From positions 2,480,001 to 2,544,000 of the forward strand of contig NZ_CP147919.1 in the NCBI RefSeq assembly GCF_039645985.1: a stretch of DNA of 64,000 bases, in the 5' to 3' direction. The DNA is from Sulfurimonas sp. HSL3-7. Its GTDB lineage: Bacteria > Campylobacterota > Campylobacteria > Campylobacterales > Sulfurimonadaceae. Position numbers and translations under genes: made by a program. Below the pieces are notes generated by a model, which saw only the letters and a list, made by a program, of their open reading frames with translations, ran no database searches and had not been told where the DNA came from. Shown here piece after piece: positions 1-64,000 of the stretch. Position 1 is the first letter of the stretch, and each line of letters begins with the position of its first letter.

Positions 1-775
<775 letters not shown>

Positions 776-948
776 CTAATTTGCGTATTCACTACCTTAT
801 TCAATATACATCAAATAAAGCAGTCAATGAATTAATTGTAGTTACAATTTTGTTGACTTTGACAATAATAAGTTAAATAACATCTAGACTTCTAAAAGTC
901 TAATTCAAATACTTCGTTTAGTACTTGAATTAAACTTCTAACCTCTAA

Positions 949-1024
949 TGGTGGAGAATAGCGGGATCGAACCGCTGACCTCCTGCGTGCAAGGCAGGCG
1001 CTCTCCCAGCTGAGCTAATTCCCC
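949..1024 (-). tRNA. tRNA-Ala (anticodon TGC)
   Basis: A 76-nt cloverleaf on the minus strand begins GGGGAATTAGCTCAGC and ends with an encoded CCA. The anticodon loop reads CTTGCAC, giving TGC (alanine), and the T-arm has GGTTCGATCC. It lies in the 16S-23S spacer immediately 3' of tRNA-Ile, the usual arrangement in this phylum, and will be released from the rRNA precursor. Confidence 0.97.
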
Positions 1025-1047
1025 ATCCGGTCTTCGTGATCTTTACA

Positions 1048-1124
1048 TGGTGGGCCTAGGAGGACTTGAACCTCCGACCTCACCCTTATCAGGGGTGCAC
1101 TCTAACCAGCTGAGCTATAGGCCC
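1048..1124 (-). tRNA. tRNA-Ile (anticodon GAT)
   Basis: A 77-nt cloverleaf on the minus strand begins GGGCCTATAGCTCAGC and ends with an encoded CCA. The anticodon loop CTGATAA gives GAT (isoleucine), and the T-arm reads GGTTCAAGTCC. It is separated from tRNA-Ala by 23 nt in the rrn spacer. Confidence 0.97.
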
Positions 1125-1148
1125 TAATTAATATGTTCAAATAACATA

Positions 1149-1170
1149 GATCACTGAAAACTAAGTAAGT
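1149..1170 (-). repeat. 3' arm of the pre-16S processing stem
   Basis: This 22-nt segment is complementary, with one mismatch, to 2930-2951 on the other side of the 16S gene. In the precursor transcript the two arms would form the long stalk that RNase III cuts to release pre-16S rRNA. The pairing is seen directly; RNase III processing is established for rRNA operons generally. Confidence 0.75.
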
Positions 1171-1241
1171 AGACACGTTAACTCTTCTAAGACGTGAGAT
1201 TTTCTCTTGAGTTCGTCAATCGAATGCGAACTCGTTACTCT

Positions 1242-2753
<1,512 letters not shown>

Positions 2754-3025
2754 TTAATTATGTAAAGACTGCCTAAGCAGATTACTGATCTTATGCCCAA
2801 GATTTTAAAATCATTGGCTATAAAAAATAGTGTCAATTTCAATCTAAGTATTTAAACTTCAACTGAAATAGACGGTTGTGTTTTTGTGTCTTATAAAGTT
2901 AACTTCCAACCCCGAAAGGTCAGTGTCAAACTTACTTAGTTTTCAATGATCTCAAACTTTTAAAAAGCTTCAACTCGAAGTCTTTCTCGTCTCTCTTTCA
3001 AGCGACTCATCGTTTGTGGACGGGA
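2754..3025 (-). other. rrn leader region
   Basis: About 270 bases between the rrn -10 box and the 16S 5' end hold no gene. They contain the 5' arm of the pre-16S stem (2930-2951) and A+T-rich leader sequence. Antitermination boxes are expected here, but I could not identify one with certainty. Confidence 0.6.
2930..2951 (-). repeat. 5' arm of the pre-16S processing stem
   Basis: This segment is complementary to 1149-1170 (21 of 22 positions) across the whole 16S gene. It is the upstream half of the processing stalk of the rRNA precursor. Confidence 0.75.
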
Positions 3026-3054
3026 ATTATAGACAAATCAAAACCCTATGTCAA
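3026..3054 (-). promoter_or_regulatory. Consensus sigma-70 promoter of the rrn operon
   Basis: On the minus strand a perfect -35 TTGACA (3054-3049) is followed by a 17-nt spacer and a perfect -10 TATAAT (3031-3026). Transcription would start near 3019 and run through 16S, both tRNAs and 23S. A perfect -35 is notable because -35 elements are generally weak in this phylum. A/T-rich sequence just upstream (about 3060-3110) could act as an UP element, which is inference. Confidence 0.9.
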
Positions 3055-3143
3055 GAGCTTTTCGCGCGAATTGTCAAATTTCTTGAAATTTGTAAATATA
3101 ACGCTCATTCGTTGCTTTATATAAGGAGTTCAAACGCATCAGA

Positions 3144-3539
3144 TCAAGAGGCCAGGAAACGTGCCGTAACCGTGTCCATAGTACTGACATGCTGGACCAG
3201 CCATGCAGGCATAACCGCTTCGATGTAGTCACGCAGTTCCTCCAGGTTCTTGTGCTTCTTCCAACTCTCGACCGCCTCTTTCATCTGTGCCAATGCACGT
3301 TCATGCTCATTTTTATGCATCAAATATGCGGGGAACGCTTTTTCCAGCATCATCTTCTCTTCTGCGCCAAAGTGCTCAACAGTATGCGCCAGCATGACGT
3401 CAAGTTTTCGGCTTATCTCATCGACCTTCTTGTCTTCTATTAATTGCGCCAACTCGTTGATCATAATAATATCTTCAAGATGGGTATCGTTCATACTTGC
3501 CAGTGCAACCATCGGCAACTCTTCTTGTCGTATAAGCAT
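3144..3539 (-). CDS. Bacteriohemerythrin-like oxygen-binding protein
   Basis: The 131-residue product is a single hemerythrin domain, a four-helix bundle that binds O2 at a non-haem di-iron centre. The ligand set is visible and complete: H20, H56, E60 (HFGAE), H75 and H79 (HKNEH), H117 and D122 (HVSTMD). There is no transmembrane or signalling domain, so it is a soluble cytoplasmic protein. Such proteins are common in microaerophilic Campylobacterota and are thought to buffer or sense O2. It stands alone upstream of the rrn promoter. ATG at 3539 is preceded by a modest GGCAGAAG ribosome-binding site. Confidence 0.88.
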   Translation of the reverse strand: MLIRQEELPMVALASMNDTHLEDIIMINELAQLIEDKKVDEISRKLDVMLAHTVEHFGAEEKMMLEKAFPAYLMHKNEHERALAQMKEAVESWKKHKNLEELRDYIEAVMPAWLVQHVSTMDTVTARFLAS

Positions 3540-3733
3540 CTTCTGCCTTTAGCTTGATCTGTTCTATAAACATTAACAGCAGTATCATACCAGCACAGCC
3601 GTTTTCAAAAGTTGACTTTAATCAATATTGGTAAGGGTTAAAATAGAAGGAAATTGTTAGAAGTTGGTTATGGTTGTTTTCAGAAAAATATTAGTTAGAA
3701 GGTAAATTGTGAAAGTGGGTAGTAAAATTGGGT

Positions 3734-3751
3734 GTCACGCCGAAGCGTGAC
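3734..3751 (-). terminator. Stem-loop terminator after rplQ
   Basis: A perfect 7-bp stem (GTCACGC/GCGTGAC) with a TTCG tetraloop on the minus strand lies 10 bases past the rplQ stop codon. It is followed by ACCCAATTTTAC rather than a strong T-run. The position suits termination of the alpha ribosomal operon. Because of the weak U-tract it could instead serve mainly as an mRNA 3'-end stabiliser. Confidence 0.65.
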
Positions 3752-3760
3752 GGTATCGAA

Positions 3761-4111
3761 TTAGACTAATTCGATGAAAGCCATAGTCGTTGCGTCGCCG
3801 CGACGAATACGGGTACGCGTGATACGAGTGTATCCACCTTTACGGTCTGCGTATTTTGGAGCAATCTCAGTTACAAGTTTATTTGTAGCTTCTTTGCTTT
3901 GTAGTGCAGCGAACACTGTACGGTGAGCGTTAGAGTCACCTTTAGCCGCTGCAGTGATTAGTTTCTCAACATAAGAACGAAGTTCTTTTGCTTTCGGAAC
4001 AGTTGTTTCAATTTTTTCGTTTTCGATCAACGCAATACTCAAGTTTTTAAGCAAAGCAGCACGGTGTGAGCTTGTACGACTTAGTTTGCGGTATCCATGA
4101 CGGTGTCTCAT
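3761..4111 (-). CDS. rplQ: 50S ribosomal protein L17
   Basis: The 116-residue protein matches bL17 from its first residues ([17 protein letters not shown]) to a [22 protein letters not shown]-type C-terminus. L17 binds 23S rRNA in the large subunit near the exit tunnel. It is the last gene of the rpmJ-rpsM-rpsK-rpsD-rpoA-rplQ operon, 9 nt after rpoA, and is followed by a stem-loop. Length and neighbours are normal for the family. Confidence 0.98.
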
Positions 4112-4120
4112 GATACTTCC

Positions 4121-5113
4121 TTATTCAGCTTCAATTTTTTTCTTAAGTGCGCTAACAAGGTCATCAGACAAGTTTTCACCTACAGAGAAACCGGTTTCAG
4201 CCAGTTTTTCAAGGATCTCCTCGTAAGATTTTTTACCCAGGTTTTTAACGTTCTTAAGATCGTTTTGGCTCATCAACACGATTTCGCCGATATATTTGAT
4301 GTTTGAACGATCAAGACAGTTGAATGAACGAGCACTCAAACCAAGATCATCAATACGCGCAGTCAGTTTCTTTAATTCAGGAGACTCTTCAACGCGTTCG
4401 ATTGTCGCCGGAGCCTGAATGCTGATCTCACTGCTAAACACGTTCAATTGCGCGTGCATCACCTCTAGAGCATTTCTAAATGCATCCAGTGGAGAGATTT
4501 GACCATCTGTCACAATGTTCAATACAACTTTTTCAAAGTTCGGATTGTCTTCTACAAGAACATTTTCGATAGCGTAAGTCGCTTTGCGAACCGGCGTAAA
4601 GAATGCATCAAGAGCGATGTAACCTTCATCCAGTTCTTCACGAATATCTTCACTCGGTACATAACCGATACCTTGATAGATTTTGATTGTAAAGTTCAGC
4701 GTTGCATCATCGTTAAGAGTCGCAAGGAATGCATCCGGGGTAACAATCTCCACTTCATCATTATCAAGGTCACTGCCTTTGATCTCACATGGACCAGCAA
4801 AGCTGTATGTGATCTCAGCCTCTTTGGCATCGTTTTTAAGTTTAAAACGGATCCCTTTAAGGTTGATAATGAAATCAGAAATATCTTCAAGCATACCGCG
4901 TACAGAGTCAAACTCGTGCTTGGCACCCTCGATTTTGATTGCTACCGGCGCATAACCTACAGAGCTGCTGAGCAAAAAGCGGCGTAATGGATGCGCAAGT
5001 GACACGGCATAACCTGTTTCAAACGGGTATGCAATGATGTTTGCTTCATTTTCGCTAATTTGCTCAACCACAAACTCTTGTGGAAGAAGCGGAGATGTTT
5101 TGATTTTTTTCAT
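4121..5113 (-). CDS. rpoA: RNA polymerase subunit alpha
   Basis: The 330-residue alpha subunit has an N-terminal domain (about 1-235) that dimerises and scaffolds beta and beta', a short linker, and a C-terminal domain (about 255-325) with the helix-hairpin-helix segment [15 protein letters not shown] that binds UP-element DNA and activators. Recognisable N-terminal segments include [17 protein letters not shown] and LMSQNDL before the C-terminal domain. It sits between rpsD and rplQ as in most bacteria. Confidence 0.98.
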
Positions 5114-5133
5114 TCACAACGCCTTTTTATAAA

Positions 5134-5760
5134 TTATTTCGAGTAAAGCTCAACGATTAAACGTTCTTCAACAGGGATAACGATCTCTTCACGCTCCGGA
5201 AGACGTGTAAAGATACCAAATACTTTCTCTGCATCGATGTCAACCCATGGAGAGATACCAGTTTGGTTGCTCAACTCGATAGCACGTTGTACTTGGTTAT
5301 TTTGTTTGCTTTTCTCACGGATCTCTACTTTTTGACCCGGTTTTACACGGTAAGATGCGATATCGACACGTTTACCGTCTACAAGCACATGACCGTGGTT
5401 TACGAATTGACGTGCAAAACGACGAGTCGATGCAAATCCCATTCTGTAAACAACGTTGTCAAGACGCTGCTCAAGAAGAACAACAAGGTTTGTACCTGTA
5501 TTCCCTGCGCGACGTTTAGCTTCAGCAAAGAGTGCACGCATCTGTTTCTCAGAAACACCGTACATGAATTTTGCTTTTTGTTTTTCATTTAGTTGCAGAC
5601 CGTACTCTGAAACTTTTTTACGACGTTGGCCATGTTGACCTGGGCCGTAAGGACGTTTTTCTAAAGCAGACTTACCTGCAAGGCGACGCTCACCTTTAAG
5701 GTTAAGGCTTACACCGAATCTTCTTTCGATTTTTTCTACTGGACCTCTATATCTTGCCAT
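5134..5760 (-). CDS. rpsD: 30S ribosomal protein S4
   Basis: The 208-residue uS4 begins [16 protein letters not shown] and has the family's S4 RNA-binding domain (about 98-160, with [16 protein letters not shown]). S4 nucleates 30S assembly by binding the 5' domain of 16S rRNA. In enterobacteria it is the translational repressor of the alpha operon; whether that holds here is not visible. It is 20 nt upstream of rpoA. Confidence 0.98.
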
Positions 5761-5771
5761 CAGTAATCTCC

Positions 5772-6164
5772 TTAAACTCTACGACGCTTAGGCGCGCGAC
5801 AACCGTTGTGTGGTAGTGGTGTAACATCTTTCATAAATGTAACACGGATACCTTCGATAGCACCTACAGCTTTAACTGCTGTTTCACGACCTGAACCAGG
5901 ACCTTGAACTTTAATACCAAGCTCTTTAATGCCATGAACTTTTGCTTTTTCAACAGCATCTTCTACTGCTGCCTGCGCTGCAAACGGAGTAGATTTTTTA
6001 GAACCTTTGAAACCAAGGTGACCAGCTGAACTCCATGCTACCATGTTGCCCATCTCATCCGTAATAGTTACAAGAGTGTTGTTGAATGATGCAGCGATAT
6101 GAACGATACCGCGTGCAATATTCTTTTTAACTACTTTTTTACGCGTTGCTTTTCTTTTTGCCAT
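5772..6164 (-). CDS. rpsK: 30S ribosomal protein S11
   Basis: The 130-residue uS11 has the conserved core [17 protein letters not shown], the central [14 protein letters not shown] and the C-terminus [16 protein letters not shown]11 forms part of the 30S platform that contacts mRNA near the E site. The basic N-terminus ([15 protein letters not shown]) is typical for the phylum. It is co-transcribed with rpsM upstream (11-nt gap) and rpsD downstream. Confidence 0.98.
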
Positions 6165-6175
6165 TCAATAGCTCC

Positions 6176-6538
6176 TTACGCTGCGCCGACAGTTTTGCGT
6201 TTACCCTTACGAGTACGCGCGTTTGTCTTAGTTTTTTGACCGCGACATGGAAGACCACGACGGTGACGTAGACCACGGTAAGAACCAAGGTCCATCAATG
6301 CTTTAATGTCCATTGCAACTTTTTTGCGAAGATCACCCTCAACCATGTGGTTTTCACGGATCTCTGCAGTAATTGCTGCTACATCAGCTTCGTTTAGCTC
6401 ATGAACACGTTTGTTATAGTCAATGCCTGTTGCGTCAAGAATTTGACGAGAAGCATGAAGACCAACACCATAGATGTATGTCAGACCATACTCTACACGT
6501 TTTTTCTTAGGTAAGTCCACACCAGCAATACGTGCCAT
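6176..6538 (-). CDS. rpsM: 30S ribosomal protein S13
   Basis: The 120-residue uS13 begins [20 protein letters not shown] and has the [20 protein letters not shown] segment followed by a basic tail. S13 sits in the 30S head and contacts the P-site tRNA and the 50S subunit. It starts 2 nt after the rpmJ stop codon, so the two are probably translationally coupled. Confidence 0.98.
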
Positions 6539-6540
6539 GC

Positions 6541-6654
6541 TTATCCTTGTCTCTGTTTATGTTTTGGATTCTTGCAGATCACTCTGACAATCCCTTTGCG
6601 TTTAACGATTTTACAATCGTCACACATCTTCTTTACTGAAGCGCGTACTTTCAT
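6541..6654 (-). CDS. rpmJ: 50S ribosomal protein L36
   Basis: The 37-residue bL36 has the zinc-ribbon pattern: CDDC at residues 11-14 and CKNPKHKQ near the C-terminus supply the Cys3His ligands. I chose the internal ATG at 6654 ([13 protein letters not shown]) because that is the universal start of L36; a 36-codon upstream extension stays open but has no family match. It is the first gene of the operon. The usual upstream genes (secY, map, infA) are not next to it here. Confidence 0.96.
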
Positions 6655-6718
6655 TGTAAGCCCTTTAATTTTAATCACTTCTACCGTTTTAGGCAGCGCG
6701 GTTTCACCCTGCCAATAC

Positions 6719-6750
6719 TTGTATCTGATATATATTATATATAGGTACAA
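6719..6750 (-). promoter_or_regulatory. AT-rich dyad and probable promoter of the rpmJ-rplQ operon
   Basis: The near-palindrome TTGTATC (6719-6725) / GGTACAA (6744-6750) surrounds an uninterrupted A/T core that contains TATAAT on the minus strand. It lies 65-96 nt upstream of the rpmJ start in the gap that separates this operon from unrelated genes, so it is the likely promoter. A role for the dyad as an operator is inference. I could not identify a convincing -35. Confidence 0.45.
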
Positions 6751-6884
6751 ATACTCAACCATTTTGTTTAAAACGGCAAAGTGGACGCGTATATTACAAA
6801 AAAAGACTTAAAAGCTTTATTAAAGATATTACTTACTAATGGTTTTAGCTCTATTTAATCTTTAAAGTCTCACTATTGAGCTAC

Positions 6885-7513
6885 TCACCACTCACCTCGA
6901 AGTACCTTTGTTTCATTAAAGTCACATCTGTTTTTATGTGTACTTCTATCTCTGCTAGAATAAGCACCTCCACTTAGCGCTTGATTATATTCATAATAAG
7001 CACGGGAACGTTCTCTGGTATTTAAGATATGTGGTCTTGACTCTTCATACAAATCTTCCTCTTTAAATATGCGATGTTGAGTATCTTGATATTTGTAATA
7101 CGATTGACAATCTGTTTGATCATGCATATACTTTACAGTCTCTTAGCTTTAGAAGGATTCGCCAAAATTATCTGAAATGCTCTGGCATTTTGCATAGCCA
7201 AAGCTTGAACAATGGGATGTTCATACGTTTCGAAGATCCAGATCTCAACATCATCTCTAACACCATTGGTATTTGCGTCAATGCCGAGCAGTGTGGAATT
7301 ATTAATTGTAGGATCTGGCTCAGACGGCAGTACGTGACCGTTAATGATTAGCGACACGTCAGTAGTTGTGTTATTATCATGTTTTTCAAAGGGCTCAATA
7401 TCTGCTGTGGAACGCTGTTCACTCGTTGAATATCCATTACTCTGACTGCATCCGCTTATGAAGATCAATACAAGTAAAAGCACAGTCGATATAAAACTTC
7501 TATATTTATACAT
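6885..7513 (-). pseudogene. Frameshifted lipoprotein, relative of the Ig-like proteins at 59-62 kb
   Basis: Two consecutive minus-strand frames form one broken gene. The first (7513-7133) encodes a lipoprotein signal (FISGC) and the motif LLGIDANTNGVRDDVE, matching LLGIDVNNNGVRDDVE in the proteins at 59,194-60,396 and 60,932-62,134. The second (7142-6885, shifted) continues the same homology: DCQSYYKY aligns with DCWTWYGY, and LNTRERSRAYYEY with FNTRMRLKTYYQY. Loss of one G near 7141 (AAGGAG to AAGAG) explains the break. Unlike its relatives it has no Ig-like domains. A sequencing error at this base is the main alternative. The gene stands alone between rpmJ and cvfB, without the hydrolase partner. 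Confidence 0.75.
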
Positions 7514-7738
7514 ATTATTTCCTGTTATTTTTAATTACATAAATTATAGCTTGTTTAAACTTTATAGAACAATTAGGGCATATGTATTTTTAGATCATAG
7601 AAATATTCAACCAGCTTGTCCCTCCCCATTTATCCTTGCGAAAGTCCAATGCAATACTCTGATGTGATTGTTTCCTAAGACATTCTCCCTTAACAGACTT
7701 TCAAGAGTCCTTCACCTCTCCGCCATCAAATTATCCGC

Positions 7739-7751
7739 TATAATTCTTCTT
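7739..7751 (+). promoter_or_regulatory. Extended -10 promoter placed 7 nt before a start codon
   Basis: GCTATAAT ends at 7744 and the cvfB ATG is at 7752. Transcription starting 6-8 nt after the -10 would put the 5' end at or next to the ATG. There is no Shine-Dalgarno sequence upstream. The message is therefore predicted to be leaderless. Confidence 0.6.
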
Positions 7752-8600
7752 ATGATTAATGAAAAAATAGAACTAGGGAAGTTAAATACCCTGAGAATCG
7801 ACCGATTTACAGAACCAGGGGCCTATCTAATGGCGCAAAACGAAGAGGACTTGCTTCTTCCCGGACAATATGTCACAGAGAGTATGGCAGTCGACCAGGA
7901 GATCCAGGTCTTTGTCTATACCGACAGTGAAGACCGTCTTGTGGCTACGACAGATGCGCCGAAGGCGATGGTTGACGAATTCGGCTTTTTCGAGGTCGTC
8001 GACGTTGCCGATTTCGGCGCCTTTGTCGACTGGGGCCTGCCCAAAGATCTTTTTGTCCCAAGAAACCGGCAAAAGACACCTTTTAGAGTAGGAGACAAAC
8101 GCATACTGCGTGTTGTCAGAGACGAGCAGAGCGATCGGCTTCTTGGTGTCGAGAAGATCAAGCAGTTTCTCTCCCATGAGGTTGAAGACGGATACTATAA
8201 AAACCGACCTGTCAAACTTCTGGTCATTGCCAAAACACCGCTGGGTTTCAAAGTCATCGTAGACGACAAATACTCCGGGATGCTCTTTACCAATGAGATC
8301 TTTGAGGATATCGCTGTCGGTGACACCAAAAAAGGTTTTGTTAAACTTGTTCGCAAAGACGGTAATATGGACATCTCTCTGCAGCCTATCGGAACAGCGG
8401 CCAAAACAGACATTGCTACCGAGAAGATCATGCAGCTTTTGGAAGAGAACAACGGTTCGCTCCCCTACAACTACAAAAGCGACGCAGACCTCATCACCGA
8501 AGTGTTCGGACTGAGCAAGAAAAACTATAAGCGTGCCCTGACCACCCTTATCGATGCGGGCAAGATCGAGGTCAACGAGACCGGCATCTATAGAAAGTAG
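7752..8600 (+). CDS. cvfB: CvfB-family S1-like RNA-binding protein
   Basis: This product of 282 residues is recognised by its overall layout: two or three OB/S1-like RNA-binding segments (for example FFEVVDVADFGAFVDWGLPKD, and KLLVIAKTPLGFKVIVDDKYSG) followed by a C-terminal winged helix (about 215-282, EVFGLSKKNYKRALTTL) typical of CvfB. Family members bind RNA and influence virulence or stress gene expression in Firmicutes; the role here is unknown. I chose ATG 7752 (MINEKIELGKL) over an upstream in-frame start because of the -10 box 7 nt before it. A small conserved gene follows after 9 nt. Confidence 0.85.
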   Translation: MINEKIELGKLNTLRIDRFTEPGAYLMAQNEEDLLLPGQYVTESMAVDQEIQVFVYTDSEDRLVATTDAPKAMVDEFGFFEVVDVADFGAFVDWGLPKDLFVPRNRQKTPFRVGDKRILRVVRDEQSDRLLGVEKIKQFLSHEVEDGYYKNRPVKLLVIAKTPLGFKVIVDDKYSGMLFTNEIFEDIAVGDTKKGFVKLVRKDGNMDISLQPIGTAAKTDIATEKIMQLLEENNGSLPYNYKSDADLITEVFGLSKKNYKRALTTLIDAGKIEVNETGIYRK

Positions 8601-8609
8601 GACGAGACG

Positions 8610-8819
8610 ATGGCAAAAAAGAAAAAGAGCATCGACTACAGTTCGGACGACATCATCTTCGAGCTGGAAAAACGCCAGGAGAAACTGATGCGTTTTAATC
8701 CCAACCTGCAAGAGGTAGAGCTGAAGTGTCTCGATGAAGGGGCAAAAGGGACACACACCGTCGCCTTCGCCCATCTGCCCAAAGAGATCAAACAGCTGAT
8801 CAAACCTCTGAAAAAATAA
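8610..8819 (+). CDS. Small basic protein of unknown function
   Basis: This 69-residue protein has a lysine-rich N-terminus (MAKKKKSIDY), a helical charged middle (IIFELEKRQEKLMRF) and the C-terminal segment HLPKEIKQLIKPLKK. There is no signal peptide or membrane segment. It begins 9 nt after cvfB with a GGACGAGACG ribosome-binding region, so the two are probably co-transcribed. I do not recognise the family. Codon use resembles its neighbours, which supports a real gene. Confidence 0.7.
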   Translation: MAKKKKSIDYSSDDIIFELEKRQEKLMRFNPNLQEVELKCLDEGAKGTHTVAFAHLPKEIKQLIKPLKK

Positions 8820-8873
8820 GCAAACAACACAAATAGTGCTAAAATTCCAAACCAACTCTAAAGAAGGAAAATT

Positions 8874-9191
8874 ATGAGTGAATTTAATAATGTAACCATC
8901 GTCAAAGAGGCCAATGTCTATTTTGACGGCAAGGTCTCTAGCCGTACCGTCAAGTTTGACGACGGCAGCCGCAAGACGCTGGGCTTTATGATGCCGGGTG
9001 AGTACACATTCGGTACGGACGAATATGAGGTGATGGAGATCATGGCCGGCGAGTTCGACCTGAAACTGCCCGGCGAAGAGAGTTTCAAAGCGATGAAAGC
9101 ACCCTGCACCTTTGAAGTTCCTGCCAAGAGTTCGTTTGACCTGGTCATCAAAACACCGACAGACTACTGCTGCTCGTATATCTCAGAATAA
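8874..9191 (+). CDS. ppnP: Pyrimidine/purine nucleoside phosphorylase (DUF1255/YaiE family)
   Basis: This 105-residue single-domain cupin matches Ppn[24 protein letters not shown] corresponds to the family's GEYTFxTxExExMxVxxG block, and [11 protein letters not shown] to its FxVPxxSxF block. The family phosphorolyses several nucleosides to base plus ribose-1-phosphate in salvage. The ATG has a clear AAGAAGGA ribosome-binding site and a TAAAAT -10 box about 30 nt upstream. A strong hairpin follows the stop codon, so it is probably monocistronic. Confidence 0.9.
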
Positions 9192-9199
9192 TCACACTC

Positions 9200-9217
9200 G
9201 AGAGCCAATCGGCTCTC
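9200..9217 (+). terminator. Rho-independent terminator after ppnP
   Basis: GAGAGCC-AATC-GGCTCTC forms a perfect 7-bp stem with a 4-nt loop, followed by the T-rich ATTTACTTTTATT. It begins 8 nt after the ppnP stop codon. Confidence 0.8.
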
Positions 9218-9284
9218 ATTTACTTTTATTAATTATCTTTCGTTATATTTCTCAGCATTAAAATCTAAACGAAAGAAGAACTCC

Positions 9285-10001
9285 ATGAAAAAAATCTATC
9301 TCTCCACACTTGCAATCGCTTTAGTCGGTATCACTATGGCCGGCTGTAACGAAGAAAAAAAAGCTGAAACAGCTGCACCTGCGCTTACGACACAAGAGCA
9401 GAAGGTCGGTTATGCCATCGGTGCACAGATCGGTGCGCAGCTTGCGATGACTAAAGAGGATATTGACAGCAAAGCCCTTGTTGCAGGTCTCACCGATGCC
9501 ATGAACGGCACAGAACTTAAACTGACGGATCAGCAGATGCAAGAGGCAAAGATGGCTTTCCAGAAAAAGGTTCAGGAAAAAGCACAAAAAGAGATGATGG
9601 AATTGGCCGAAAAGAACAAAGCCGAAGGGGAGAAGTTCCTGGCTGAGAACAAAACCAAAGAAGGTGTCGTCACCCTGCCTAGCGGTCTTCAATACAAAGT
9701 GGTTCAGGCAGGAACAGGTGCGACACCGACAGCTACCGACACCGTCGTAACCCACTATACCGGTACATTGATCAACGGTCAGGTCTTTGACAGCTCGGTG
9801 CAACGCGGTGAGCCAGCGACCTTTCCGGTCAATGGCGTGATCGCAGGTTGGACAGAAGCGCTGCAGCATATGAAAGTCGGCGCAAAATGGCAGCTGTTCA
9901 TCCCTGCTGAACTTGCCTATGGTGAACGCGGTGCCGGACAGACAATCGCACCGAACTCAACACTTATTTTTGATATCGAACTACTGGAGATCAAAAAGTA
10001 A
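9285..10001 (+). CDS. FKBP-type peptidyl-prolyl isomerase, lipoprotein (Mip/FklB-like)
   Basis: This 238-residue protein has a lipoprotein signal with a lipobox ending in AGC (Cys21), an N-terminal helical FKBP_N dimerisation domain (about 38-130) and a C-terminal FKBP domain (about 145-236, VVTHYTGTLINGQVFDSS to FDIELLEI). It should catalyse proline cis-trans isomerisation and help fold proteins in the periplasm, anchored to a membrane by the lipid. Mip-like length and layout are normal. It has its own TAAAAT promoter box and an AGAAGAA ribosome-binding site. Confidence 0.93.
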   Translation: MKKIYLSTLAIALVGITMAGCNEEKKAETAAPALTTQEQKVGYAIGAQIGAQLAMTKEDIDSKALVAGLTDAMNGTELKLTDQQMQEAKMAFQKKVQEKAQKEMMELAEKNKAEGEKFLAENKTKEGVVTLPSGLQYKVVQAGTGATPTATDTVVTHYTGTLINGQVFDSSVQRGEPATFPVNGVIAGWTEALQHMKVGAKWQLFIPAELAYGERGAGQTIAPNSTLIFDIELLEIKK

Positions 10002-10128
10002 GTCAATCAGGCCCCTTACCGGGTCTCTTCTACCAGGCAAAGTACATGGCCCTCTTGAGATCTGCCATTCTCTTGCCAAGTAAAAATACGTTCTCACTGC
10101 TAAACAGGCCCAGCTTTTCCATATTTGC

Positions 10129-10575
10129 TTATAACAACGACCTAATCCTGATCGCATACCAGAGAATCACAATGTTCAAAATGAAAATCAGCAGCGAACT
10201 GCCGCGCATAAGGATATTTTGAAAGGTGGTCCGCGTTGATTTATGTACTTTAAAAGCAATCACCATATGCACAACGGTAAAAAGCGCGATCAGTCCGACG
10301 GCATAAAGTTTATGAAGCATGTTTTGTCCCAGTTGGGAACCCGGTGCATAGAGCAGCACCTCTCCGATACCGTGATGAATGAACATATAGCTGCCTGTAG
10401 TCAAAAGCGTAACAAGCCAAAAACTCTCAAAATAGCCGTAGATCGGACCCAGGTGATCATAAACATTTGATTGCGCCTGCTTGTCCCGAAGGAAGATTCC
10501 CAACGCAAACAGCAGCAGTGCGCCGCCGATCCAGGCGGTGGCTGACAAGATATGGATAAACAAAACTAGATTCAT
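10129..10575 (-). CDS. Small integral membrane protein, CopD/DUF-like
   Basis: The 148 residues form four or five hydrophobic helices. The N-terminal helix FIHILSATAWIGGALLLF has the HIxxAxxWxGG pattern of CopD-like and related putative haem- or copper-linked membrane proteins. Histidines at 8, 66, 67, 87, 101 and 110 could bind metal or haem. The exact family is uncertain and no function can be assigned. It stands alone, opposite to its neighbours. Confidence 0.75.
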   Translation of the reverse strand: MNLVLFIHILSATAWIGGALLLFALGIFLRDKQAQSNVYDHLGPIYGYFESFWLVTLLTTGSYMFIHHGIGEVLLYAPGSQLGQNMLHKLYAVGLIALFTVVHMVIAFKVHKSTRTTFQNILMRGSSLLIFILNIVILWYAIRIRSLL

Positions 10576-10691
10576 AAACAGTACTTTACGCTTTTATTAT
10601 GTAAAAAGATTTGATCTAACGCAAGATTTATAAAATATATAAGTGAGAGCACTCTACAATTAGGATTGAATTACGCTTCTGGAGGTTTGAT

Positions 10692-11060
10692 ATGGCTGAG
10701 AAAAAAAGTGCCAAAGAGCTGTTTAAAGATTATGTCCCGGAGATCATGACCTATGACCCCGCCACAGAAAGCGGGAAAACGGCTATCACACCTACCAGTC
10801 ATCTCAGTGAAGAAGAGCGGCTGCGCGATGACCTTATCCGTCTCAAAACGAAAGAAGAGGCGGAGAAAGCAGCGGGAGGAAGAAACATCGAAGAGCTGCT
10901 TCAAAACTATGTGCCCGAGGTAATGTATTACGATCCCCAAGTCGATGGCGGTGATGAACACCTTATTCGGGAAGAACTTCTCAGCGAAAAAGAGCGTCTT
11001 AAAGATGTCATCACCCGTCTCAAACAGAAAAACCGCGGTGACCGAAAAGTGCGCAGATAG
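10692..11060 (+). CDS. Unknown protein with two YVPE-repeat units
   Basis: The 122-residue, highly charged soluble protein consists of two copies of one unit. Residues 9-23 (ELFKDYVPEIMTYDP) match 68-82 (ELLQNYVPEVMYYDP), and 38-52 (LSEEERLRDDLIRLK) match 97-111 (LSEKERLKDVITRLK). Each unit thus has a short YVPE(I/V)M-YDP element and a helix. There is no signal peptide. A good CTGGAGG ribosome-binding site precedes ATG 10692. I do not recognise the family; the tandem repeat suggests a binding or bridging role, which is inference. Confidence 0.8.
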   Translation: MAEKKSAKELFKDYVPEIMTYDPATESGKTAITPTSHLSEEERLRDDLIRLKTKEEAEKAAGGRNIEELLQNYVPEVMYYDPQVDGGDEHLIREELLSEKERLKDVITRLKQKNRGDRKVRR

Positions 11061-11213
11061 TTTAAAGCGAAAACTATCCTGCCAATCTACCTTTCGCTGC
11101 CAAGCAATAAAGCTTTACGCAGGCTAAAACCTTTTACCCCTTTTTAGCATTTAGTCCCTCTTAACCCCAAAGGCACTAAAATTCCGTCAATTAATAAAAA
11201 ATCGAGCATATCA

Positions 11214-11900
11214 ATGATCCAGCAAGCACACGATGCCTACAACAGTCAAGATTACAAAAAAGCTTTAAAACTCTATGAAGCTTTGTCAGAGAACGGCGAC
11301 GCAACAGCCATGACCTCTTTAGCCTTTATGTACCAAAATGCATTGGGTACTGAAAAAGATGATGCCAAGGCCCTCGCTCTTTACACCCAGGCGGCCGAGC
11401 AAAAACAGCCCTATGCCCTCTTTAACCTGGCCCTGCTCTACAGCAACGGCACCGGCGGGGTAATGCATGATCAGTTCAAGGCCTTTGAACTCTATCTCGA
11501 AGCAGCGGAACGCGAAGTGCCGCCGGCGATGTATGAAGTCGCGCTGATGCTTGAACGCGGGCTTGGATGTATACAGAACTATTCAGAAGCGGCTTTCTGG
11601 TACGAAGAGGCGGCAAAACGCGGCCATGTGGAGGCCTTTAACAATCTTGGCGCGCTCTACAAGGAGGGGCACGGCGTCCATCAGGACTATCAACGCGCCT
11701 ATATCTGTTTCTCCCGCGCGGCAGAGAAGGAGCTCCCGGAGGCACTTTACAACCTTGGTCTTCTCTACGATCAGGGGCTCGGTGTCGAAGAGGATCATGA
11801 CAAAGCGCTCGATCTCTGCCGTAAAGCCGCCTACAAAGGGCACACGAAAGCCAAACAGATCATTGCCGGCCTCCAGGCCGACGGCAAGATCGTTTTCTGA
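11214..11900 (+). CDS. Sel1-repeat (TPR-like) protein
   Basis: The 228 residues contain about five 36-residue Sel1-like repeats (for example AMTSLAFMYQNALGTEKDDAKAL, AFNNLGALYKEGHGVHQDYQRA, ALYNLGLLYDQGLGVEEDHDKAL) preceded by one TPR-like helix pair. There is no signal peptide, unlike the secreted cysteine-rich Hcp proteins of Helicobacter, so it is probably cytoplasmic. Such solenoids mediate protein-protein contacts. The partner is unknown. A TAAAAT -10 box lies about 35 nt upstream; the ribosome-binding site is weak. Confidence 0.9.
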   Translation: MIQQAHDAYNSQDYKKALKLYEALSENGDATAMTSLAFMYQNALGTEKDDAKALALYTQAAEQKQPYALFNLALLYSNGTGGVMHDQFKAFELYLEAAEREVPPAMYEVALMLERGLGCIQNYSEAAFWYEEAAKRGHVEAFNNLGALYKEGHGVHQDYQRAYICFSRAAEKELPEALYNLGLLYDQGLGVEEDHDKALDLCRKAAYKGHTKAKQIIAGLQADGKIVF

Positions 11901-11932
11901 TCCGGAAGCCGATCTCGGGCAAGGTCTCTGCT

Positions 11933-11938
11933 ATAATT
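11933..11938 (+). promoter_or_regulatory. -10 box of the ribE leader transcript
   Basis: GCTATAAT lies 27 nt before the leader reading frame and 81 nt before ribE. The short transcript leader has no room for an FMN riboswitch aptamer. Confidence 0.5.
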
Positions 11939-11965
11939 GCTTTATCAAACAAAGAGAGTCCTATA

Positions 11966-12019
11966 ATGAACGATTTTTTCTTCGCCTCTTTCCAGAACAC
12001 ACACGCAGAGGTCCACTAG
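11966..12019 (+). CDS. 17-codon reading frame directly abutting ribE
   Basis: ATG 11966 opens a 17-codon frame (MNDFFFASFQNTHAEVH) whose TAG at 12017-12019 touches the ribE ATG at 12020. An AAAGAGAG ribosome-binding site precedes it. It contains a run of three Phe codons. It may be a leader peptide that couples translation to ribE; ribE also has its own AGAGG site inside this frame. Evidence is limited to spacing and ribosome-binding sites, so chance remains possible. Confidence 0.45.
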   Translation: MNDFFFASFQNTHAEVH

Positions 12020-12631
12020 ATGTTTACTGGCCTGATCCGCGAAATGGCGACTGTCAAAAGTTTTGCCAACAATACATTGACCCTGCAAGCCTCTTATCGT
12101 CCCAAAATGGGGGACTCCATCGCCATCAACGGCGTCTGTCTCAGTGTCACGGCAATCTCAAACGACGGCTTCAGCGTTGAGCTCTCTCCTGAAACCCAGG
12201 GTACCGTCGCACTGGAAAACCTGAAAGGGAAGGTGCATATAGAACCGGCGATGATGATGGGAGACCGCTTCGAAGGCCATATCGTCCAGGGGCATGTCGA
12301 TACCGTCGGCACCATCACCCAGATCAAGAACAACGGCAACAGCTACGATGTTTTCGTCGAGATCGATCCGAAGTTCATTGCCTATATCGTGCCCAAAGGC
12401 TCCATCACCATTGACGGTGTCAGCCTGACAGTCAACGAGGTCTTTGAAAGCTCTTTTCGCCTCACCATCATCCCCATCACCATGAAAGAGACCCTTTTCG
12501 GAAGCTATCAGAAAGGGACTCGTGTCAATATAGAGACCGATATGTTCGCCCGCTATATTGACCATATTCTGCAGCATAAGAAAAGTTCACTTGACTGGAA
12601 TACCGTCAATCGGATGAGTGCGCTCTACTGA
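12020..12631 (+). CDS. ribE: Riboflavin synthase, alpha chain
   Basis: The 203-residue enzyme dismutates two 6,7-dimethyl-8-ribityllumazine molecules to riboflavin, the last step of vitamin B2 synthesis. It starts MFTGLIREMATV and has two homologous lumazine-binding barrels: residues 1-95 (GDSIAINGVCLSVT, ending at the FEGHIVQGHVD region) and 96-195 (KGSITIDGVSLTVN). Length is normal. It begins immediately after the stop codon of a 17-codon upstream frame. Confidence 0.95.
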   Translation: MFTGLIREMATVKSFANNTLTLQASYRPKMGDSIAINGVCLSVTAISNDGFSVELSPETQGTVALENLKGKVHIEPAMMMGDRFEGHIVQGHVDTVGTITQIKNNGNSYDVFVEIDPKFIAYIVPKGSITIDGVSLTVNEVFESSFRLTIIPITMKETLFGSYQKGTRVNIETDMFARYIDHILQHKKSSLDWNTVNRMSALY

Positions 12632-12654
12632 TAAAAAGTGCGGATACCGCTCTT

Positions 12655-13425
12655 TCAGCTTTTAGACAAAATCTCATGATCATGAAGCGGTTCGACATCG
12701 GGGTTGCAGGCGATCTTGTGCGCCATGTCCACTGCTTCATAACCGCTCAGCTCTGTCTTTGATGCGAGGGTGGCGTCGCGATACCCCTCCCCTCTGTTGA
12801 TATAGATATTGAACCCGTTCTCATAGAGTGCCAACCGTGTTTTCAATGCCATCGAATAGGTGGTAAGAATGCCGTCTTCCTTGATCAGACGGGCGATATC
12901 GCTAAAATACTCTTTTGTCCAGAGAACGGGGTTTACGGCGGGGCTGAAAGCGTCCTGATAGACGATGTCAAACCGTTCTGTCGTCGTTCGCAGGAACTCT
13001 CTTGCATCACCGATATAGAGTTCGATATAGAGCTGTTCGTCCTCATAAACGTTTTTTGTACTGAGCGCTTCGATGATCGGTAGAAAAGGTCTGAAAATCT
13101 CCGGGTAGGTAAACGACCGCAGCGATGCGATCAGCTCGGCATCAAACTCCGGTGAAAAGATGCGCACTTTTTTGCGAATACTGTTTTTACGCATATAATG
13201 GAGCGTAGCAAGGGTATTGAATCCCAAACCGAAACAGATGTCGAGGATGGTCACCTCATCTTTCTCTTTGTGGTGTTCAAATGCCGGGATAACATGCTTG
13301 TATAGCGATTCATGCAGCGCCCCGTCGCGTGTGGAGTGGTAGTGCTCGTCAAATTCGCTACTGTAGGCGGTGAAACTGCCATCGTCACTTTTAACCAAGT
13401 GGTGTTTATCTGAATCGAATCCCAT
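12655..13425 (-). CDS. tRNA (mnm5s2U34) methyltransferase MnmD (DUF752)
   Basis: The 256-residue SAM-dependent methyltransferase has the nucleotide-binding segment LDICFGLGFNTLATLHYM (about 60-77) and the DUF752 signature YQDAFSPAVNPVLWT followed by LTTYSMA. MnmD (the N-terminal half of E. coli MnmC) methylates nm5s2U34 to mnm5s2U in the wobble position of certain tRNAs. The FAD-dependent MnmC oxidoreductase half is absent, as in many stand-alone MnmD proteins. The ATG has an excellent GGAGGTCAT ribosome-binding site. Confidence 0.88.
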   Translation of the reverse strand: MGFDSDKHHLVKSDDGSFTAYSSEFDEHYHSTRDGALHESLYKHVIPAFEHHKEKDEVTILDICFGLGFNTLATLHYMRKNSIRKKVRIFSPEFDAELIASLRSFTYPEIFRPFLPIIEALSTKNVYEDEQLYIELYIGDAREFLRTTTERFDIVYQDAFSPAVNPVLWTKEYFSDIARLIKEDGILTTYSMALKTRLALYENGFNIYINRGEGYRDATLASKTELSGYEAVDMAHKIACNPDVEPLHDHEILSKS

Positions 13426-13584
13426 ATGACCTCCGGATCCCTAATCATACAGGATCGTTTATTTGTATCTCCTGCCAACCTCTTGTATACCTGGAAAACA
13501 ACCGCATCTTCGATTCTCCCATATTTATTAATAACATAAAAGTACTCCGGTACACTGTCAGAAGAGCGGTATGAGTATGTTATC

Positions 13585-15015
13585 ATGACAGAATCAATCC
13601 AAGAAGTCACATCTGACACCGACAAAGCGCTTATGAAAACAGAAGAAAAAAAAGAGATTTACCGTTATATCCCTGTACTCATACAACTGCTGATCATGAT
13701 GATCGTCAGTCTGCTGACCTTTGAACGCCTCTATTTCAGTAACCAATATTTCGGGGAACTGATCAATATCGCCGGGAAACAGCGTATGCTGTCGCAACGT
13801 CTTGTAATCGAATCTTCCGACTACCTGCACGACCCCTCGGCTGCTAACAAAGAGCGCTATCAGCGCTACATCCAACTGATGGAGAGCGACAACGCCCAAA
13901 TCAATGCGATGGACCTCAGCACCAAAGAGCGGAACTACTACGAACATACGCCGGCTCTCAACGACGAAGTCGAAAACTATATCACCCAACACAAAGCCTT
14001 TATTCTGCATCCGGGGCAGGAGCGTTTCAATGCGATCAAGCTGATCTCAAAACAGCTTCTGCGTGATCTTGACAGCGCCGTCGTCCTGCACCAGGAGCAG
14101 TACGAAGCCAATCTCCACAGCCAGCAGTGGATCAAACTGGGTGAGACCATCAGTTTTCTGCTTGTAATCACCTTTTCATGGTTCTTCGTTTTCCGTACCT
14201 CTGCTAAACGGCTGGAACAGAGCTACCGCCAGCTCGAAGAGGCAAACCTGACCCTCGAACAAAAGGTTCAAGCCTCCGTCGCTAAAAACCGTGAACAGGA
14301 AGAGCTCATGGTCCAGCAATCCAAACTCGCCGCACTTGGCGAGATGATCGGCAATATCGCCCACCAGTGGCGTCAGCCCATCAGTGCCGTCAGTGCGATC
14401 ATGATGAATATCAAATGGACAGCTATCCACCAGGGAATGGACACGAAGTTTCTCGATGAGAGGATGCGGGAGGCAAACGAACAGCTCAAATACATGTCCC
14501 AGACCATCGAGGATTTCAGAAACTTCTTCAAACCGGATAAAGAGAAGGAGCCTTTCGACCTCTTTACCGCCTGTGAAAAGGCGTATAAGATCCTCAAAGA
14601 CAACCTGGAGTCCAAAAACATCAAGATGGAGATCCACCGTGCAGAGGGTATCACGAGTTACGGCTACCCCAACGAGTTTTCACAAGTCATTCTCAACATC
14701 ATCTCCAATGCCAGGGATGTCATGTTTGAACGAAAGGTCGAAAAGCCGCGCATCGATATCTTTTTGGAAAAAGATCTGACTAATGTCTACTGTGAGATCA
14801 AAGACAACGGTGGCGGTATCTCCAAAGAGATCATACAGAAGATCTTTGATCCCTACTTCACCACCAAGTTCAAAGCTCGGGGAACAGGGATGGGACTATA
14901 CATGTCAAAGATCATTATTGAGAAGAATATGGAAGGTACACTCAGCGTTTCAAACTCCGATGTCGGTGCCGTCTTTACGATCAAACTTGCCTTGCACCCT
15001 GTAACTGGCGAATAG
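13585..15015 (+). CDS. Sensor histidine kinase with NarX/PilJ-like periplasmic domain
   Basis: This is a 476-residue membrane sensor. TM1 is at about 28-48, a periplasmic four-helix domain follows, and TM2 is at about 186-205. The periplasmic start INIAGKQRMLSQRL resembles the P-box of NarX/PilJ-type sensors, which bind nitrate in NarX. A coiled coil (205-245) leads to the phosphoacceptor H260 in GEMIGNIAHQWRQP, a form common in Campylobacterota. The ATPase domain (about 330-474) has the N box NIISNARD, DNGGGI and GTGMGLYM. It faces a response regulator gene (13-nt convergent gap) next to the nitrate cluster, so nitrate or nitrite sensing is a reasonable inference. Confidence 0.9.
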   Translation: MTESIQEVTSDTDKALMKTEEKKEIYRYIPVLIQLLIMMIVSLLTFERLYFSNQYFGELINIAGKQRMLSQRLVIESSDYLHDPSAANKERYQRYIQLMESDNAQINAMDLSTKERNYYEHTPALNDEVENYITQHKAFILHPGQERFNAIKLISKQLLRDLDSAVVLHQEQYEANLHSQQWIKLGETISFLLVITFSWFFVFRTSAKRLEQSYRQLEEANLTLEQKVQASVAKNREQEELMVQQSKLAALGEMIGNIAHQWRQPISAVSAIMMNIKWTAIHQGMDTKFLDERMREANEQLKYMSQTIEDFRNFFKPDKEKEPFDLFTACEKAYKILKDNLESKNIKMEIHRAEGITSYGYPNEFSQVILNIISNARDVMFERKVEKPRIDIFLEKDLTNVYCEIKDNGGGISKEIIQKIFDPYFTTKFKARGTGMGLYMSKIIIEKNMEGTLSVSNSDVGAVFTIKLALHPVTGE

Positions 15016-15028
15016 CCTTTACAGCCCC

Positions 15029-15703
15029 TTACTGCATCCGGTAACCCGTTCCGGAGATATTCACGATAAACTCCTGACCTATCTTCTTGCGCAGGTCACG
15101 CACGACACTGCGAAGTGCCGCGAGACTCATCGATTTGCTCCCCCACACCTGGTTCTCGATCTCCTCGTAGGTAAAGATGCGTTCGACATCGAGCAGCAAA
15201 AGTTTTAACAGCAACATCTCTTTTTTATTCAGGTGTGCTGTCTGGTCGTCCTTAGTCGCTTCGGCACGGTCGAAATTAATCGTGACGCGTTCCGAGAGCT
15301 GGACCACGTCAGGCGTTTCATTGTCAATCTTTTCAAGGTAGGCGTTAAAGGCATCAAAGAGTTCATCCTCTGTCAGCGGCTTGACCAAATAGCGGTCGAC
15401 ACCGTCATGAATCGCCTGGATAAGCAGCTCTTTATCGGTATGGGCAGAAACAATAATGGTGTAGGCATGGCTGGAACGTTTCTTTAGCTCCTCGAGCAGT
15501 TCAAAACCACCCATGTTCGGCATTTTAAGATCGGTCATCACAATATCGGGAAGATGCTCTTCGTATTGATCCAGCCCGTCGAAACCGTCACTCGCTGTAT
15601 ACACCTTTTTAAAGAAAAACCCCAGCATCGAGGCGATGTTCTCACGTATGACCTCCTCATCTTCAACCAGCAGAATCGTTTTGTTTTGCAGTTTCTCAAA
15701 CAT
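15029..15703 (-). CDS. OmpR/PhoB-family response regulator
   Basis: The 224-residue protein has a receiver domain (1-120) with acidic pocket residues VEDEE, phosphoacceptor Asp in DIVMTDLKMPNMGG (about 55), Ser in IIVSAHTD and Lys in LVKPL. It is followed by a winged-helix DNA-binding domain (about 140-224, with ERIFTYEEIENQVWG and ALRSVVRDLRKKIG). It is convergent with the sensor kinase and divergent from narK across a 191-bp gap holding the nitrate-cluster motif. It is the prime candidate to bind that motif, which is inference. Confidence 0.92.
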   Translation of the reverse strand: MFEKLQNKTILLVEDEEVIRENIASMLGFFFKKVYTASDGFDGLDQYEEHLPDIVMTDLKMPNMGGFELLEELKKRSSHAYTIIVSAHTDKELLIQAIHDGVDRYLVKPLTEDELFDAFNAYLEKIDNETPDVVQLSERVTINFDRAEATKDDQTAHLNKKEMLLLKLLLLDVERIFTYEEIENQVWGSKSMSLAALRSVVRDLRKKIGQEFIVNISGTGYRMQ

Positions 15704-15820
15704 AGTTGTACCCTTTATAGCAATGGAAAGCTTATCCGCCGTTTGTTAGCTATCTATTCCACATGAGTGAAGTATAGCATTTCAAAGTTGATTAATCGTG
15801 ACCAATATTTATACACACGG

Positions 15821-15858
15821 TTCCCACTTTTTTCCTCACTTTTATTGCGAAGATACTG
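15821..15858 (+). promoter_or_regulatory. Nitrate-cluster promoter motif, copy 1 (narK)
   Basis: TTCCCACTTTTTTCCTC (15821-15837) followed by TTGCGAAGATACTG (15845-15858) lies 37 nt upstream of narK. The same 38-nt arrangement recurs at 18905 before the porin gene, and its first 17 bases recur at 24231 before cysG. GATACT could serve as a -10 box and the pyrimidine-rich block as an activator site. No good -35 is present, consistent with a dependent promoter. Confidence 0.7.
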
Positions 15859-15894
15859 CCAGATATAAAAATTCACTCATACAAGGAGGACTGC

Positions 15895-17175
15895 ATGGCA
15901 AGTCTTAAAGCTTTAAAAGGAGAGGGACACTGGCCGACGCTGTTGGCTGCGTTTCTCTATTTCGATTTTTCGTTTATGGTGTGGACAATGCTCGGGCCAC
16001 TTTCAACAGAGATCACGGAGGCACTGGCCGTCAACGGTTTCATGATGACGCCGGACCAGAAAGCCACCCTGCTCTCTCTGCCTATCCTGGCCGGAGCCCT
16101 GCTTCGTATCCTGCTCGGGTTCGGCGTTGACAAATTCGGCGCCAAAAAGACGGCACTGGTCTCCCAGGGGATCGTTATCGCGGCACTCTTTTTTACCTAT
16201 CTGCAGGCTGAGGCAATCACCTACGGCCAGCTGCTTGTCGTCGCTTTCGGCCTCGGTTTCGCCGGTGCTTCGTTTGCCGTAGCCCTTCCGCAGGCGGGAC
16301 AGTGGTACCCGCCGAAACTGCAGGGGGTCGTTCTCGGGATTGCCGGTGCCGGTAATATCGGTGTCGTTATCGACTTTCTGTTCGCACCGAAGATCGCCGA
16401 GATCTGGGGCTGGGATTCGGTCTTCCTTGTCGGCGCCGTCCTGTCAAGCATCATCTTTGTCACCTACCTGTTCATGGCCAAAGATGCACCGGAGGATGTC
16501 TATAAACCCAACCCTAAAAAACTTTCCGATTACGCTAAACTGCTGAAAGACAGAGACACCTGGTGGTTCAACCTCTTTTATGCCGTCTCATTCGGCGGGT
16601 TTGTCGGTTTCGCAGGGTATATGAAAGTCTACCTGATGAACACCTACCAGCCGGAGATGAGCGCTCTGGGTCTGGACTGGCTTGCTGAAGAGAACGTCAA
16701 AGTCATGGCAGGTTATTTTGGAGCGGTCTGTATCTTTGCCGGTGCTGTCCTTCGTCCTGTCGGCGGTGCGATCGCCGACAAGATGGGCGGTATCAAATCA
16801 CTCTATATCTTCTACGGTACGGTAGCGATACTTGCGGTTATCAACGCATTGGTACCGCTTCCGTTCTGGGCGGCGATCATCGTCTTGTTCCTGATCATGG
16901 CCAACCTGGGAATGGCCAACGGTGCGGTCTTCCAGCTGGTACCACAGCGTTTTGGCAAAGATATCGGTATCATGACAGGTATCATCGGTGCGGCCGGCGG
17001 TCTCGGCGGTACAGCACTGATCAAGACCCTTGGATGGTCCAAAGGTGCCTTTGACGGGTACACGGCAGGCTTCCTGATCTTTGCCGCTGTCGTGCTGGTC
17101 GCCATCTCCGGTATCAGCCTGGTCAAAACACGCTGGCGTACAACATGGGGTGCCGCTGTCGCCGCCAGAATCTAA
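15895..17175 (+). CDS. narK: Nitrate/nitrite transporter, NarK/NasA family (MFS)
   Basis: The 426-residue MFS protein has about 12 hydrophobic helices and the two NarK signature regions: GLGFAGASFAVALPQAGQWYPP in the first half and NLGMANGAVFQLVPQRF plus GIIGAAGGLGG in the second. These glycine-rich segments line the nitrate path. It lies in the inner membrane and should import nitrate for assimilation, or exchange nitrate and nitrite. ATG 15895 follows an AAGGAGGA ribosome-binding site. The kinase-phosphatase gene starts 11 nt after the stop codon. Confidence 0.95.
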   Translation: MASLKALKGEGHWPTLLAAFLYFDFSFMVWTMLGPLSTEITEALAVNGFMMTPDQKATLLSLPILAGALLRILLGFGVDKFGAKKTALVSQGIVIAALFFTYLQAEAITYGQLLVVAFGLGFAGASFAVALPQAGQWYPPKLQGVVLGIAGAGNIGVVIDFLFAPKIAEIWGWDSVFLVGAVLSSIIFVTYLFMAKDAPEDVYKPNPKKLSDYAKLLKDRDTWWFNLFYAVSFGGFVGFAGYMKVYLMNTYQPEMSALGLDWLAEENVKVMAGYFGAVCIFAGAVLRPVGGAIADKMGGIKSLYIFYGTVAILAVINALVPLPFWAAIIVLFLIMANLGMANGAVFQLVPQRFGKDIGIMTGIIGAAGGLGGTALIKTLGWSKGAFDGYTAGFLIFAAVVLVAISGISLVKTRWRTTWGAAVAARI

Positions 17176-17186
17176 AAGGATCGATC

Positions 17187-18833
17187 ATGTTGCAGATCAC
17201 ATCATCCCAATTTATCCGGCCGAAGGCTGAAGAGATCACGGGAGATGATGCCTGTGACTATGTTCTCATCGACGACGCGCTGCTGGTCGCTGTTCTCTGC
17301 GACGGCGTCGGCGGTGCCAGACATGGCGGCGAAGCGGCCAGACAGACGGTCAAGTACCTTCTCAAACAGTTCCAAAACCGTCCCCAAAGTTGGGACATCC
17401 CCCAAACCATCACCATCTTTACCCAGCACATCAACCGGATGCTTTTCAAAGAGTCCATGACACAATACGAACGGATCGAGTACCTGACAACACTCTGCAT
17501 CGCCGTCGTCGAGGGGCCGACGCTCTACACCATGAACCTCGGCGACTCGAGGATCTATCTTCAACATGACAACGGCCCTTTGCAGCAGCTCAGCACCGAT
17601 CAGACCATGGATGAAGAGAACCTTTCGCATGTCTTAACCCAGGCCTGCGGCCTGAATGAACATGTCACACCCAAGATCCGCACCACTGCTATCAGTGAAG
17701 GGGACCGTATCATCCTCTGCAGCGACGGTGTCAGCAATATTGTCTCCGATGATCTGTTGGCGGAAAAGGCGGCCTCCGGTCTAGGCGCCAAAGTGATCAT
17801 CAACAGTATCACCAATGACTACAAAGATTATCACCGCGACGACGCCTCGCTGCAGATCTTCAAAATCGAAAAACGGGACAGCCGCTATGCTTTGCGCCAT
17901 GCCGAACTCCCTATCCCCGAAACCCTTGCCGCAGGCGACCGTTTCGACGACATCGAGTTGCTCGAGCCGATGATGCCCCACGGCCGCATCTGGAAAGCCA
18001 AGTGCCACAGTGACGGCACCACCGTGGTTATCAAATTTCCCATGTCGGACGATCCCGAAGCCATTGACAAATTTGCCACAGAAGCCTGGTATGCCGGCCA
18101 GATCACCCATAAAGCCTTCGGACATGCCTGGATCCCGGAGAACCGTACTGTACGCTACTACCTGATGGAACTGGTAGAGGGCACCAATCTTAAAGCGTTT
18201 ATCAAAGACAAACATCTCTCTGTCGACAGTGCCATCCTTCTAGCCAAGTTCCTCCATAAAGTCGAAGCGCACCTTTTAAATCTGGGGTTGGTACACGGTG
18301 ACATCAAACCCGAAAACATCATCGTCTATCGTGAAAAAGATACGATGGGCACCCGTTTCAAAATGATCGATTTCGGTTCTGTTGTCCGCATCTTCTCGGA
18401 AAATTCCCGGGCGGGGACACCAAGCTATCTGGCCCCGGAGCGCTTCACAGGGCATGCGATCAACGAGTCGACAGAGATCTTCTCGATCGGCGTCACCATC
18501 TACTGGGCCTTGACCGGCAAATACCCTTACGGGGAGATCGAGCCGTTTCAAAACCCGGTTTTCAAGCAGGCCTATCCGCCAAGCAAATACAATGCCAACA
18601 TTCCGTTCTGGCTTGATTCGGTCATTCTACGTGCCGTTGCCATCACTGCGGATGAGCGTTATGAGCACTATTCCGAACTCTTTTACGAACTGCAAAAACC
18701 CGAAAATGTCCGGCCTTTCTACCCTAAAGACAGTTCCAAACTGGACAGGGTCCCCAAAACATTCTATAAAATGGTTTTTTTCCTTATGCTGATCCTCGAA
18801 ATCATTACCCTTCTGCACTATCAGGGGTATTGA
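17187..18833 (+). CDS. Bifunctional PP2C phosphatase-Ser/Thr protein kinase with C-terminal membrane anchor
   Basis: The 548-residue fusion has three parts. Residues 1-230 are a PP2C phosphatase with metal-binding CDGVGGARHGGEAA, GDSRIYL, and CSDGVSNIV. Residues 255-500 are a Hanks-type kinase with VVIKFP lysine, HGDIKPENI catalytic loop (HGD in place of HRD), DFG and APERF. About 535-552 is one hydrophobic anchor, leaving both enzymes in the cytoplasm. From general knowledge, similar fusions lie between nitrate transporter and nitrite reductase genes in pseudomonads. The substrate is unknown; control of NarK, NasA or a regulator is inference. ATG 17187 has an AAAAGGA ribosome-binding site. 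Confidence 0.9.
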   Translation: MLQITSSQFIRPKAEEITGDDACDYVLIDDALLVAVLCDGVGGARHGGEAARQTVKYLLKQFQNRPQSWDIPQTITIFTQHINRMLFKESMTQYERIEYLTTLCIAVVEGPTLYTMNLGDSRIYLQHDNGPLQQLSTDQTMDEENLSHVLTQACGLNEHVTPKIRTTAISEGDRIILCSDGVSNIVSDDLLAEKAASGLGAKVIINSITNDYKDYHRDDASLQIFKIEKRDSRYALRHAELPIPETLAAGDRFDDIELLEPMMPHGRIWKAKCHSDGTTVVIKFPMSDDPEAIDKFATEAWYAGQITHKAFGHAWIPENRTVRYYLMELVEGTNLKAFIKDKHLSVDSAILLAKFLHKVEAHLLNLGLVHGDIKPENIIVYREKDTMGTRFKMIDFGSVVRIFSENSRAGTPSYLAPERFTGHAINESTEIFSIGVTIYWALTGKYPYGEIEPFQNPVFKQAYPPSKYNANIPFWLDSVILRAVAITADERYEHYSELFYELQKPENVRPFYPKDSSKLDRVPKTFYKMVFFLMLILEIITLLHYQGY

Positions 18834-18904
18834 AACGCCCACATAATACGTTAACCAGCGATCATTTGGCCGATGTTCCATACGAATCGCCGACACCGTA
18901 TCAT

Positions 18905-18942
18905 TTCCCATATTTTTCCTTGTTTTGTTTGCGAAGATACTG
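18905..18942 (+). promoter_or_regulatory. Nitrate-cluster promoter motif, copy 2 (porin)
   Basis: TTCCCATATTTTTCCTTG followed at the same distance as in copy 1 by TTGCGAAGATACTG (18929-18942). The match to 15821-15858 is 31 of 38 by eye with no gap. It lies 49 nt upstream of the porin ATG and marks a second transcription start inside the cluster. Confidence 0.7.
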
Positions 18943-18991
18943 TCAAACGAATACCGACCATACGATTCATTACAAACAAGGAGACTCATTC

Positions 18992-20278
18992 ATGAAAGCC
19001 CATATTCTATCACTCGCAGCCATCACTCTTCTGGCAGCAACACCATCTTCCCTCTCTGCAGCAGATGAGGGTTTCAATATCTTCAGTGAGGTGAAGTTCA
19101 GCGGCGAACTGCGTCCGCGTTACCAGTTTACCGATGCGGAGACCAGCACCAAAGATGCGGGTAACCAGGTGACGAACCGTACCAACCTGAATTTTACGGC
19201 GAAGCTGCTGGAGATCGACGGTTTGAGCGGAACGATGGAGCTGAATGCCGTCAATGATTTCGGAACGGAGCAGAGCTCCGATGCGCAGGTCGGCGGCGAA
19301 GCCACCGTCGCAAAGATCTCCCAGGCAAATATCGCCTATTCTGCCGCCGGGGCAACGGGAATCGTCGGCCGTAAAACCGTCAACATCGATAACCAGCGTT
19401 TTGTCGGTTCGGTCGGCTGGAAACAGAACTTCCAGACACTCGACCTTGCGGCGGTGGCGTACGGCGTGGGCGATTTCAACCTTCTTGTAGCGTATGTCTA
19501 CGCTGTCAATGCGATCGGCGATGACGGTCATGATTACGGCGTCAACACGTCTTATGTCGGGACGACCTCTTCGGGCCGTACGAACTCGGCCGTAGTGAAT
19601 GCCTCCTATAAGATAGCAGACCCAATCAAAGTGACCGCATATGCCTACCTTTTGGGAAGCTACAGCGATACCTACGGTGTCGCGGCAACGGGTAATGTCG
19701 CGGTCACTGACACTGTCAAGCTTGACTATCGTGCCGAGGTGGCCATGCAGACGCAGGCGACACTGGAGACGGTTGACGGGGTCTCAGGCGACACCAGCCT
19801 CTTCGGCGATGCGATGTATGCCAACCTGGACGTCGGCGCAAATATCTCCGGTTTCCTGGCCGGTATCAATTATGAATACCTTGGCGGTGCGGATCTCGGC
19901 GATGCCGACACGTCACAGTTTCAGACGCCGTTGGCGACCAAGCACAAGTTCAACGGCTGGGCCGACCAGTTCCTTTCGACGCCGACGACAGGTCTGGCCG
20001 ACTTCAACCTGCGCGGCGGGTATGCCTCCAAGCCGGTGGGCAAAGTGCTTGCCGTCTACCACATGTACAATTCGGTCGAGGACGGTCTGACCTCAAAAGC
20101 CGGAGATGCATACGGTTCGGAGATCGATCTGCTCTACACCAGAAGCGTCCCGGGGGTCAACGGTCTCAACGCGCTTGTCAAGGGTGCCTACTTTATGAAT
20201 GATGACGCCATCAACGGCGCCACATCATACAACGGCAACAAAACACTGGCCTGGCTCCAGCTCGATTACAAGTTCTAA
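18992..20278 (+). CDS. Outer-membrane beta-barrel porin of the nitrate cluster
   Basis: The 428-residue protein has a Sec signal peptide (cleavage likely after SSLSA, about residue 23) and alternating beta-strand sequence. It opens EVKFSGELRPRYQFTD and ends with the aromatic LDYKF typical of outer-membrane barrels. It resembles OprD/alginate-export-like barrels of Campylobacterota in composition. Placement between the kinase fusion and the reductase genes, behind its own copy of the cluster promoter, suggests a nitrate or anion channel, which is inference. ATG 18992 has an AAGGAGA ribosome-binding site. Confidence 0.85.
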   Translation: MKAHILSLAAITLLAATPSSLSAADEGFNIFSEVKFSGELRPRYQFTDAETSTKDAGNQVTNRTNLNFTAKLLEIDGLSGTMELNAVNDFGTEQSSDAQVGGEATVAKISQANIAYSAAGATGIVGRKTVNIDNQRFVGSVGWKQNFQTLDLAAVAYGVGDFNLLVAYVYAVNAIGDDGHDYGVNTSYVGTTSSGRTNSAVVNASYKIADPIKVTAYAYLLGSYSDTYGVAATGNVAVTDTVKLDYRAEVAMQTQATLETVDGVSGDTSLFGDAMYANLDVGANISGFLAGINYEYLGGADLGDADTSQFQTPLATKHKFNGWADQFLSTPTTGLADFNLRGGYASKPVGKVLAVYHMYNSVEDGLTSKAGDAYGSEIDLLYTRSVPGVNGLNALVKGAYFMNDDAINGATSYNGNKTLAWLQLDYKF

Positions 20279-20333
20279 TGCCGGTTCTCTGGCAGCGGTA
20301 ACCTGATCTGAATCTGTACACGTGGAGGAACAC

Positions 20334-21902
20334 ATGCAAGCGACCCCGTTAGAAAGTTTTATCAACCACAAAGCCGATACAGGCATGCAGTGCGGCAACT
20401 ACTCGATCGACCTGCCCGAGCTAGGCCAGGGGGAGCAGTACCGTTTCCACTTTGATGCGACCAAGTGCGTCGGCTGCCGCTGCTGCGAAGTCGCATGTAA
20501 TGAACAGAACAACAACCCGGCCGATATCAAATGGCGCCGCGTCGGCGGGATGGAAGGGGGCTCCTTCCCTGACGTGCTGCAGCTCTTTCAGTCGATGAGC
20601 TGCAACCACTGTGCCGATCCCGCCTGTCTCAACGGCTGCCCTACAGAGAGTTATATCAAGTTTGACAACGGCATCGTGTTTCATGATGACGATGCCTGTA
20701 TAGGCTGCCAGTACTGCACCTGGAACTGCCCCTACGGTGTTCCGACCTACCATGAAGAGCGCAAGATCGTCACCAAATGCCACATGTGCCACGAACGGCT
20801 TGCGGTGGGACAGAGTCCTGCCTGTGTGCAGGCCTGTCCGGCCGGTGCCATCGAGATCGAGACCGTCAATGTCAACGCGTGGCTGGAACATGATATCGAT
20901 ACACAGGGAAACATCCCTTTCAGTGTCGATGCCCGCGTGACACAGTCAACCACACGTTATACTCTGCCAGAGCAGCTGCCCGAAAACCTCAAAGAGGCGG
21001 ATGAACACCATCTCAAGCGCTCGCACGCCGAGCTGCCCCTGGTCTTCATGACCGTCCTGACACAGATATCACTCGGCGGCTTCTGCGCTCTCTTTTTAGG
21101 CCAGCTGCTCTCGCTTTTCGGACTGCAGGGGCCCAACTGGGTTATGGCGCTGATCGTGATGCTGCCTGCTGCTCTCGGACTGCCGCTGTCGGCATTGCAC
21201 CTCGGGCGCCCTTTCAAGGCGATGAGTGCCATGAAAAACATCAGAAACAGCTGGCTCAGCCGCGAAGCGCTGGCGCTGGGGCTCTTTACCCTGCTGATGA
21301 CGGTCAATGTCGGCCTCTACCTTGCCCATGTACCGCCGGTCCTGATCATGGTTATTGAAGCCGTTACACTGCTCATCGGTATCGCAGGTATCCATTCGCA
21401 GGCGATGATCTACCGTATCAAGGCGCGCCCGTCATGGGACCGCATCGCGACCAATCTCAAGTTCTTCGGCACCGCCTATATCGGGGTCTTTACCCTGGCG
21501 ATGGCGGCGATGGTCATGGAGACGGGCAGCGCCCTCTCGCTGATCAGCCTGGGGCTGGTCATTGCCGTTGCCCAGGCCTTTTTTACCTATGAGGATCATC
21601 GCTCGTTGCAAGACAGCTCCGAGAGCGCCTACCAGCTCGAGCGCACCCGCAGACTCTACCGGGAGCAGTTCCCGGTGCATACCAAGATGCGTTACTGGCT
21701 CTTTGCCGCCGGTGCCCTGCTGCTGCCGATGGTCGCCAGCGTCATGTGGAGTGCCGGGTACACCGGCGGTGCCATTGCCGCTCTGGCCATCGCCCTGCTG
21801 CTCGCAACCGCCAGTGAACTGACCGACCGGTTCCTCTTTTATGTCACCGCCGTCCCGCTGCAGATGGCCGGGGCATTTTTCGCTGGCAAACAGCGTCACT
21901 AA
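20334..21902 (+). CDS. Four-cluster ferredoxin fused to a DmsC-like membrane anchor (electron donor for NasA)
   Basis: The 522-residue fusion carries electrons. Residues about 40-190 form a DmsB-type ferredoxin with four cysteine sets: CVGCRCCEVAC, CNHCADPACLNGC, CIGCQYCTWNC and CHMC...CVQAC. Residues about 230-520 form eight or nine membrane helices of the DmsC type, with the family-like GLPLSALHLGRP segment. DmsC anchors draw electrons from quinol. The absence of a Tat or Sec signal puts the clusters on the cytoplasmic side, fitting direct supply to cytoplasmic NasA. In DMSO reductase these are separate proteins. ATG 20334 (GGAGGA site) is preferred over GTG 20322. Confidence 0.88.
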   Translation: MQATPLESFINHKADTGMQCGNYSIDLPELGQGEQYRFHFDATKCVGCRCCEVACNEQNNNPADIKWRRVGGMEGGSFPDVLQLFQSMSCNHCADPACLNGCPTESYIKFDNGIVFHDDDACIGCQYCTWNCPYGVPTYHEERKIVTKCHMCHERLAVGQSPACVQACPAGAIEIETVNVNAWLEHDIDTQGNIPFSVDARVTQSTTRYTLPEQLPENLKEADEHHLKRSHAELPLVFMTVLTQISLGGFCALFLGQLLSLFGLQGPNWVMALIVMLPAALGLPLSALHLGRPFKAMSAMKNIRNSWLSREALALGLFTLLMTVNVGLYLAHVPPVLIMVIEAVTLLIGIAGIHSQAMIYRIKARPSWDRIATNLKFFGTAYIGVFTLAMAAMVMETGSALSLISLGLVIAVAQAFFTYEDHRSLQDSSESAYQLERTRRLYREQFPVHTKMRYWLFAAGALLLPMVASVMWSAGYTGGAIAALAIALLLATASELTDRFLFYVTAVPLQMAGAFFAGKQRH

Positions 21903-21911
21903 GGATTGAAC

Positions 21912-24221
21912 ATGTTTAACAAGATCAAAAACTATCTCGGGTTCGACATCAAGGCCGACAAATACAAGCTCAGTGCTGATCCCCGCTTCGGCCTCATCAG
22001 CGATGCCAAGAAGCCCGACGAATGGGTCTTCTCCACCTGCGGCTACTGCGGTGTCGGCTGCGGGCTCTATATCGGGGTCAAAGAGGGCAAAGCCGTCTAC
22101 ACCAAAGGCAACCCGGCCCACCCTGTCAACATGGGGACGCTCTGTCCGAAAGGCCTGAGCGAACATGAGATGATCAACTCCTCCGAACGCGTGCTTTCAC
22201 CGAAAATCCGTTCCAACAGCAAACTGGAAGACGTCTCATGGGACCAAGCCTACACCAAAGTCAGCGACACCTTCAAAAAGATCGCCGCCGACCACGGACC
22301 GGCGGCCGTGGGGATTATCTCAACAGGCCAGCTGCTGACCGAAGAGTTCTACACCCTGGGCAAACTGGCGCAACTGGGGCTGAAGACCAACAACTACGAC
22401 GGCAATACGACACTCTGCATGGCCTCGGCTGTTATGGGATACAAACAGTCGCTCGGTTCCGACGGACCGGTCGGTGCCTACGAGGATTTTGAACACGCCG
22501 ATGTCATCTTTCTGATCGGGGCCAACATCGCCGACAACCACCCGATCCTGAAACTCCATATCAACAAAAATAAAAAGCAACCCAAGATCATCGTGATCGA
22601 CCCGCGCCGCTCCAAAACGAGCCAGATGGCAACCACCTATGTGCCGCTGAAACCCCGCAGCGACCTGGCCCTTTTCAACGGCCTTGCCTACATCATCCTC
22701 GAACAGGGGTGGGAAGACGAGGCCTATGTCAGATCCCACTGCAACGGCTTCGGCGATCTGAAAAAGCATCTGCAGAGCTACCCGCCGCAGGAGGTCGCCA
22801 ACATCACCGGCATCGACGTCAAGACCCTGTACGAACTGGCCCGCCAGTTTGCCAACGCCGATGCGGCATTGAGCGCCTGGACCATGGGGGTCAACCAGTC
22901 ATTCCTTGGGACCGACACGGTCAGTGCCATCATTAACCTGCACCTTCTCACAGGCCAGATCGGCCGTCACGGCGCGGGGCCGTTCTCCATCACGGGGCAG
23001 TGCAACGCCATGGGTACCCGTGAAACAGGATTCACCTCGTCATTGCCGGGGTATCGCAACTTCGGCGACAAGGCGGCTGCGAAAGAGTATGCCGAACTGG
23101 TCAATGTGCCTTTGGAATGGGTACCGACAAAACGCGGCTACAAATATGCCGAGATCATCGAGGCCATTGAACGCGGCGAGATCAAGGCCCTCTGGATCGT
23201 CGCGACCAACCCGCTGGTCAGTTTCGTCGATCAGGAGCGGCTGCGCAACGCCTTTGACAAGCTGGATCTTCTGGTCGTCCAGGACGCCTTTATGAGCGAT
23301 ACGGCCGAGGTGGCCGACGTCATCTTCTCGGCGGCTACCTGGGGCGAGAAAGAGGGGGTTTACACCAACTCCGAACGGCGCTGCAACCGCGCCAACAAAG
23401 CGGTCAACCCTCCGGGCAAAGCCAAGAGCGACTTCGATATCTTTGTCGAGCTGAGCGGCTATTTTGACGGCATCCAACCGGTCATCTTCCCGGGGTGGAG
23501 CAAACCCGAAGATGCCTTTAACGAATGGCGAGAAGTGAGCCGCGGACGGCTCTGCGACTACTCGGGCATCACCTATGAACTGCTGGAGGCTGAGGGCGGT
23601 GTCCAATGGCCGTGTAACGAACAGTTCCCCAAAGGGCAGAAGCGCCTCTATACCGAAGAGATCGCGTTCACGACCCCCGATGCAAAAGCAAATCTGATGT
23701 GTGTTGACTGGCTGCCGATGCAGGAGCCCCAGAGCGAAGCCTTCCCGCTCATGCTCAATACCGGGCGGACCGTGGAGCAGTGGCATACCCGGACCAAGAC
23801 ACGCAGCATCGATATTTTGAACGATCTTGCCCCGGAAGCCTGGGTGGACATCAATCCGGCCGATGCGGCGCAACTTGAGGTGAAAAGCGGTGACTGCCTG
23901 AGCATCTCATCGCCACGCGGAAAAGTGGATAACGTCGTGGTCAGAGTGACGCAGACCGTGGCCCCGGGTTCTGTTTTCGTACCGTTTCATTTCAATACCC
24001 AGCTAGTCAACGCCCTGACCCAACCCTCGTTCTGCCCGAAATCCGGCGAACCGAACTATAAACAGACGGCGGTTCAGCTGCATTCGCAACAGGTTCCCCA
24101 GGGGATAGCCATCAAGGTCGAAGAGCATCGTGGGTCGCTGACACACCGGCAGGAAACGGAGGCAGTCGACACGGTCAGCCGGTACGAAAAACAGCCGGGC
24201 ATAAATACGGATGCAACATAA
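21912..24221 (+). CDS. nasA: Assimilatory nitrate reductase, molybdopterin catalytic subunit
   Basis: This is a 769-residue bis-MGD molybdoenzyme of the NasA/NarB/NapA group. An N-terminal [4Fe-4S] motif (CGYCGVGCGLYIGV, with CPKGLSEHEM downstream) precedes the Mo domains; the Cys in NTTLCMASAVMGY is the likely Mo ligand. FLIGANIADNHPIL and GTRETGFTSSLPGYR are family motifs, and the C-terminal domain (from about 640) binds MGD. It lacks the extra C-terminal [2Fe-2S] module of enterobacterial NasA, so it is closer in layout to cyanobacterial NarB. No Tat signal: cytoplasmic, reducing nitrate to nitrite for assimilation. ATG 21912 is preferred over TTG 21906 because of an AAGGA site. Confidence 0.93.
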   Translation: MFNKIKNYLGFDIKADKYKLSADPRFGLISDAKKPDEWVFSTCGYCGVGCGLYIGVKEGKAVYTKGNPAHPVNMGTLCPKGLSEHEMINSSERVLSPKIRSNSKLEDVSWDQAYTKVSDTFKKIAADHGPAAVGIISTGQLLTEEFYTLGKLAQLGLKTNNYDGNTTLCMASAVMGYKQSLGSDGPVGAYEDFEHADVIFLIGANIADNHPILKLHINKNKKQPKIIVIDPRRSKTSQMATTYVPLKPRSDLALFNGLAYIILEQGWEDEAYVRSHCNGFGDLKKHLQSYPPQEVANITGIDVKTLYELARQFANADAALSAWTMGVNQSFLGTDTVSAIINLHLLTGQIGRHGAGPFSITGQCNAMGTRETGFTSSLPGYRNFGDKAAAKEYAELVNVPLEWVPTKRGYKYAEIIEAIERGEIKALWIVATNPLVSFVDQERLRNAFDKLDLLVVQDAFMSDTAEVADVIFSAATWGEKEGVYTNSERRCNRANKAVNPPGKAKSDFDIFVELSGYFDGIQPVIFPGWSKPEDAFNEWREVSRGRLCDYSGITYELLEAEGGVQWPCNEQFPKGQKRLYTEEIAFTTPDAKANLMCVDWLPMQEPQSEAFPLMLNTGRTVEQWHTRTKTRSIDILNDLAPEAWVDINPADAAQLEVKSGDCLSISSPRGKVDNVVVRVTQTVAPGSVFVPFHFNTQLVNALTQPSFCPKSGEPNYKQTAVQLHSQQVPQGIAIKVEEHRGSLTHRQETEAVDTVSRYEKQPGINTDAT

Positions 24222-24230
24222 CAGGGGGAT

Positions 24231-24268
24231 TTCCCACTTTTTTCCTCTTTTTTGTGTTTAGAATCCAG
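24231..24268 (+). promoter_or_regulatory. Nitrate-cluster promoter motif, copy 3 (cysG)
   Basis: TTCCCACTTTTTTCCTC (24231-24247) is identical over 17 bases to copy 1. The downstream part differs and provides TAGAAT (24259-24264) as a possible -10, three bases closer than in copies 1 and 2. It sits in the 92-nt gap between nasA and cysG, so cysG-nirA probably have their own co-regulated start. Confidence 0.65.
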
Positions 24269-24313
24269 AATCATTCATAACGATCCACTGTGATCATGAC
24301 AAAAAGGATTCCC

Positions 24314-25600
24314 ATGCGATTCACCCTGCCGATTGTCCTCCATAACCCCAAAGTCCTGCTTATCGGTGCCGGAGCCGTAGCAGCGCAAAAAGCCGAAGTG
24401 ATGCTGCGCAACCAGATCACCTTTGATGTTATTGCCGAAACACGCAGTGACCTCATGCCCAGCGTCGATACGATCCAACAACGCCGTGTTTCGGCAGACG
24501 ACCTGGCGCCTTACCCGATAATCATCGATGCCACCGGCAACCCCGAGGTCACACAAATGCTGCTGAACGAGAAAGCAAAACGGCCGTTCATGCTCAACGT
24601 CGTCGATGCACCGGAACACTGCGACTTCTTTTTTGCGGCACTGCTCGAGTACGGGCCGCTGAAAGTCGCGGTCTCCTCATCGGGAGGCAGTCCGACACTC
24701 GCCCAACAGGTGCGCGACAAGATCGACCGTATGCTGCCGAAATCGCTCGAAACGCTTGGTCATACTTTACAGCAGAAACGCCACCAGGGGATCATTGATA
24801 TCCATGCCGCCCGCAATTCGGCCAAGAAGGCACTGGGTAAAGTTTCCCTGGTCGGTTGCGGCACCGGGGATGTCGAACTGCTGACGCTCAAGGCCTACCG
24901 GGTCATCCAGGAGGCCGATGTGGTGTTTGTCGACCACCTTATCAGTGACGAGATCGAAGCGACTATTCCGGAGCGTACGCTCAGAATTTCGGTGGGCAAA
25001 CGCAAAGGCCACCACAGTGTCAAACAGGAGGCCATCAACGCGATGCTGATCGACTACGCCGCCAAGGGTTATGAAGTCGCCCGTCTCAAAGCGGGTGACC
25101 CCTACATCTTCGGCCGCGGTGCCGAGGAGGCGCAGGCCCTGATCGCAGCAAATATCCGCGTTGATGTCATCCCTGGCGTCTCTTCGGCGATCGCCGGACC
25201 GCTCAGTGCCGGTATCGCGCCGACGGCCCGCGGTTACGCCACTAACCTGTCGGTCGTTTCGGCTCATCTTTCCGGCAACCGTTTCAACCGGGAGTGGATC
25301 GACCTGCTCACCCTCAAAAACCACACGACGATCGTACTGATGGGCCTCTCCCGCGCCGAGGAGATCGTCAAAGCCGCGATAGAGAAAGGGGCCGATCCGC
25401 AGATGCCGACGGCAATCGTCTCCAATGCATCACGACCGAACCAGACACGTGTCATCACCACGCTCGCAAGGCTGGCTGCAGCGGCCGAAACTGCAGAGCG
25501 TCCCGGCATCATCGTCTTCGGCGATGTCGTCAACCTGCATGCCGTCCTGCCGCAACATGAAAATCTAGAAGAGGAGCTGCTCCATGACAAAATTGCATGA
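24314..25600 (+). CDS. cysG: Sirohaem synthase (precorrin-2 dehydrogenase/ferrochelatase plus uroporphyrinogen-III methyltransferase)
   Basis: The 428-residue CysG-like fusion makes sirohaem, the cofactor of the adjacent nitrite reductase. Residues 1-170 are the NAD-dependent dehydrogenase/ferrochelatase half (VLLIGAGAVAAQKAE; SSSGGSPTLAQQVRDKI). Residues about 180-428 are the SAM methyltransferase (VSLVGCGTGDVELLTLKA; RLKAGDPYIFGRGAEEA; VIPGVSSAIAGPLSAGI). ATG 24314 is chosen because AAGGA lies 6 nt upstream; GTG 24290 and ATG 24296 are alternatives. Its end overlaps the nirA start by 17 nt, indicating translational coupling. Confidence 0.94.
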   Translation: MRFTLPIVLHNPKVLLIGAGAVAAQKAEVMLRNQITFDVIAETRSDLMPSVDTIQQRRVSADDLAPYPIIIDATGNPEVTQMLLNEKAKRPFMLNVVDAPEHCDFFFAALLEYGPLKVAVSSSGGSPTLAQQVRDKIDRMLPKSLETLGHTLQQKRHQGIIDIHAARNSAKKALGKVSLVGCGTGDVELLTLKAYRVIQEADVVFVDHLISDEIEATIPERTLRISVGKRKGHHSVKQEAINAMLIDYAAKGYEVARLKAGDPYIFGRGAEEAQALIAANIRVDVIPGVSSAIAGPLSAGIAPTARGYATNLSVVSAHLSGNRFNREWIDLLTLKNHTTIVLMGLSRAEEIVKAAIEKGADPQMPTAIVSNASRPNQTRVITTLARLAAAAETAERPGIIVFGDVVNLHAVLPQHENLEEELLHDKIA

Positions 25601-27173
25601 AGCCTATGAAACCCGTAACAAAAAGATCAACAAGATCGAAGGGCTCAAAACACTCAAAACACCGCAGTCGGTCTATGACCAACTCGAACAGATCTGTGCA
25701 GAGGGCTATGAAAACCTCAAAGATGAGGACAGCAAGTTCTTTCTGAAATGTTTCGGCCTGTTTGACAAAGGCGAAGGGGAGTTTATGATCCGCCTGCGTA
25801 TCGCCGGCGGCCAGCTCGAACCGCAGCAGGCGGCAACGATCGGTGAGATCGCGCAACAGTACAGCCGGGATTACATCGACATTACGACACGCCAGCAGAT
25901 CGAACTGCGCTACATCCCCTTTGCCGCCCTGGCCGAGGTGCTCCAGCGCCTCGATACCGTCGGCATCACCACCTTTCAGACGGGGATCGACAACTTCCGT
26001 AATGTCGTCACCTCCCCGTTCGACGGCTATGACAAAACGCAATACATCGCGTGTATGCCCATCATAGAAGCCCTGCAGACGATCTTTCTCAAACGCGAAG
26101 AGTGGATCGGCATCCTGCCGCGCAAGTTCAACACCGCTATCCTCGGCAGCGGTACCAACGACTGCAATATCTATGGCCACGACTGCTGTTTCCTGCCGGC
26201 ACAACGCGACGGTATCTACGGTTTCAATCTTTACCTCGGCGGTAAGGTCGCGGTACAGGCCCAGGAGAGCGGACTGTTTATCAAACCCGACGAACTGACA
26301 ACGGTCTTCGAAGCGCTGATCCATCTCTTCAAGACCTACGGCTTCCGGGACAACCGTAATAAGAACCGTCTCCACTTTCTCGTGGAGTCGGTCGGTATGG
26401 AGAACTTTGCCAAGGCACTTGCCGAACAGAGCGGTCTGAACCTTGCCGAAAGCGGTGAGCTGCTGCTCACGACCGAGCACTGCCTCGGCGATGACGGGTG
26501 TGTCGAGCTTGCGGAAGGTAAAAAGGCCCTGCTCTTTGCGATCCCTTCGGGTATCTTCAGCGGCAGCGACCTGATCGAAACGGCAGCACTGGCACGTTCG
26601 ACCGGCAGCCATATCCGCCTCTCGATCGAGCAGAGTTTCTACCTCATTAACGATGCGTCCAAGATCGGCCAGCTGAAGGCTAGTGCACTTTATACCAAAT
26701 ATAAGAAGTTTCACAACGTCTACTTTACCCACCAGATCGCCTGTGCCGGTACAGAGACCTGCAGCTTCGGCGTCATTCCGAACAAACCCGACGCAATCGA
26801 AATGGCGGAGTTTCTCGACCGCGAGCTGCCGATGGAGAGCGGCAAGATCCGGATGCACTGGTCGGCCTGCCCGAAGGGGTGCGGTATTCACGGTATCGCC
26901 GACATCGGCTTTGAAGGGTGCAAGGCGAAAGATGCCGAAGACAAAAGCTGTTTCGGCGTGCATATCTTTGTCGGAGGCAAAGCGAGTTTTGAAGCGGTAG
27001 AGGCGCGGCAGGTCTTTAAAGCGGTGCCCCTGACCGAGGCCAAAGAGGTCGTCAAAAAGATCGTCGCACTCTATGTCAACGAACGTCTTGAGGGCGAATC
27101 GTTCGAGCTGTATGACACCCGCGTGCTGCAAGCACTGAGTGTCGATCAGCTGCGCGATAAGATCATGCAGTAA
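25584..27173 (+). CDS. nirA: Ferredoxin-dependent nitrite reductase (NirA type)
   Basis: The 529-residue sirohaem and [4Fe-4S] reductase has two ferrodoxin-like halves and the cofactor-binding cysteines CAGTETC (about 390) and ACPKGC (about 432). ITTRQQIELR near residue 105 is the conserved substrate/sirohaem loop. It reduces nitrite to ammonium with six electrons. Sulfite reductases are close relatives, but the nitrate-gene context favours nitrite. The ATG lies inside the end of cysG with an AGGAG site at about 25570. Ammonium made here would enter glutamine synthetase, not encoded in the window. Confidence 0.92.
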   Translation: MTKLHEAYETRNKKINKIEGLKTLKTPQSVYDQLEQICAEGYENLKDEDSKFFLKCFGLFDKGEGEFMIRLRIAGGQLEPQQAATIGEIAQQYSRDYIDITTRQQIELRYIPFAALAEVLQRLDTVGITTFQTGIDNFRNVVTSPFDGYDKTQYIACMPIIEALQTIFLKREEWIGILPRKFNTAILGSGTNDCNIYGHDCCFLPAQRDGIYGFNLYLGGKVAVQAQESGLFIKPDELTTVFEALIHLFKTYGFRDNRNKNRLHFLVESVGMENFAKALAEQSGLNLAESGELLLTTEHCLGDDGCVELAEGKKALLFAIPSGIFSGSDLIETAALARSTGSHIRLSIEQSFYLINDASKIGQLKASALYTKYKKFHNVYFTHQIACAGTETCSFGVIPNKPDAIEMAEFLDRELPMESGKIRMHWSACPKGCGIHGIADIGFEGCKAKDAEDKSCFGVHIFVGGKASFEAVEARQVFKAVPLTEAKEVVKKIVALYVNERLEGESFELYDTRVLQALSVDQLRDKIMQ

Positions 27174-27219
27174 TACGGCATTAGCCTAACAATACACCGA
27201 CACACAAAGGGGTGTACGA

Positions 27220-27714
27220 CTAAAGCCCGTTGCCCCACATGTGTATCTTCTTCGCCGTCACCAGGTCGTACCCCTCATGAATCTCGATTGCATTGGCGGC
27301 TCGAAACTCATGTGCTTCAAGCAGGGCCTTCTGAGCTTCGACATCCACCGTCCCCTTTTCGCTGATAACGATAATGTTGCCGGTGTTGGCCAGTGTGGTG
27401 TAGATCGACTTCAAAATCCGTTCGGCGAATTCGTGTCGGTGCAGAACGTCGCGGATAATAACGATGTCGTTATCTCTCGGCAGAGCCCGGAAGGGGGCTT
27501 TGTAGTGGGGAACCGTCTGGAGCTTAAGATGCTCGGACTCCGTAAAGGGCTGGTGTTCACCCGGGTACTCCGCTACGGCGAGACGGTGTTTCGGGTAGGG
27601 TTTGAGGTGTTCGATCAGCGCCGCCGTCAACCCGTCAGCGTGGGCGGTGACGTCGAGCACTTTAAAGCCCGGTTGCGGGTGGATAAGCTCTAGAAACTGC
27701 TGATAATCCGCCAT
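27220..27714 (-). CDS. Small SAM-methyltransferase-like protein
   Basis: The 164 residues follow a Rossmann methyltransferase pattern: FKVLDVTAHADGLTAALIEHL as motif I (lacking the usual GxGxG), then LAVAEYP, and DIVIIRDVLHRHEFAERIL like the DxxHHh motif of class I enzymes. The degenerate glycine loop and short length suggest reduced or altered SAM binding. ATG 27714 is chosen over GTG 27717. It lies 18 nt downstream of the next gene and is the last of three minus-strand genes behind the LsrK/LuxS chimera. Function unknown. Confidence 0.65.
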   Translation of the reverse strand: MADYQQFLELIHPQPGFKVLDVTAHADGLTAALIEHLKPYPKHRLAVAEYPGEHQPFTESEHLKLQTVPHYKAPFRALPRDNDIVIIRDVLHRHEFAERILKSIYTTLANTGNIIVISEKGTVDVEAQKALLEAHEFRAANAIEIHEGYDLVTAKKIHMWGNGL

Positions 27715-27732
27715 CACCTGCCCCTTTTGCTA

Positions 27733-27978
27733 TCAGATCGCCAGATCGTGCAGCTCTTTGAAGAGGAAGGCTTCGACGATGTCGTCGATGCTGCGCTTGG
27801 TGTGGGCGACCAGCACCATCATCTGCTGTTCGATGAACTCCATGACCGGCTCGAAATTGCCTATGACGACGACTGCATCCACCCAGTCATCGACATCCTC
27901 TTTAGTGTCGAAATAGTTGATCTCAACAACCTGCCCCTCCTGCGTATCGTCGCTGTCCATCGGTAAAAGGATCTTCAC
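27733..27978 (-). CDS. NifX/NafY-like small protein (putative)
   Basis: An 81-residue protein starting at GTG 27978 (VKILLPMDSDD). The C-terminal pattern DAVVVIGNFEPVMEFIEQQMMVLVAHT then SIDDIVEAFLFKEL resembles the dinitrogenase FeMo-cofactor (NifX/NafY) fold, where similar strands and helices follow an MKIxxPxD start. This similarity is weak and judged by eye. The GTG lies 2 nt past the stop codon of the LsrK/LuxS chimera, so translation is probably coupled. No nitrogenase genes are nearby. Confidence 0.55.
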   Translation of the reverse strand: MKILLPMDSDDTQEGQVVEINYFDTKEDVDDWVDAVVVIGNFEPVMEFIEQQMMVLVAHTKRSIDDIVEAFLFKELHDLAI

Positions 27979-27980
27979 GT

Positions 27981-28649
27981 CTATGCCTGAGCGACTTTTG
28001 AAAAGTCGAGTTTCAGTGCTTCGTTGTCCATGATGCCGATACCGGCATTGAGCACTTTCTGCGCTATCTCCTGCACCTCTTTGAGCGAATGTATCTTGGC
28101 TGTGCCGCACTGGTAGAGGTTGAGTTCCGGGATGTCCTTTTGCGAATCGACATGCAGGACATCTTCCATCGATGCTTTCCACGCTTCGGCAACCGTCTCT
28201 TCCGCCGGTGTGCCGATCGTGCTCATATAGAAACCGGTACGGCAGCCCATCGGCGAGATATCAATGATCTCGGTATCTTTGCTGTTGAAATGGTCACGTC
28301 TGTTTTTCTTCAGCCACAACAGGCGCGGCAGTGCTCCAAGGGCATAGGTCTGACCGCTCTTCACATAAAATTCCGCTTCACGTTCTGGGAACATTCCGTT
28401 AAGCTCTGCCACCTCGCGGTCTGCTCTCGCATCCACATTGGCGACACCAAAGAGCTCTTTCCCCTCTCTGTCGTAAAGAACGATCCCTTCACGCATACTG
28501 GTGGCCGTCACCGCTTTGATACTGGCCTTCTCAATCGCTTTTCGGATACATGAAGAGAGGATTTTCCAATTGCTCTGATAGTCAAACCCCATCGAATTTG
28601 CAACGCCCTCTTCACTCAAATGTGTCCACTCCTGCTGACCTGTCCCCAC
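27981..28649 (-). CDS. In-frame chimera of AI-2 kinase (LsrK-like) fragment and LuxS C-terminal part
   Basis: Residues about 4-116 match an internal piece of the FGGY autoinducer-2 kinase LsrK ([43 protein letters not shown]). Residues about 117-222 match LuxS from about its residue 60 onward ([29 protein letters not shown]). LuxS has lost the HxxEH metal site; only its Cys remains. The kinase piece lacks the N-terminal DAGTGS phosphate loop and everything after about residue 140. The 222-codon frame is open across the junction (about 28300). GTG 28649 is the first start and has a poor ribosome-binding site. Neither activity is expected. It may be a deletion relic, an assembly join or a repurposed protein. 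Confidence 0.8.
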
Positions 28650-28768
28650 CTGATTGCCTACTTGGATTTCTTGTCCGGAGACCGCTCTTCTTGTTAGCTG
28701 ACTTTCTATAGTGGGGTAAAGAGAGAGAACGCCTTAACATTCAGACTATCATGAAGACAATCTCTTTT

Positions 28769-29362
28769 TTAATCGAGAGGCAGAAGATCATCCAGCAGAT
28801 CTTCGCCGTCATTCTCTTCATACTCTTTATAAACGGCGTCATCCTTCTTCAGTGCAAGCAGCAGTTTTTGACGGACATCCTTGTTGATGTTTTTCTCCTG
28901 TACCGCCATCAGCACTTCGATGGAGCTGTCTGTGGGGTTGCGCCATAATTTGATCTGTTTGTAATCTTCTTTTTTGGCTCCACTTACCTCGGAGGCAATG
29001 CTAGACGCGATACCATCGGTCAATACAGCCGCCTTCCCGCCTATCTTGCGCGAAAACGTAGCCAGCTTGTCCTCGATGTAATGCGACACGACCTGTTGCA
29101 TCTCTTTCTGGCCGTTGTCAGTCGCTTCCTGAAGCATAAAGTTATCACCTATGCGGCTGTAATCGCTATGGCCGACTGCCGTCTGCATCGCATCACCGAC
29201 AACATTTTTACAGACCCACTCCGGTGCCGGCGCACCGTTTTTGGTACATTTCAGGTCTTCATCGGCATCGATCTCATCAGGTTTAGGGCCACTGGAACAG
29301 GCGCTGAAACCCAGCATCAGTATTGAAACAAGTGTCATACACGCTATCTTCTGTAATTTCAT
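28769..29362 (-). CDS. LPP20-family lipoprotein
   Basis: The 197-residue lipoprotein has a signal peptide ending in FSAC (lipidated Cys near residue 22) and the LPP20/LptE-like domain: PEWVCKNVVGDAMQTAVGHSDYSRIGDNFMLQEATDNGQKEM is typical of the family in Helicobacter and Campylobacter. Members are exposed outer-membrane lipoproteins, often linked to flagellar or envelope roles; the role here is unknown. ATG 29362 is chosen because AAGGGG lies 6 nt upstream. It is divergent from the antiporter gene. Confidence 0.85.
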   Translation of the reverse strand: MKLQKIACMTLVSILMLGFSACSSGPKPDEIDADEDLKCTKNGAPAPEWVCKNVVGDAMQTAVGHSDYSRIGDNFMLQEATDNGQKEMQQVVSHYIEDKLATFSRKIGGKAAVLTDGIASSIASEVSGAKKEDYKQIKLWRNPTDSSIEVLMAVQEKNINKDVRQKLLLALKKDDAVYKEYEENDGEDLLDDLLPLD

Positions 29363-29417
29363 CATCAACCCCTTTGTGCAAATATTTTATCATAAGTTCT
29401 ACAACTGTATATCGTGC

Positions 29418-29430
29418 TATAATCCCCACT
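29418..29430 (+). promoter_or_regulatory. Extended -10 promoter placed 7 nt before a start codon
   Basis: GCTATAAT ends at 29423 and ATG follows at 29431, the same 7-nt spacing as at 7739-7752. No Shine-Dalgarno sequence is present. A leaderless mRNA is predicted. Confidence 0.6.
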
Positions 29431-30612
29431 ATGTTTGATGATGTTTTATTGCTGATCACCTTATCGCTGATCGTTATTTTCTCACCTTTTATTGCAAAAA
29501 TCATAAGGTTGCCGACAACCCCTGTGGAGATCATTCTCGGGGCGATTTTTGCATATGCGGGATTTTTGCATCACCACTATCTTTTCGAGCTTGTCGCCGA
29601 GGTCGGTTTTCTCTATCTGATGTTTATTGCCGGAACAGAGGTCGACCTGAAAAAGGTACTTCGCACCAACAGGGCCCTGATGAGGCGTATTCTCATCTAT
29701 CTCTCGCTGCTCTACCTTTTCTCTATCGGGTTCACCCTCTATTTTGACCTTGGCAAGATATTTATCGTACTGTTGCCGCTTATCTCCGTCGGACTGGTTG
29801 TAACGCTCTCCAAAGAGTACGGAAAGACACCCTGGCTGACACTGGGGATGACAGCAGGCGGCATCGGCGAGGTGATCAGTATCGCGGTGCTGACCATGAC
29901 CGCCACCGCACTGCAGGAGGGATTTGGACTTGCCTTTCTCAAATCGATGGGTGCCTTGGTTCTTTTCATCTTTATCATCTACCTGCTTTTTCGCGCCCTG
30001 CAGATTCTCTTCTGGTGGTTTCCGGAGGTCGGTACCGCACTGATGCCGCACGATGATAACAAGGAGCAGGACTTACGCATCTCGATGGGTGTCCTCTTTA
30101 TTCTTGTCGCCGTTATGCTCTACCTGCATCTTGAGCTCGCTTTCGGCGCCTTTATCGCAGGGATCTTTATCCCGACTTTCTTTACCCATAAACAGGACCT
30201 CCCTCACCGCCTCGCGAGCTACGGCTTCGGCTTTCTGATCCCGGTCTTTTTTATCAATATCGGCAGCACCTTCAACCTTGAATCACTCTTGATGGAAGGG
30301 CTGGTCACAACCGCCCTGATCATTACCGCAGCCATGGTCGCGATGCGTGTTGTCGGAGCCCTTGTCTTTAAAAATATTTTGGGCTTTCGTTCTGCGATAC
30401 TCCTGGGGCTGAGCCACTCCATGCCGTTGACGCTGCTGATTGCCGTTGCCACCATTGCCTATCACAGCAGCAGTATCGACAAGCTCCACTATTTCGCCTT
30501 TATTTTGGCATCACTCTTCCAGGTTATCGTTGTGACGCTTATGATCAAACTGATCCACAAAGAGCCGAGTCCGGCATCTTTGCCCAACGCGTTTAATCAG
30601 CAGAAAAGATAA
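29431..30612 (+). CDS. Cation/proton antiporter (CPA2/KefB-like)
   Basis: The 393-residue membrane protein has 11-13 hydrophobic helices of the monovalent cation:proton antiporter-2 type. The start FDDVLLLITLSLIVIFSPFIAKIIRLPTTPVEIILG, the segment GFLYLMFIAGTEVDLKKV and the conserved HLELAFGAFIAGIFI are family landmarks. There is no C-terminal RCK/TrkA-N domain, so nucleotide gating is absent. It should exchange Na+ or K+ for H+ at the inner membrane. ATG 29431 (MFDDVLL) is preferred over longer starts because of the -10 box 7 nt upstream. Confidence 0.88.
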   Translation: MFDDVLLLITLSLIVIFSPFIAKIIRLPTTPVEIILGAIFAYAGFLHHHYLFELVAEVGFLYLMFIAGTEVDLKKVLRTNRALMRRILIYLSLLYLFSIGFTLYFDLGKIFIVLLPLISVGLVVTLSKEYGKTPWLTLGMTAGGIGEVISIAVLTMTATALQEGFGLAFLKSMGALVLFIFIIYLLFRALQILFWWFPEVGTALMPHDDNKEQDLRISMGVLFILVAVMLYLHLELAFGAFIAGIFIPTFFTHKQDLPHRLASYGFGFLIPVFFINIGSTFNLESLLMEGLVTTALIITAAMVAMRVVGALVFKNILGFRSAILLGLSHSMPLTLLIAVATIAYHSSSIDKLHYFAFILASLFQVIVVTLMIKLIHKEPSPASLPNAFNQQKR

Positions 30613-30663
30613 ACAGGCAAGCTCTCTATTTATAAATTAGTAGGCGTTCTGTTTTATGCGATG

Positions 30664-30906
30664 TCAGGAACGATGCAAACCTTCCGTAGATTTTTTATAC
30701 CGGTTGCATTCTATTGCTCTTGAGACATAGCGAGGAAGTTTTCCGACAGGATAGACCAGACCGACAGCAAGGGTAACAAACCAGACAGCACTGTAGACAT
30801 TACCCATAGAGAATATATAAGCAATCAGAAGCAAAGATACAACTTCCAAAATAAAATAGAGATATGGTCTTATAATGGAACATGTCCGTTTCTCAACTTT
30901 TTTCAT
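30664..30906 (-). CDS. Small membrane protein of unknown function
   Basis: The 80-residue product has two predicted membrane helices (about 13-33 and 38-57) and a basic, soluble C-terminus (NRYKKSTEGLHRS). The N-terminus is basic (MKKVEKR). ATG 30906 is preceded by an AAAGGAGAG ribosome-binding site, which supports expression. I do not recognise the family. It stands alone in a region of small intergenic gaps. Confidence 0.6.
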   Translation of the reverse strand: MKKVEKRTCSIIRPYLYFILEVVSLLLIAYIFSMGNVYSAVWFVTLAVGLVYPVGKLPRYVSRAIECNRYKKSTEGLHRS

Positions 30907-31132
30907 GCAGCTCTCCTTTATAATGCTTATTTACTCTACAAACCCGATGTGACATCGTCAAATAAGCAGGTGTGACTGTTTACCAAGAGTTTAGTCCCTT
31001 AAAGCTTACTTTGAAATAAATTTTATTCATATCTATTATTCGATGTTATCAAGACATGTGAAAGCAAATCGGAACAACCCCAATCCTATTGACTGTGGCT
31101 GATCCGACTTTTTTTGAGAAGAAACGTATATA

Positions 31133-32089
31133 CTATTTTTTTTCTTTTAGGATATGGTTCGCGATCGCAAAGCCGTGGTTAAGACCAAGAGCGATTGAAC
31201 CGCCGGACTCCTGCGTGATGTCGCCCGCGACATAGAGCTCTTTGATGTTGGTCTCATAGTTTTCGTCATGCACCGGCTTACCGTCTTCGATCTCGATACC
31301 TGATGATGTCAAAAAAGCACTGGGTGTTGTACCGCCGATCGCATAGATGACCCGGTCATAGCACTCGTCATCGCCCTCGTCGAGCAGGACTTTGACTTTG
31401 CCGTCCTCCGCTTCAAGGCCCAATATGTTGGCCCCCATGATCGCACGGACACTGCCGTTTTCAGTGGCCTCGGCGATATCTTTCTGGTTGGTCGGATTGG
31501 CACGGCGAAAGTTCTCCCGACGGTAGCAGATGGTCACATCGTTTTTCTCACACAGATCGACAGCATACTCTACCGCTGAGTCGCCGCCGCCGACGACCAT
31601 GATCTTTTCGCCTTCGGAACAGCTGTCGAGCGTATAGGCAACCTGTTTTTTAATCGCGGTCGGGATCTTGTAGTCAGGCTTGTTCGGTTTGCCCATGCGT
31701 CCGATCGTCACAACAACATGTTTCGCCTTTACCGATCCGCCTGCGATCATCACCTCGAAATCATCCCCTGTCTTAACGATCTTCTGCACTTCGGTATGGG
31801 TCCTTAACTCGACAGAATGTTTTTCCAGGATCTCATCAAAAAAGTCCAAAGTGCTCTCTTTGGTTCCGTCCAGAAAACGGATGTTGCCGTCAAGTTCGAC
31901 CGTCTGTCCCTTCCAGTCCTTGTCGACACGTTTTTTGTCTTTGTAAAATTTACGGATGGTCGCATTATGGTTTTCATCCTTTTCGATCAGGATGATATCG
32001 CGCATTCCAAGCAGGTAACACTCCACCGCGGCAGCGATTCCCGCCGGCCCGGCGCCGATAATAGCAAGTTGATACATTTTTTCTGACAT
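31133..32089 (-). CDS. NAD(P)/FAD-dependent oxidoreductase, thioredoxin-reductase fold (YpdA-like)
   Basis: The 318-residue flavoprotein has the FAD-binding GAGPAGIAAAVE (about 13-24), the NAD(P)-binding GGGDSAVEYAVDL (about 175-187) and the C-terminal YVAGDITQESGGSIALGLNHG. No CxxC redox pair sits between the two halves, so it is not a classical thioredoxin reductase. YpdA-type proteins reduce low-molecular-weight disulfides, and ferredoxin/flavodoxin reductases share this layout; I cannot choose between them. ATG 32089 has a TTGGAG site. Confidence 0.82.
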   Translation of the reverse strand: MSEKMYQLAIIGAGPAGIAAAVECYLLGMRDIILIEKDENHNATIRKFYKDKKRVDKDWKGQTVELDGNIRFLDGTKESTLDFFDEILEKHSVELRTHTEVQKIVKTGDDFEVMIAGGSVKAKHVVVTIGRMGKPNKPDYKIPTAIKKQVAYTLDSCSEGEKIMVVGGGDSAVEYAVDLCEKNDVTICYRRENFRRANPTNQKDIAEATENGSVRAIMGANILGLEAEDGKVKVLLDEGDDECYDRVIYAIGGTTPSAFLTSSGIEIEDGKPVHDENYETNIKELYVAGDITQESGGSIALGLNHGFAIANHILKEKK

Positions 32090-32211
32090 AGAATCTCCAA
32101 TCGTGAGTATGTTGTATTTTAGCAGGATTTTATCAATGACGGATGAGCGATTGTTTTGAGAGCGTGTAACGGTGGTTTAAAGAAGAGGAGATAGGGAAAG
32201 CCCCCTATATA

Positions 32212-32313
32212 TTAGTGCTTGCGCGCACCGGTGTTGTGGTAGACGAACATGCTTCCTGCTGTTACAGCCGCTGCAGCATAAAACATGGCGATAAAATCGA
32301 TAACGACCATCAT
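32212..32313 (-). CDS. 33-residue single-helix membrane peptide
   Basis: This very short gene encodes one hydrophobic helix (VVIDFIAMFYAAAAVTAG) ending in a basic tail (YHNTGARKH). A strong AAAGGAAAT ribosome-binding site stands just before ATG 32313; a second ATG follows at once. Codon use and composition look like a real small membrane protein, similar in shape to small oxidase or transporter subunits, but no family is recognised. It is isolated between the flavoprotein and the DUF1566 gene. Confidence 0.55.
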   Translation of the reverse strand: MMVVIDFIAMFYAAAAVTAGSMFVYHNTGARKH

Positions 32314-32411
32314 ATTTCCTTTCATAAAAAAATAAAAGCGGATAATAACGAAGAAAAGCTATATTTTTACAAAAATTATGACAAAAAAAAATTCTAAAGA
32401 AAAATAAAAGG

Positions 32412-33218
32412 CTATTCCTGTGTATCGCTGACACAGCGGACGTAGGAGCTGTTCTTTTTCAAACTTGTGGCCACCGAACCCAGTTTAAAACCAACGACAT
32501 AGGCTTGATCTTCGCCGAACTCATCATCGCTCCAATAGTAGCGGTTCATCATCACGCCAAAGAGAGACGTATCGACAGCCGGGCGGGTATAGGCATAATC
32601 CACGATGCTGTAAAGCTCATCCACACTAGGAAGCCGCCACTCTCTCCCTTGGTAGCTGCTCTCTTCACAAAATGCTTGCGCCGCTTCATAGGTATATTTT
32701 TTCTTTTTATTGCCCGCTGTTAGGGGCATCCAGAGGATCTCGTTTTCCGGATCTTTTACGCCGGCTTCCGTTTCGATGTATGCGGATTTTTCGGACGACA
32801 GCACGGTATTGGTGCAGATGACACCGGCTCTTTTGTTGAGCGGCGAAAGCGTGACGTCACCGTCTTGGAGGTAAAAGGTGTAGCCGATCTCCCTTCCCTC
32901 CTGAGAACCGTCCTCGCCTTCGCCACCGGTGCCCATCTGAGACTTTCCATCACGGGTGCTGTTGGCTGACCAGTAGGCGCGTTCACTGCTGAATCTGTCA
33001 CTCTGCCCGCGAAGAGGAAAGAGCTCTTTTATCGACGGCAGTCTCCACGCTCCACCTTCCAAACGGTGGCAATAACTTTCTGCCATCGCATAGGTGTAGT
33101 GGTCGCCTTCAGCCTCTTTAAACTCCCCGTAAAGAGCAGAGGCAAACAGCAATAATAGAAATATCTTTTTGCCGAATCCTTTCAGCGGATCAGTCAACTG
33201 CGATTCTGTACGGCTCAT
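32412..33218 (-). CDS. Secreted protein with two DUF1566 (Lcl C-terminal) domains
   Basis: The 268-residue protein has an N-terminal hydrophobic signal (KKIFLLLLFASALYG, about 17-31) after a basic stretch. Two DUF1566-like units follow: GGAWRLPSIKEL with YWSANS, and GREWRLPSVDELYSIVDY with YYWSDDE and VRCVSD. DUF1566 proteins are exported, with a C-type-lectin-related fold; the WRLPS...L and YWS motifs are diagnostic. Function is unknown, perhaps surface binding. It is divergent from the Bfd-like gene. Confidence 0.85.
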   Translation of the reverse strand: MSRTESQLTDPLKGFGKKIFLLLLFASALYGEFKEAEGDHYTYAMAESYCHRLEGGAWRLPSIKELFPLRGQSDRFSSERAYWSANSTRDGKSQMGTGGEGEDGSQEGREIGYTFYLQDGDVTLSPLNKRAGVICTNTVLSSEKSAYIETEAGVKDPENEILWMPLTAGNKKKKYTYEAAQAFCEESSYQGREWRLPSVDELYSIVDYAYTRPAVDTSLFGVMMNRYYWSDDEFGEDQAYVVGFKLGSVATSLKKNSSYVRCVSDTQE

Positions 33219-33264
33219 AATATTCTCTTTTTTTCGATATTATACCAGCAAAAAAAGAGTAGCC

Positions 33265-33486
33265 ATGTTCGACAAAAACAGAGAGATATGCGTCTGTAAC
33301 TCACTCTCAATGCAGGAGATCGCCGAATGCATCAAAAAAAACGACATTACAACATTGGAAGCACTGTTGGAGAACCAGGAGTGCCCGGTCGGCGACAAAT
33401 GCGAAAGCTGTCATGAAGAGGGGTACGAGAACGACGGCTATTCCCTGGCGATGGTGCTTTCACTGGTCAAACAGGGAAGACTATAA
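33265..33486 (+). CDS. Bfd-like [2Fe-2S] protein
   Basis: The 73-residue protein starts with CVCNSLSMQEIAECIKKN, the CxC plus helix pattern of BFD-like [2Fe-2S] domains, and has further cysteines in CPVGDKCESC. The usual second pair is CxxC about 33 residues later, which fits CESC. Bacterioferritin-associated ferredoxin and related small domains pass electrons to ferritin or reductases. The partner is not visible here. ATG 33265 is preceded by an AAAGAGTAG region. Confidence 0.7.
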   Translation: MFDKNREICVCNSLSMQEIAECIKKNDITTLEALLENQECPVGDKCESCHEEGYENDGYSLAMVLSLVKQGRL

Positions 33487-33725
33487 GGGCTGAGTTAAGC
33501 GTTAAGTTAAGAGTTAAGATGGCGATACCCAAGGGGGCAGACCCAACTCATCCCAACCAAACCTGAAAGTCGTAAAAGTTCCAGATTTGGTGCAGATTGT
33601 GTTTAACTCAGACCGATAGCGCAGAAGAGCCAACAGCTCACTGCAGCGAACGACTAAATCGTGAGTCGTGCTGCTGTGCGCGGAGAGTCTGAGTTGGACG
33701 CAAGATGCGCTGAAGCTGGGACTTT

Positions 33726-35648
33726 TTAAAGGTGCTCGCGTTTGATGGTGATCCCTTTGATATGCGATAACGGGTAGGCATAGATGACCCCGTGCCCTTC
33801 ACCGACAATGTCGAGTTCATCCATCGCCTGACGGATGACATTGTTCACCAGTTTTGTCGGCATCAGGAACATCAGTTTGACATCGGTATTCTCCTGCTCC
33901 AAACGGTTATAAAACTGCTCTTCGTTGTGCTGCAGCCCCATGCCGTGCGCCTGCGTCACCGTCACCCCGGTTGCACCGGCTTCACGGGCAACACGCAGCG
34001 CTTTTTCACGTTTTTCTTTCGGTACGATGATATAGACCGCTGAAAAATGCGCCTGATAGGAGTGGCGCTGACCGAAACCGTCGACATTGACGGTTGCCAG
34101 CCCCATGTCCTGGGCATCCTCGATCGCCTGACGCAGTTCGAAAAGTTGTTCTTCTTCCCTCTCCTGTTCGCCTTTGATACCGAGTTTGTCGGAGATAACC
34201 CCGTAGAGCATCACCGTTATCATCGGGAACAGCGAGGCAAATGCGATCAGACCGAACCCGTCGACCAGCGGGTCGCGTCCCGGAATGTTGCTGGCAAGTC
34301 CAAGCCCTAGCGCCGCGACCAGCGGTACCGTCACCGTCGAGGTTGTCACACCGCCGCTGTCATAGGCGATACCGATAATGTATTTCGGAGCGATCACTGT
34401 CAAGGCGATGACGACGATATAACCGGCAATGATGTAATAGACGATATGCCCGCCGTCGACAATACGAAACGACCCCAACGCAATACCGATGGCAACACCG
34501 AAGGCGACAAAGAGGCGCAGACCGAAATCATTGATCTTGCCGTCACTGATCTCTTTCGCCTTTTTGGCGATCGCGGTCAGTGCCGGTTCAGCCATGGTCG
34601 TTGCAAAACCGATCGCAAAACCGAAGGCGTAAATGATGAAGTGGTTGTCCTGCAATGTAAGCTGGTACGCCATCGTCTCGCCCAGAGAAAAAAGTCCCAT
34701 CTCCAGCCCCAGAATGAACGCGTAAAGACCGATGATGACAAGCGCAAAACCGATAGCGACCGCCTTGATGTTTTCGATCGGTTTTTTAAGCACGCCGTAC
34801 TGAAAGAAGAGAATGATCGCAAGGATCGGCAGGACATCTTTGACCACGCCGAACAGCCCCATCAACATACCGTAAGGCGAATGGTCGATCACCGCCGCTT
34901 TTTCAGGCATTGCAATGACCTCCACCACACTTTTGGCATCGACCATCTCATACACGACAATGCCGTATACCTGGACAAAGATCATCGGTGTCAACGAGGC
35001 GAAAGCGATCAGTCCGAAACCGTCCAGTACCGGGTTCCGCCCCTTGATGGTGCTCGCCAGCCCGATGCCAAGAGCGGCCACAAGAGGTACCGTCACCGTC
35101 GAGGTCGTTACCCCGCCGAGGTCATAGGCCAGACCGACGATCTCATGCGGCGCAAATGCGGTTGTCGCCACCACCAGAATATAGCCGGCAATGATGTAGT
35201 ACTGGATCGGGTGCCCTTTGATAATACGCCAGACCCCGAGAACGATCGCAAAACCGACCGAAAAGGCCACGACGCCGCGCAGTACACCCGCGTCGATCCT
35301 GCCGCTGCTGATCGCGGCCGCTTTCTGCGCGATGACATAGAGAGCCGGCTCGGCAATGGTCGTACCGAAACCGATGAGAAAGGCAAAGATAATGATCCAG
35401 AAGGTCGATCCCTTGTGGGCAAAGTCACTTGCAAGCCTCTCACCTACGGGGAAGATAGCCACTTCGAGCCCCAGTAAAAAGACTGCCAGACCGACGGCAA
35501 CAATACCCAGCCCGATCGTTGTTGCCAACCATCCTGCAGGGATGCTCTGAATAATAGCCAATTGAAAAAAGAGGATCACCAGTATTATCGGTAAAAGATC
35601 GCGAAAAGCCTCTTTTAACAGTAGTAAAAATGATTTTACACTTAACAT
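33726..35648 (-). CDS. Duplicated DUF1538 membrane protein fused to a PII-like domain
   Basis: The 640 residues form two homologous DUF1538 membrane halves and a soluble tail. Each half contains IGFxTTxAEPAL and the identical [17 protein letters not shown] (about 182 and 430). The C-terminal part (about 505-640) reads like a PII/GlnB-related domain: [37 protein letters not shown], then a hydrophobic core strand. In PII proteins such a domain binds nucleotides or metabolites and gates transporters. The membrane part is probably a transporter of unknown substrate gated by the tail, which is inference. Confidence 0.85.
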
Positions 35649-35738
35649 AAACGTCGCTTTCTCAAATGCCTACGATTTGAGGCTGTTGGATTTTTATTGT
35701 TTTACACTGCAGAACAGTATCTCTCGCTTGATTCCCGG

Positions 35739-36209
35739 CTAGAGAATGAATAATATCGGGTACATCGAACACCCCATCACAGAGGTGACGACTATTGCCA
35801 GGTAGAGCCATTTTGCTTTGGCCTTATGCTGCGAAAAATAGGGAGAAGAGGGACCTTCTTTAACAAAGACTTTCATTGATTTATAGATCGTGATCCCCCA
35901 GGCGACGACGGTAATGAGCGCAATGATGATATGCACGATCAGATAGCCCAGCACCCAGACATAGGTGAGATCACTGCCCTGCATGTAGCTGTTGAATCCG
36001 CCGTCGAAACGGACACCGATCTCGAAAATAACCACCATCACCATCGTGATCAAAAAGAGTGTCGCCTGCGTTTTGAAATGGGCACGGTAATTGCCTTTAA
36101 CCGCCAATACAATGGCATAGCCCACCAAAAAAGGCAGGAGCCCGAAATAGATCGTTACCAGATCCATAAAAAGAGGGGCTCTTGTCCCTAAAAAACCTGC
36201 TTCAAACAT
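35739..36209 (-). CDS. DUF420-family membrane protein
   Basis: The 156-residue protein has four membrane helices. The start FLGTRAPLFMDLVTIYFGLLPFLVGYAI and the following HFKTQATLFLITMVMV and HIIIALITVVAWGITIY match the DUF420 layout, with histidines (46, 93, 130) that in related proteins may coordinate haem or copper. DUF420 proteins often accompany respiratory oxidase genes; none is next to it here. It is the last gene of the msrA-DsbA-DUF420 operon, 3 nt after the DsbA-like gene. Confidence 0.8.
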   Translation of the reverse strand: MFEAGFLGTRAPLFMDLVTIYFGLLPFLVGYAIVLAVKGNYRAHFKTQATLFLITMVMVVIFEIGVRFDGGFNSYMQGSDLTYVWVLGYLIVHIIIALITVVAWGITIYKSMKVFVKEGPSSPYFSQHKAKAKWLYLAIVVTSVMGCSMYPILFIL

Positions 36210-36212
36210 TGT

Positions 36213-36839
36213 CTACCTTTTGATCAGAGCTATCAGCTCTTCATATTTTTTATACCCGCGAATCTGGGAGAGGTGTCCCTGCTTGTCAATAACGATCAGC
36301 GTCGGAAAGGAGCTCACGCCGTAGGTGCGTGCTTTCTGCTTGTCGGCTGCCGTCGCTTTTTTCATCGCATCGCTTCGGAACATTTTTGAAAACGCCATTA
36401 TATCGAAACCGATCGAAGCGATCACTTCTGCGATCACCTCTTCACGGGTGATGTCTCGGCCTTCGGCATAAAAAGCCTTCTGCAGAGCGGCATAAGCGGC
36501 GTACGCTTTGGAACTGTCCAAAGCCCGCACGGTAACAACAGCCCTGCAGGCCGGTTCTGTCGTGTAGTTGAACGCTTCCTGCGAAAGGGCTGTCGCATCA
36601 AACGGCAGTCCCGTCGCATCATGTACGGCCTGCCAATACCCCAGATGATTTTTGAGCTTCTCTGCGTCAAATATCTCGCCGTCGCGCAAACCGCCCATGA
36701 TCATCGAAAAAGGTACGCCTTTGAGCTCCGCACGCAGTTTGAAGAGTTCCGGACCAAAACCGTAACACCAGGAGCACATCGGGTCCCCGACAAAGATCAC
36801 CTCGGCCAGGTGGGTATAGGAAGAGGTTCCGAACACCAT
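36213..36839 (-). CDS. DsbA-family thioredoxin-like protein (FrnE/DsbA type)
   Basis: The 208-residue protein has an N-terminal thioredoxin fold with redox motif CSWC in FVGDPMCSWCYGFGPEL, an inserted helical domain and the cis-proline segment VSSFPTLIVID (about 182). No signal peptide is present, so it is cytoplasmic, as for FrnE-type oxidoreductases. Its ATG abuts the msrA stop codon (TAGATG), so msrA and this gene are coupled; both act on thiol or methionine oxidation. Confidence 0.87.
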   Translation of the reverse strand: MVFGTSSYTHLAEVIFVGDPMCSWCYGFGPELFKLRAELKGVPFSMIMGGLRDGEIFDAEKLKNHLGYWQAVHDATGLPFDATALSQEAFNYTTEPACRAVVTVRALDSSKAYAAYAALQKAFYAEGRDITREEVIAEVIASIGFDIMAFSKMFRSDAMKKATAADKQKARTYGVSSFPTLIVIDKQGHLSQIRGYKKYEELIALIKR

Positions 36840-37373
36840 CTAGCGTTCCAGTTTATCGCTGAATTTCATCATGAACTTCTGAACCTTCGGCGCAACGACC
36901 GCCTGGCAGTACCCCTGCGTCGGGTTGAGTTCGAAATAGTGCTGGTGGTACGCTTCTGCCGGGTAAAAGACCGGAGCCGGCGAGAGTTCTGTCACAATCG
37001 GATCACGGAAGTGCTCCTGCACTGCCTTTGCCGAGGCGATCGCCGCCTCTTTCTGCGCTTCATCCTGATAGAAGATCACCGAACGGTACTGCGTACCCCT
37101 GTCAGCGCCCTGATAGTTGAGCGTGGTCGGATCATGGATCACCCAGAAAATATCAAGCAGCTCGCTGAAGCTGATAACATCGGCATCGAAAGTGATCTCG
37201 ACCACCTCGGCGTGCCCCGTTGTCCCGCTGCAGACATCACGGTAGGTCGGGTTCGGATTCGCTCCGCCCGCATACCCGCTGATCGCCGATTCAACCCCCT
37301 TGACTCGGCTGTAAACCGCTTCGATACACCAGAAACATCCTCCGCCCAAAAGCGCTTTTTCACGACTCGACAT
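36840..37373 (-). CDS. msrA: Peptide-methionine (S)-S-oxide reductase
   Basis: The 177-residue enzyme has the catalytic GGCFWCIEAVY (Cys near residue 13), GYAGGANPNPTY and the DPTTLNYQGADRGTQYRS block. It repairs oxidised methionine in proteins. A further Cys in PTQGYCQAV could act as recycler. ATG 37373 has a GGGAGG site and is embedded in a hairpin element also found twice in the gene-poor region at 57 kb. It leads a three-gene operon. Confidence 0.96.
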   Translation of the reverse strand: MSSREKALLGGGCFWCIEAVYSRVKGVESAISGYAGGANPNPTYRDVCSGTTGHAEVVEITFDADVISFSELLDIFWVIHDPTTLNYQGADRGTQYRSVIFYQDEAQKEAAIASAKAVQEHFRDPIVTELSPAPVFYPAEAYHQHYFELNPTQGYCQAVVAPKVQKFMMKFSDKLER

Positions 37374-37403
37374 TTAGTGCCTCCCTGCATTGAACTTTAG
37401 TTC
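37371..37403 (-). repeat. Dispersed leader element, copy 1 (at the msrA start)
   Basis: CATTTAGTGCCTCCCTGCATT followed by hairpin GAACT-TT-AGTTC (37392-37403). The other copies at 56,971-57,005 and 57,571-57,605 have CATTTAGTGTCGCCCTGCATT and hairpin ACACT-TT-AGTGT. Two base pairs of the hairpin changed on both sides, so pairing is conserved rather than sequence. Confidence 0.6.
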
Positions 37404-37541
37404 TTAGTATGTTTTCCATCATTAACATCCTCTATTTTTAGCGGCAATTATGCGCACTATTGGCTTTAGTACCCCTATCGTTCCAAGATGAAAAAAAATC
37501 GGAAAGATAGTTTAAGAACCCTCTTTTTGTTCTCTCTCTTG

Positions 37542-38435
37542 CTAAACGACTTTCCCTTTCAGAACCCCGTATATCTTTGCCATCAGCGGTGTCGGCAGAC
37601 GTAATTTCTTGCCCTCCCGTACCACGTAACCGCAGAGAGTCTCCAGTTCGGTTTTACGCCCGTGCTGGAAATCAAGATGCATTGAGCTTGAGGCCTCTTC
37701 AGGCAGTACCGAAGCAACACGGAGCGCTTTTTCGACCTCGTCCTGAATATGGATGCCTTTGGCATCGGCGACATCGGCAATCTCTTTTAAAAGGGTGTCC
37801 GCCCAGTTCCTATGCTGTTCGTATACTTTGCGCATACTGGTATCAAAATAGGTGGTGAGTGCCGCAAAGGCACTGATAAAGAGGTATTTTCGCCAGAGCG
37901 CCTCTTCGATCTTCTCCGGCGTTTTATGGCGCAGTCCCGCCTTCTCAAACAAGGCGGCCACTGCCGCCGTCTCAGCAGGATACTCCCTGCTGCCGAAAAT
38001 GGCGGCAAAGACCTTCCCTTTCTTTATAATCACACCATCCGACTCTTTATGCGCCAAAATATGGAGCGCCCCGTGCAACACTTTGGCCTCGACAAGCGAC
38101 GCTATCTTCTCTTTATGCTCAACCCCGTTGGCAAAAGGGACGATAACCGTTGAAGGGGTGATGTTGCCGGAGAGTTCCGCTAAAGCCGACGCAATATCAT
38201 AGCTTTTGACGCAGAGCAGCAGCAGGTCAATATCGCCTACGAGCTCTCCGGCTGACATAACAGCATCGGGATGCGCCGTAAATGAACCTTCGTCTTCCTT
38301 GATCAGCAACCCGTTTTCTCTGATCGCCGCCGCATGATCACCTCTGGCAATGAAGACCACCTCATCATCGAGCGCACATAAGTGTGCTCCGATATAACCG
38401 CCGACGCCGCCGATCCCTGCTACTACTATGCGCAT
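37542..38435 (-). CDS. panE: 2-dehydropantoate 2-reductase (ketopantoate reductase)
   Basis: The 297-residue NADPH-dependent enzyme reduces ketopantoate to pantoate for coenzyme A synthesis. It has the N-terminal Rossmann motif VVAGIGGVGGYIGAHL, LLLCVKSYD, VPFANGVEHKE and the catalytic-domain segments ALWRKYLFISAF (with Lys) and SSMHLDFQHGRKTELETL. Length is normal. It stands alone with a GGCGGAG region before the ATG. Confidence 0.92.
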   Translation of the reverse strand: MRIVVAGIGGVGGYIGAHLCALDDEVVFIARGDHAAAIRENGLLIKEDEGSFTAHPDAVMSAGELVGDIDLLLLCVKSYDIASALAELSGNITPSTVIVPFANGVEHKEKIASLVEAKVLHGALHILAHKESDGVIIKKGKVFAAIFGSREYPAETAAVAALFEKAGLRHKTPEKIEEALWRKYLFISAFAALTTYFDTSMRKVYEQHRNWADTLLKEIADVADAKGIHIQDEVEKALRVASVLPEEASSSMHLDFQHGRKTELETLCGYVVREGKKLRLPTPLMAKIYGVLKGKVV

Positions 38436-38587
38436 ACTCCGCCTTTCTCCACTAAAAAATCACAAATGACGAAAAAAATAAAAAATCTATTGACTTTTAT
38501 CGTCATATGATGTATCATTACTCAAATAATATATATTATAATATCTGCAAATATAAAGTTTGGTGATATTGTAGCATAGGAGTTTCT

Positions 38588-39766
38588 ATGAAGAAAGTAT
38601 TGATTTTAGGCGGCGGTTTTGCAGGTGTCGATGCGGCCGGATACCTCTGCAAAGCCGGTTATGACGTAACATTGGTGAGTGACCGCGACTACTTCTACAT
38701 CTACCCGACCTCCATCTGGATACCGACGCATGAAAGCAAATTTGAAGATGTCTGCGTCGACCTTAAAGCGCTTCAGGCCGCACACGGTTTCAACCTCGTT
38801 GTTGACGGGGTGACCGAGATCGCGGCAAAAGAGAACCGTGTCACACTCCGCTCCGGCAAGGTCCTTGATGACTACGACTACCTTGTCGTCGCCATCGGGG
38901 CGCAGAAGATGAAACACCCGGGCATCGAGAACACCCTCTCGATCTGTGCGGTACCCGAGCAGTCACTGCAGATCCGCGACGCGCTGGACAAGCTGATCGA
39001 AAAGGGGAGCGGTAAGATCGCCTTCGGTTTCGGCGGCAACCCGAAAGACAGCTCTGCGGTCCGGGGCGGACCGGGATTTGAGCTGATGTTCAACGTCCAC
39101 AATATGCTCAAGAAAAAAGGAATCCGCGACAACTATGAGATCTCCTTTTTTGCACCGATGGCAGAACCGGGAGCAAGAATGGGCAAACAGGCCCTTGCCA
39201 TGATGGATATGATGTTTAAAAAACAGAATATCCATAAATATCTCGGCAAAAAGATCAAGCAGTTTGAAGAGAATGGTGTCCGCTTTGAAGATGACAGCAA
39301 GCTCGAATCCGATTTTACGATGTTCATTCCCGCCGGTGCCGGCCATGAGGTCGTCACCGCCTCCGATCTGCCGACCAATGAAGCCGGATTTGTAACGGTC
39401 AACGACTACTGCGAGGTCACTATCGACAATGCCGTCAGCAACGTTTATGCCATCGGCGACACCGCCGCGCTCGAAGGGCCGGACTGGCGTGCCAAACAGG
39501 GACACGTTGCCGAAGTCATGGCCAAAAACGTCGCCTTTAACATTCAGGAACGCGACAAAGGCTCCGATGAACGCAAAGGGTATCAGGAACACCTCAATAT
39601 CCTCTGCGTTATGGACACCGGTGACGGTGCCGGTTTTATCTTCAGAAACGACAAAAAAGCCTTTATGTTCCCGATGCCGATCGTCGGCCACATGATGAAA
39701 AAAGGGTGGGGCTGGTACTGCCGCAACACCAAACTCGGCAAGATCCCAAGACTCCCTGGGATGTGA
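38588..39766 (+). CDS. FAD-dependent oxidoreductase related to sulfide:quinone reductase
   Basis: The 392-residue flavoprotein has FAD motif LILGGGFAGVDAAGYLCKAGYDVTLV and the C-terminal AIGDTAALEGPDWRAKQGHVAEVMAKNVAFNI characteristic of SQR and NDH-2 relatives. Cysteines near 120 (SICAVPEQ) and 345 (ILCVMDTGDG) match two of the three SQR catalytic positions, but the middle one is absent: the segment reads GGNPKDSSAVRGGPGFE. It therefore may not be a canonical SQR. The last residues (WGWYCRNTKLGKIPRLPGM) form a basic amphipathic membrane-binding tail. AGGAG precedes ATG 38588. Confidence 0.78.
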   Translation: MKKVLILGGGFAGVDAAGYLCKAGYDVTLVSDRDYFYIYPTSIWIPTHESKFEDVCVDLKALQAAHGFNLVVDGVTEIAAKENRVTLRSGKVLDDYDYLVVAIGAQKMKHPGIENTLSICAVPEQSLQIRDALDKLIEKGSGKIAFGFGGNPKDSSAVRGGPGFELMFNVHNMLKKKGIRDNYEISFFAPMAEPGARMGKQALAMMDMMFKKQNIHKYLGKKIKQFEENGVRFEDDSKLESDFTMFIPAGAGHEVVTASDLPTNEAGFVTVNDYCEVTIDNAVSNVYAIGDTAALEGPDWRAKQGHVAEVMAKNVAFNIQERDKGSDERKGYQEHLNILCVMDTGDGAGFIFRNDKKAFMFPMPIVGHMMKKGWGWYCRNTKLGKIPRLPGM

Positions 39767-39777
39767 GTTCACGATAA

Positions 39778-39801
39778 GTAAAGCCCATTTCTGGGCTTTA
39801 C
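39778..39801 (+). terminator. Stem-loop after the SQR-like gene
   Basis: GTAAAGCCCA-TTTC-TGGGCTTTAC forms a perfect 10-bp stem 11 nt past the stop codon. There is no T-run afterwards, so it may be a Rho-dependent end or an RNA-stabilising hairpin. Confidence 0.6.
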
Positions 39802-40029
39802 AGCGAACGTGACCAAAGGAAATCCCTTCAGGGGAAACCAGTGTCGATGCACGAAGCACCGACGGCGGCTTAACACAAATAAGAAACCGCAGGTTCTCTC
39901 CTCTCTCGACAATTCCGCCCCTGTAACCACCCCTTTATATAAAATGTAATCCGCTTGTAATCCGGATATGCTAACCTTTCTTTACACTTTAGAAGATCAT
40001 CTCCTAAAGCGAAAACAGAGGAGGCCATC

Positions 40030-40152
40030 ATGCCGTACCAGACTAAACGTCCTGAAAAAAAACGCGAAATCAGTGCACTTGAGAAAGTGATCATGAAAAA
40101 GCTGCAGGGTTCAAAGAAAAACATCTGGATGCTTGAACCGAAACATAGCTAG
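40030..40152 (+). CDS. 40-residue basic protein
   Basis: ATG 40030 has a strong AGAGGAGG ribosome-binding site 6 nt upstream and opens a 40-codon frame rich in lysine and arginine (MPYQTKRPEKKREISALEKV ... KKLQGSKKNIWMLEPKHS). There is no hydrophobic segment. The family is not recognised; a nucleic-acid-binding or ribosome-associated role would fit the charge but is speculation. It lies in a 580-nt stretch otherwise free of genes. Confidence 0.6.
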   Translation: MPYQTKRPEKKREISALEKVIMKKLQGSKKNIWMLEPKHS

Positions 40153-40346
40153 TGCTGTAAACCCATTGACACAAGAGCCAAGAGAAGCGCTCTTTATCTT
40201 CTGACGCAAAAACCCCCATTTAAATCTGACGTTAAAATAAACTAATTTTCATATTTAAACCGCCATTTAACTTCAGCTTATTATAATTATAAAAACCATC
40301 GCATTTACTCCATCAATGTGGTGCCATAACTAAAGGCAGTACCCTC

Positions 40347-40739
40347 ATGACACAAATACAGTTCAAAGACGAATATCCGATTTTCACAATGACTCTGGCA
40401 AAAAACGAAACTTCCGTAAAGACACTGAGTAACATTCTTGAGCAGTTGCGATCAAACATAGAGGCGCATCCGGTAGCGACCTATATCGGTCTTTTTAATC
40501 ATTATGAGCACACCTCCGGCCTGGAGAGCGGTGAAGTCTCGCCGGAGATCATCGATGCGCAGAACATCCTCTTCTGCTTCGGCAAAGAGCTCCTTGTACC
40601 GGAGGTACTGGCCGTCAGACCCCGTTCTATCGGTATTGCGGAGCGCAAAAATGATTTTGTGATCTCTTTTTTAAAAGCGCCTAATCCGGCGGCAAACGAG
40701 GCGATGACAACATGGACCGAGTCCTTACGCGATCAATAG
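40347..40739 (+). CDS. Conserved protein of unknown function
   Basis: The 130-residue soluble protein has no signal or membrane segment. Notable stretches are YIGLFNHYEHTS, NILFCFGKELLVPEVLAVRPRSIGIAE and a C-terminal FLKAPNPAANEAMTTWTESL. The sequence looks well structured (alternating strands and helices) and resembles a family I have seen in sulfur-oxidising Campylobacterota, but I cannot name it with confidence. It may have a role with haem or nucleotides; nothing in the context supports a specific one. Confidence 0.7.
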   Translation: MTQIQFKDEYPIFTMTLAKNETSVKTLSNILEQLRSNIEAHPVATYIGLFNHYEHTSGLESGEVSPEIIDAQNILFCFGKELLVPEVLAVRPRSIGIAERKNDFVISFLKAPNPAANEAMTTWTESLRDQ

Positions 40740-40829
40740 GCTTTATGCGTTCCGTTGTACTGCTGGGCGTTCTGATCGGCGGGTTCAGCGACCTGCTGCA
40801 TCAATTTTCCCGTTAACACAGCGGCCTGG

Positions 40830-41816
40830 CTACAGAGAGTAGATATAGGAGAAGATGATACTGCCGACACTGTGGCTGCTGTCTTCGGTCTTAAACTCCT
40901 TGCTGTTGTAGGTACCGATATAGTCGATATTGTAATTTTTGTATCGTCCTGAAAAACCGAAACTGCCAAAACCTTTCAGGAAATTCTTTTCTACGGAGTG
41001 ACTTTCCCTGAAGCTGTTTCCATCGAGAAAGATATCTCTTGCCACCACGGAGCCTCCTGCAGAGAAAGATAGACTAAAGCTCCAGGGCTCGAAAGGCGTG
41101 AAGAGACATCGCCTGCGAACAGGTATCCCGTTCTCGCTGGCACCGTTGATCGCACTGGAACCGAAATCTTCAGGGACATTCCATCCAAAACGCAGCAGGA
41201 CGCCGGCATTCGCTTTGATGGCGACGTTGCCGAGCTCACCCCCGAGATAGGGAACAACACTCGACTCAATACCCCAGAGAGGTTCAGGCACATATCGCCA
41301 TTTATGCTGATAATTGAGCTGTATTCCCGCTTCGTTTTTCAATTGATTGTCCCAACCCTGCGGTATTTCCGAACCAATCAGCTTGTGTATGAAATGCTGC
41401 AGCTCTTCCATGCCCGAAGCGGGGCCGACGACTCCCGCCTGTATCATCAGTGAGTCCAGATCTGTTTCGGAACTCTGGTGCAGCCCCATCTCGAAGTAGA
41501 GCCATCCGGCGTAGGGGCGATCATCTTCGATCAGCTCTTTCTGTAACAGGTCATCAGGTGTAAAGATCTTCTGTGTCAGCGAAAAAGAGATGAAATCTAC
41601 TCTGTCCGACCCCTCTAAAAAAGGGATCTTAAGCCACTCCTCGTCTGCATCGGGACGGTACATCAAAATAGAGAGACGGGACCCGTCCGTATAGTCGCTG
41701 TCGGTCCCAAAAAAAACATCATTTTCAAAATAGAAATTGATGCGTTCAGCTTCCCACTCCCCCTCTTCTGCAGCAGCAATGTTTATAATAAAAAAAAAGA
41801 GAAAAAGATATTTCAT
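40830..41816 (-). CDS. Lipid A deacylase LpxR family outer-membrane protein
   Basis: The 328-residue protein has a signal peptide (MKYLFLFFFIINIAAAE) and the DUF2219/LpxR start: INFYFENDVFFGTDSDYTDGSRLSI. RPYAGWLYFEMG and QGWDNQLKNEAGIQLNYQHKW match the family. LpxR removes the 3'-acyloxyacyl chain of lipid A in the outer membrane and so alters immune recognition or membrane properties. The barrel ends SIIFSYIYSL. ATG 41816 is chosen over the upstream start because it begins the signal peptide. Confidence 0.88.
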   Translation of the reverse strand: MKYLFLFFFIINIAAAEEGEWEAERINFYFENDVFFGTDSDYTDGSRLSILMYRPDADEEWLKIPFLEGSDRVDFISFSLTQKIFTPDDLLQKELIEDDRPYAGWLYFEMGLHQSSETDLDSLMIQAGVVGPASGMEELQHFIHKLIGSEIPQGWDNQLKNEAGIQLNYQHKWRYVPEPLWGIESSVVPYLGGELGNVAIKANAGVLLRFGWNVPEDFGSSAINGASENGIPVRRRCLFTPFEPWSFSLSFSAGGSVVARDIFLDGNSFRESHSVEKNFLKGFGSFGFSGRYKNYNIDYIGTYNSKEFKTEDSSHSVGSIIFSYIYSL

Positions 41817-42044
41817 GACCTGTCTTTTAATAATTCGAAAGTCCGTACTTGAGTCTATCATAAATAGGAACGATTTGCTAGACGCTGTATCAGTTGCATC
41901 CGCTTAAAAAAAACATACAAACAGATATTAGATCCGCTCCTCACCCCCTTTTATGCTCGCATCTGTTAAAATTAAATAACATTTTTGACATGTTCTTTTG
42001 GCAAGAGTATCTCAAAAATGTCATGAATTATCGGAAAGAGCACT

Positions 42045-45000
42045 ATGTCAGTAAAAGAACAGATATTAGAAACAATTAAAAAACGTCCGCTGATCATCGA
42101 TGGCGCAATGGGCACCCAGCTTCAGGCCAAAGAAGATCAGATCTCTCAAGACGCCTGGGAAGGGAACGAAGGGTGTAATGAACTGCTAAACGTTACAGCA
42201 CCTGAAGTTTTGGAGAGCATTTTCAGCGCTTATCTGACGGCAGGCGCCGATCTCATCACGACCAACACCTTTGGGGCCTTTCCCTGGGTCCTCGACGAGT
42301 ATCAGATCGGTGAACGCTCTTATGAACTTTCCAAAGCGGGGGCTGCTATTGTCCGCAAGATGTGCGATCGCTTCAGCACCCCCGAACAGCCGCGTTATGT
42401 TCTGGGTTCCATTGGCCCCGGTACAAAGCTCCCTTCACTCGGCCACATCCACTACGACGAGATGCTTGCAGGCTACACCGTCTGTGCCGAAGGGCTGATC
42501 GACGGCGGCGTTGACGTTTTTCTGCTCGAGACCTGCCAGGACCCGCTCCAGATCAAAGCGGCACTTCACGCCTGTGAAGCAGCTAACAAGAACCGCGGTA
42601 CCCGTATACCTGTGATGGTCTCTGTCACCATCGAACTTGCCGGTACGATGCTTATCGGTACCGATGCCCAGACGATAGCCGCCATTTTGGAGCCTTTCGA
42701 CATCCTCTCGCTCGGTTTTAACTGCGGGACCGGACCGGAACAGGTGCTCAAACATGTCAAGACCCTTTCCGAGGTGTGGGGCAAACCGATCTCGGTTCAT
42801 GCCAATGCCGGACTGCCGCAAAACCGCGGCGGTTACAGCTACTATCCGATGGGGCCTGATGAGTTCGCCGACCGTCAGGAGGCTTTCTTGGCTTATGACG
42901 GCGTCTCATTTCTGGGCGGCTGCTGCGGAACAACGCCGCAGCACATCCGTGCCCTCACCAACCGTGTCGGCACCATCACGCCTAAACCGGCCTCCGGATC
43001 ACAGCCTACCGCATTGGCTTCGCTCTTCGGCACGACACCGCTGGTGCAGGACCCGGCCCCGCTGCTTATCGGTGAACGCTCCAATGCGACCGGTTCCAAA
43101 GCCTTCAGGGAATTACTTTTGGCCGAGGATTACGAGGGTACCCTCAGCGTTGCCCAGCAGCAGGTCCGCGCAGGGGCGCATGCCATCGACCTCTCTGTCG
43201 GTTTTGCCGGCCGTGACGAGACCAAGGACATGAATGCCGTTGGCGCGCTTTACGCGCAGAAGATACCCCTGCCGCTAATGGTCGACTCGACGCAGGTGAC
43301 GGGGATCGAAACGGCGCTGAAACTCATCGGCGGCAAACCCATAATCAACTCGGTCAACCTTGAAGACGGCATTGAAAAGTTTGACACCATCTGTCAGCTT
43401 GCCAAAAAATACGGGACATCACTTGTCTGTCTCACCATCGATGAAGTTGGGATGGCAAAGACGGCAGAGCGCAAACTCGAGGTCGCGGAGCGCATCTATG
43501 AACTGGCTACGCAGAAGCACGGGCTGAACCCCGAGGATCTTGTCTTCGACCTTTTGACCTTTACGGTCGGTTCGGGCGATGAAGAGTACCGTGATGCGGC
43601 TGTTCAGACCATCGATGCTATCCGCGAACTGACCCGCCGCCACCCCGAAGTCGGGACGACGCTCGGCCTCTCCAACATCTCTTTCGGTCTTGACAAGGAT
43701 GCCCGCCCCTACCTGAACACAGTCTTTTTGAACCACTGTCTAGATGCGGGACTAAGTACCGTTATCATCAACGTCAAACACATCATTCCAAGCAACAAGA
43801 TCAGCGAAGAGGAGCTGGAGGTCTGTAACAACCTTCTTTTTGACAAGAAACCAAACGGCGAAGCGCTCTTTGAGTTTATCGACTACTTCAGCAAAAATGT
43901 CAAAGCCAGCAGCGAACAAGTCGATGAAGCCTATCTTGCGATGAGCGACGAGGAGAAGATCGCCAAACTGCTGATGGACGGGGACAAAGAGCGTATGATC
44001 CCGCTGGTCGAAGAGGCACGCCACCGCATCAGACCCGAAGTGATCGTCAACGAGATACTGATCGATGCGATGAAAGTGGTCGGCGAGCTCTTCGGTGCCG
44101 GCGAGATGCAGCTGCCTTTCGTCCTGCAGAGCGCCGAGACGATGAAAAAAACCGTCGACCATCTCAACCCCTATCTGCCAAAAGTGGACAAAACGGTCGA
44201 TACGACACTGGTACTGGGGACGGTCAAAGGCGATGTCCACGACGTCGGAAAGAACCTGGTTGACATCATTCTCTCCAACAACGGCTATAAGGTAATCAAC
44301 CTCGGTATCAAGGTGCCGCTTGAGGATTTCATCGAGACGTTAAAAACGGCCAATGCCCAGGCTATCGGTATGAGCGGTCTTTTGGTCAAATCGACACAGG
44401 TGATGAAAGAGAATTTGGACGCCATGAAAGCAGCAGGCATCACCACCCCGATTCTGCTTGGCGGAGCAGCGCTGACACGCAGCTTTATCGACGATTTCTG
44501 CCGTCCGGCATATGACGGTCCTATCTTCTACTGCAAAGACGCCTTTGACGGTGTCACGGCAATGAGCCGCATTGAAGCGGGGAACTTTGACACCGATCTG
44601 CACGGCGAAGGCAAAGCGAAAAAAGCAAAGAAAGCGAAAAAAGAGGTGATTATTCCCCCTTTTGAAGAGCTCCAGATGCCAGATCGGGATGTACGTGTAC
44701 CGACACCTCCTTTTTGGGGACGCCGAGTCATCTCCCTCACAGAAGCGCAGTTGGTGATGGCCTTCGAGTGGATCAACCACCGCATGCTCTTCAGACAGCG
44801 ATGGGGCTATAACGGCAAAGGGATGACCAAAGAGGCGATGCAGAAACAGGTTGACGATGTACTCTGGCCGGCATTCGACCGTCTCAAAGCACAGTTTCTT
44901 GATGAAAAACTCTTCGAGCCGACTATCATCTACGGTTACTGGCCGGTACGTTCCGACGACACGACCCTGCTTGTCTTTGATGAATCCGAAGGGTGGAATA

Positions 45001-45536
45001 ACCCGGATGAAGTCAACCGAGAACCGCTTGAGCATGTCATAGGACGGGCCGAGCAGCAGTTTACCTTCCCTCGACAGGGCAAAGAGCCGCACCGTGCGCT
45101 CTCCGATTTTTTCCACAGCGACCGTCATGACGTACTGGCTATGACCTGTGTCAGTGCCGGTGCCAGACTGAGCGAGTATGAACGTACCCTGTATGATGCC
45201 GGCGAGTTCACCGAGTACTACATGGTGCACGGTCTTGGAGTCGAACTGGCTGAAGCCCTGGCTGAGATCGTCCATAAACAGATACGACTCGACCTGAACA
45301 TCACCGAAAACGAAGGTTCTAAACTTTCAGACGTACAGATGAGCAAGTACCAGGGCGCACGTTATTCATTCGGCTATGCCGCCTGTCCGGACCTTGAGCT
45401 GAACCGTCCCCTTTTCGATCTTTTGAAGCCGGAAGAGTTCGGAATAGAGTTATCGGAAACATTCCAGATCCACCCCGAACAGTCTACCTCGGCTCTGGTC
45501 GTCTACCACCCCGAAGCAACGTACTATAACGTCTGA
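42045..45536 (+). CDS. metH: Cobalamin-dependent methionine synthase
   Basis: The 1163-residue MetH has four modules. They are homocysteine binding (1-310, zinc cysteines in LGFNCG and GGCCGTTPQH), methyltetrahydrofolate binding (about 330-600, LLIGERSNATGSKAFR, NSVNLEDG), cobalamin binding (about 620-870, with the axial-ligand motif DVHDVGKN and the SGLLVKST and GGAAL loops), and the SAM reactivation domain (about 900-1163). A lysine-rich linker GKAKKAKKAKKE (about 863) joins the last two. It methylates homocysteine to methionine. GAAAGAG precedes the ATG. Confidence 0.97.
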   Translation: MSVKEQILETIKKRPLIIDGAMGTQLQAKEDQISQDAWEGNEGCNELLNVTAPEVLESIFSAYLTAGADLITTNTFGAFPWVLDEYQIGERSYELSKAGAAIVRKMCDRFSTPEQPRYVLGSIGPGTKLPSLGHIHYDEMLAGYTVCAEGLIDGGVDVFLLETCQDPLQIKAALHACEAANKNRGTRIPVMVSVTIELAGTMLIGTDAQTIAAILEPFDILSLGFNCGTGPEQVLKHVKTLSEVWGKPISVHANAGLPQNRGGYSYYPMGPDEFADRQEAFLAYDGVSFLGGCCGTTPQHIRALTNRVGTITPKPASGSQPTALASLFGTTPLVQDPAPLLIGERSNATGSKAFRELLLAEDYEGTLSVAQQQVRAGAHAIDLSVGFAGRDETKDMNAVGALYAQKIPLPLMVDSTQVTGIETALKLIGGKPIINSVNLEDGIEKFDTICQLAKKYGTSLVCLTIDEVGMAKTAERKLEVAERIYELATQKHGLNPEDLVFDLLTFTVGSGDEEYRDAAVQTIDAIRELTRRHPEVGTTLGLSNISFGLDKDARPYLNTVFLNHCLDAGLSTVIINVKHIIPSNKISEEELEVCNNLLFDKKPNGEALFEFIDYFSKNVKASSEQVDEAYLAMSDEEKIAKLLMDGDKERMIPLVEEARHRIRPEVIVNEILIDAMKVVGELFGAGEMQLPFVLQSAETMKKTVDHLNPYLPKVDKTVDTTLVLGTVKGDVHDVGKNLVDIILSNNGYKVINLGIKVPLEDFIETLKTANAQAIGMSGLLVKSTQVMKENLDAMKAAGITTPILLGGAALTRSFIDDFCRPAYDGPIFYCKDAFDGVTAMSRIEAGNFDTDLHGEGKAKKAKKAKKEVIIPPFEELQMPDRDVRVPTPPFWGRRVISLTEAQLVMAFEWINHRMLFRQRWGYNGKGMTKEAMQKQVDDVLWPAFDRLKAQFLDEKLFEPTIIYGYWPVRSDDTTLLVFDESEGWNNPDEVNREPLEHVIGRAEQQFTFPRQGKEPHRALSDFFHSDRHDVLAMTCVSAGARLSEYERTLYDAGEFTEYYMVHGLGVELAEALAEIVHKQIRLDLNITENEGSKLSDVQMSKYQGARYSFGYAACPDLELNRPLFDLLKPEEFGIELSETFQIHPEQSTSALVVYHPEATYYNV

Positions 45537-45564
45537 CGGAACGGTTTTTATCGATATCACTTTA

Positions 45565-45600
45565 GCCATAAAAGCGTGCGTTCAGCACCCTTTTAATGGC
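45565..45600 (+). terminator. Long hairpin downstream of metH
   Basis: GCCATAAAAGCGTGC pairs with GCACCCTTTTAATGGC around a 5-nt loop, with one bulge and one mismatch. It lies 28 nt past the metH stop codon. It is not followed by a T-run, so it is terminator-like only. Confidence 0.5.
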
Positions 45601-45606
45601 ATATCG

Positions 45607-45660
45607 TTCCAGATCCACACCGAACAGTCTACCTCGGCTCTGGTCTTCTGCCATCCCGAA
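45607..45660 (+). repeat. Relic duplicate of the metH 3' end
   Basis: These 54 bases match metH 45462-45515 at 50 positions, without gaps. The copy begins 71 nt after the metH stop codon. It does not encode a continuing protein of its own. It shows that the 3' end of metH was once duplicated and then lost most of the second copy. Confidence 0.85.
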
Positions 45661-45702
45661 AGGACCTGCCAGAGCCAGACGGTTTCAGCAGCATGATGCA
45701 TA

Positions 45703-46182
45703 CTAGTCTGTGATTCTAAGCAGCTGACCGTATTTTCTTTTTTCTATATTGTAGTTGTGTACTCTATCCAAGCGCAATACGACCCGGTAGTGATCGTCAT
45801 GTGCACCCATTTCGAGTTTCACAAATGGTCTGATGTCGAGTTCTTTTCGTTTTGAGGGAAAGTCTGACGGGGATCTAAAGTCGATGACGATACTTGGAGG
45901 CGTTGCAATTGAAAAGTGCTTGATGATGTCGTCTTTGGTCTCTATGTAAGCACTGTTCTCTCTGAAGACAAAGCGCGCTTTGGCATAATTGACCACCGTT
46001 TTCTTATTCGATATGCGCTGAGGATGGATCGTTGGCACTGCCCTCTTCTCTTTTTCTGGCGCTGGCACCGTATCGTGTTGAGTGGCTGCCTCTGCCGGTG
46101 TGACCTCGGCTGGGACGAAAGGATTCTCCCGCGCTCCAAGTAGAATCGGCAATAGCAAAAGAGATAAAAAAAGTAGACGCAT
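45703..46182 (-). CDS. AMIN-domain exported protein
   Basis: The 159-residue protein has a signal peptide (MRLLFLSLLLLPILLG), a proline- and charge-rich linker (about 20-60), and a C-terminal AMIN domain (about 70-158): ENSAYIETKDDIIKHFSIATPPSIVIDF and YRVVLRLD. AMIN domains localise periplasmic proteins to peptidoglycan or the division site. It follows the FtsB-like gene with a 24-nt gap, so both probably act in cell-wall or division functions. Confidence 0.85.
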   Translation of the reverse strand: MRLLFLSLLLLPILLGARENPFVPAEVTPAEAATQHDTVPAPEKEKRAVPTIHPQRISNKKTVVNYAKARFVFRENSAYIETKDDIIKHFSIATPPSIVIDFRSPSDFPSKRKELDIRPFVKLEMGAHDDHYRVVLRLDRVHNYNIEKRKYGQLLRITD

Positions 46183-46206
46183 CAGAATCCTTTCTGCTTA
46201 TTATAC

Positions 46207-46512
46207 CTACTTATCCGGTTCCAGCTCTTTGAGTTCGAAATACTCTTTTTGCAAAGCTGCATTTTGTGACTTATAGCTGTTTATCTCATGCTGTAGATAA
46301 TCTTCATACTCTTCGAGCTGCAGCAGTACCTCTAGCGAGTTATCACCAAAAAGCAATATACCAAGATAGATCGCCAATACGATGATAATAATAAGTGCGG
46401 TTAAGAACTTGGGAAGAGAGAGTCCGAGATAACGCTCGGTAACTCCCTCTGAAGGAGTAATGTAGAGCTCTTCATTATGTTCTGATTCTTGTAAAGCACC
46501 TGTTTCAGACAT
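46207..46512 (-). CDS. FtsB/DivIC-like septum protein
   Basis: The 101-residue protein has a cytoplasmic N-terminus, one membrane helix (ALIIIIVLAIYLGILLF, about 38-55) and a periplasmic coiled coil (LLQLEEYEDYLQHEINSYKSQNAALQKEYFEL). This is the FtsB/FtsL/DivIC arrangement of bitopic divisome proteins, and its position just downstream of eno is classic for ftsB. The N-terminus is longer than in E. coli FtsB, so the name is tentative. It ends 24 nt before the AMIN gene. Confidence 0.75.
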   Translation of the reverse strand: MSETGALQESEHNEELYITPSEGVTERYLGLSLPKFLTALIIIIVLAIYLGILLFGDNSLEVLLQLEEYEDYLQHEINSYKSQNAALQKEYFELKELEPDK

Positions 46513-46531
46513 AGTTCAAAGCCTGTGTCTA

Positions 46532-47800
46532 TTATTTGAAAAGTGCATTACCTAAATATTCACCGTAGGCGATCTCGGTTTCTATCTCCAAGAGACGGTT
46601 ATATTTTGCAGTACGTTCACCACGTGCTGTTGAACCTGTTTTGATCTCGCCGCAGTTAAGCGCTACCGCGAAATCTGCGATGAAAGCATCTTCACTCTCA
46701 CCAGAGCGGTGGCTCATCACACACTTATAGCCGTTGCGTTGTGCCAGGCGGACTGTCAGCATCGTTTCAGACACAGAGCCGATCTGGTTCGGCTTGATCA
46801 GAATCGAGTTCGCGATACCTTTCGAAATGCCCTCAGCCAGGATATTGGCGTTCGTTACAAAAAGATCGTCGCCTACCAGCTGCACTTTATCAGCAAGTTT
46901 CTCTGTCAGGATCTTCCAACCGTCCCAGTCATCTTCGCTCAGACCGTCTTCGATTGAGACGATCGGGTATTTTGCACACAGCTCTTCATAATAGGCAACA
47001 AGCTCTTCAGAAGAGACTGTTCTGTTTTCAGACTCAAGACGGTAACCGCCGTCGACAACAAGTTCACTGGCTGCGACATCGAGAGCGATCGCGATCTGTT
47101 CACCCGCTTTGTAACCCGCTTTTTCGATCGCCTGAATAATCACTTGAATAGGCTCTTCATTCGAACTTAGATCCGGAGCGAAACCACCTTCATCCCCAAG
47201 AGCGGTATTATGGTTGGTGTCTTTCAAGACCTTTTTAAGGTTGTGATAGACTTCGGCAGATGCTTGCAGCGCAGAAGCAAAATCTTCAAAACCGACCGGC
47301 ATGATCATATATTCTTGAAAATCAACCGAGTTGTCTGCGTGTGAACCACCGTTGATAATGTTAAGCATTGGAGTAGGGTTGACCATAGCATTCGCACCAC
47401 CTAGGTAGCGGTAAAGCGGCATGTTCAAGCTTTTCGCCGCGGCTCTTGCAACTGCCATAGAGACACCGAGCACGGCATTAGCGCCAAGATTGGAGTAGTT
47501 CTCCGTCCCGTCAATCTCTTTCATCGTCGCATCGACGATCGCCTGGTTAAACGGGCTGAGGCCGATTAATGCATCTGCAATCTCACCATTGACATTGTTG
47601 ACTGCCTGAAGTACCCCTTTGCCCATATAGCGTTTGCCGCCGTCACGCAACTCCAGCGCTTCGCGCTTACCGGTACTAGCGCCCGAAGGTACGATCGCAC
47701 TCTCAACTGTACCGTCACTTAAAGCTACGGTTGCCTTTACTGTCGGATTCCCGCGAGAATCCATTACTTCCATTGCACTTACATTATCGATAAAAATCAT
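46532..47800 (-). CDS. eno: Enolase
   Basis: The 422-residue enzyme interconverts 2-phosphoglycerate and phosphoenolpyruvate. Landmarks are [28 protein letters not shown], the metal-binding ligands in [23 protein letters not shown] and [10 protein letters not shown], and [17 protein letters not shown]. Length is normal. Its ATG overlaps the recA stop codon by 4 nt, so eno is translated from the recA transcript. Confidence 0.97.
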
Positions 47801-48834
47801 ATATCTACATCCTCCAATTCTGATTGTTCAATGTCCATGACACTGCTTAGCCCCATGGCTGTTTTAATTTTTTCTTCTATCTCCGCTGCCAGCGCAGGAT
47901 CTTCTTTGAACGCCTCTTTGACCTTTTCTCGTCCCTGTCCGAGTTTTTTATCCCCGTACGAGAACCATGCACCGCTTTTGTCAATGATGTCCAGTTTCAC
48001 ACCGTAATCGACAAGCTCGCCCTCTTTCGAGATGCCTTCACCAAACATAATATCAAATTCTGCTTGTTTAAAAGGCGGCGCCACTTTATTTTTAACGATC
48101 TTTGCTTTTGTACGGTTACCGATAGAGGCTTCTGCCTGCTTAAGTGTTGCGATACGGCGGATATCGATGCGGACAGATGAATAGAATTTCAGCGCATTTC
48201 CGCCGGTCGTTGTTTCAGGTGAGCCATACCCCATCATACCGATCTTCATACGGATCTGGTTGATAAAGATAACCGTACAGTTCATCTTGTGCAGGACTGC
48301 CGTCAGCTTGCGCAGGGCTTTTGACATCAGACGTGCTTGGACACCCACCTGCTGATCGTTCATCTCGCCTTCTATCTCTACTTTCGGTGTCAATGCCGCC
48401 ACCGAGTCGATAATGATCAGATCGACAGCACCGGAACGTGCAATCGTCTCTACGATGTCTAACGCCTGCTCGCCATAATCTGGTTGAGAGACCAAAAGAT
48501 TGTCAACATCTACACCCAGATTCTTGGCATAGTTCACATCAAGTGCATGTTCGGCATCAATAAAAGCACAGACACCGCCCTGCTTCTGACACTCGGCCGT
48601 GATCTGCAGGGTCAATGTCGTTTTACCCGAACTCTCTGGACCATAGATCTCAATCACCCGGCCTTTCGGCACACCGCCTATGCCCAAAGCAAGATCAAGC
48701 CCCAAAGAACCGGTACTGATCGATTCGATCTTCTCTACCTCTTTGTCACCAAGGCGCATCAACGCCCCTTTTCCAAAGGCTTTGTCGATCTGCTTCATTG
48801 CAAGGTCAAGTGATTTTTGTTTATTTGCGTCCAT
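47797..48834 (-). CDS. recA: Recombinase RecA
   Basis: The 345-residue RecA has Walker [10 protein letters not shown] (about 66-74), Walker [14 protein letters not shown], the loop [14 protein letters not shown] and the DNA-binding loop [23 protein letters not shown]. It promotes strand exchange and repair. The ATG follows an AGAGGA site. The 5' region contains an 8-bp hairpin and, further up, a perfect 16-bp inverted repeat shared with mqnD. Campylobacterota generally lack LexA, so these palindromes do not look like SOS boxes. Confidence 0.97.
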
Positions 48835-48848
48835 TAATAATCCTCTAA

Positions 48849-48870
48849 TGAGACAGCTTCTACTGTCTCA
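48849..48870 (-). promoter_or_regulatory. Perfect hairpin in the recA mRNA leader
   Basis: TGAGACAG-CTTCTA-CTGTCTCA is a perfect 8-bp stem with a 6-nt loop, ending beside the recA AGAGGA ribosome-binding site. It lies within the transcript if the promoter is in the inverted repeat upstream. It could modulate recA translation or stability, or be a protein operator. Confidence 0.55.
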
Positions 48871-48889
48871 AATATATTTACTTATATTC

Positions 48890-48935
48890 TATGTCAAAAT
48901 GCAATAATATTTTACATTAATTGCATTTTGACATA
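48890..48935. promoter_or_regulatory. 16-bp perfect inverted repeat between recA and mqnD
   Basis: TATGTCAAAATGCAAT (48890-48905) is repeated exactly, inverted, at 48920-48935, with a 14-nt A/T spacer. Each arm contains TTGACA pointing outwards, toward recA and mqnD respectively. On the plus strand TAAACT follows TTGACA (48928-48933) by 17 nt. On the minus strand only weak -10 boxes are present. It could be a divergent promoter with a symmetric operator. Confidence 0.7.
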
Positions 48936-49045
48936 TTTCTGCAACTAAACTAAACTGCTCAAATCACAATAGTGTGTAATTTTAGCGTTCTTTGGTTAAA
49001 ATCAACATTACTATTAACCCATATTTACACAGATCAGGATACTTT

Positions 49046-49909
49046 TTGAAGAAAATGTTAATTGCCCACTCACCCGACGCCGACGACATCTTTATGTATT
49101 ATGCGATCAAGTTCGGCTGGGTGACCCAGGAGGATGTCGAATTTGACAATATCCCCCTCGATATTGAGACCCTGAATGTTGAAGCGCTCAAAGGGACCTA
49201 CGATATCTCCGCCATCAGTTTCGCCCTTTACCCGCATATCAGAGATGACTATGCCCTGCTTCGAACTGCTGTCAGCTTCGGCGAGGGTTACGGGCCAAAA
49301 CTGATCAAACGTAAAGATAAAACGCTCAAACGCAATTTCAAAGTTGCCCTGAGCGGAAAATATACGACCAATGCGATGCTCTTTCGCATTGCCTACCCGA
49401 ATGCACGCCCAGTCTACATGGACTTTTTGGAGATCGAAGAGGCCGTTCGCAGCGGCAAGGTCGATGCCGGAGTGCTGATCCACGAGAGCATCCTCACCTT
49501 CGGCGACGAACTCGAGGTCGAACGCGAAATCTGGGACATCTGGCAGGAACTTGCCGGTACCGATCTGCCGCTGCCGCTCGGCGGTATGGCGATACGCCGT
49601 TCTCTTCCGCTGACCAAGGCGATCGCTTTTGAAGAGACCCTGACCGAAGCCGTCAAAGTGGCCCGGGAAAGAAAAGAGGAGCTCTGCGACCGGCTGGTCA
49701 AAGAGAAGCTTGTCCGCATTGAAGGGGCGACCCTGGACAAGTATCTGGAACTCTATGCCAACGACGATTCGGTCGAGCTCAGTCAACTTCAACTCAAAGC
49801 GATCGACAAGCTGTTTGAACTGGGCTTCCAACACGGTTTCTACGACACCCTCGTCAAAGCCGAAGACTATCTGATCCCCCGCGAATACAGCCAGCTGCGC
49901 CACAGCTGA
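49046..49909 (+). CDS. mqnD: 1,4-dihydroxy-6-naphthoate synthase (futalosine menaquinone pathway)
   Basis: The 287-residue protein has the MqnD start MLIAHSPDADDIFMYYAIK, the DISAISFALYPHIRDDYALL segment and GEGYGPKLI, followed by DAGVLIHES and LPLPLGGMAIRR. MqnD cleaves cyclic dehypoxanthine futalosine to 1,4-dihydroxy-6-naphthoate in menaquinone synthesis, the pathway used by this phylum. TTG 49046 is chosen because AGGA lies 6 nt upstream; ATG 49055 is the alternative. murB follows after 7 nt. Confidence 0.92.
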   Translation: MKKMLIAHSPDADDIFMYYAIKFGWVTQEDVEFDNIPLDIETLNVEALKGTYDISAISFALYPHIRDDYALLRTAVSFGEGYGPKLIKRKDKTLKRNFKVALSGKYTTNAMLFRIAYPNARPVYMDFLEIEEAVRSGKVDAGVLIHESILTFGDELEVEREIWDIWQELAGTDLPLPLGGMAIRRSLPLTKAIAFEETLTEAVKVARERKEELCDRLVKEKLVRIEGATLDKYLELYANDDSVELSQLQLKAIDKLFELGFQHGFYDTLVKAEDYLIPREYSQLRHS

Positions 49910-49916
49910 TCTGCAT

Positions 49917-50780
49917 ATGGAACCCTCCAAAATGGTGCATAACGAAAAGAGAGCCTCTTTCAAGCGTATCGACTTTTCCAAATTCAGCTCTATCCGTGTC
50001 GGACCTCTTGCCGACGTCTATATGATCGACAGTTTCGATTACCCCGAAGATGCCTACCTCATAGGTTCCGCCAACAACCTGCTGGTCGGCCCCCAGCACC
50101 CGCTGTTGATGAAGCTTTCCAAAGCCTTTGACTACATCAAAATCAAAGACGGCAAACTCTGCATCGGCGCGGCCACCCCCGGAGGAAAGATCGTCTCATT
50201 CTGCAGGAAGCACAACATCGCCAATTTCGAGTTCATCGCCCACCTTCCAGGCACGCTTGGCGGAATGCTGCAGATGAATGCCGGGCTCAAAGAATATGAG
50301 ATCTTCAACCACCTCCACAGCATCCGTTTCAAAGAGGGATACCGTCTGCGCGATGAGATCAAATACGGCTACAGAAAAACCGATATCGATGAAGTCGCTT
50401 TCGAAGGGGTCTTCGAAATAGCGGAGGGCTTTGACATATCAAAGATCGAGATGTTCAGACAAATGCGCTCCAACCAGCCCCACGATCCAAGTGCCGGCAG
50501 TTTCTTTAAAAACCCGCCGGGGGATCATGCCGGGCGCCTGATCGAAGCGGTCGGGCTCAAAGGGCATAAGATCGGCAACATGGCCTTCAGTGAGATGCAT
50601 GCCAATTTTATGGTCAACCTCGGCGGCGGTACATTTGATGAGGCGATTGCGCTGATGCAGCTGGCCCAACAAAAGGTCTATGAACACTTCGGCCTCTGGC
50701 TTGAGAACGAGGTGGCCATCATCGACAGCCGCTTTATGGGCGACAACGATCCCTCGAAGCCTCCTAGAAGCGGACTGTAA
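49917..50780 (+). CDS. murB: UDP-N-acetylenolpyruvoylglucosamine reductase
   Basis: The 287-residue flavoprotein makes UDP-N-acetylmuramate for peptidoglycan. It has the type II MurB core: FSSIRVGPLADVYMID, GGMLQMNAGLKEYEI, DPSAGSFFKNPPGDHAGRLIEAVGLKGHKIGNMAFSEMHANFMVN, with the catalytic Ser in GSFFKN. The start is uncertain; ATG 49932 (MVHNEKRASF) is also possible, and neither has a strong site. The 3' end overlaps the convergent porin-like gene by 17 nt. Confidence 0.92.
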   Translation: MEPSKMVHNEKRASFKRIDFSKFSSIRVGPLADVYMIDSFDYPEDAYLIGSANNLLVGPQHPLLMKLSKAFDYIKIKDGKLCIGAATPGGKIVSFCRKHNIANFEFIAHLPGTLGGMLQMNAGLKEYEIFNHLHSIRFKEGYRLRDEIKYGYRKTDIDEVAFEGVFEIAEGFDISKIEMFRQMRSNQPHDPSAGSFFKNPPGDHAGRLIEAVGLKGHKIGNMAFSEMHANFMVNLGGGTFDEAIALMQLAQQKVYEHFGLWLENEVAIIDSRFMGDNDPSKPPRSGL

Positions 50781-51576
50781 CGCCGCCGTAGAGACCGGAG
50801 AAGGTCACGTCGCTCTCCGTCTTGCCCGAGATGATCGGGGCGATGATATCGCTCTGATTCCCCACGACCTTGATCCGCTCGATGCGGTAGCCCAGCTCCA
50901 GACCGGGTTTAAAAAGCGCAAAGAGGTCCAGCGTGTAATCCGCTTTGAGACGGATATCATACACGGTTGAGCTGCCGTCCGTAATGAATTTCCCGTCCGC
51001 CTCCACACCTAGACCTTTTAGCGGAAGATCGGCACGCCCTCTCACATAGAGCATCGGGATCAAAGAGCCCGAACCCTCGTCCAGCTCGATCTCTTTGTAG
51101 CCCGCAGCATCGACCGTGTATCGGGATATCACGTATTTCAGATCCGCACCCAGATCAAGCGTCAGCCAGAACGCCCTGTCAAGCAGGTTGTAAAAAAGGA
51201 TAGCATCGTACTGCTGCAGGAGGAGTTCGCTCTCTACCCCTGTGACAGTCGTATTTATTGTGTCGAAAGGGAAGGTGGTAGAGAGGCTTTCGACATCGAC
51301 GCTGGTGCCGCTGCTTTTCAGATCGACATACTCCAGACGTAGATTCGGGAGGATCGGCAACGGGTGCCGGACAACGATATAGAGATAGGGTGCTGTTTTG
51401 TCTTTATGGCTGCCGATGTTGTCTCTGAGCAGCAGCGTCTCATTAAACGTCTCCGTAATCGTCCCACGGGCGGCACTGTTCCATGAACCGACAGCTGCAT
51501 CAAAACGCCAGAACTCTGCCGCAGCCGGTAGAGAGACGAACAGAAACATAGACAATATTTTGAACAGATGTCGCAT
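50764..51576 (-). CDS. TIGR04219-like outer-membrane protein, paralogue A
   Basis: The 270-residue beta-barrel has a signal peptide (HLFKILSMFLFVSLPAAAE) and the family features EFWRFDAAVGSWN, HPLPILPNLRLEY, QQYDAILFYNLLDRAFWLTLDLGADLKY and a C-terminal GLYGGVTVRF. It shares this layout with its neighbour at 51736-52497, so they arose by tandem duplication. Function unknown. ATG 51576 is chosen because AAGGGG lies 6 nt upstream. Its 3' end overlaps murB by 17 nt. Confidence 0.83.
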   Translation of the reverse strand: MRHLFKILSMFLFVSLPAAAEFWRFDAAVGSWNSAARGTITETFNETLLLRDNIGSHKDKTAPYLYIVVRHPLPILPNLRLEYVDLKSSGTSVDVESLSTTFPFDTINTTVTGVESELLLQQYDAILFYNLLDRAFWLTLDLGADLKYVISRYTVDAAGYKEIELDEGSGSLIPMLYVRGRADLPLKGLGVEADGKFITDGSSTVYDIRLKADYTLDLFALFKPGLELGYRIERIKVVGNQSDIIAPIISGKTESDVTFSGLYGGVTVRF

Positions 51577-51735
51577 CAGCACCCCTTTTTATAGGACACG
51601 AATTATACCTTTGCCCCAAAAATATAATCATCAATTATCTGTATTAATACTTTTATTTATAATAATAGAAAGGAAGAATGTTTGCAAGAGAAACGTGAAC
51701 AGAAATGTTCACGCATAAACAGTGTTATACAGGTG

Positions 51736-52497
51736 TTAAAAACGCACCATCAGACCGCCGTAGACACCCGAGAATGTCGTGTCAAGATCCGCGTCCATAC
51801 CGATACTTCCCGCATCCAGTTTAATCTGCTGGTAGCGGTAACCTATCTCCAGGCCAGGCTGAACCACCGGAATGAAGTCCATCGTATAGTCGAGCTTGAT
51901 CTGAGCATCGACCACCGTATTGTCACTGTAAGATACCCCTCTTGCGATCGCTTCGATACCGATGTTGGTCACCGGGATCTGCACGCGTCCACGCAGGTAG
52001 GCCATCGGCATCACGATGTCAAAGTCTTCGTCTACAGCTATTGCTGTCGCCGAACTCTCTTTTAGATTGTAATTTCCGTCAATAAACTTCACATCCAGAC
52101 CGAGATCGATCGTCGACCAGAAGGTGTTGTCCAGGATGTTGTAGTAAAGGACAGCGTCATACTGCTTCAGAGAGAGCGTGTTATTAACATTGGCATAATT
52201 TTCACCATCCCAGGTCAAGTCTGTCACTTTTCCGTCAAAACCAGTATCGGCATATTCCAGACGCAGGTTCGGCAGAATCGGAACCGGATGTTTCAGATAG
52301 ACCCACACGTACATGTTTGTCGATGCATCAAAACCGGCATTGTCGACAACATCAAACGATGAGTTTCCAGCATATTTGATCGTACCTTCAGGTGATGTCT
52401 GCCAGGCACCGACGGCACCTTCAACACGCATAAAATCTGCGTTTGCAGCCGTTGCCAGCAGCGCTGATGTCGCTGCGATCGAGAGTAGTTTCTTCAT
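51736..52497 (-). CDS. TIGR04219-like outer-membrane protein, paralogue B
   Basis: The 253-residue outer-membrane barrel has a signal peptide ending at ATAANA-D and the same motifs as paralogue A: DFMRVEGAVGAWQ, HPVPILPNLRLEY, KQYDAVLYYNILDNTFWSTIDLGLDVKF, and the C-terminal GVYGGLMVRF. AAGGAAAC precedes the ATG. The two are separate transcription candidates divided by 159 nt of A/T-rich sequence. Confidence 0.85.
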   Translation of the reverse strand: MKKLLSIAATSALLATAANADFMRVEGAVGAWQTSPEGTIKYAGNSSFDVVDNAGFDASTNMYVWVYLKHPVPILPNLRLEYADTGFDGKVTDLTWDGENYANVNNTLSLKQYDAVLYYNILDNTFWSTIDLGLDVKFIDGNYNLKESSATAIAVDEDFDIVMPMAYLRGRVQIPVTNIGIEAIARGVSYSDNTVVDAQIKLDYTMDFIPVVQPGLEIGYRYQQIKLDAGSIGMDADLDTTFSGVYGGLMVRF

Positions 52498-52605
52498 TCT
52501 GTTTCCTTAAATATCCACATCTAAAAATGTGATATAAATTTGATATCCGGAGTTTATCAGAGTAAAGTTAAAAAGAAAGAAAATTGGAAAGTAAGATTGA
52601 AGATA

Positions 52606-52653
52606 CTCTCCTTAACGGAGAGCATATGCTACAAGAAGAAGGGCTCTTCTTGT
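52606..52653 (-). terminator. Two tandem hairpins after tpx
   Basis: ACAAGAAGA-AGGGC-TCTTCTTGT (52631-52653, 9-bp stem) and CTCTCC-TTAAC-GGAGAG (52606-52622, 6-bp stem) follow the tpx stop codon on the minus strand. T-rich sequence follows. Together they are a plausible terminator. Confidence 0.65.
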
Positions 52654-52664
52654 TTAACGTGTAA

Positions 52665-53168
52665 TTATTTTACAGCGTTAAGTGCAGAATCGTAGTCAGG
52701 CTCTGCAGTGATTTCTGGAACGATCTCTTTGTATGTTACAACACCGTTTTCATCGATAGCGAAGATCGCACGGCAAGTTACACCCGCAAGTGCACCGTCA
52801 GCGATAAGAACACCGTAAGCGTTCGCGAAATCTTTGTTACGGAAGTCAGAAGCAACAGTTAGGTTGTCAATACCTTCAGCTGAACAAAAACGGCCTGAAG
52901 CAAATGGAAGGTCCATAGAAACAACAGTTGTTTTTACACCTTCAAGCTCAGATGCACGTTTGTTGAAGTTACGTGTCTCAGTAGCACATACTGCAGTGTC
53001 GAGTGAAGGAACAACGATGATAAGTTGTTTAACACCTTGAGCACCACCGACTTTTACGTCAGCAAGACCTTCAGAGTTTACTACTGTTACTTCTGGTGCT
53101 TTATCACCAACATTTACTTCATTTCCAGCTAGGTTAACTGTATTACCTTTTAACATTGTAGTTGCCAT
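52665..53168 (-). CDS. tpx: Thiol peroxidase
   Basis: This 167-residue atypical 2-Cys peroxiredoxin has peroxidatic Cys in PSLDTAVCATETRNFN (about 61) and resolving Cys in GRFCSAEG (about 95). The opening ATTMLKGNTVNLAGNEVNVGDKAP is typical of Tpx. It detoxifies H2O2 and alkyl hydroperoxides with thioredoxin as donor. Strong codon bias suggests high expression. AGGAGCCCAAT precedes the ATG. Confidence 0.96.
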   Translation of the reverse strand: MATTMLKGNTVNLAGNEVNVGDKAPEVTVVNSEGLADVKVGGAQGVKQLIIVVPSLDTAVCATETRNFNKRASELEGVKTTVVSMDLPFASGRFCSAEGIDNLTVASDFRNKDFANAYGVLIADGALAGVTCRAIFAIDENGVVTYKEIVPEITAEPDYDSALNAVK

Positions 53169-53291
53169 ATTGGGCTCCTGTTTTTTAGTTTATGCCGAAA
53201 TACTACACGAATATATGTAATCTTTATCTTAACGACTTTAAGGTTCGGTTTAGCTAAGTTGCATTTAAGAATAGGATAAAAATTATCCTAT

Positions 53292-54269
53292 TTAGAGTGG
53301 TGCTCTTGGTGTTGCCTGTAGTTGGTGAAGTGAAGTGAATGCTTTTTCGAGATACATCTCAACGGCAACACGACCGATCATCGCCGCATTGTCCGAGCAG
53401 TATTTGAGTTCTGCCAGATAGAGCGATGCGCCGTAAGGAGCGATCATCGCCTCCACTTTGTTCCTCAGATAGAGGTTGGCGCTTGCGCCGCCGACAATAG
53501 CAAAGTTCTTCGGCGGATGATCGACCAGATACTTTTTGATCTTGCGGATCAGATGCTCTGTCGCCACCTCCTGAAAAGAGGCTGCGATATCGGCATAATC
53601 CGTTTCGCTTCCCTCTTCGACCGCCAGGCGCACCGCATTCTTGATGCCGGAGTAGGAGAAGGCGAAATCTTTTTTCTGCTGAAGCGGGATCGTGAAACCG
53701 TAACGTTTCGGGTCGCCCTCTTTCGCCAGTTTCTCGATGACCGGACCGCCGGGATAAGCCAGTCCCATCATCTTGGCGACCTTGTCAAAGCTCTCGCCGA
53801 AACTGTCATCCATCGTGCTTGCCACCGTCTTCATCTCATTGAGTGACTTCACCTCCACCACCTGGGTGTGCCCGCCGGAGACCAGCAGAACAGTTTGCGG
53901 GAATACCGCCTCTTTGTCGACAAAAAGCGAGTAGATATGACCTTTAAGATGGTTCACGGCGATGAGCGGAAGATCGAGCGTCACGCTGAGCGCTTTCGCC
54001 ATCGTGATACCCTCCATCAAGGTCACGGCAAGACCCGGGGCGTTGGTCACCGCGATTGCTTTTAGCTGCCTGAAATAAGGTTTGCACTCTTCCAGAATCC
54101 GGGGCAAAGCCTCGGCATGCAGACGCGACGCCAGCTCGGGAACCACCCCGCCATACACCGCATGTTCCAGCTCCTGGGAGATCTTTTTGTGAAAGATCAG
54201 CTTTTTGGTAGCAATATCGGTAATGGCGATAGAACTGTCATCGCAAGATGATTCGATCGATAGGATCAT
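53292..54269 (-). CDS. tsaD: tRNA N6-threonylcarbamoyladenosine transferase catalytic subunit
   Basis: The 325-residue TsaD makes t6A37 in ANN-decoding tRNAs. It has [16 protein letters not shown], the metal-binding HLKGH ([10 protein letters not shown]), VSGGHTQVV and the C-terminal [14 protein letters not shown] 54269 is the family start and has GAGG/AGGA just upstream; a longer in-frame start at 54299 is unlikely because the added residues overlap the hydrolase stop codon. It follows the hydrolase gene by 19 nt. Confidence 0.96.
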
Positions 54270-54288
54270 TCCTGTACCTCGTTTCTCT

Positions 54289-54828
54289 TCACGCTTCACC
54301 CTTTACCCATTTGATAACCCACGGCCATTCACCGAAACCGCTCTCGGCATTGATATGGCCTGCATTCTCAAGCACCTTCATCTCGACACCCAGAGCTTTT
54401 TGAAGCTCAACCGCTTCTGCCGCTGTCATGTAAGGGTCATTATCAGAGGTGACCAGCATCGCCTCTTTGGCAAAAAGCTCTTTGGGCGGTTCGACCTGGA
54501 AAAAGCTTTTAATGGTGTCAAGCTCCAGATCAAGACGCGGCGGTGCCACCAGCAGCAGCCGTTTTACCGTCTCAATCTCACCCTCATTGCAGAGATGGAA
54601 CCAGAGGGTATTGGCGAGCGAGTGGCAGATAACGACATCGGGTCTGAACTCTTTCAAAAGAGCTTTGACCTGTTTCATCCAGCGGTTCTTTGTCGGAAAG
54701 TGGGGATGGTCGAGCAGTGGAAAAGCGACCGTGCCGTAATTTTTTGCGATCTCTCCGGCGAGCCAGGCCTGCCAGTGCGGGTAGTCACTCCCGCCCCAGC
54801 CGTGCAGCAGTAGGACCTTCTCTCTCAT
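54289..54828 (-). CDS. RBBP9/YdeN-like serine hydrolase
   Basis: This 179-residue alpha/beta hydrolase has the oxyanion motif [19 protein letters not shown], nucleophile Ser in [11 protein letters not shown] (variant of HSLGG), and C-terminal acid/His in SDNDPYMTA and [17 protein letters not shown]. The family name fits the pattern HGxGGS..HWQ and HSLG; substrates are not known. Its ATG overlaps the dxr stop codon (ATGA), so it is translationally coupled to dxr. tsaD follows. Confidence 0.85.
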
Positions 54829-55898
54829 CCCATCGCCTTGATGTAGCGGCGCACTTCGGCATCGATGAGGAAGACCTCCTCAATGTTCTCCGGCTCCCGT
54901 GTAAAGTGCTCGAACGCATGGATCACCCGTTTGGAGATATCCAGAAAGCCGATCTTGCCCTCCACATAAAGCTCGATCGCCGCTTCATTGGCCGCATTGA
55001 TCACCACACCGCGTTTGGGATGTGCCAGCAGCTCTTTACGGATCTGCCAGATAGGGTAGCGCTCCGTCGTGATCTCACGGAACTCCAGCGAACCGACTTC
55101 AAGCAGATTGACCGGTTTCAGGATCTCCGCATCGGAGCGCCCCATTACGGCGTAGGCGATAGGCAGTTGCATATTGGCTTTTGCAAAATGCGCGGTCGTC
55201 GAACCGTCCTGGTAGTCGATAAGCGCATGGATCAGCGACTTTGTCTCGATGACGGCATCGTACTCCCCTTCGCCGAAGAGCCAGCGCGCCTCCAGGAGTT
55301 CGAACATCTTGTTCATCATCGACGCGCTGTCGATCGTAATCTTCTGTCCCATCGCCCAGTTGGGGTGGTTGAGCGCGTCTTGCAGGGTCGCATTTTTGAT
55401 CTTTTCTATCGGCCAGTCGCGAAAAGCGCCGCCGCTGGCCGTGATAAGCATCCGCTCGACCGGACGCTCCGTAGTGTGCAGATACCATAGCCCGAAATGC
55501 TCGCTGTCGATCGGCTGTATCATTGAGGTGTCGATAAAGGCCCCGCCGGCCACAAGGGACTCTTTGTTGGCAAGAGCGACCCGCTTGCCCGTCTCGATCG
55601 CCTTGAGCGTCGGACGCAGCCCCAGAAAACCGACCAGCGCATTGACGACCAGCTCGCTTTGCGAATCTTCGATCACCTCCAGAATGGCCGCTTCGCCCTG
55701 CAGAACGTGGGGATGATTGACCAAGGACACATCAGAATTTTCACCGATCACGACCACCGAGGGGCGATGCGTTTCGATCTGGCGGTTTAGGAGGGAAATA
55801 TTGTTGCCGGCAACCAGGACATCGACATTGAGATCAAACTTTTTTGCGATCTCAAGCGTGTTGACCCCGATGGAACCGGTTGAGCCGAGAACGATCAA
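54825..55898 (-). CDS. dxr: 1-deoxy-D-xylulose 5-phosphate reductoisomerase
   Basis: The 357-residue NADPH enzyme converts DXP to MEP in isoprenoid synthesis. It has VLGSTGSIGVNTLEI, LANKESLVAGG, the metal/substrate segments PIDSEHFGLWY and ITASGGAFRD, and HPNWAMGQKITIDSASMMNK. TTG 55898 is the likely start; GGAG lies 7 nt upstream. A 147-nt hairpin-rich gap, including GCCAAAG/CTTTGGC near 55991, separates it from cdsA upstream. Confidence 0.95.
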   Translation of the reverse strand: MIVLGSTGSIGVNTLEIAKKFDLNVDVLVAGNNISLLNRQIETHRPSVVVIGENSDVSLVNHPHVLQGEAAILEVIEDSQSELVVNALVGFLGLRPTLKAIETGKRVALANKESLVAGGAFIDTSMIQPIDSEHFGLWYLHTTERPVERMLITASGGAFRDWPIEKIKNATLQDALNHPNWAMGQKITIDSASMMNKMFELLEARWLFGEGEYDAVIETKSLIHALIDYQDGSTTAHFAKANMQLPIAYAVMGRSDAEILKPVNLLEVGSLEFREITTERYPIWQIRKELLAHPKRGVVINAANEAAIELYVEGKIGFLDISKRVIHAFEHFTREPENIEEVFLIDAEVRRYIKAMG

Positions 55899-56045
55899 TT
55901 TTCCACTCCATAAGTTTTTGCGACCTCAAAAGACAAGAAGCACAAGGTGCTATGAGCCCTCTGCTGAAGAGAACACAGCGTTAGCGCAGCCAAAGTGACT
56001 TTGTTGCTTTGGCGTGTAAAATGAATATCAGCGAGGACAATCACT

Positions 56046-56810
56046 TTAGATCATGCCCCGCAGCAAGACCACCATCACGACGGAACCGAAAAGATAACCG
56101 TCGATGCGGTCAAGCGCACCGCCGTGCCCCGGCAGAAAGGTTCCGCTGTCTTTGACGCCGGCTCTGCGCTTCAGGAAACTCTCGAACAGGTCGCCGAAGA
56201 CAGCGCTCACCGCCACCGTCACGGAGACCATCACGGCAGTGTAGCCGTCCACCATTCCCATCCCGACAAAGTAGCCCAGCACCGTAGCGATACCGATACC
56301 CCCGGCAACCCCTTCCATGGTTTTGTTCGGGGAGGTATCAGAGAACTTGGTCTTGCCGAAACTTTTGCCCACGACGTAGGCGCCGACATCGGCACCCGCA
56401 ACGATCATCAGCATCCAGAAGATCGCATAGATGCCGTGATTGACATAGAGGGTCAGCATAAAGAGCATCCCGGCCGTCGGGTAGAGAAAGCCCAAAATGT
56501 TTTTCCAGTCCGTCTTCGGGTTATAGGCGTAGTAGGAAGCGCCTATCAGCGCCGAGAGCAGAAAAAGATCGTCCGCTTTCGGGTAGAAGGCAGCCGCCAT
56601 CCACAGCACACCTGCCAAAAGATAGAGGTCTTTGTTCTCCACGCCGAAAAGAGCGTTCGCCTCCTTGAAAGCCGTGATGTAGATGATACCAAGCGTCAAC
56701 CAGATGACAAAAAAGTTGTTGAAGATGCCGATCAGGATGATCGCCGCCAACAGAAGAACCGCAGTATCAATACGTTGTTTATGATCGGTGTAGAGGTTTG
56801 TGAGCGCCAT
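56046..56810 (-). CDS. cdsA: Phosphatidate cytidylyltransferase
   Basis: The 254-residue membrane enzyme makes CDP-diacylglycerol from phosphatidate and CTP, the branch point of phospholipid synthesis. It has about seven membrane helices and the C-terminal CDS signature: DLFESFLKRRAGVKDSGTFLPGHGGALDRIDGYLFG. An upstream FGKTKFSDTSPNKTMEG segment is also typical. It heads the cdsA-dxr-hydrolase-tsaD series; only here is the spacing wide. Confidence 0.94.
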   Translation of the reverse strand: MALTNLYTDHKQRIDTAVLLLAAIILIGIFNNFFVIWLTLGIIYITAFKEANALFGVENKDLYLLAGVLWMAAAFYPKADDLFLLSALIGASYYAYNPKTDWKNILGFLYPTAGMLFMLTLYVNHGIYAIFWMLMIVAGADVGAYVVGKSFGKTKFSDTSPNKTMEGVAGGIGIATVLGYFVGMGMVDGYTAVMVSVTVAVSAVFGDLFESFLKRRAGVKDSGTFLPGHGGALDRIDGYLFGSVVMVVLLRGMI

Positions 56811-56960
56811 GGTGACCCCGTGTTTTGATTAAATTTTACTATATTGCGATTATAGCAAAACATTGCTTCGCAACTTTTTTGTCCCCGGAGGCTTGCTAAG
56901 TTCAGTAGCCGATGCCTAGGTATTGTCTTTATATAAAACTTGATAGATATATTGTCACTT

Positions 56961-57010
56961 TTTACGATGCGACATTTAGTGTCGCCCTGCATTACACTTT
57001 AGTGTTTTAT
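56961..57010 (-). repeat. Dispersed leader element, copy 2
   Basis: A 50-bp segment nearly identical to 57561-57610 (two differences by eye). It contains two adjacent hairpins: GCGACA-TTTAG-TGTCGC (56969-56985) and ACACT-TT-AGTGT (56994-57005). A related element forms the msrA leader at 37371-37403. Confidence 0.8.
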
Positions 57011-57429
57011 CTTCTTGCTAGCGCAAGAAGAAAAGCTAACGAAAAAGAAGAAAAGCCAAGTGAACCTGCCTGAACTTTACACTTGGCTGACTCCGCCCGT
57101 TGCCGGACCTTCGTCCGGTCAACCTAATACTTCCGACTAACAAACGATACACCCCCGCGTATTAAGACATTTTGAACCGTGTTGAACGTTTTGTTTTCCG
57201 TGCAATGAGGCCTAGCCGAATTGAAAAGCGTCAGCTTTTAAAGTCAAATCAATGCGTCACCGCTTGGCTCTTTTCGAAACATATGCAGAGCTGACTGAAA
57301 TAAGAGGAAATACGTTAAAAAAAACACTTTGTCTGAGCGAAGCGAGTTAGGGGTTTTTAGGAAGGGAACGAGTGAAAGGAAGGTACCCGATAGCCTGTCG
57401 GGCTCGAAGCCGTTTCGAGAGCTTTTTTG

Positions 57430-57459
57430 CTTACTTTTTTTGCGGTGTAAAAAAGTAAG
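57430..57459. repeat. 11-bp hairpin CTTACTTTTTT/AAAAAAGTAAG
   Basis: CTTACTTTTTT (57430-57440) pairs perfectly with AAAAAAGTAAG (57449-57459) around TGCGGTGT. It ends a repeat-like block that begins near 57,340 (GAGCGAAGCGAG). Blocks of this kind occur as dispersed intergenic repeats in several proteobacteria; I cannot say more from one copy. Confidence 0.5.
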
Positions 57460-57560
57460 GGGACTAGTCAGTACAATTTGTTACTTCTAACATCTACACA
57501 ACAATATTCTATACCTATTTTCTTCTTTTGAATATTTTTTGATAGCTGGTATTCAACTTT

Positions 57561-57610
57561 TTTACGATGTGGCATTTAGTGTCGCCCTGCATTACACTTT
57601 AGTGTTTTAT
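57561..57610 (-). repeat. Dispersed leader element, copy 3
   Basis: The second copy in the gene-poor kilobase differs from copy 2 at C57570T and A57572G by eye. In the forward strand these give G-T wobble pairs in the first stem (GTGGCA/TGTCGC), so pairing is largely kept. The ACACT/AGTGT hairpin is identical. Confidence 0.8.
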
Positions 57611-57812
57611 ACTCTGCTCGTCCAGAGAAAGAACCTTGAGGAAAAACCTTGAGGAAGAACAGAGAAGACGATACCCTCCGGCCAAAAGTCACTGTCATTA
57701 CTTTCACCTTCTCCCGGTAGCATTCCGTCATTTCTGCTGGAATTAGTGTTATGACATACAAAAATTCTCTTCTAAATTTTTAGACATCAGCAGCCTTCCT
57801 TGTTTCCGTACT

Positions 57813-58019
57813 TCAGTACTTCTCAATGTCTACTGTCTTGTAGTCGGTGTAATGGACGTTGGCGCCGTCTTGTATCTTCACATTTCGACGCTGGGTGTAG
57901 TCCACCAGACAGGTGCCGTTTTCGAACATGGTAAAGTCCACGCAGATCCCTGACGCTTCGTGGATGACGCTTTCAGGGGTGTTCTTTTTGTCGGTAACGA
58001 GAAGGACATGGACTGAGGG
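57813..58019 (-). pseudogene. Relic copy of the 3' end of the NFACT gene
   Basis: About 207 bases match the last part of the NFACT gene at 62306-62512 with roughly 86% identity and no gaps in the portion compared. The reading frame remains open to the same TGA, and the translation (PESVIHEASGICVDFTMFEN, then VDYTQRRNVKIQDGANVHY) differs from NFACT at only about nine of 66 residues. It lacks the rest of the gene and any start. It marks the left edge of the accessory segment whose right edge is the genuine NFACT gene. Confidence 0.85.
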
Positions 58020-58042
58020 TCAAAGCATAACGAGGTCAGCTA

Positions 58043-59182
58043 TTATTCTAACTTTTTCAGTATTTCAAAGACTGCTGTACTCATATTATACTGTGTACAG
58101 GTAGCCACGTTTCCATATGTTTGACTTGCTATATATTCTAAAGAATGATAGCCTCCGGATGTATCATCGAATGTATAAGCCGTACATCCATTTCTATTAT
58201 AATGCGGCGTAGTTGTTCGAAGGTCCCAACCACTGATAGGACATTCAAGTTTTTTTGTCTGTTCATTATAAACTTTTTCCACACGATTCCTAGCGTCTGT
58301 CATAATAAATTCTTCTATGTTGAAACTACCGTCTTTCTTTGACCCATAAATCTCCACACGCAGATCCGTGTCACTCTCTTGAGGGCAGATAAATCCGATC
58401 CAGCGAAAATGTAAATACGCACTGCAACTATTTTCATCTAATGCATTCACGGCATTTTTAAGACCAAGACTAATCTTATCAACCGTTGCATCATAAGGAT
58501 TATTCAAGTAGGAGTTTACAAACGTATGCCCAAACCCCTCTGCGTTCCCGGGTAGACTTCCGGGTACAGTATTGATAACGAAGTCATTGAAAAGAGTCGT
58601 ATACTCGCCGCCGCTTGCAATATTATCTGCCGGCGTAGCAACGGCAACATTTCTGAAGTGTTGTCTCTCGTCATCGCTTAAGAGGGCATATATCTTATTG
58701 GCAAAGAGGTTTCCTTGGGAGTGGGAGACCAGCAATACGTTGTGTTTTTGGTTGAAGCTCTCTGTCTGATATTTTTCATACATAGCATCGGTATCACCGT
58801 CAGACTGCGAAATGATCATTTTAAGATCATCTAAAAAACCGTCTTCAGTAAGACTGCCGTCCAAAAGACGGGCGACAAACGTGAAGTAGCCTTCACTGAT
58901 CTGACCGCTTTCAAAGAGTTGCCAGTAGCTCTCTATGAGATCGGTTAGTGCTCCGTGCGTCTTGTTATGTGCATATTTGAAATCGTAAGTCACTTTTTCA
59001 TCTGCTAGTGTAAACTTGTCTGGGTTCCGGTCTTGCATGAACTTTTTTAATTTATCTCTTGAAATTTGTGCTTGAGTTAAAGAGTTCCAAACCCCATTTC
59101 CAAAATAGACGTCAAGCAGACAAGAGTTTGTACTTGCAAACAGTGTTAAATTAAAAAGCAGTATCAGCACTATTTTTCTCAT
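58043..59182 (-). CDS. Secreted serine-hydrolase-like protein (intact copy)
   Basis: The 379-residue protein has a signal peptide (KIVLILLFNLTLFAST), a conserved N-terminal segment LDVYFGNGVWNS, a helical domain (about 35-140) and an alpha/beta-hydrolase-like core: VLLVSHSQGNLFANKIY places a nucleophile-like Ser155 in SHSQG, followed by VAVATPADNIASG. GFGHTFVNSYL supplies a possible catalytic His. The C-terminal quarter is Cys-containing. The overall family is unnamed to me; lipase or peptidase activity is inference. It starts 11 nt after the Ig-like gene with TAGGAG before the ATG and is predicted to be exported. Confidence 0.78.
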   Translation of the reverse strand: MRKIVLILLFNLTLFASTNSCLLDVYFGNGVWNSLTQAQISRDKLKKFMQDRNPDKFTLADEKVTYDFKYAHNKTHGALTDLIESYWQLFESGQISEGYFTFVARLLDGSLTEDGFLDDLKMIISQSDGDTDAMYEKYQTESFNQKHNVLLVSHSQGNLFANKIYALLSDDERQHFRNVAVATPADNIASGGEYTTLFNDFVINTVPGSLPGNAEGFGHTFVNSYLNNPYDATVDKISLGLKNAVNALDENSCSAYLHFRWIGFICPQESDTDLRVEIYGSKKDGSFNIEEFIMTDARNRVEKVYNEQTKKLECPISGWDLRTTTPHYNRNGCTAYTFDDTSGGYHSLEYIASQTYGNVATCTQYNMSTAVFEILKKLE

Positions 59183-59193
59183 GATTCCAGCTC

Positions 59194-60396
59194 CTACAAT
59201 TCATCTATGTTGGTTTCACACTGGCTTTTTGTCTGCAGTGTTGCGGTCGAAGTGAAAACTCGTCCCGCTAATGTGAAATCGTATTGATAGTAAGTTTTCA
59301 AACGCATTCTCGTGTTAAATACTTTATCTTGTAACATACTAAAAAATGTGCCCATACCATCTTGAAAAGGCAGCTTTTTGGAGTACCCATACCAAGTCCA
59401 ACAGTCTAATGATGCAGTCATCATCTTTTGCACTTTATCATCCTTGTTGGAAGGATCACTCAATGCCATTTGATTTGCTTTAGCAGTTTGCATACCGATA
59501 GCCCTCTCGATTTTCGGATACCCGTTAAGTATCTCCATCTCCAGATAGATCCACCGCTCCACATCGTCTCGTACACCGTTGTTATTCACGTCGATACCTA
59601 ACAGTGTCACGTTGTTGAGTGCCTCGTCCGGTTCAGGCGGCAGACGGTGGTTGTCAACGACTTTATAGACGTTAATGTTGAGCGTTTCGGCAACAGCACT
59701 ATTGTATGCAGCAGTAAGCTGAGCGCTTCCTTCGCTCTGCGCTACAATCATGTTGTCTTCAACTTTGGCTACCGAGCTGTCTGAGCTCTCCCAGCTTACT
59801 TTGTCAGTGACATCTTCTGTTGTGTTATCATCAAAGAATGCCGTAACAGTAACAGGGACAGTCTCGCTTTCATTCAAGTCCGTCGTTTTTGTCGTAATAT
59901 TCAGTGACGTAACTTTTATTGCATTTTCTGCAACGCTGAAACTGTATTTTATGCGTTTGCTAACCAGGGGAACATCTTCATAACATATGTGCTGATCAAA
60001 CCAGCCAAATTGTTTATGCATAAACAATTTTGAATAGTTCCATATACTATTACAAGGTTGTTTTTCACTGCCTTCAAGTTTCAGAGGCAGAAGCTTAACG
60101 CTATGCAAACCTGCCAGCAGAGAAGAGTATGGAGTAAACACTATACTCTGTCTATCTGTACTTAATGTCGCTTCACCTTCTACTCTTTTGTTGTTATTGC
60201 TAACGACAAATGTATTTTTTTTGAGCTTGTATTCAGCTATCTCTCTGTCAAACATTATCAGAATTTGGACCTTCGGGCTCACCTCCGTTGCAGAGACAGA
60301 CGGGCTTACCTTTACAAGGTGTTCTTGGACGGCACCTTGGCCTGCAAACAGTGATACAGCGAAAAGGAGCAGACCTGAAAAGAAGAATTTCAACAC
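59194..60396 (-). CDS. Secreted Ig-like/EF-hand-like protein, copy B
   Basis: The 400-residue exported protein (signal LKFFFSGLLLFAVSLFAG) has an N-terminal Big_5/SbsA-like domain (about 24-108, PKVQILIMFDREI...IVFTP), a Big_2-like domain (about 158-245, SLNITTKTTDLNESE to GSAQLTA), an EF-hand-like loop DVNNNGVRDDVE (269-280, calcium binding likely) and a helical Cys-containing tail (CWTWYGY; QCETNIDEL end). Start GTG 60396 has AAGGAAAC upstream. It is followed 11 nt later by the hydrolase gene; the pair forms one unit. Role unknown; adhesion or a partner of the hydrolase is inference. Confidence 0.78.
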   Translation of the reverse strand: MLKFFFSGLLLFAVSLFAGQGAVQEHLVKVSPSVSATEVSPKVQILIMFDREIAEYKLKKNTFVVSNNNKRVEGEATLSTDRQSIVFTPYSSLLAGLHSVKLLPLKLEGSEKQPCNSIWNYSKLFMHKQFGWFDQHICYEDVPLVSKRIKYSFSVAENAIKVTSLNITTKTTDLNESETVPVTVTAFFDDNTTEDVTDKVSWESSDSSVAKVEDNMIVAQSEGSAQLTAAYNSAVAETLNINVYKVVDNHRLPPEPDEALNNVTLLGIDVNNNGVRDDVERWIYLEMEILNGYPKIERAIGMQTAKANQMALSDPSNKDDKVQKMMTASLDCWTWYGYSKKLPFQDGMGTFFSMLQDKVFNTRMRLKTYYQYDFTLAGRVFTSTATLQTKSQCETNIDEL

Positions 60397-60509
60397 TTTA
60401 GTTTCCTTTTGTTATAAAATATTATTGTATGTTTGCAGAAAAATTATAATATACAACTTAAAGGTGGCATAATATGTTCATTGAAGAAAGGAGGGAAAAC
60501 TTTTTAATA

Positions 60510-60920
60510 CTATTCATACCTAGCATTGGTATCGCCGTCAGACTGCGAAATGATCGTTTTAAGATCATCTAAAAAACCGTCTTCGGTAAGACTGCCGTCC
60601 AAAAGACGGGCGACAAATGTGAAGTAGCCTTCACTGATCTGACCGCTTTCAAAGAGTTGCCAGTAGCTCTCTATGAGATCGGTTAGTGTTCCATACGTCT
60701 TGTTGTGTGCATATTTAAAATTGTATGTTAAACCTCTGTCCATTAATGCAAAACGTTGTACATTGTGTTTTTGCATAAAAACATCTAATTCATCTCTAGA
60801 AATTTGCACTTCTTGGACATCATTCCAGACTCCGTTTCCAAAGTAAACATCAAGCATACAAGGGTTTGTACTGGCAGACAGTGTTAAATTAAAAAGCAGT
60901 ATCAGCACTATTTTTTTCAT
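60510..60920 (-). pseudogene. Truncated copy of the secreted hydrolase
   Basis: This 136-codon frame is about 85% identical to the first 135 residues of the 58,043-59,182 hydrolase (LDVYFGNGVWN, SEGYFTFVARLLDGSLTEDG) and ends just after QSDGDTNARYE, before the SHSQG nucleophile. It begins 11 nt after copy A of the Ig-like gene with the same TAGGAG site. It has lost the catalytic half, so it is non-functional as a hydrolase unless the N-terminal domain has its own role. Confidence 0.85.
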
Positions 60921-60931
60921 GATTCCAGCTC

Positions 60932-62134
60932 CTACAATTCGTCTATTTTGGTTTCACACTGGCTTTCTAATTGCAGGCCAGGTGTTGATGTAAAAACTCT
61001 TCCAACTAACGTAGCATCATATTGCATATATGTTTTTAAACGCTCTTGTGTATTAAACACTTTATCTTTGATTAGTCGACTAAACTTTCCATGTGCCCCG
61101 TAAACATGAGACTTTTTTAAATAGTCATACCAAATCCAGCAGTCATGCGCAGCGGTTATCGCCTCTTGCACTTTATCATCCTTATTGAAAGGATCACTCA
61201 ATGCCATTTGGTTTGCTTTAGCTTTCTGCATACCGATAGCCCTCTCGATTTCCGGATACCCGTTAAGTATCTCCATCTCCAGATAGATCCATCTTTCCAC
61301 ATCGTCTCGTACACCGTTGTTATTCACATCGATACCTAACAGTGTCACGTTGTTGAGTGCCTCGTCCGGTTCAGGCGGCAGACGGTGGTTGTCAACGACT
61401 TTATAGACATTAATTGTCACTTCGGTCGAAATCGTGTTATTGTAGATAGCGCTAAGAAGAGCCGTACCCTCTTGCCGGGCAAAAAGTTTGCCTGTTTCTA
61501 CTGTTGCGACCGAGCTGTCTGAGCTCTCCCAGCTTGCTTTGTCAGTGACATCTTCTGTTGTATTGTCATCAAAAAATGCCGTAACAGTAACAGGGACAGT
61601 CTCGCTTTCATTCAAGTCCGTCGTTTTTGTCGTAATATTCAGTGACGTAACTTTTATTGCATTTTCTGCAACGCTGAAGCTGTAACTTACGGGCTCTGTC
61701 CTTTTGGAAACTTCCTTATAGCAGAGATCGTCACATCTCCAAGAGAAACTTTCACACAACTGCACGTTTAAACTGTTCCATAAATCCCTGCACGGTTTTT
61801 GCTCACTGCCTTGTAAACGTAAACTTGCAACGCCAACAAGATGTTCTCCCGTCTCCAAAGCAGTATCAGGCGTAAATGTTATGCTTTTTTTATCACTGCC
61901 AAGGTGTGTTGCACCTTTTATAATGAGGCCATCATGTTTTAATTTGAAGAGATCAGCTGAGAATGTTCGCGCATCGATCTCACCATCAAAAACTATCTGC
62001 ACAGATGTATTTGGATCGACGTCGGTGCTGGAAGCTGAAGGGGTTACATGCAGCAGATGTTTCTGGGTTGTCCCCTGGTCTGCATCTGCCGCAGTATTAA
62101 ATAAGAGCAGACTCGAAAGTAGAAATTTAAACAT
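60932..62134 (-). CDS. Secreted Ig-like/EF-hand-like protein, copy A
   Basis: The 400-residue paralogue of copy B has a signal peptide (FKFLLSSLLLFNTAADA), a Big_5-like domain, a Big_2-like domain, the same DVNNNGVRDDVE loop and the C-terminal QCETKIDEL. The region from about residue 155 (YSFSVAENAIKVTSLNITTK) to 330 is nearly identical to copy B, while the first 150 residues are much more divergent (for example CRDLWNSLNVQLCESFSWRCDDLC). That mosaic suggests gene conversion or fast N-terminal evolution. ATG 62134 is chosen (AAGGAAAC upstream) over an upstream start at 62167. Confidence 0.8.
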   Translation of the reverse strand: MFKFLLSSLLLFNTAADADQGTTQKHLLHVTPSASSTDVDPNTSVQIVFDGEIDARTFSADLFKLKHDGLIIKGATHLGSDKKSITFTPDTALETGEHLVGVASLRLQGSEQKPCRDLWNSLNVQLCESFSWRCDDLCYKEVSKRTEPVSYSFSVAENAIKVTSLNITTKTTDLNESETVPVTVTAFFDDNTTEDVTDKASWESSDSSVATVETGKLFARQEGTALLSAIYNNTISTEVTINVYKVVDNHRLPPEPDEALNNVTLLGIDVNNNGVRDDVERWIYLEMEILNGYPEIERAIGMQKAKANQMALSDPFNKDDKVQEAITAAHDCWIWYDYLKKSHVYGAHGKFSRLIKDKVFNTQERLKTYMQYDATLVGRVFTSTPGLQLESQCETKIDEL

Positions 62135-62305
62135 ATTAAGTTTCCTTTTGTTATCAAATATTTTCATAACAACTGTAAAAACTCACTTAATGGTGGCAAA
62201 GCAGTAGATAGGGAAAAAGCTTGATTGCTTTAATGATCTTCTGGATTAGAAGAGCGGGAAGAAAGGTAAAAACAGGAAAAAGGTGTTTTCAGCACTTTGC
62301 ATTCG

Positions 62306-63634
62306 TCAGTATTTCTCGATGTCCACCGTTTTGTAATCGGTGTAGTGGACGTTGGCGCCGTCTTGTATCTTCACATTGCGGCGCTGGGTGTAATCCACCA
62401 GGTAGGTGCCGTTTTCGAACATAGTGAAGTCCACGCAGAGGCCGGCCGCTTCGTGGATGACGCTTTCGGGGATGTTCTTTTTGTCGGTCACCACGATAAC
62501 ATGGGCGGAAGGGCGGTCGCGCATATGGAACCAGATATCCTTCGCCCTCGCCTGCTCCAGCAGTGCGATGTTCCCCTTTTCGCTTTTTCCCAGCAGCACC
62601 TTGTAGCCTTCGACCCAGAAGACTTCGTACGATTCATTGGGCTTCTCTTTTTTCATCTGCTGTCTCGGCGGAAACAGCAGATTGATCGCGGCAACATCTT
62701 TGGCATTTTCGATGATATTCAAAAAGTGTTTCAGGTGTTTGATCTTCCCATCAAGACTCTCGCGTTCGATGTGAAGATTTTTCGCTTTCTGCTTCGCTTT
62801 TTTGGCCCGCTTGAAAAAGTAGTCCGAGTAGTGCGAAGGGGCGGCAACGGTGCCGTCCACCTCGACCTCGATCACGCTGCCGTCATAATCCGTCAGCTGC
62901 AGCACCTTCTGGTAGGGCTTGATATTGTGCAGATTGCTCAGCACCAGGTTGCCGTAGTGCTGATCGGCCTCGACCTCCTGCCTGAGGACCTTCTCATCAT
63001 CCAGCCCGGCGTAAAGATGCTCGAGTTTGCGGAGTTTCTTCTCTATGAAGGCGGACTTCTGCTTTTTCAGGCTGTTGAGCCGCTGCTGCTGCTCTTTGTC
63101 GCAAGTCTCGTAGAGGAAAGCCTCCACATCCTCCAGCGGGTACTCTTTGGGTGCAAAAGGGAGCGGCGGCGGCGGAACCAGCTCCTGCCCCACCTTGACG
63201 ATGCGGTACGAACTGTAGGCGTCGACATGGCGCAGCGCCTCCAGGACGACCTCATCCTCGTCAAGGATGATGACATTGGTGGTCTTTCCGGTAAACTCCA
63301 GCTGCAGGACCGTGCTCTGCGACTTGTAGGCCCCGCTGACAGAGGCCTTGATGCGGATGATCTTGTCGCCCTGGTAGAGTTCGATGCTCTCCACCTGGGC
63401 GCGGTTGAAGCGCTTGGAGAGAATGACATCGAAAGGGGCGTTGTAGACCTTGGATCGCCGGATCTCCTTGGTGCATTTGGATATATAGGCGTCGCCCTTC
63501 TGCATATTGAAGTAGAAGATGTTGTCGCGGTCAAAGACGATCTTGATGACACTGTCGCCGATGCGGTGTATCGCATTGATATGCCGGACATCCTGCATAT
63601 GGTCAACGATCTGACGGAGATGGGAAAGCTTCAT
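62306..63634 (-). CDS. NFACT-family RNA-binding protein (Rqc2/FbpA-like)
   Basis: The 442-residue protein has an N-terminal NFACT-N domain (about 1-215, LRQIVDHMQDVRHINAIHRIGDSVIKIVF), a coiled coil (about 215-260 and 320-345) and a C-terminal NFACT-R domain (about 365-440, FHMRDRPSAHVIVV ... NVKIQDGANVHYTDYKTVDIEKY). NFACT proteins bind the 50S subunit with peptidyl-tRNA; bacterial RqcH adds alanine tails during ribosome rescue. Whether this shorter homologue does so is unknown. ATG 63634 is chosen because AAGG lies 7 nt upstream. Its 3' end is duplicated at 57813-58019. Confidence 0.88.
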   Translation of the reverse strand: MKLSHLRQIVDHMQDVRHINAIHRIGDSVIKIVFDRDNIFYFNMQKGDAYISKCTKEIRRSKVYNAPFDVILSKRFNRAQVESIELYQGDKIIRIKASVSGAYKSQSTVLQLEFTGKTTNVIILDEDEVVLEALRHVDAYSSYRIVKVGQELVPPPPLPFAPKEYPLEDVEAFLYETCDKEQQQRLNSLKKQKSAFIEKKLRKLEHLYAGLDDEKVLRQEVEADQHYGNLVLSNLHNIKPYQKVLQLTDYDGSVIEVEVDGTVAAPSHYSDYFFKRAKKAKQKAKNLHIERESLDGKIKHLKHFLNIIENAKDVAAINLLFPPRQQMKKEKPNESYEVFWVEGYKVLLGKSEKGNIALLEQARAKDIWFHMRDRPSAHVIVVTDKKNIPESVIHEAAGLCVDFTMFENGTYLVDYTQRRNVKIQDGANVHYTDYKTVDIEKY

Positions 63635-63768
63635 GCGCATCCTTGGAGCTGCTGGCTGGATTTCGGGAGATGACAGACTCGAAGATTCCGTCACCGCAAT
63701 TATAGCGTAGGCTCTCTATTCGTACTGTTTTGTTATACTTTGCCCGACAAAAACATTGAGGAATCATA

Positions 63769-63945
63769 ATGAAACAACTCTTTCTTATTGCCCTCGCGGG
63801 AGGTCTGCTTCTGCTCTCGGGATGCACCAAACATGAGACGAAACAGAACCTGCACAATGTGAATGAAGGGCTTAAAAGCACCTGGAAAAAGACCAAAAAG
63901 TCTTTCAGCGAAACGACCGAAGAGTTTAAAGAAAAGACAAAATAG
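63769..63945 (+). CDS. Small lipoprotein
   Basis: A 58-residue lipoprotein: signal MKQLFLIALAGGLLLLSGC with lipobox LSGC (Cys19), then a lysine-rich helical tail (KHETKQNLHNVNEGLKSTWK ... FSETTEEFKEKTK). The size and amphipathic tail resemble entericidin-like or Lpp-like envelope peptides, but the family is not assigned. TGAGGAATCATA before the ATG supplies a ribosome-binding site, and TATACT about 35 nt upstream is a possible -10. Confidence 0.75.
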   Translation: MKQLFLIALAGGLLLLSGCTKHETKQNLHNVNEGLKSTWKKTKKSFSETTEEFKEKTK

Positions 63946-63980
63946 TCAGCTGGCACGACCAACATAGCAGGCAGTTTTGC

Positions 63981-63993
63981 TATAATTCGCAAA
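63981..63993 (+). promoter_or_regulatory. Extended -10 promoter 7 nt before a start codon at the window edge
   Basis: GCTATAAT ends at 63986 and ATG follows at 63994, again exactly 7 nt later. The reading frame (ATGTCAA) leaves the window after two codons. It is the third example of this arrangement here. Confidence 0.5.
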
Positions 63994-64000
63994 ATGTCAA

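Follow-up and report, generated by a model that had tools for sequence, protein, structure and literature searches.

Tandem palindromic operators before recA in Sulfurimonas sp. HSL3-7 as probable SOS boxes of a LexA-like, phage CI-type repressor

The intergenic region between recA and mqnD of Sulfurimonas sp. HSL3-7 raises the question of how recA is controlled in bacteria that lack LexA. The epsilonproteobacteria, including Campylobacter and Helicobacter, are described as having no LexA ortholog, and Campylobacter jejuni shows no typical SOS response to ciprofloxacin (PMC2390758). In this study, an inverted repeat in that region was analyzed by computation in the surrounding 64,000-nucleotide stretch of DNA (the window), in the genome and in relatives. 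The analysis defined an operator, showed where it is conserved and how it is placed, predicted its regulon and described the anatomy of the candidate regulator. The repeat very probably represents the tandem operators (SOS boxes) of a LexA-like autoproteolytic repressor of the phage CI type that is encoded elsewhere in the genome. An SOS regulon that dispenses with LexA and is run by a captured CI-type repressor is the best reading of the data.

The repeat pairs TATGTCAAAATGCAAT (48890-48905) with its exact reverse complement (48920-48935), the two agreeing at 16 of 16 positions across a 14-nt spacer, and it lies between the divergent genes recA and mqnD (Table 1). The window has no other inverted repeat of 16 bp with a spacer of up to 60 nt, and 60 first-order Markov copies of it yielded none at all; the repeat is not due to chance. 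Each arm carries an outward-reading TTGACA, exactly as the preliminary description of this DNA had stated for a perfect 16-bp repeat. The exact 16-mer matched only the two arms in the whole genome, and a search allowing up to three mismatches returned a mixed set. Because the exact 16-mer was uninformative genome-wide, the true unit was taken from the recA promoters of relatives, mostly from Sulfurimonas, Sulfuricurvum and the Sulfurimonadaceae. The identity of the arms over all 16 positions was specific to the window genome. Its congeners have two arms that are not identical, and the upstream arm may be inverted in other genera (L049, L051, L053), each arm still being operator-like.

The unit conserved upstream of recA in these relatives is TATKNCAAWTTGNMATA, often framed by an A-tract and a T-tract. 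The repeat is two copies of this 17-bp palindromic operator, not one palindrome, and the centers of the two boxes lie 29 bp apart in the window. It appears as a perfect inverted repeat because both copies share one sequence in opposite orientation, and the flipped upstream copies in other genera are as expected if each box is the site of one dimer. With a leave-genus-out PWM, made from recA loci outside the genus of the window, box 2 scored 21.7 and box 1 scored 17.5, the best and second best places in the window, and the maxima of ten Markov windows ranged from 2 to 12 (highest, 12.0). In 121 Sulfurimonadaceae genomes, 291 sites matched TATKNCAAWTTGNMATA and 5 matched the reversed control, with at least one site in 107 of the genomes (sums added by hand). 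When the 2.87-Mb genome was searched with a model, the site of the regulator described below came out on top (E 0.0024), followed by the two recA boxes (E about 0.05); these sites belonged to the training set, and the leave-genus-out scores are the fair test. Two further matches were rejected as functional sites since they fall within coding sequence: TATGACAAAACGCAATA at 26028-26044 of the window (PWM 15.6), within an open frame of 529 aa (L009 1057-2646) and probably there by chance, and a site at 1488490 of the window genome (G000). Separately, an operator-like TCTTGCAATTTGACATA (E 0.23) was observed in the window genome about 120 bp 5' of the gene for a 137-aa uncharacterized protein (L334; G000:C1:1446450).

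The operators are placed with respect to the recA promoter. The predicted -10 hexamer, TAGAAT, overlaps box 2, that is, the end of the recA-side arm. Of 59 recA promoters that carry a box, 53 have the -10 hexamer 36 or 37 bp downstream of the center of box 1, and this constant distance extends across the Sulfurimonadaceae to Arcobacter-, Sulfurovum- and Sulfurospirillum-like relatives. The spacing of the two boxes was 28-30 bp in all 27 two-box recA promoters, 26 of which had a -10-like hexamer at +7 from the center of box 2. The positions of about -48 and -19 given in Table 1 assume a start 7 nt past the -10 hexamer. Between promoter and gene, the short hairpin in the predicted recA 5' untranslated region shows compensatory changes within the genus, as four of its six pairs were changed on both sides among seven sequences.

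Table 1. Features of the recA-mqnD region (window positions)
Feature	Position	Strand	Remarks
recA, predicted regulated gene	47797..48834	-	ORF of 345 aa; recA of relatives 73-94% identical, full length
Hairpin GAGACAG-TAGAAG-CTGTCTC	48852..48871	-	predicted recA 5' untranslated region
Predicted recA -10 hexamer TAGAAT	48886..48891	-	transcription start expected at about 48879
Operator box 2 (promoter-proximal)	48890..48906	-	recA strand TATTGCATTTTGACATA; center 48898, predicted at about -19; overlaps -10
Operator box 1 (promoter-distal)	48919..48935	-	recA strand TATGTCAAAATGCAATT; center 48927, about -48 from the predicted recA start
Conserved mqnD promoter element TTTTAGCGTTCTTTGGTTAAAAT	48980..49002	+	separate from the operator; single copy in window
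mqnD, divergent neighbor	49055..49909	+	not evidently controlled by the operator

This arrangement leaves some room for a variant in which box 1, at about -48, activates recA in the manner of lambda CI at PRM and repression comes from box 2 only. Box 1 is the more conserved of the two, its distance to the -10 hexamer is constant, and most single-box recA promoters keep their operator at this place, which is unusual for simple occlusion; repression at these promoters is assumed, and activation could operate there as well. We nevertheless regard the variant as unlikely, since an activator that is destroyed on damage would leave less recA expression just when the cell requires it, and several repair genes have the same box placement.

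The candidate regulator came from the operator itself. A PWM made from recA sites only found a site (21.3) upstream of a gene for a 221-aa protein in the window genome (G000:C1:1408459-1409121). The operator of this gene is TATTGCAATATGACATA at 1408373, with a leave-genus-out score of 21.7. The protein contains a PF07022 CI-repressor helix-turn-helix domain (25.5 bits against a cut-off of 22, a modest score) and a PF00717 Peptidase_S24 domain (66.9 bits), both above cut-off. Across 14 aligned orthologs, S96-A97-G98-G99 (the SA|GG cleavage site), Ser140 within GDSMEP and Lys177 are invariant. In the AlphaFold model (mean pLDDT 82.6) the N-terminal half is helical, and the C-terminal half (residues 86-219) matched LexA with Z 14.9 and an rmsd of 2.4 and the lambda repressor-RecA complex with Z 14.2. 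The S24 domain thus combines the Ala-Gly site, the Ser-Lys dyad and the fold of LexA. The top Foldseek match was a lambda-186 CI hybrid (E 3.6e-10), and the best whole-chain matches were the phage 186 and lambda repressors and LexA. A phmmer search of the PDB with the single sequence gave no match, and a search with the profile of the regulator matched LexA and UmuD. CI and LexA proteins typically bind palindromes of this kind and regulate themselves. Here, a site scoring at least 17 lies upstream of 24 of 26 regulator orthologs, and in most genomes of the Arcobacter-like family f9 the operator overlaps the -10 of the regulator gene. The closest phage proteins come from Helicobacter and Campylobacter prophages; they are CI repressors with 28-35% identity over nearly the whole length and fall in the phrog_4 repressor family. 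These similarities are consistent with a phage origin of the regulator. The gene nevertheless stands in a conserved chromosomal context, purU-trmL-regulator, with no phage genes at the loci examined (gene names assigned by eye); this context and the predicted host repair targets do not fit a prophage-encoded CI that controls phage genes.

The regulon predicted from the operator resembles that of a damage response. RecA, its regulator, a Y-family polymerase and repair genes are the usual members of SOS networks. In relatives, exact sites lie mostly 40-100 bp 5' of recA, the regulator gene, radA, recG, ruvB, recN, recD2, yifB/comM, comEA and DNA methylase genes, the names of which were confirmed by family searches. 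The repair-gene sites come mostly from relatives, and none were found at most such genes in the window genome. For the Y-family polymerase, an operator-like match lies 64-67 bp 5' of the HLDLD codon at 15 of 25 loci, the window genome included, and is the best-scoring place at 13. In the window genome this match is flanked by further ones of 15.9 and 8.6; with the leave-genus-out PWM the polymerase sites there are sub-consensus (17.2, 11.8 and 6.3). In two genomes of other families (G027 and G039) the regulator gene is divergent from a Y-family polymerase gene. By its functional definition an SOS repressor has operators before recA and before the repressor gene and controls repair and translesion genes (PMC8565304), and all of these are predicted here. 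The definition also includes RecA-stimulated self-cleavage with induction by damage, for which the cleavage site and the dyad are seen in the protein, and control of a cell-division inhibitor. Among the sites examined, no obvious sulA-like cell-division inhibitor gene was found, and some of the targets are uncharacterized.

Several observations were made beside these genes. In the window genome a Y-family polymerase gene adjoins a SRAP/YedK-like gene (L226:1422-3699; G000:C1 about 1814921-1817198), with three operator-like sites 5' of the polymerase, and a second Y-family polymerase at 2391299 has a weak site (8.1) at the same position. Genes for DNA methylases of the C5, Dam and N6 types stand directly behind exact sites in Sulfurimonas-like genomes (L272, L275, L276, L282, L288, L291, L301), which suggests that restriction-modification genes may be under damage control. 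Moreover, a cysteine-rich, zinc-ribbon-like protein of about 114 aa recurs behind the operator (L173, L174, L271, L279, L305); the L174 copy had no Pfam match.

The distribution of the regulator largely agrees with that of the recA box. The canonical LexA_DNA_bind domain (PF01726) was found neither in the 25 Sulfurimonadaceae genomes searched nor in the regulator, control genomes being positive, and it occurred in 1 of 41 genomes, outside the Sulfurimonadaceae. Of the 29 genomes with a regulator homolog, 24 had a recA box; the nine genomes that lack the homolog had none. This comparison is confounded by shared ancestry. Four families (G025, G027, G029, G039) have a regulator homolog (159-201 bits) and no recognizable recA box, and the same holds for G010 within the Sulfurimonadaceae (best score 9.1); in these genomes the operator must have drifted or the control of recA must have been lost. 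Searched across the class, the regulator profile gave 228 bits or more in several families. In nearly all members of the two large families f11 and f14 it reached no more than about 162 bits or found nothing, the exception in f14 being genus g63, which scored strongly. Families f11 and f14 are presumably Campylobacter- and Helicobacter-like, an assignment supported by the named Helicobacter and Campylobacter records, in which no recA boxes were found.

These data also bear on the idea that the operator belongs to some other transcription factor and that the CI/S24 gene is merely a member of its regulon. The four families that keep the regulator with no recognizable recA box would fit this idea, and the link between the CI/S24 protein and the operator is drawn from sequence. 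Against it, the CI/S24 gene is the only recurring transcription regulator among the targets identified, no site in the window genome ranks above its own, which recurs at nearly all orthologs examined and in most f9 genomes, and the recA box was never found in a genome that lacks it. A different factor is therefore improbable. The proposal of the preliminary description that the palindrome is the operator of a then unnamed recA regulator in a group devoid of LexA is well supported, and a strong candidate for that regulator can now be given. The conservation in close relatives on which this proposal depended was found.

The other neighbor of the repeat, mqnD, was considered as well. One operator serving recA and mqnD jointly, which would link repair to menaquinone synthesis as the preliminary description had thought possible, would suit two divergent genes with a common intergenic region, as they have in much of the family. 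This reading is highly improbable, since the boxes are phased to the -10 of recA and also stand upstream of recA where its neighbor is not mqnD (for example L056 and L062), and the remaining targets are repair, competence and DNA-modification genes. Moreover, mqnD has a conserved element of its own, TTTTAGCGTTCTTTGGTTAAAAT, 45 bp further on, which is roughly palindromic (ATTTTA...TAAAAT), is preserved nearly letter for letter in a large part of the family and may itself act as promoter or operator of a menaquinone gene. For this element, TTTTAGCGTTNTTTGGTTAAAAT was matched exactly in 34 fetched loci, some of which are overlapping copies of one place. A divergent promoter pair, with TTGACA as the -35 of both recA and mqnD, is hardly credible. 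The hexamer does occur in both arms and faces outward in each, but it varies in relatives (TTGTCA, TTGCCA, TTGAAA) where the palindrome is conserved, the conserved -10 overlaps the recA-side arm, and on the mqnD side no conserved -10 was seen by eye in relatives at 16-18 nt from TTGACA; the earlier interpretation of these hexamers was consequently abandoned. A terminator, a cruciform or a MITE with terminal inverted repeats, which the perfect 16-bp arms and 14-nt spacer might suggest, has a negligible chance of being correct, since the repeat lies upstream of both predicted promoters, the 46-bp unit has no other copy in the genome, and the arms vary and flip independently in relatives.

For the CI/S24 repressor, we infer that it binds these sites, possibly with cooperativity, that its action is repression, and that it is cleaved and the regulon induced upon damage. 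In the undamaged cell, repressor dimers would occupy box 1 and box 2, perhaps cooperatively across the 29 bp, which is nearly three turns. Occupancy of box 2 would cover the -10 of recA and block RNA polymerase, and a site of this type before the repressor gene would let the repressor hold down its own expression. Once DNA is damaged, RecA bound to single strands would prompt the repressor to cleave itself between Ala97 and Gly98 with its Ser140/Lys177 dyad. Cleavage would release recA, the repressor gene, a Y-family polymerase and a set of further genes that varies between species (radA, recG, ruvB, recN, recD2, comM/yifB and comEA).

S24 proteins that stand in for LexA are known; the system here differs from them in operator and lineage. 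The non-canonical LexA of Bacteroidetes regulates its own gene as well as repair and translesion genes, belongs to a lineage that lacks LexA and has been suggested to be of phage origin (PMC8565304). Like that protein, the present regulator combines a CI-type helical helix-turn-helix domain with an S24 peptidase, an Ala-Gly site and a Ser-Lys dyad. However, the Bacteroidetes operators are GGA-N5-TCC and CTAA-N5-TTAG and that here is TATKNCAAWTTGNMATA, the Bacteroidetes family was reported to be exclusive to that phylum, and it has been characterized by EMSA and induction data (PMC8565304), whereas the regulator here is a prediction from sequence. FddR of Francisella is likewise an S24-family phage repressor acting in the DNA-damage response of a genus that lacks LexA (PMC13148647), but its network is small and confined to one genus, whereas the system predicted here spans much of a class and, in relatives, many repair genes. 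UmuDAb/DdrR of Acinetobacter also puts an S24-family repressor in the place of LexA and acts on error-prone polymerases; it is, however, derived from UmuD, works with a corepressor and has a regulon around umuDC, not recA (PMC11332147, PMC7273328). HdiR of Lactococcus and Streptococcus, another phage-type LexA-like S24 repressor, was reported to control the cinA-recA operon in S. thermophilus, but its regulon is small and restricted to the Streptococcaceae (PMC8565304). With LexA of Escherichia coli (PF01726 + PF00717) the regulator shares the C-terminal S24 domain, predicted autoregulation and recA and a Y-family polymerase as targets, and it differs by having no match to the winged-helix domain and by its operator. 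The prophage CI proteins of Helicobacter and Campylobacter are similar in sequence, whereas the regulator here is chromosomal and is predicted to act on repair genes of the host. No description of this CI/S24 regulator, nor a precedent in Campylobacterota, was found in the open-licence PMC literature, although prior art elsewhere is possible.

In conclusion, it is reasonably probable that much of the Campylobacterota has a full, vertically inherited and LexA-independent SOS regulon under a phage-derived CI/S24 repressor, which would also couple damage to competence (comEA, comM/yifB) and to DNA modification, and that the Campylobacter- and Helicobacter-like families lost this regulon in whole or in part. 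Such a loss would explain why C. jejuni has no SOS response. One gene and one 46-bp DNA are named here as objects with which to test this proposal. If it is true, many free-living Campylobacterota would turn out to possess an SOS system, phage repressors would have gained control of a host's DNA-damage response in one more independent case, and the absence of SOS in Campylobacter and Helicobacter would represent a loss.
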